This document shows positions 1-5,316 of a stretch of DNA of 5,316 bases, one piece after another. The position numbers and the translations under genes are program-made. Source of the DNA: Gemmatimonadota bacterium. GTDB taxonomy: Bacteria > Gemmatimonadota > Gemmatimonadetes > Longimicrobiales > UBA6960. Within the stretch, counting starts at the first letter, position 1. Each line of letters starts with the position of its first letter. The notes below the pieces were generated by a model that had not been told where the DNA came from, ran no database searches, and worked only from the letters and a program-made list of their open reading frames with translations. The stretch lies in contig JADFLD010000178.1 in assembly GCA_022564535.1 (NCBI GenBank), positions 1-5,316 on the forward strand, written 5' to 3'.

Positions 1-694
1 GGTAGTCGGGTGCCTCTCGAGCCACGTCAATGAGGGGCGTTCCCTTGTGCTTTCCTCTTCTGAAGACCCGGCCGTCCTGCTCCGCGCTGAACCAGCGGTC
101 GACTTCGGTACGGGTAGGCGAGAACTCTTCGCAGTAGGCGTGAAGGCCGTCGAGGTCGCGTGGGATGTCTGGATAGAGCGCCAATTGTGCGGCCAAGACC
201 GCCGCCGACGTGCGAATGTCCCCCAAAGCCGTATGAGCCTCTTCGTGCTCGCGGTCCAGATAGAACTTGGCGGCGGCCGAGAGGTCACGGCGTTCCTCAC
301 GGTGAAAGATGTTCTGCATGTCCAAAACGCGCCGGCCTTCCATCTCGAATTCCACATCGCAACCAGCGAACGCGTGGACGAGCATGGGGATGTCGAACCG
401 GCGCACGTTGAATCCCGCGAGGTCACACCCGTCGAGCATCTCGGCCAGATTGCTCGCGGTGCGGCAGAAGGGCAACTCGTCGGCCACGTCGGCGTCCGTG
501 ATTCCGTGGATGGCCGTGGCCGCGGCGGGAATCGGTATGCCCGGGTTGAAGCGTCGCTCGCGCTCGAGGACGTCGCCGTGCGGCATCATCTTGATCAACG
601 CGAGCTCGATGATGCGATCCTCCTTCAGATCGAGACCGGTGGTCTCGAGGTCGAAGAAGACCAGGGGTCGGTCCAACGCGAAGGGTAGTTTCAT
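1..694 (-). CDS. DEDDh-family 3'-5' exonuclease (DnaQ/PolC-epsilon-like), C-terminus cut by window edge
   Basis: The frame opens at the ATG at 694-692 and stays open for 231 codons to the window edge, so the C-terminus is missing. The protein should hydrolyse single nucleotides from DNA or RNA 3' ends with two metal ions, like the proofreading subunit of DNA polymerase III. All DEDDh residues are visible: Exo I is FFDLETTGL with D15 and E17, an HGIT motif lies at 63-66, Exo II is GFNVRRFDIPML with D101, and Exo III is HTALGD with H154 and D159. After the nuclease core (about 10-175) comes a linker and a GKHKG segment at 214-218 leading into VAREAPDY. That resembles the short C-terminal module found after the exonuclease domain in Bacteroidota homologues. 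The gene lies 43 bases downstream of the E1 gene in the same direction, so cotranscription is plausible. No strong ribosome binding site is seen before the ATG. The family is certain; the substrate is not. Confidence 0.93.
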   Translation of the reverse strand, partial: MKLPFALDRPLVFFDLETTGLDLKEDRIIELALIKMMPHGDVLERERRFNPGIPIPAAATAIHGITDADVADELPFCRTASNLAEMLDGCDLAGFNVRRFDIPMLVHAFAGCDVEFEMEGRRVLDMQNIFHREERRDLSAAAKFYLDREHEEAHTALGDIRTSAAVLAAQLALYPDIPRDLDGLHAYCEEFSPTRTEVDRWFSAEQDGRVFRRGKHKGTPLIDVAREAPDY

Positions 695-737
695 GGGCCG
701 AGCAAGGGGGTCGGGAGGGGACGCACGGATGCCCGCC

Positions 738-3671
738 TTATTCTTGGCTCTCCGCTTCGAGCCCCAGCGCCTCGAGGATCACGGCCTCCTGCTGCTTGGC
801 ATGGATCGATGCTTTCCCCTCGGCGGGACTCGCGCGTTCGGGCCGCGCGGCATGCGAGAGCGGCACATTGCGAGGCACGACGCCGCGCAGTCGAGGGCCG
901 ACGAAGGTGAGTCCGCCCATGTTGCGCGGCTCCTCCTGAGCCCACACGACCTCCCGCAGATTCGGGTAGCTCTCGATCAGTTCCTTCAGCGCCTCGACCG
1001 GGAAGGGGTAGAGGAGCTCGAGGCGGCCCACGGCCGCCGACGCCGCTTCGCCGCGCCGCGGGTGCTCCTGGATGTCGTAGTAGAGCTTGCCGGAGCAAAG
1101 GACCATCCGCGTGATGGCGGAGGCATCCTCAACGGTGGGGTCGGGCAGCACGTGCTGGAAGCTGCCCTCCATGAATTCGGCGATCGTCGAAGTCGCTTTG
1201 GGATGCCGGAGCAGGCTCTTGGGCGTCATCACGATCATCGGACGCTCCGGCCGCCGCAGCGCCTGACGCCGAAGCATGTGGAAATGCTGGGCAGGCGTCG
1301 TCGGGTACGTGACCCTCATGTTGTCTTCCGCGCAAAGCTGAAGGAAACGCTCCAGCCTCGCGCTCGAATGCTCAGGACCCTGTCCCTCGTAGCCGTGAGG
1401 GAGCAGCAGGGTGAGTCTCGAGCACTGCCCCCACTTCGTGAACCCCGACGACAAGAACTGATCGATCATGACTTGCGCGACGTTCACGAAGTCGCCGAAC
1501 TGAGCCTCCCACAGCACTGCGTCGGTGTCGGCAGCCACCGAGTACCCGTACTCGAAACCGATGACCGCCGTCTCCGTGAGCGGCGAGTTGTAGACCTCGA
1601 AGCGCGCGTCTCCGATCTGGCTGAGGGGCACGAACTCGTCGCCGTTCTCCACGTCGTGCAGGACCAGGTGACGGTGGCTGAAGGTCCCACGCTGCACGTC
1701 TTGACCCGTGAGCCGTACCGGGATGCCTTCGATGAGGAGGCTGCCGTATGCGAGCGTTTCGGCGTGCCCCCAATCGACGGTGCGACTCGGCGATAAGACG
1801 CTCGCCCGCTTAGTGAGTTGTCTCCAAAGCTTGGGGTGCGGGGAGAACCCGTCCGGCACCGCGAGCGTGGCGCTGTTGATCTTCTCGAGCGTCTCGAGAG
1901 ACACTCCGGTCGTCTCCGGCACGATCGGAATCTCGCGCTCCTCGTCCGGCGCGTCGTCTTCGACCGGTTCGTACTCCCGGACCCGATCCTGGATCTCGCG
2001 GAGATGTTGCATGATCTCGTCACGCAAGTAGGCGACGTCCTCGTCGCTTACAACGCCATCCTCGATCAGGCGGTTGGAGTAGATCTCCTGAATGGTCGGA
2101 TGGGCGGCGATCGTCTTGGACTGCACCGGCTGCGTGTAGGCTGCCTCGTCGCCCTCGTTGTGGCCGTGACGTCGGTAGCCGACCAAGTCGATCACGAAGT
2201 CGTCGTGAAACTCCAACCGGAACGCCATCGCCAGACGTACCGCCCCGAGGCATGCCTCCGGGTCGTCGGCGTTTACGTGGACGATTGGTATGCCGTACCC
2301 TTTCGCCAGGTCGCTGGAGTAGAACGTCGACCGGCTGTCGCGAGGATCGGTCGTGAAACCGACCTGATTGTTCACGATCAAGTGGATCGTGCCGCCCACG
2401 TGATAGCCCTCCAGGCGAGCCATGTTCAGCGTTTCGGCGACGACGCCCTCGGCTGCGAACGCCGCGTCCCCGTGCATGAGCACGGGCACCACGGCGTCGT
2501 AGTTCGGACTGGCGTCCTTCGAGGGATTCTCGAGTTGTTTCGCGCGCGCCATCCCGATCACGACAGGGTTCACGAACTCCAGGTGACTCGGATTGGGCGC
2601 AAGAGTGACACACACGTCACCCACGCCCTCAATGGTCCGCATACCGCTGGCGCCGTGATGGTATTTAACGTCCCCAGTACCGGCGACGTGGAGCCTGCCT
2701 GTCTTCGCGGACGGACCCTCGAACTCGGCGAGCAATTCCTCGTACGAAATTCCCAGCGTATGCGTCAGTACGTTGAGTCGGCCTCGGTGGGCCATGCCGA
2801 GGACGACGTCTCTCGCTCCGGCCTTCGCCGCCGCCTCGATAATCAGATCGAGCATCGGGACCAGCATGTCGGTCCCCTCGATAGAGAAGCGTTTCTGCCC
2901 GAGATAGGTGCGGTGGAGGAACTGCTCCAGACCCTCCACCTGGCTGATTCTGCGCAGGAGCGCTCGCCGTTCCTTGGCATCGAGGTCGGGCAGGTGTGTG
3001 CGTCCTTCCACCTCCTTCCAGAGCCAGTCGACCTTCACATGGTCGTCCAGGTGCTCGAACTCGTAGCCGATGGAGCCGGCATAAATGCGGCTGAGGTCCG
3101 CGAGCGCGTCGGCGACCGATCGGTCATCGCTCTCGGCCAGAATGAGCGACGCCGGAAGCTCCCCGAGCTCTTCGAACGAGGTACCGTAGAACGCGGGGGA
3201 GAGCTGAGGATGACCGGGAGGATCGCTACCGAGCGGGTCGATTCTGGCGAGCTGGTGTCCGTGATCGCGGAACGCCTGCACGAGCGCCGTGGCGCGCGAC
3301 ACAGCCGGCAGGAGTCTCAGGAGAGGATGCTCGGGTCCCGACGCGGGTGCCGGCGCCGTTGTGGGCGCGGCCTGGGCGTCGGGCATCGGTGCGTGTGTGG
3401 GCGACGCCGCGGACGTGGGCGTCTTTGTCTGTGTCTGTGGAGCGGGGTCGGCGGTCGGAGTACCGGGTGAGGCCGCTGCAGGGGGGGCGACGGTACGAGG
3501 CGTATTCAGCTGATCCGGAACGATCAGGCCTTCCGCGATCGCGAGGGCCGCTCCGTTGTCGAAGAGCTTCCGCCATTCGGCAGGAACAGCTTCCGGATTC
3601 CTGGCGAATTCCTCGAACATCGCCTGTGCGTAGGCGGCGTTCTGACTGTCGAAAAGGGTGTCGTCCGTCAC
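738..3671 (-). CDS. sucA: 2-oxoglutarate dehydrogenase E1 component
   Basis: This thiamine diphosphate enzyme decarboxylates 2-oxoglutarate and passes the succinyl group to the lipoyl domain of E2 in the TCA cycle. From the proposed GTG start it has 977 residues, usual for E1o. An N-terminal helical segment (FDSQNAAYAQAMFEEF, about 7-22) is followed by an Ala/Pro/Thr-rich linker (about 57-113). The core contains GMAHRGRLNV (292-301), GDVKYH (333-338), HGDAAF (400-405) and NNQVGF (434-439) for cofactor binding, then RRHGHNEGDE (500-509). The transketolase-like pyrimidine domain has GTFSHRH (662-668) and GYEGQGPEHSSARLE (760-774), and the C-terminal domain has QEEPRNMG (912-919). No E2 catalytic domain is fused, unlike actinobacterial KGD, and no E2 or E3 gene is adjacent. 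The open frame continues upstream to an ATG at 3788, but those 39 residues look unlike the family and reach almost to the divergent gene. The GTG at 3671, giving TDDTLFDSQN, is preferred although its ribosome binding site is weak. Confidence 0.96.
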   Translation of the reverse strand: MTDDTLFDSQNAAYAQAMFEEFARNPEAVPAEWRKLFDNGAALAIAEGLIVPDQLNTPRTVAPPAAASPGTPTADPAPQTQTKTPTSAASPTHAPMPDAQAAPTTAPAPASGPEHPLLRLLPAVSRATALVQAFRDHGHQLARIDPLGSDPPGHPQLSPAFYGTSFEELGELPASLILAESDDRSVADALADLSRIYAGSIGYEFEHLDDHVKVDWLWKEVEGRTHLPDLDAKERRALLRRISQVEGLEQFLHRTYLGQKRFSIEGTDMLVPMLDLIIEAAAKAGARDVVLGMAHRGRLNVLTHTLGISYEELLAEFEGPSAKTGRLHVAGTGDVKYHHGASGMRTIEGVGDVCVTLAPNPSHLEFVNPVVIGMARAKQLENPSKDASPNYDAVVPVLMHGDAAFAAEGVVAETLNMARLEGYHVGGTIHLIVNNQVGFTTDPRDSRSTFYSSDLAKGYGIPIVHVNADDPEACLGAVRLAMAFRLEFHDDFVIDLVGYRRHGHNEGDEAAYTQPVQSKTIAAHPTIQEIYSNRLIEDGVVSDEDVAYLRDEIMQHLREIQDRVREYEPVEDDAPDEEREIPIVPETTGVSLETLEKINSATLAVPDGFSPHPKLWRQLTKRASVLSPSRTVDWGHAETLAYGSLLIEGIPVRLTGQDVQRGTFSHRHLVLHDVENGDEFVPLSQIGDARFEVYNSPLTETAVIGFEYGYSVAADTDAVLWEAQFGDFVNVAQVMIDQFLSSGFTKWGQCSRLTLLLPHGYEGQGPEHSSARLERFLQLCAEDNMRVTYPTTPAQHFHMLRRQALRRPERPMIVMTPKSLLRHPKATSTIAEFMEGSFQHVLPDPTVEDASAITRMVLCSGKLYYDIQEHPRRGEAASAAVGRLELLYPFPVEALKELIESYPNLREVVWAQEEPRNMGGLTFVGPRLRGVVPRNVPLSHAARPERASPAEGKASIHAKQQEAVILEALGLEAESQE

Positions 3672-3793
3672 GGTCCGATGGCCCCAGCGCTTGTGGAGGC
3701 GAGTGCCGCCCCCAGGTGACGGATAAGCTATCGCATTCTTCCCGCAGGCAGGAGTTTGCGTCGGTCGCACACCATCGGGTAGCATCACCCGCC
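3672..3793. promoter_or_regulatory. Divergent intergenic region between sucA and pgeF, probable promoters
   Basis: Both flanking genes are transcribed away from this 122-base stretch, so it should hold a promoter for each. It contains the most AT-rich stretch between the two genes, around 3721-3740. On the plus strand, TTGCGT (3756-3761) and TAGCAT (3780-3785) with 18 bases between them are a loose sigma-70-like pair. Their predicted transcript would begin almost at the pgeF GTG. No convincing -35 box is seen for sucA, although GATAGCTTATC (complement of 3722-3732) could contribute a -10. There is no clear operator. The role rests on gene orientation; the exact boxes are guesses. Confidence 0.4.
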
Positions 3794-4594
3794 GTGACCC
3801 ATCCTCGTTCTCGCCTTCCCGACCCCGTGAGGGTCCGCGAAACCCCAGCCGAATGGACCCGGGCGCTTGTCCATCGTGGGTGGGCCGATGCTTTCCCCTG
3901 GCTCATCCAAGGGACGACGCTTCGCGGGTCCTCGGACGCTCCCTTCGACCTCGGGCTCTTCAGCTCGGGTGCCCCCGAGGTCACGGTGCGGATCCACTGG
4001 GAGGAAGTACGCCGCACGCTGGGCGTGGCCCGCGTCGTTCACGCTCGTCAACTGCACGGAAGCGACGTGCGGATGCACGCTCCCCACGGGTGCGAGGGCG
4101 GTGACGGCCAGGTCCCGTGCCTGGTCGACCCCTGCGACGGACATGCGACCAAGGAGCCCGATGTTCTGCTTGCCGTGACCACGGCGGATTGCGTTCCGGT
4201 CTTCGTCGTCGACCCCGGGCGGCGGTCGGTCGCTGCATTGCACGCCGGCTGGAGGGGTGCGGCGGCCGGTGTGCTCGAGCGTGGTCTGACCGTGATGGAG
4301 TCAGCGTTCGGTTCGGTCGTTGGCGACGTTCATGTACACTTCGGGCCGGCGATTTGTGGGGACTGCTATGAGGTGGGACCCGAGGTGTTTCAGGCCCTCG
4401 ATCAGCCGGTCCCGGACCGTCCGGCGCCCATCGACTTGCGAAGGGTCCTTGCGGCGCGCGCGACCCTTGTCGGTGTCGGGGTCGACCGGATCAGCCTTTC
4501 CGCCCACTGCACGCGCTGCACGGGCAGCGGGCTGTTTTCCCACCGCGGGGGCGATGCGGGTCGGCAGGTCAGCTACCTGGGGATTCGGGGGTGA
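3794..4594 (+). CDS. pgeF: PgeF/YfiH family purine nucleoside phosphorylase (laccase domain; peptidoglycan editing factor)
   Basis: This family (once called multicopper polyphenol oxidase or laccase-domain proteins) phosphorolyses adenosine and inosine, deaminates adenosine, and in E. coli removes wrongly incorporated L-Ser from UDP-MurNAc peptides. From the GTG at 3794 the protein has 266 residues, normal for the family. The metal-site residues are all present: H88 in RQLHGSDV, C133 in TTADCVPV and H150 in ALHAGWRG. The signatures FGPAICGDCYEVGPEV (183-198) and CTRCTGSGLFSHRGG (239-253), then GRQVSYLGI, also match. The frame is open far upstream without homology. GTG 3794 is the first plausible start; GTG 3827 is an alternative that keeps all motifs, and neither has a strong ribosome binding site. 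No signal peptide is visible, so it is probably cytoplasmic. It is the first gene of a plus-strand unit and its TGA overlaps the next start by 4 bases (GTGA). The preferred biological substrate here is not shown by sequence. Confidence 0.93.
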   Translation: MTHPRSRLPDPVRVRETPAEWTRALVHRGWADAFPWLIQGTTLRGSSDAPFDLGLFSSGAPEVTVRIHWEEVRRTLGVARVVHARQLHGSDVRMHAPHGCEGGDGQVPCLVDPCDGHATKEPDVLLAVTTADCVPVFVVDPGRRSVAALHAGWRGAAAGVLERGLTVMESAFGSVVGDVHVHFGPAICGDCYEVGPEVFQALDQPVPDRPAPIDLRRVLAARATLVGVGVDRISLSAHCTRCTGSGLFSHRGGDAGRQVSYLGIRG

Positions 4595-4851
4595 CCGGCC
4601 CTCGGTCCGTTCCCGATCATCGGGCCGGCCTCTGTGCCGACTGCCTTCACCACCGGCTCACGGGCAACCGACGGGGCTCGATGTTCTATCTTTGCGAGAG
4701 ATCGAAGGAGGATCCGAGATTCCGGCGGTATCCTCCCTTGCCTGTGATCCGATGCCCCGGATACGAACGTGGCGCGCCCGATCCATGGTCCGAATACGCA
4801 GACCCACCCTCGGACGACCCTTCATCAGGAGATACAGACGACGATGAGTGA
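4591..4851 (+). CDS. Small Cys4 hypothetical protein (probable zinc-binding)
   Basis: The 86-residue product starts at a GTG that overlaps the pgeF stop by 4 bases, indicating translational coupling. I cannot assign a function. Four cysteines (C15, C18, C35, C55) are arranged C-x2-C-x16-C-x19-C, in the contexts LCADC, FYLCERS and VIRCPGYE. Between them is SKEDPRFRRYPPLPV, which looks like a conserved core; small proteins with this CxxC - YLC - DPRF - RCxGYE pattern seem familiar from other bacterial genomes, but that is from memory. A structural zinc site or a redox role are both possible. The C-terminal 20 or so residues are acidic and probably disordered (many D, S and P, ending DTDDDE). 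There is no membrane segment or signal peptide. Its end overlaps the following OsmC gene by 8 bases. The overlaps at both ends and the codon use, like that of the neighbours, support a real gene. Confidence 0.8.
   Translation: MTGPRSVPDHRAGLCADCLHHRLTGNRRGSMFYLCERSKEDPRFRRYPPLPVIRCPGYERGAPDPWSEYADPPSDDPSSGDTDDDE
4827..4832 (+). promoter_or_regulatory. Ribosome binding site of the OsmC-family gene
   Basis: AGGAGA lies 11 bases upstream of the ATG at 4844, inside the end of the Cys4 gene. It is the clearest Shine-Dalgarno sequence in the window. It selects ATG 4844 over the in-frame ATG at 4769, which would read antisensibly through the conserved Cys4 gene. Confidence 0.75.
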
Positions 4852-5308
4852 GCCGCTCTACATCACGCGATCGACGATCACGAAGGTCGATGGCCTACAC
4901 CGCCGAGGGGCCCTCGAGGACGGCACGCCGCTCGAGTTCGGGGTCCACGGGCCGATCAAGGCCCACTATGGTCTCGACTCCCAGCCGGATCTCCCTCTGC
5001 CGGTCGACTACCTCGTCGCCGCCGCGGCGGCCTGACTACTCGGGACTCTCAATGGCGCACTGGAAGTGCGCGGGATCCCGATGGCGAACGACGCCATCAG
5101 CTGCACCGCGGAAGGCACGAACGAGATCGTGGATCGGATCATTCTGCTGACGAAGATCCACGTGCACTACACGTTGCGGCTACCCCCAGAGGCCCCGGAG
5201 GACAAGGTCTCTCGGGCTTTGGAGACGCACGTGAGCAAGTGTCCGACGGCTCAGTCGATCAAGGACTCGGTGGAGATTACGTGGTCGGTGGAGTTTGTCG
5301 AGAGCTAG
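4844..5308 (+). CDS. OsmC-family selenoprotein (TGA at codon 64 read as selenocysteine)
   Basis: OsmC/Ohr-family proteins reduce organic hydroperoxides through a conserved pair of redox cysteines in a small domain-swapped dimer. Read through TGA 5033-5035, the gene gives 154 residues ending at TAG 5306-5308. The fold is recognisable: N-terminal strands with LEFGVHGPIKAHYGL (30-44), helix DYLVAAAAA-U64-LLGTLNGALEVRGI, strands with KIHVHYTLRL (104-113), and HVSKCPTAQSIKDSVEITW (129-147). U64 occupies the position of the N-terminal catalytic cysteine at the start of the central helix; the partner C133 is present, 69 residues later. C87 is an additional cysteine. The frame is unbroken on both sides and family similarity continues across the TGA, so neither half is a full domain. 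A SECIS-like hairpin follows at once. The start has a good AGGAGA and overlaps the Cys4 gene by 8 bases (ATGAGTGA). Alternatives are a recent nonsense mutation or a sequencing error of a Cys codon (TGC or TGT to TGA). A reassigned code is unlikely because TGA ends two neighbouring genes. Confidence 0.85.
5033..5035 (+). other. In-frame TGA, probable selenocysteine codon (Sec64)
   Basis: TGA is preceded by five alanine codons and followed by codons for LLGTLNGALEVRGI. OsmC relatives have alanine or glycine residues and then cysteine at this point. A TGA at this one residue, with the remaining frame intact, is the usual signature of a bacterial selenoprotein. Confidence 0.85.
5042..5079 (+). 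promoter_or_regulatory. Putative bacterial SECIS element
   Basis: Read by eye, the mRNA just after the TGA folds into one long stem-loop. The upper stem is seven perfect pairs (5055-5061 GCGCACT with 5065-5071 AGTGCGC) closed by a GGA loop (5062-5064). Below an AATG bulge (5051-5054), TCTC 5047-5050 pairs with GGGA 5072-5075 (one G-U). Below a single bulged C (5046), GGGA 5042-5045 pairs with TCCC 5076-5079. Fifteen pairs result. The apical loop begins 26 bases after the TGA and its first two bases are G. Bacterial SECIS elements lie in the coding region right after the UGA, with a short loop carrying a G in its first two positions about 16-37 bases downstream. They bind SelB, which delivers Sec-tRNA. 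No folding energy was calculated. Confidence 0.75.
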
Positions 5309-5316
5309 GCTACAGA

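What the first reader, a model, noticed from the sequence alone, without database searches (positions are those of the whole stretch)
4844..5308. An OsmC-family selenoprotein hidden by an in-frame TGA
Seen: one continuous frame of 155 codons interrupted only by TGA at codon 64, with OsmC-like sequence before and after it. The TGA falls precisely at the N-terminal redox cysteine of the family while the C-terminal one (C133) is kept. Known: replacement of a catalytic Cys by Sec at UGA is the hallmark of selenoproteins, and OsmC-like selenoproteins were reported from marine metagenome surveys. Inference: this is a Sec-dependent peroxide or hydroperoxide reductase, with Sec raising nucleophilicity at the peroxidatic position.
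Basis: partly seen in the sequence, partly recalled or inferred. Interest (0 to 1): 0.92.

Follow-up and report, generated by a model that had tools for sequence, protein, structure and literature searches.

The report
Selenocysteine OsmC protein in Gemmatimonadota
A bacterial stress-protein gene that databases cut in half at an apparent stop codon is in all likelihood read through with selenocysteine, the rare 21st amino acid, placed where its relatives carry their reactive cysteine, and the same arrangement recurs in many genomes of one phylum.

Summary
Confirmed. Window 4844-5308 (+) is one OsmC-family frame of 154 residues with a single in-frame TGA at codon 64. All 47 relatives fetched from genome contigs carry TGA at that codon (48 of 48 with the window). 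The site aligns with Cys in full-length homologues and in solved OsmC 1ukk. A hairpin fitting the bacterial SECIS rules follows the UGA. Six of its pairs form in 91 of 91 main-group genes; one pair switched between A-U and G-C at least 6-7 times, and a rare Ala codon is held in place. SelB, tRNA-Sec, SelA and SelD each pass their cut-off in 42 of 45 relatives' genomes. The window's own genome is not held. OsmC-like selenoproteins are known since 2005 with motif UxxT; this subfamily reads U-L-L-G-T and fails that family's model (32.8 against 95 bits). Peroxidase activity is inferred: Cys133 is kept, but the catalytic Glu of Ohr is not at its position. A real, apparently uncatalogued, Sec-dominated OsmC subfamily; a new variant of a known kind.

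The parts
4844..5308 (+). Sec-OsmC gene, 154 residues read through the UGA; ATG start, TAG stop
   Evidence: start supported by M1 nearly invariant in alignment A1
5033..5035 (+). in-frame UGA, codon 64, read as selenocysteine
   Evidence: TGA in 48/48 genes; aligns with Cys
5040..5081 (+). bacterial SECIS-type stem-loop inside the coding sequence
   Evidence: 5033-5083 folds at -23.5 kcal/mol, z -4.27, 0 of 200 shuffles as low; the shorter 5036-5077 gives -12.4, z -1.36, 25 of 200
5055..5071 (+). apical stem 5055-5061/5065-5071 with loop GGA 5062-5064, 26 nt after the UGA
   Evidence: six inner pairs kept in 91/91 main genes, compensatory changes
5006..5008 (+). codon of D55, nine residues before U64
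   Evidence: D in 91/91 main genes; V at -10 in 91/91 (the main group was picked by the motif PVD, so V and D here are partly by choice; D55 is also invariant in the 23 rows of A1)
5240..5242 (+). codon of C133, presumed resolving Cys
   Evidence: invariant in A1; CP motif in 119/119 genes
4901..4903 (+). codon of R20, candidate catalytic Arg (by position only)
   Evidence: R20 invariant in the 23 rows of A1; rough scan 111 of 119
4827..4831 (+). possible Shine-Dalgarno AGGAG, 12 nt before the ATG
   Evidence: sequence inspection
4591..4851 (+). small Cys-containing ORF (86 aa) overlapping the osmC start by 8 nt; translational coupling presumed
   Evidence: homologue beside osmC in 22 of 60 loci
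3794..4594 (+). pgeF-like gene (PF02578), upstream in the presumed operon
   Evidence: TIGR00726 123.6 bits, below its cut-off 141.15

Best explanation
The gene encodes a full-length OsmC-fold selenoprotein. SelB carrying Sec-tRNA binds the hairpin just after the UGA and decodes UGA64 as selenocysteine instead of stopping (mechanism established for bacteria; here inferred from cis-element, site and machinery). Sec64 sits at the N-terminal reactive-cysteine position of OsmC proteins. By analogy with Ohr/OsmC it would attack a (lipid) hydroperoxide as a selenolate, be oxidised, form a Se-S bond with Cys133 and be reduced by a cellular dithiol. Shown here: OsmC homology and predicted fold, fixed UGA, SECIS-type RNA under selection, Sec machinery in relatives' genomes. 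Inferred: Sec insertion in this very organism, peroxidase activity, substrate, reductant. The confidence below is for the selenoprotein claim; for the peroxidase function I give about 0.6.
For: UGA at the same codon in 48/48 genes. Every match printed in the survey of 395 genomes of the phylum of G021 has exactly one internal stop, TGA (117 of 395 genomes match, rows printed down to E 7.4e-33). UGA pairs with Cys in full-length homologues and in 1ukk. The hairpin meets each published bSECIS rule (rules from a figure legend; fold): 3-nt loop, 7-bp apical stem, G first in the loop, 26 nt from the UGA, MFE below -7.5. All six tested pairs form in 91/91 main genes; pair 26-34 is A-U in 78, G-C in 12, G-U in 1, at least 6-7 changes on the tree. 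Ala+8 is GCA in 78 of 90 against 118 of 1587 other Ala codons of the same genes; third bases of codons +7, +9, +11 and +12 are nearly frozen. SelB, tRNA-Sec, SelA and SelD each over cut-off in 42/45 relatives' genomes; 40 of those 42 SelD genes also have an in-frame TGA. In the 395 genomes SelB is present in 112 of 115 with a Sec-OsmC match (88 of the 90 with the main gene) and in 169 of 280 without. Model pLDDT 94.7; best solved matches are OsmC/Ohr proteins.
Against: No genome is held for the window, so its own sel genes are not shown. No protein-level evidence of Sec. Three of 115 genomes with the gene lack a SelB hit (G186, G235, G154), perhaps from incomplete assemblies. The folding energy is not always exceptional: the window's shorter 42-nt stretch has z -1.36; L116 0.19, L125 -0.75, L113 -1.93. 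Rfam lists nothing in the window at E up to 1. In 35 of 91 main genes an ATG follows the UGA directly. The Ohr catalytic Glu at -10 is Val in 91/91 genes, with Asp at -9, so hydroperoxide reduction is not secured.
Confidence: 0.93

Rival explanations
1. UGA is a true stop. The gene is split, and the downstream piece of about 90 residues (as annotated in databases) is made separately by re-initiation.
For: Databases hold the pieces as separate ORFs: of the 120 homologues listed only 10 are full length; many are 84-103 aa C-terminal pieces, some named OsmC family protein; P0015 is the N-terminal piece. An ATG follows the UGA at once in 4 of 48 genes and in 35 of the 91 main genes of the wider set.
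Against: In 44 of 48 and 53 of 91 genes the next start codon is a GTG eleven codons on, inside the predicted helix 53-75 and the conserved hairpin; in the 28 PAR genes none follows at once. TAA or TAG never replaces TGA (48/48; 91/91). Cys replaces the codon in homologues, and synonymous sites after the UGA are constrained.
Confidence: 0.03
2. UGA64 is read as another residue (Trp by reassignment, or near-cognate read-through), without selenium.
For: One database homologue has Trp at the site (P0003) and one has Gly (P0002).
Against: TGA ends other genes in the window (pgeF-like at 4592-4594, small ORF at 4849-4851) and ends 12 of 48 of these very osmC genes. Of 25 full-length database homologues that I took from the listed rows, 23 have Cys at the site. 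Sec machinery and a SECIS-type hairpin are present.
Confidence: 0.02
3. It is a selenoprotein, but not a hydroperoxide reductase: a thiol/selenol protein of another function, as may hold for YhfA-type OsmC relatives.
For: The Glu of the Ohr triad is not at -10 (V 91/91); identity to solved OsmC/Ohr chains is only about 10-22%. A paper states that the Ohr/OsmC family includes proteins such as YhfA whose activity is unknown (passage of PMC5962072).
Against: U64 and C133 match the two redox residues; D55 at -9 and R20 are invariant in A1 and could substitute.
Confidence: 0.35

Closest known systems
OsmC-like selenoprotein (Sargasso Sea 2005; NCBIfam NF041052 OsmC_like_Se)
   Same: OsmC family; Sec at the aligned position: the U of member P0233 pairs with U64
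   Different: Published motif UxxT and P0233 reads U-L-L-T; this one reads U-L-L-G-T. 19% identity over 93 columns; the window protein scores 32.8 bits, cut-off 95, P0233 185.9. That the Sargasso sequences belong to NF041052 is inferred from the motif, not tested
Ohr (organic hydroperoxide resistance) proteins
   Same: Fold (e.g. 6eb4, 1n2f); reactive residue and a second Cys towards the C terminus
   Different: Sec instead of Cys; catalytic Glu (ten before the reactive Cys in XfOhr) replaced by Val, Asp at -9
OsmC of E. coli and T. thermophilus (1nye, 1ukk)
   Same: Fold; the Cys of 1ukk aligns with U64
   Different: Sec; PVDY here against PEEL in 1ukk before the active site; TIGR03562 gave no hit at E 0.001 for the window protein
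Second, more distant Sec-OsmC group (PAR) in the phylum of G021 and in that of G029
   Same: One TGA at the same site; SelB in 25 of 26 matching genomes of G029's phylum
   Different: Mostly TTLDY or ATLDH before the site; another branch of the tree. In 19 of 19 such genes from G029's phylum (L206-L224) the six-pair stem does not form at this position

Membership tests
Bacterial selenoprotein | in-frame UGA aligned with Cys of homologues | tested here: met
Bacterial selenoprotein | SECIS stem-loop just after UGA (loop 3-9 nt, stem 4-16 bp, G in first two loop bases, 16-37 nt spacing, MFE at most -7.5) | tested here: met
   rules from a figure legend; window fold; pairing kept in 91/91
Bacterial selenoprotein | selA, selB, selC, selD in the source genome | tested here: inconclusive
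   own genome not held; each over cut-off in 42/45 genomes of relatives
Bacterial selenoprotein | selenium in the protein | not testable with these tools
   needs 75Se labelling or mass spectrometry
OsmC family (PF02566) | score over the Pfam cut-off; OsmC fold | tested here: met
NF041052 OsmC_like_Se (known OsmC selenoprotein) | score over the 95-bit cut-off | tested here: not met
   32.8 bits; a true member in G029 scores 185.9
Published OsmC-like selenoprotein | UxxT motif | tested here: not met
   U-L-L-G-T here; UxxT in papers (passages)
Ohr hydroperoxide reductase | catalytic Glu ten residues before the reactive Cys | tested here: not met
   V in 91/91, D at -9 in 91/91; Glu51 and Cys61 of XfOhr
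Ohr hydroperoxide reductase | second (resolving) Cys | tested here: met
   C133 invariant in A1; CP motif in 119/119 genes
Ohr hydroperoxide reductase | catalytic Arg near the reactive residue | tested here: inconclusive
   R20 invariant in A1; no coordinates were available to measure its place
Ohr hydroperoxide reductase | lipoamide-dependent hydroperoxide reduction | not testable with these tools
   bench assay needed

The most novel reading that the evidence does not exclude
Selenocysteine is the ancestral and usual state of a whole OsmC branch (main and PAR groups, probably in two or more phyla). Cys, Trp and Gly versions arose later by loss of Sec. Its active site (Sec64, D55 at -9, R20, C133) defines an OsmC enzyme type distinct from Ohr, OsmC and the UxxT selenoprotein, possibly reduced by lipoyl-bearing complexes, as the recurring neighbourhood with 2-oxoglutarate dehydrogenase E1 hints.
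Probability: 0.3. Interest if true: 0.65.

Novelty: new variant of a known kind. Interest (0 to 1): 0.5.

Why it matters
Selenoprotein genes are easily cut in two by annotation, and this family is a clear case: of 120 listed homologues of the read-through protein only 10 are full length. A Sec enzyme found with UGA in every printed match of a phylum-wide survey suggests that selenium matters for the redox chemistry of these bacteria. The Cys forms found make two clades nested among Sec forms, so the family suits direct tests of what Sec buys over Cys at one fixed site. It also gives annotation pipelines a further model to add.

Tried and rejected
Rfam scan of the window, E up to 1: nothing. 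Sequencing error or pseudogene: rejected by 48/48 TGA. Split gene and Trp recoding: see rivals. Membership in NF041052: tested, not met. PDB sequence search with A1 found only 1ukk at E 0.01. The fourth fold (L116) was aimed at the wrong bases and is ignored; the right L116 stretch was folded.

Papers: selenoprotein + OsmC + Gemmatimonad gave none. OsmC-like + selenoprotein + selenocysteine gave 5, of which four were looked at by passages and PMC7435645 only in the listing. Gemmatimonadetes + selenocysteine gave 14, Gemmatimonadota + selenoprotein 6, OsmC + selenocysteine + hydroperoxide 3, judged by listing. A five-term search, at least four terms, gave 7; of these PMC12013277, PMC8318568 and PMC5029168 were searched and show no OsmC, PMC9312934 lists the UxxT protein, three were seen in the listing only. 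That this subfamily is not in print rests on these searches; subscription papers, supplements and preprints were not searched.

Rows dropped and limits: the motif script looked only for genes with a stop at the site, so its 91/91 tells which stop is used, not how often a sense codon stands there; that question rests. It found a Sec-OsmC in 148 of 193 sequences (119 distinct genes: 91 main, 28 PAR). The 45 misses are L048-L082 (fetched for selB or tRNA-Sec), the fragment L044, and nine OsmC loci (L133, L175, L176, L178, L180, L181, L187, L188, L189), which one search then read: all have TGA, and L175 lacks the stem. Of the PAR genes of the phylum of G021, L113, L117, L173 and L175 lack the stem at this position; L113 folds another hairpin with loop GGA. 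MAIN or PAR is by the motif PVD; five PAR rows (L158, L159, L162, L163, L164) fall inside the main clade on the tree. L205 and rows identical over the compared stretch were left out of the tree. The 25 genomes with only weaker OsmC matches include some whose match was not printed, so their TGA was not seen. L193 was not found by the script and was translated.

tRNA-Sec: 42/45 is over Rfam's cut-off, but one of these (G035, 47.8 bits) is no better than other tRNA matches near 47-49 bits; 41/45 score 55 bits or more; 5 of 14 control genomes also pass the cut-off.

Full report
Observation. The frame 4844-5308 reads 154 residues with one internal TGA at codon 64 (5033-5035) and ends at TAG. Pfam OsmC covers residues 50-147 at 54.1 bits, cut-off 27.5. 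The ATG is preceded by AGGAG and overlaps the end of a small ORF by 8 nt.

Conservation. A scan of the species-representative genome contigs gave 47 loci in 45 genomes. Titles are Gemmatimonadetes, Gemmatimonadota, Gemmatimonadales or Longimicrobiales, but for two loci of one bin titled Deltaproteobacteria and one titled Bacterium HR33; identity of the best segment is 50-89%. The codon is TGA in 48 of 48 genes including the window. In 44 of 48 the next start codon is a GTG eleven codons downstream; in 4 an ATG follows the UGA at once. In the wider set of 91 main genes the latter number is 35, and 53 have the GTG. In a survey of 395 genomes of the phylum of G021 (L021, titled Longimicrobiales), 117 match the alignment; every printed match has exactly one internal stop, TGA (matches weaker than E 7.4e-33 were not printed, and two genomes matched only at about 1e-5).

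Site. U64 aligns with Cys in full-length homologues and with the Cys of T. thermophilus OsmC 1ukk. C133 is invariant in A1, and a CP motif is present in 119 of 119 genes. On a quick tree of 171 rows, 23 Cys proteins form two clades (97% and 99% SH-aLRT) among Sec genes; one Trp and one Gly homologue are single tips; four changes of state in all. The 25 database rows are full-length ones that I took from two listings capped at 120 rows each. The direction from Sec to Cys is read from the position of the PAR group and a midpoint root, with 86-90% support on the joining branches, so it is likely, not proven. Half-length relatives of the Cys group carry names of Candidatus Eisenbacteria; their UGA was not checked.

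SECIS. The 51 nt from the UGA fold at -23.5 kcal/mol (z -4.27, 0 of 200 shuffles as low): a lower stem, then a 7-bp apical stem and a GGA loop 26 nt from the UGA. A shorter stretch of 42 nt folds at -12.4 (z -1.36, 25 of 200 as low). The element fits the bSECIS rules in the figure legend seen (PMC13188914). Six apical pairs form in 91 of 91 main genes; pair 26-34 is A-U in 78, G-C in 12 and G-U in 1. The codons +8 and +11 change together: GCA-GTG 78, GCG-GCG 11, GTG-GCA 1, GCG-GTG 1. The tree needs at least 6 changes of this pair, 7 when the residues coded by the stem are masked. Codons +7, +9, +11 and +12 are almost frozen at third positions, and Ala+8 uses GCA in 78 of 90 genes against 118 of 1587 other Ala codons of the same genes. 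The codon counts ignore kinship between sequences. Folding z-scores of three other genes are unremarkable to moderate (0.19, -0.75, -1.93), so the case rests on pairing and codon constraint more than on energy.

Machinery. The window's genome is not held. In 45 genomes of relatives, SelB, tRNA-Sec, SelA and SelD are each over cut-off in 42; each genome has at least two of the four. With the strict SelB threshold only E. coli and M. jannaschii rang among 14 controls. The tRNA-Sec cut-off is less specific: 5 of 14 controls pass it. Forty of 42 SelD genes over cut-off carry an in-frame TGA themselves; one of the other two is a fragment. In the 395-genome survey SelB is present in 112 of 115 genomes with a Sec-OsmC match (90 with the main gene, 25 with weaker matches only) and in 169 of 280 without (lists typed). 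The closest relative found, L001 (G001), has all four components.

Relation to the known. OsmC-like selenoproteins were reported from the Sargasso Sea (3 sequences, UxxT; passages of PMC1088965) and GOS (5, UxxT; passage of PMC2398784), and stand in reviews of 2022 and 2026 as UxxT, one OsmC entry each (passages). A true NF041052 member in one of 15 relative genomes searched reads U-L-L-T and scores 185.9 bits. The window protein scores 32.8, below 95, and shares 19% with it over 93 columns. So this is a separate OsmC subfamily with Sec at the same place. A further group, PAR, also with UGA, occurs in the phylum of G021. In the phylum of G029, 26 of 297 genomes match at E 1e-15, all rows with one TGA. 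G029 itself holds main-type genes; the 19 others read in sequence are PAR-like; SelB is present in 25 of the 26.

Neighbourhood. Of 60 loci examined, 22 have the small ORF beside osmC, 20 of these also pgeF, and 15 the 2-oxoglutarate dehydrogenase E1 gene nearby in the opposite direction (several loci are cut by contig ends). A link to lipoyl chemistry is a guess.

Verdict. It extends a known kind with an apparently uncatalogued, Sec-dominated subfamily.

Noticed in passing
L114, L115, L116, L118-L122 and others: A second OsmC paralogue (PAR) with a UGA at the same site, in many cases in the same genome as the main gene.
   Followed up: partly
L206-L224 (phylum of G029): PAR-like OsmC genes with UGA in which the six-pair stem does not form at the usual position (19 of 19); L207 folds a GGCC stem instead. 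SelB present in 25 of 26 matching genomes of that phylum.
   Followed up: partly
L113, L117, L173, L175: PAR genes without the standard hairpin; L113 can fold an alternative with a GGA loop.
   Followed up: partly
window 4591-4851 (+): Small 86-aa Cys-containing ORF without a Pfam or NCBIfam match at E 0.001, between pgeF and osmC, conserved in 22 of 60 loci.
   Followed up: partly
SelD genes of 40 of 45 relative genomes: selD itself has an in-frame TGA, so Sec-SelD is usual here.
   Followed up: no
P0002 and P0003: Full-length homologues with Gly and Trp at the Sec site, single tips on the tree; loss of Sec or sequence errors.
   Followed up: no
L029, L031 (G029): A bin titled Deltaproteobacteria holds two main-type genes identical in protein and close to Gemmatimonadota ones; mixed bin or transfer.
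   Followed up: no
window 738-3788 (-): 2-oxoglutarate dehydrogenase E1 gene, divergent from the pgeF-small ORF-osmC side; near osmC in 15 of 60 loci.
   Followed up: partly
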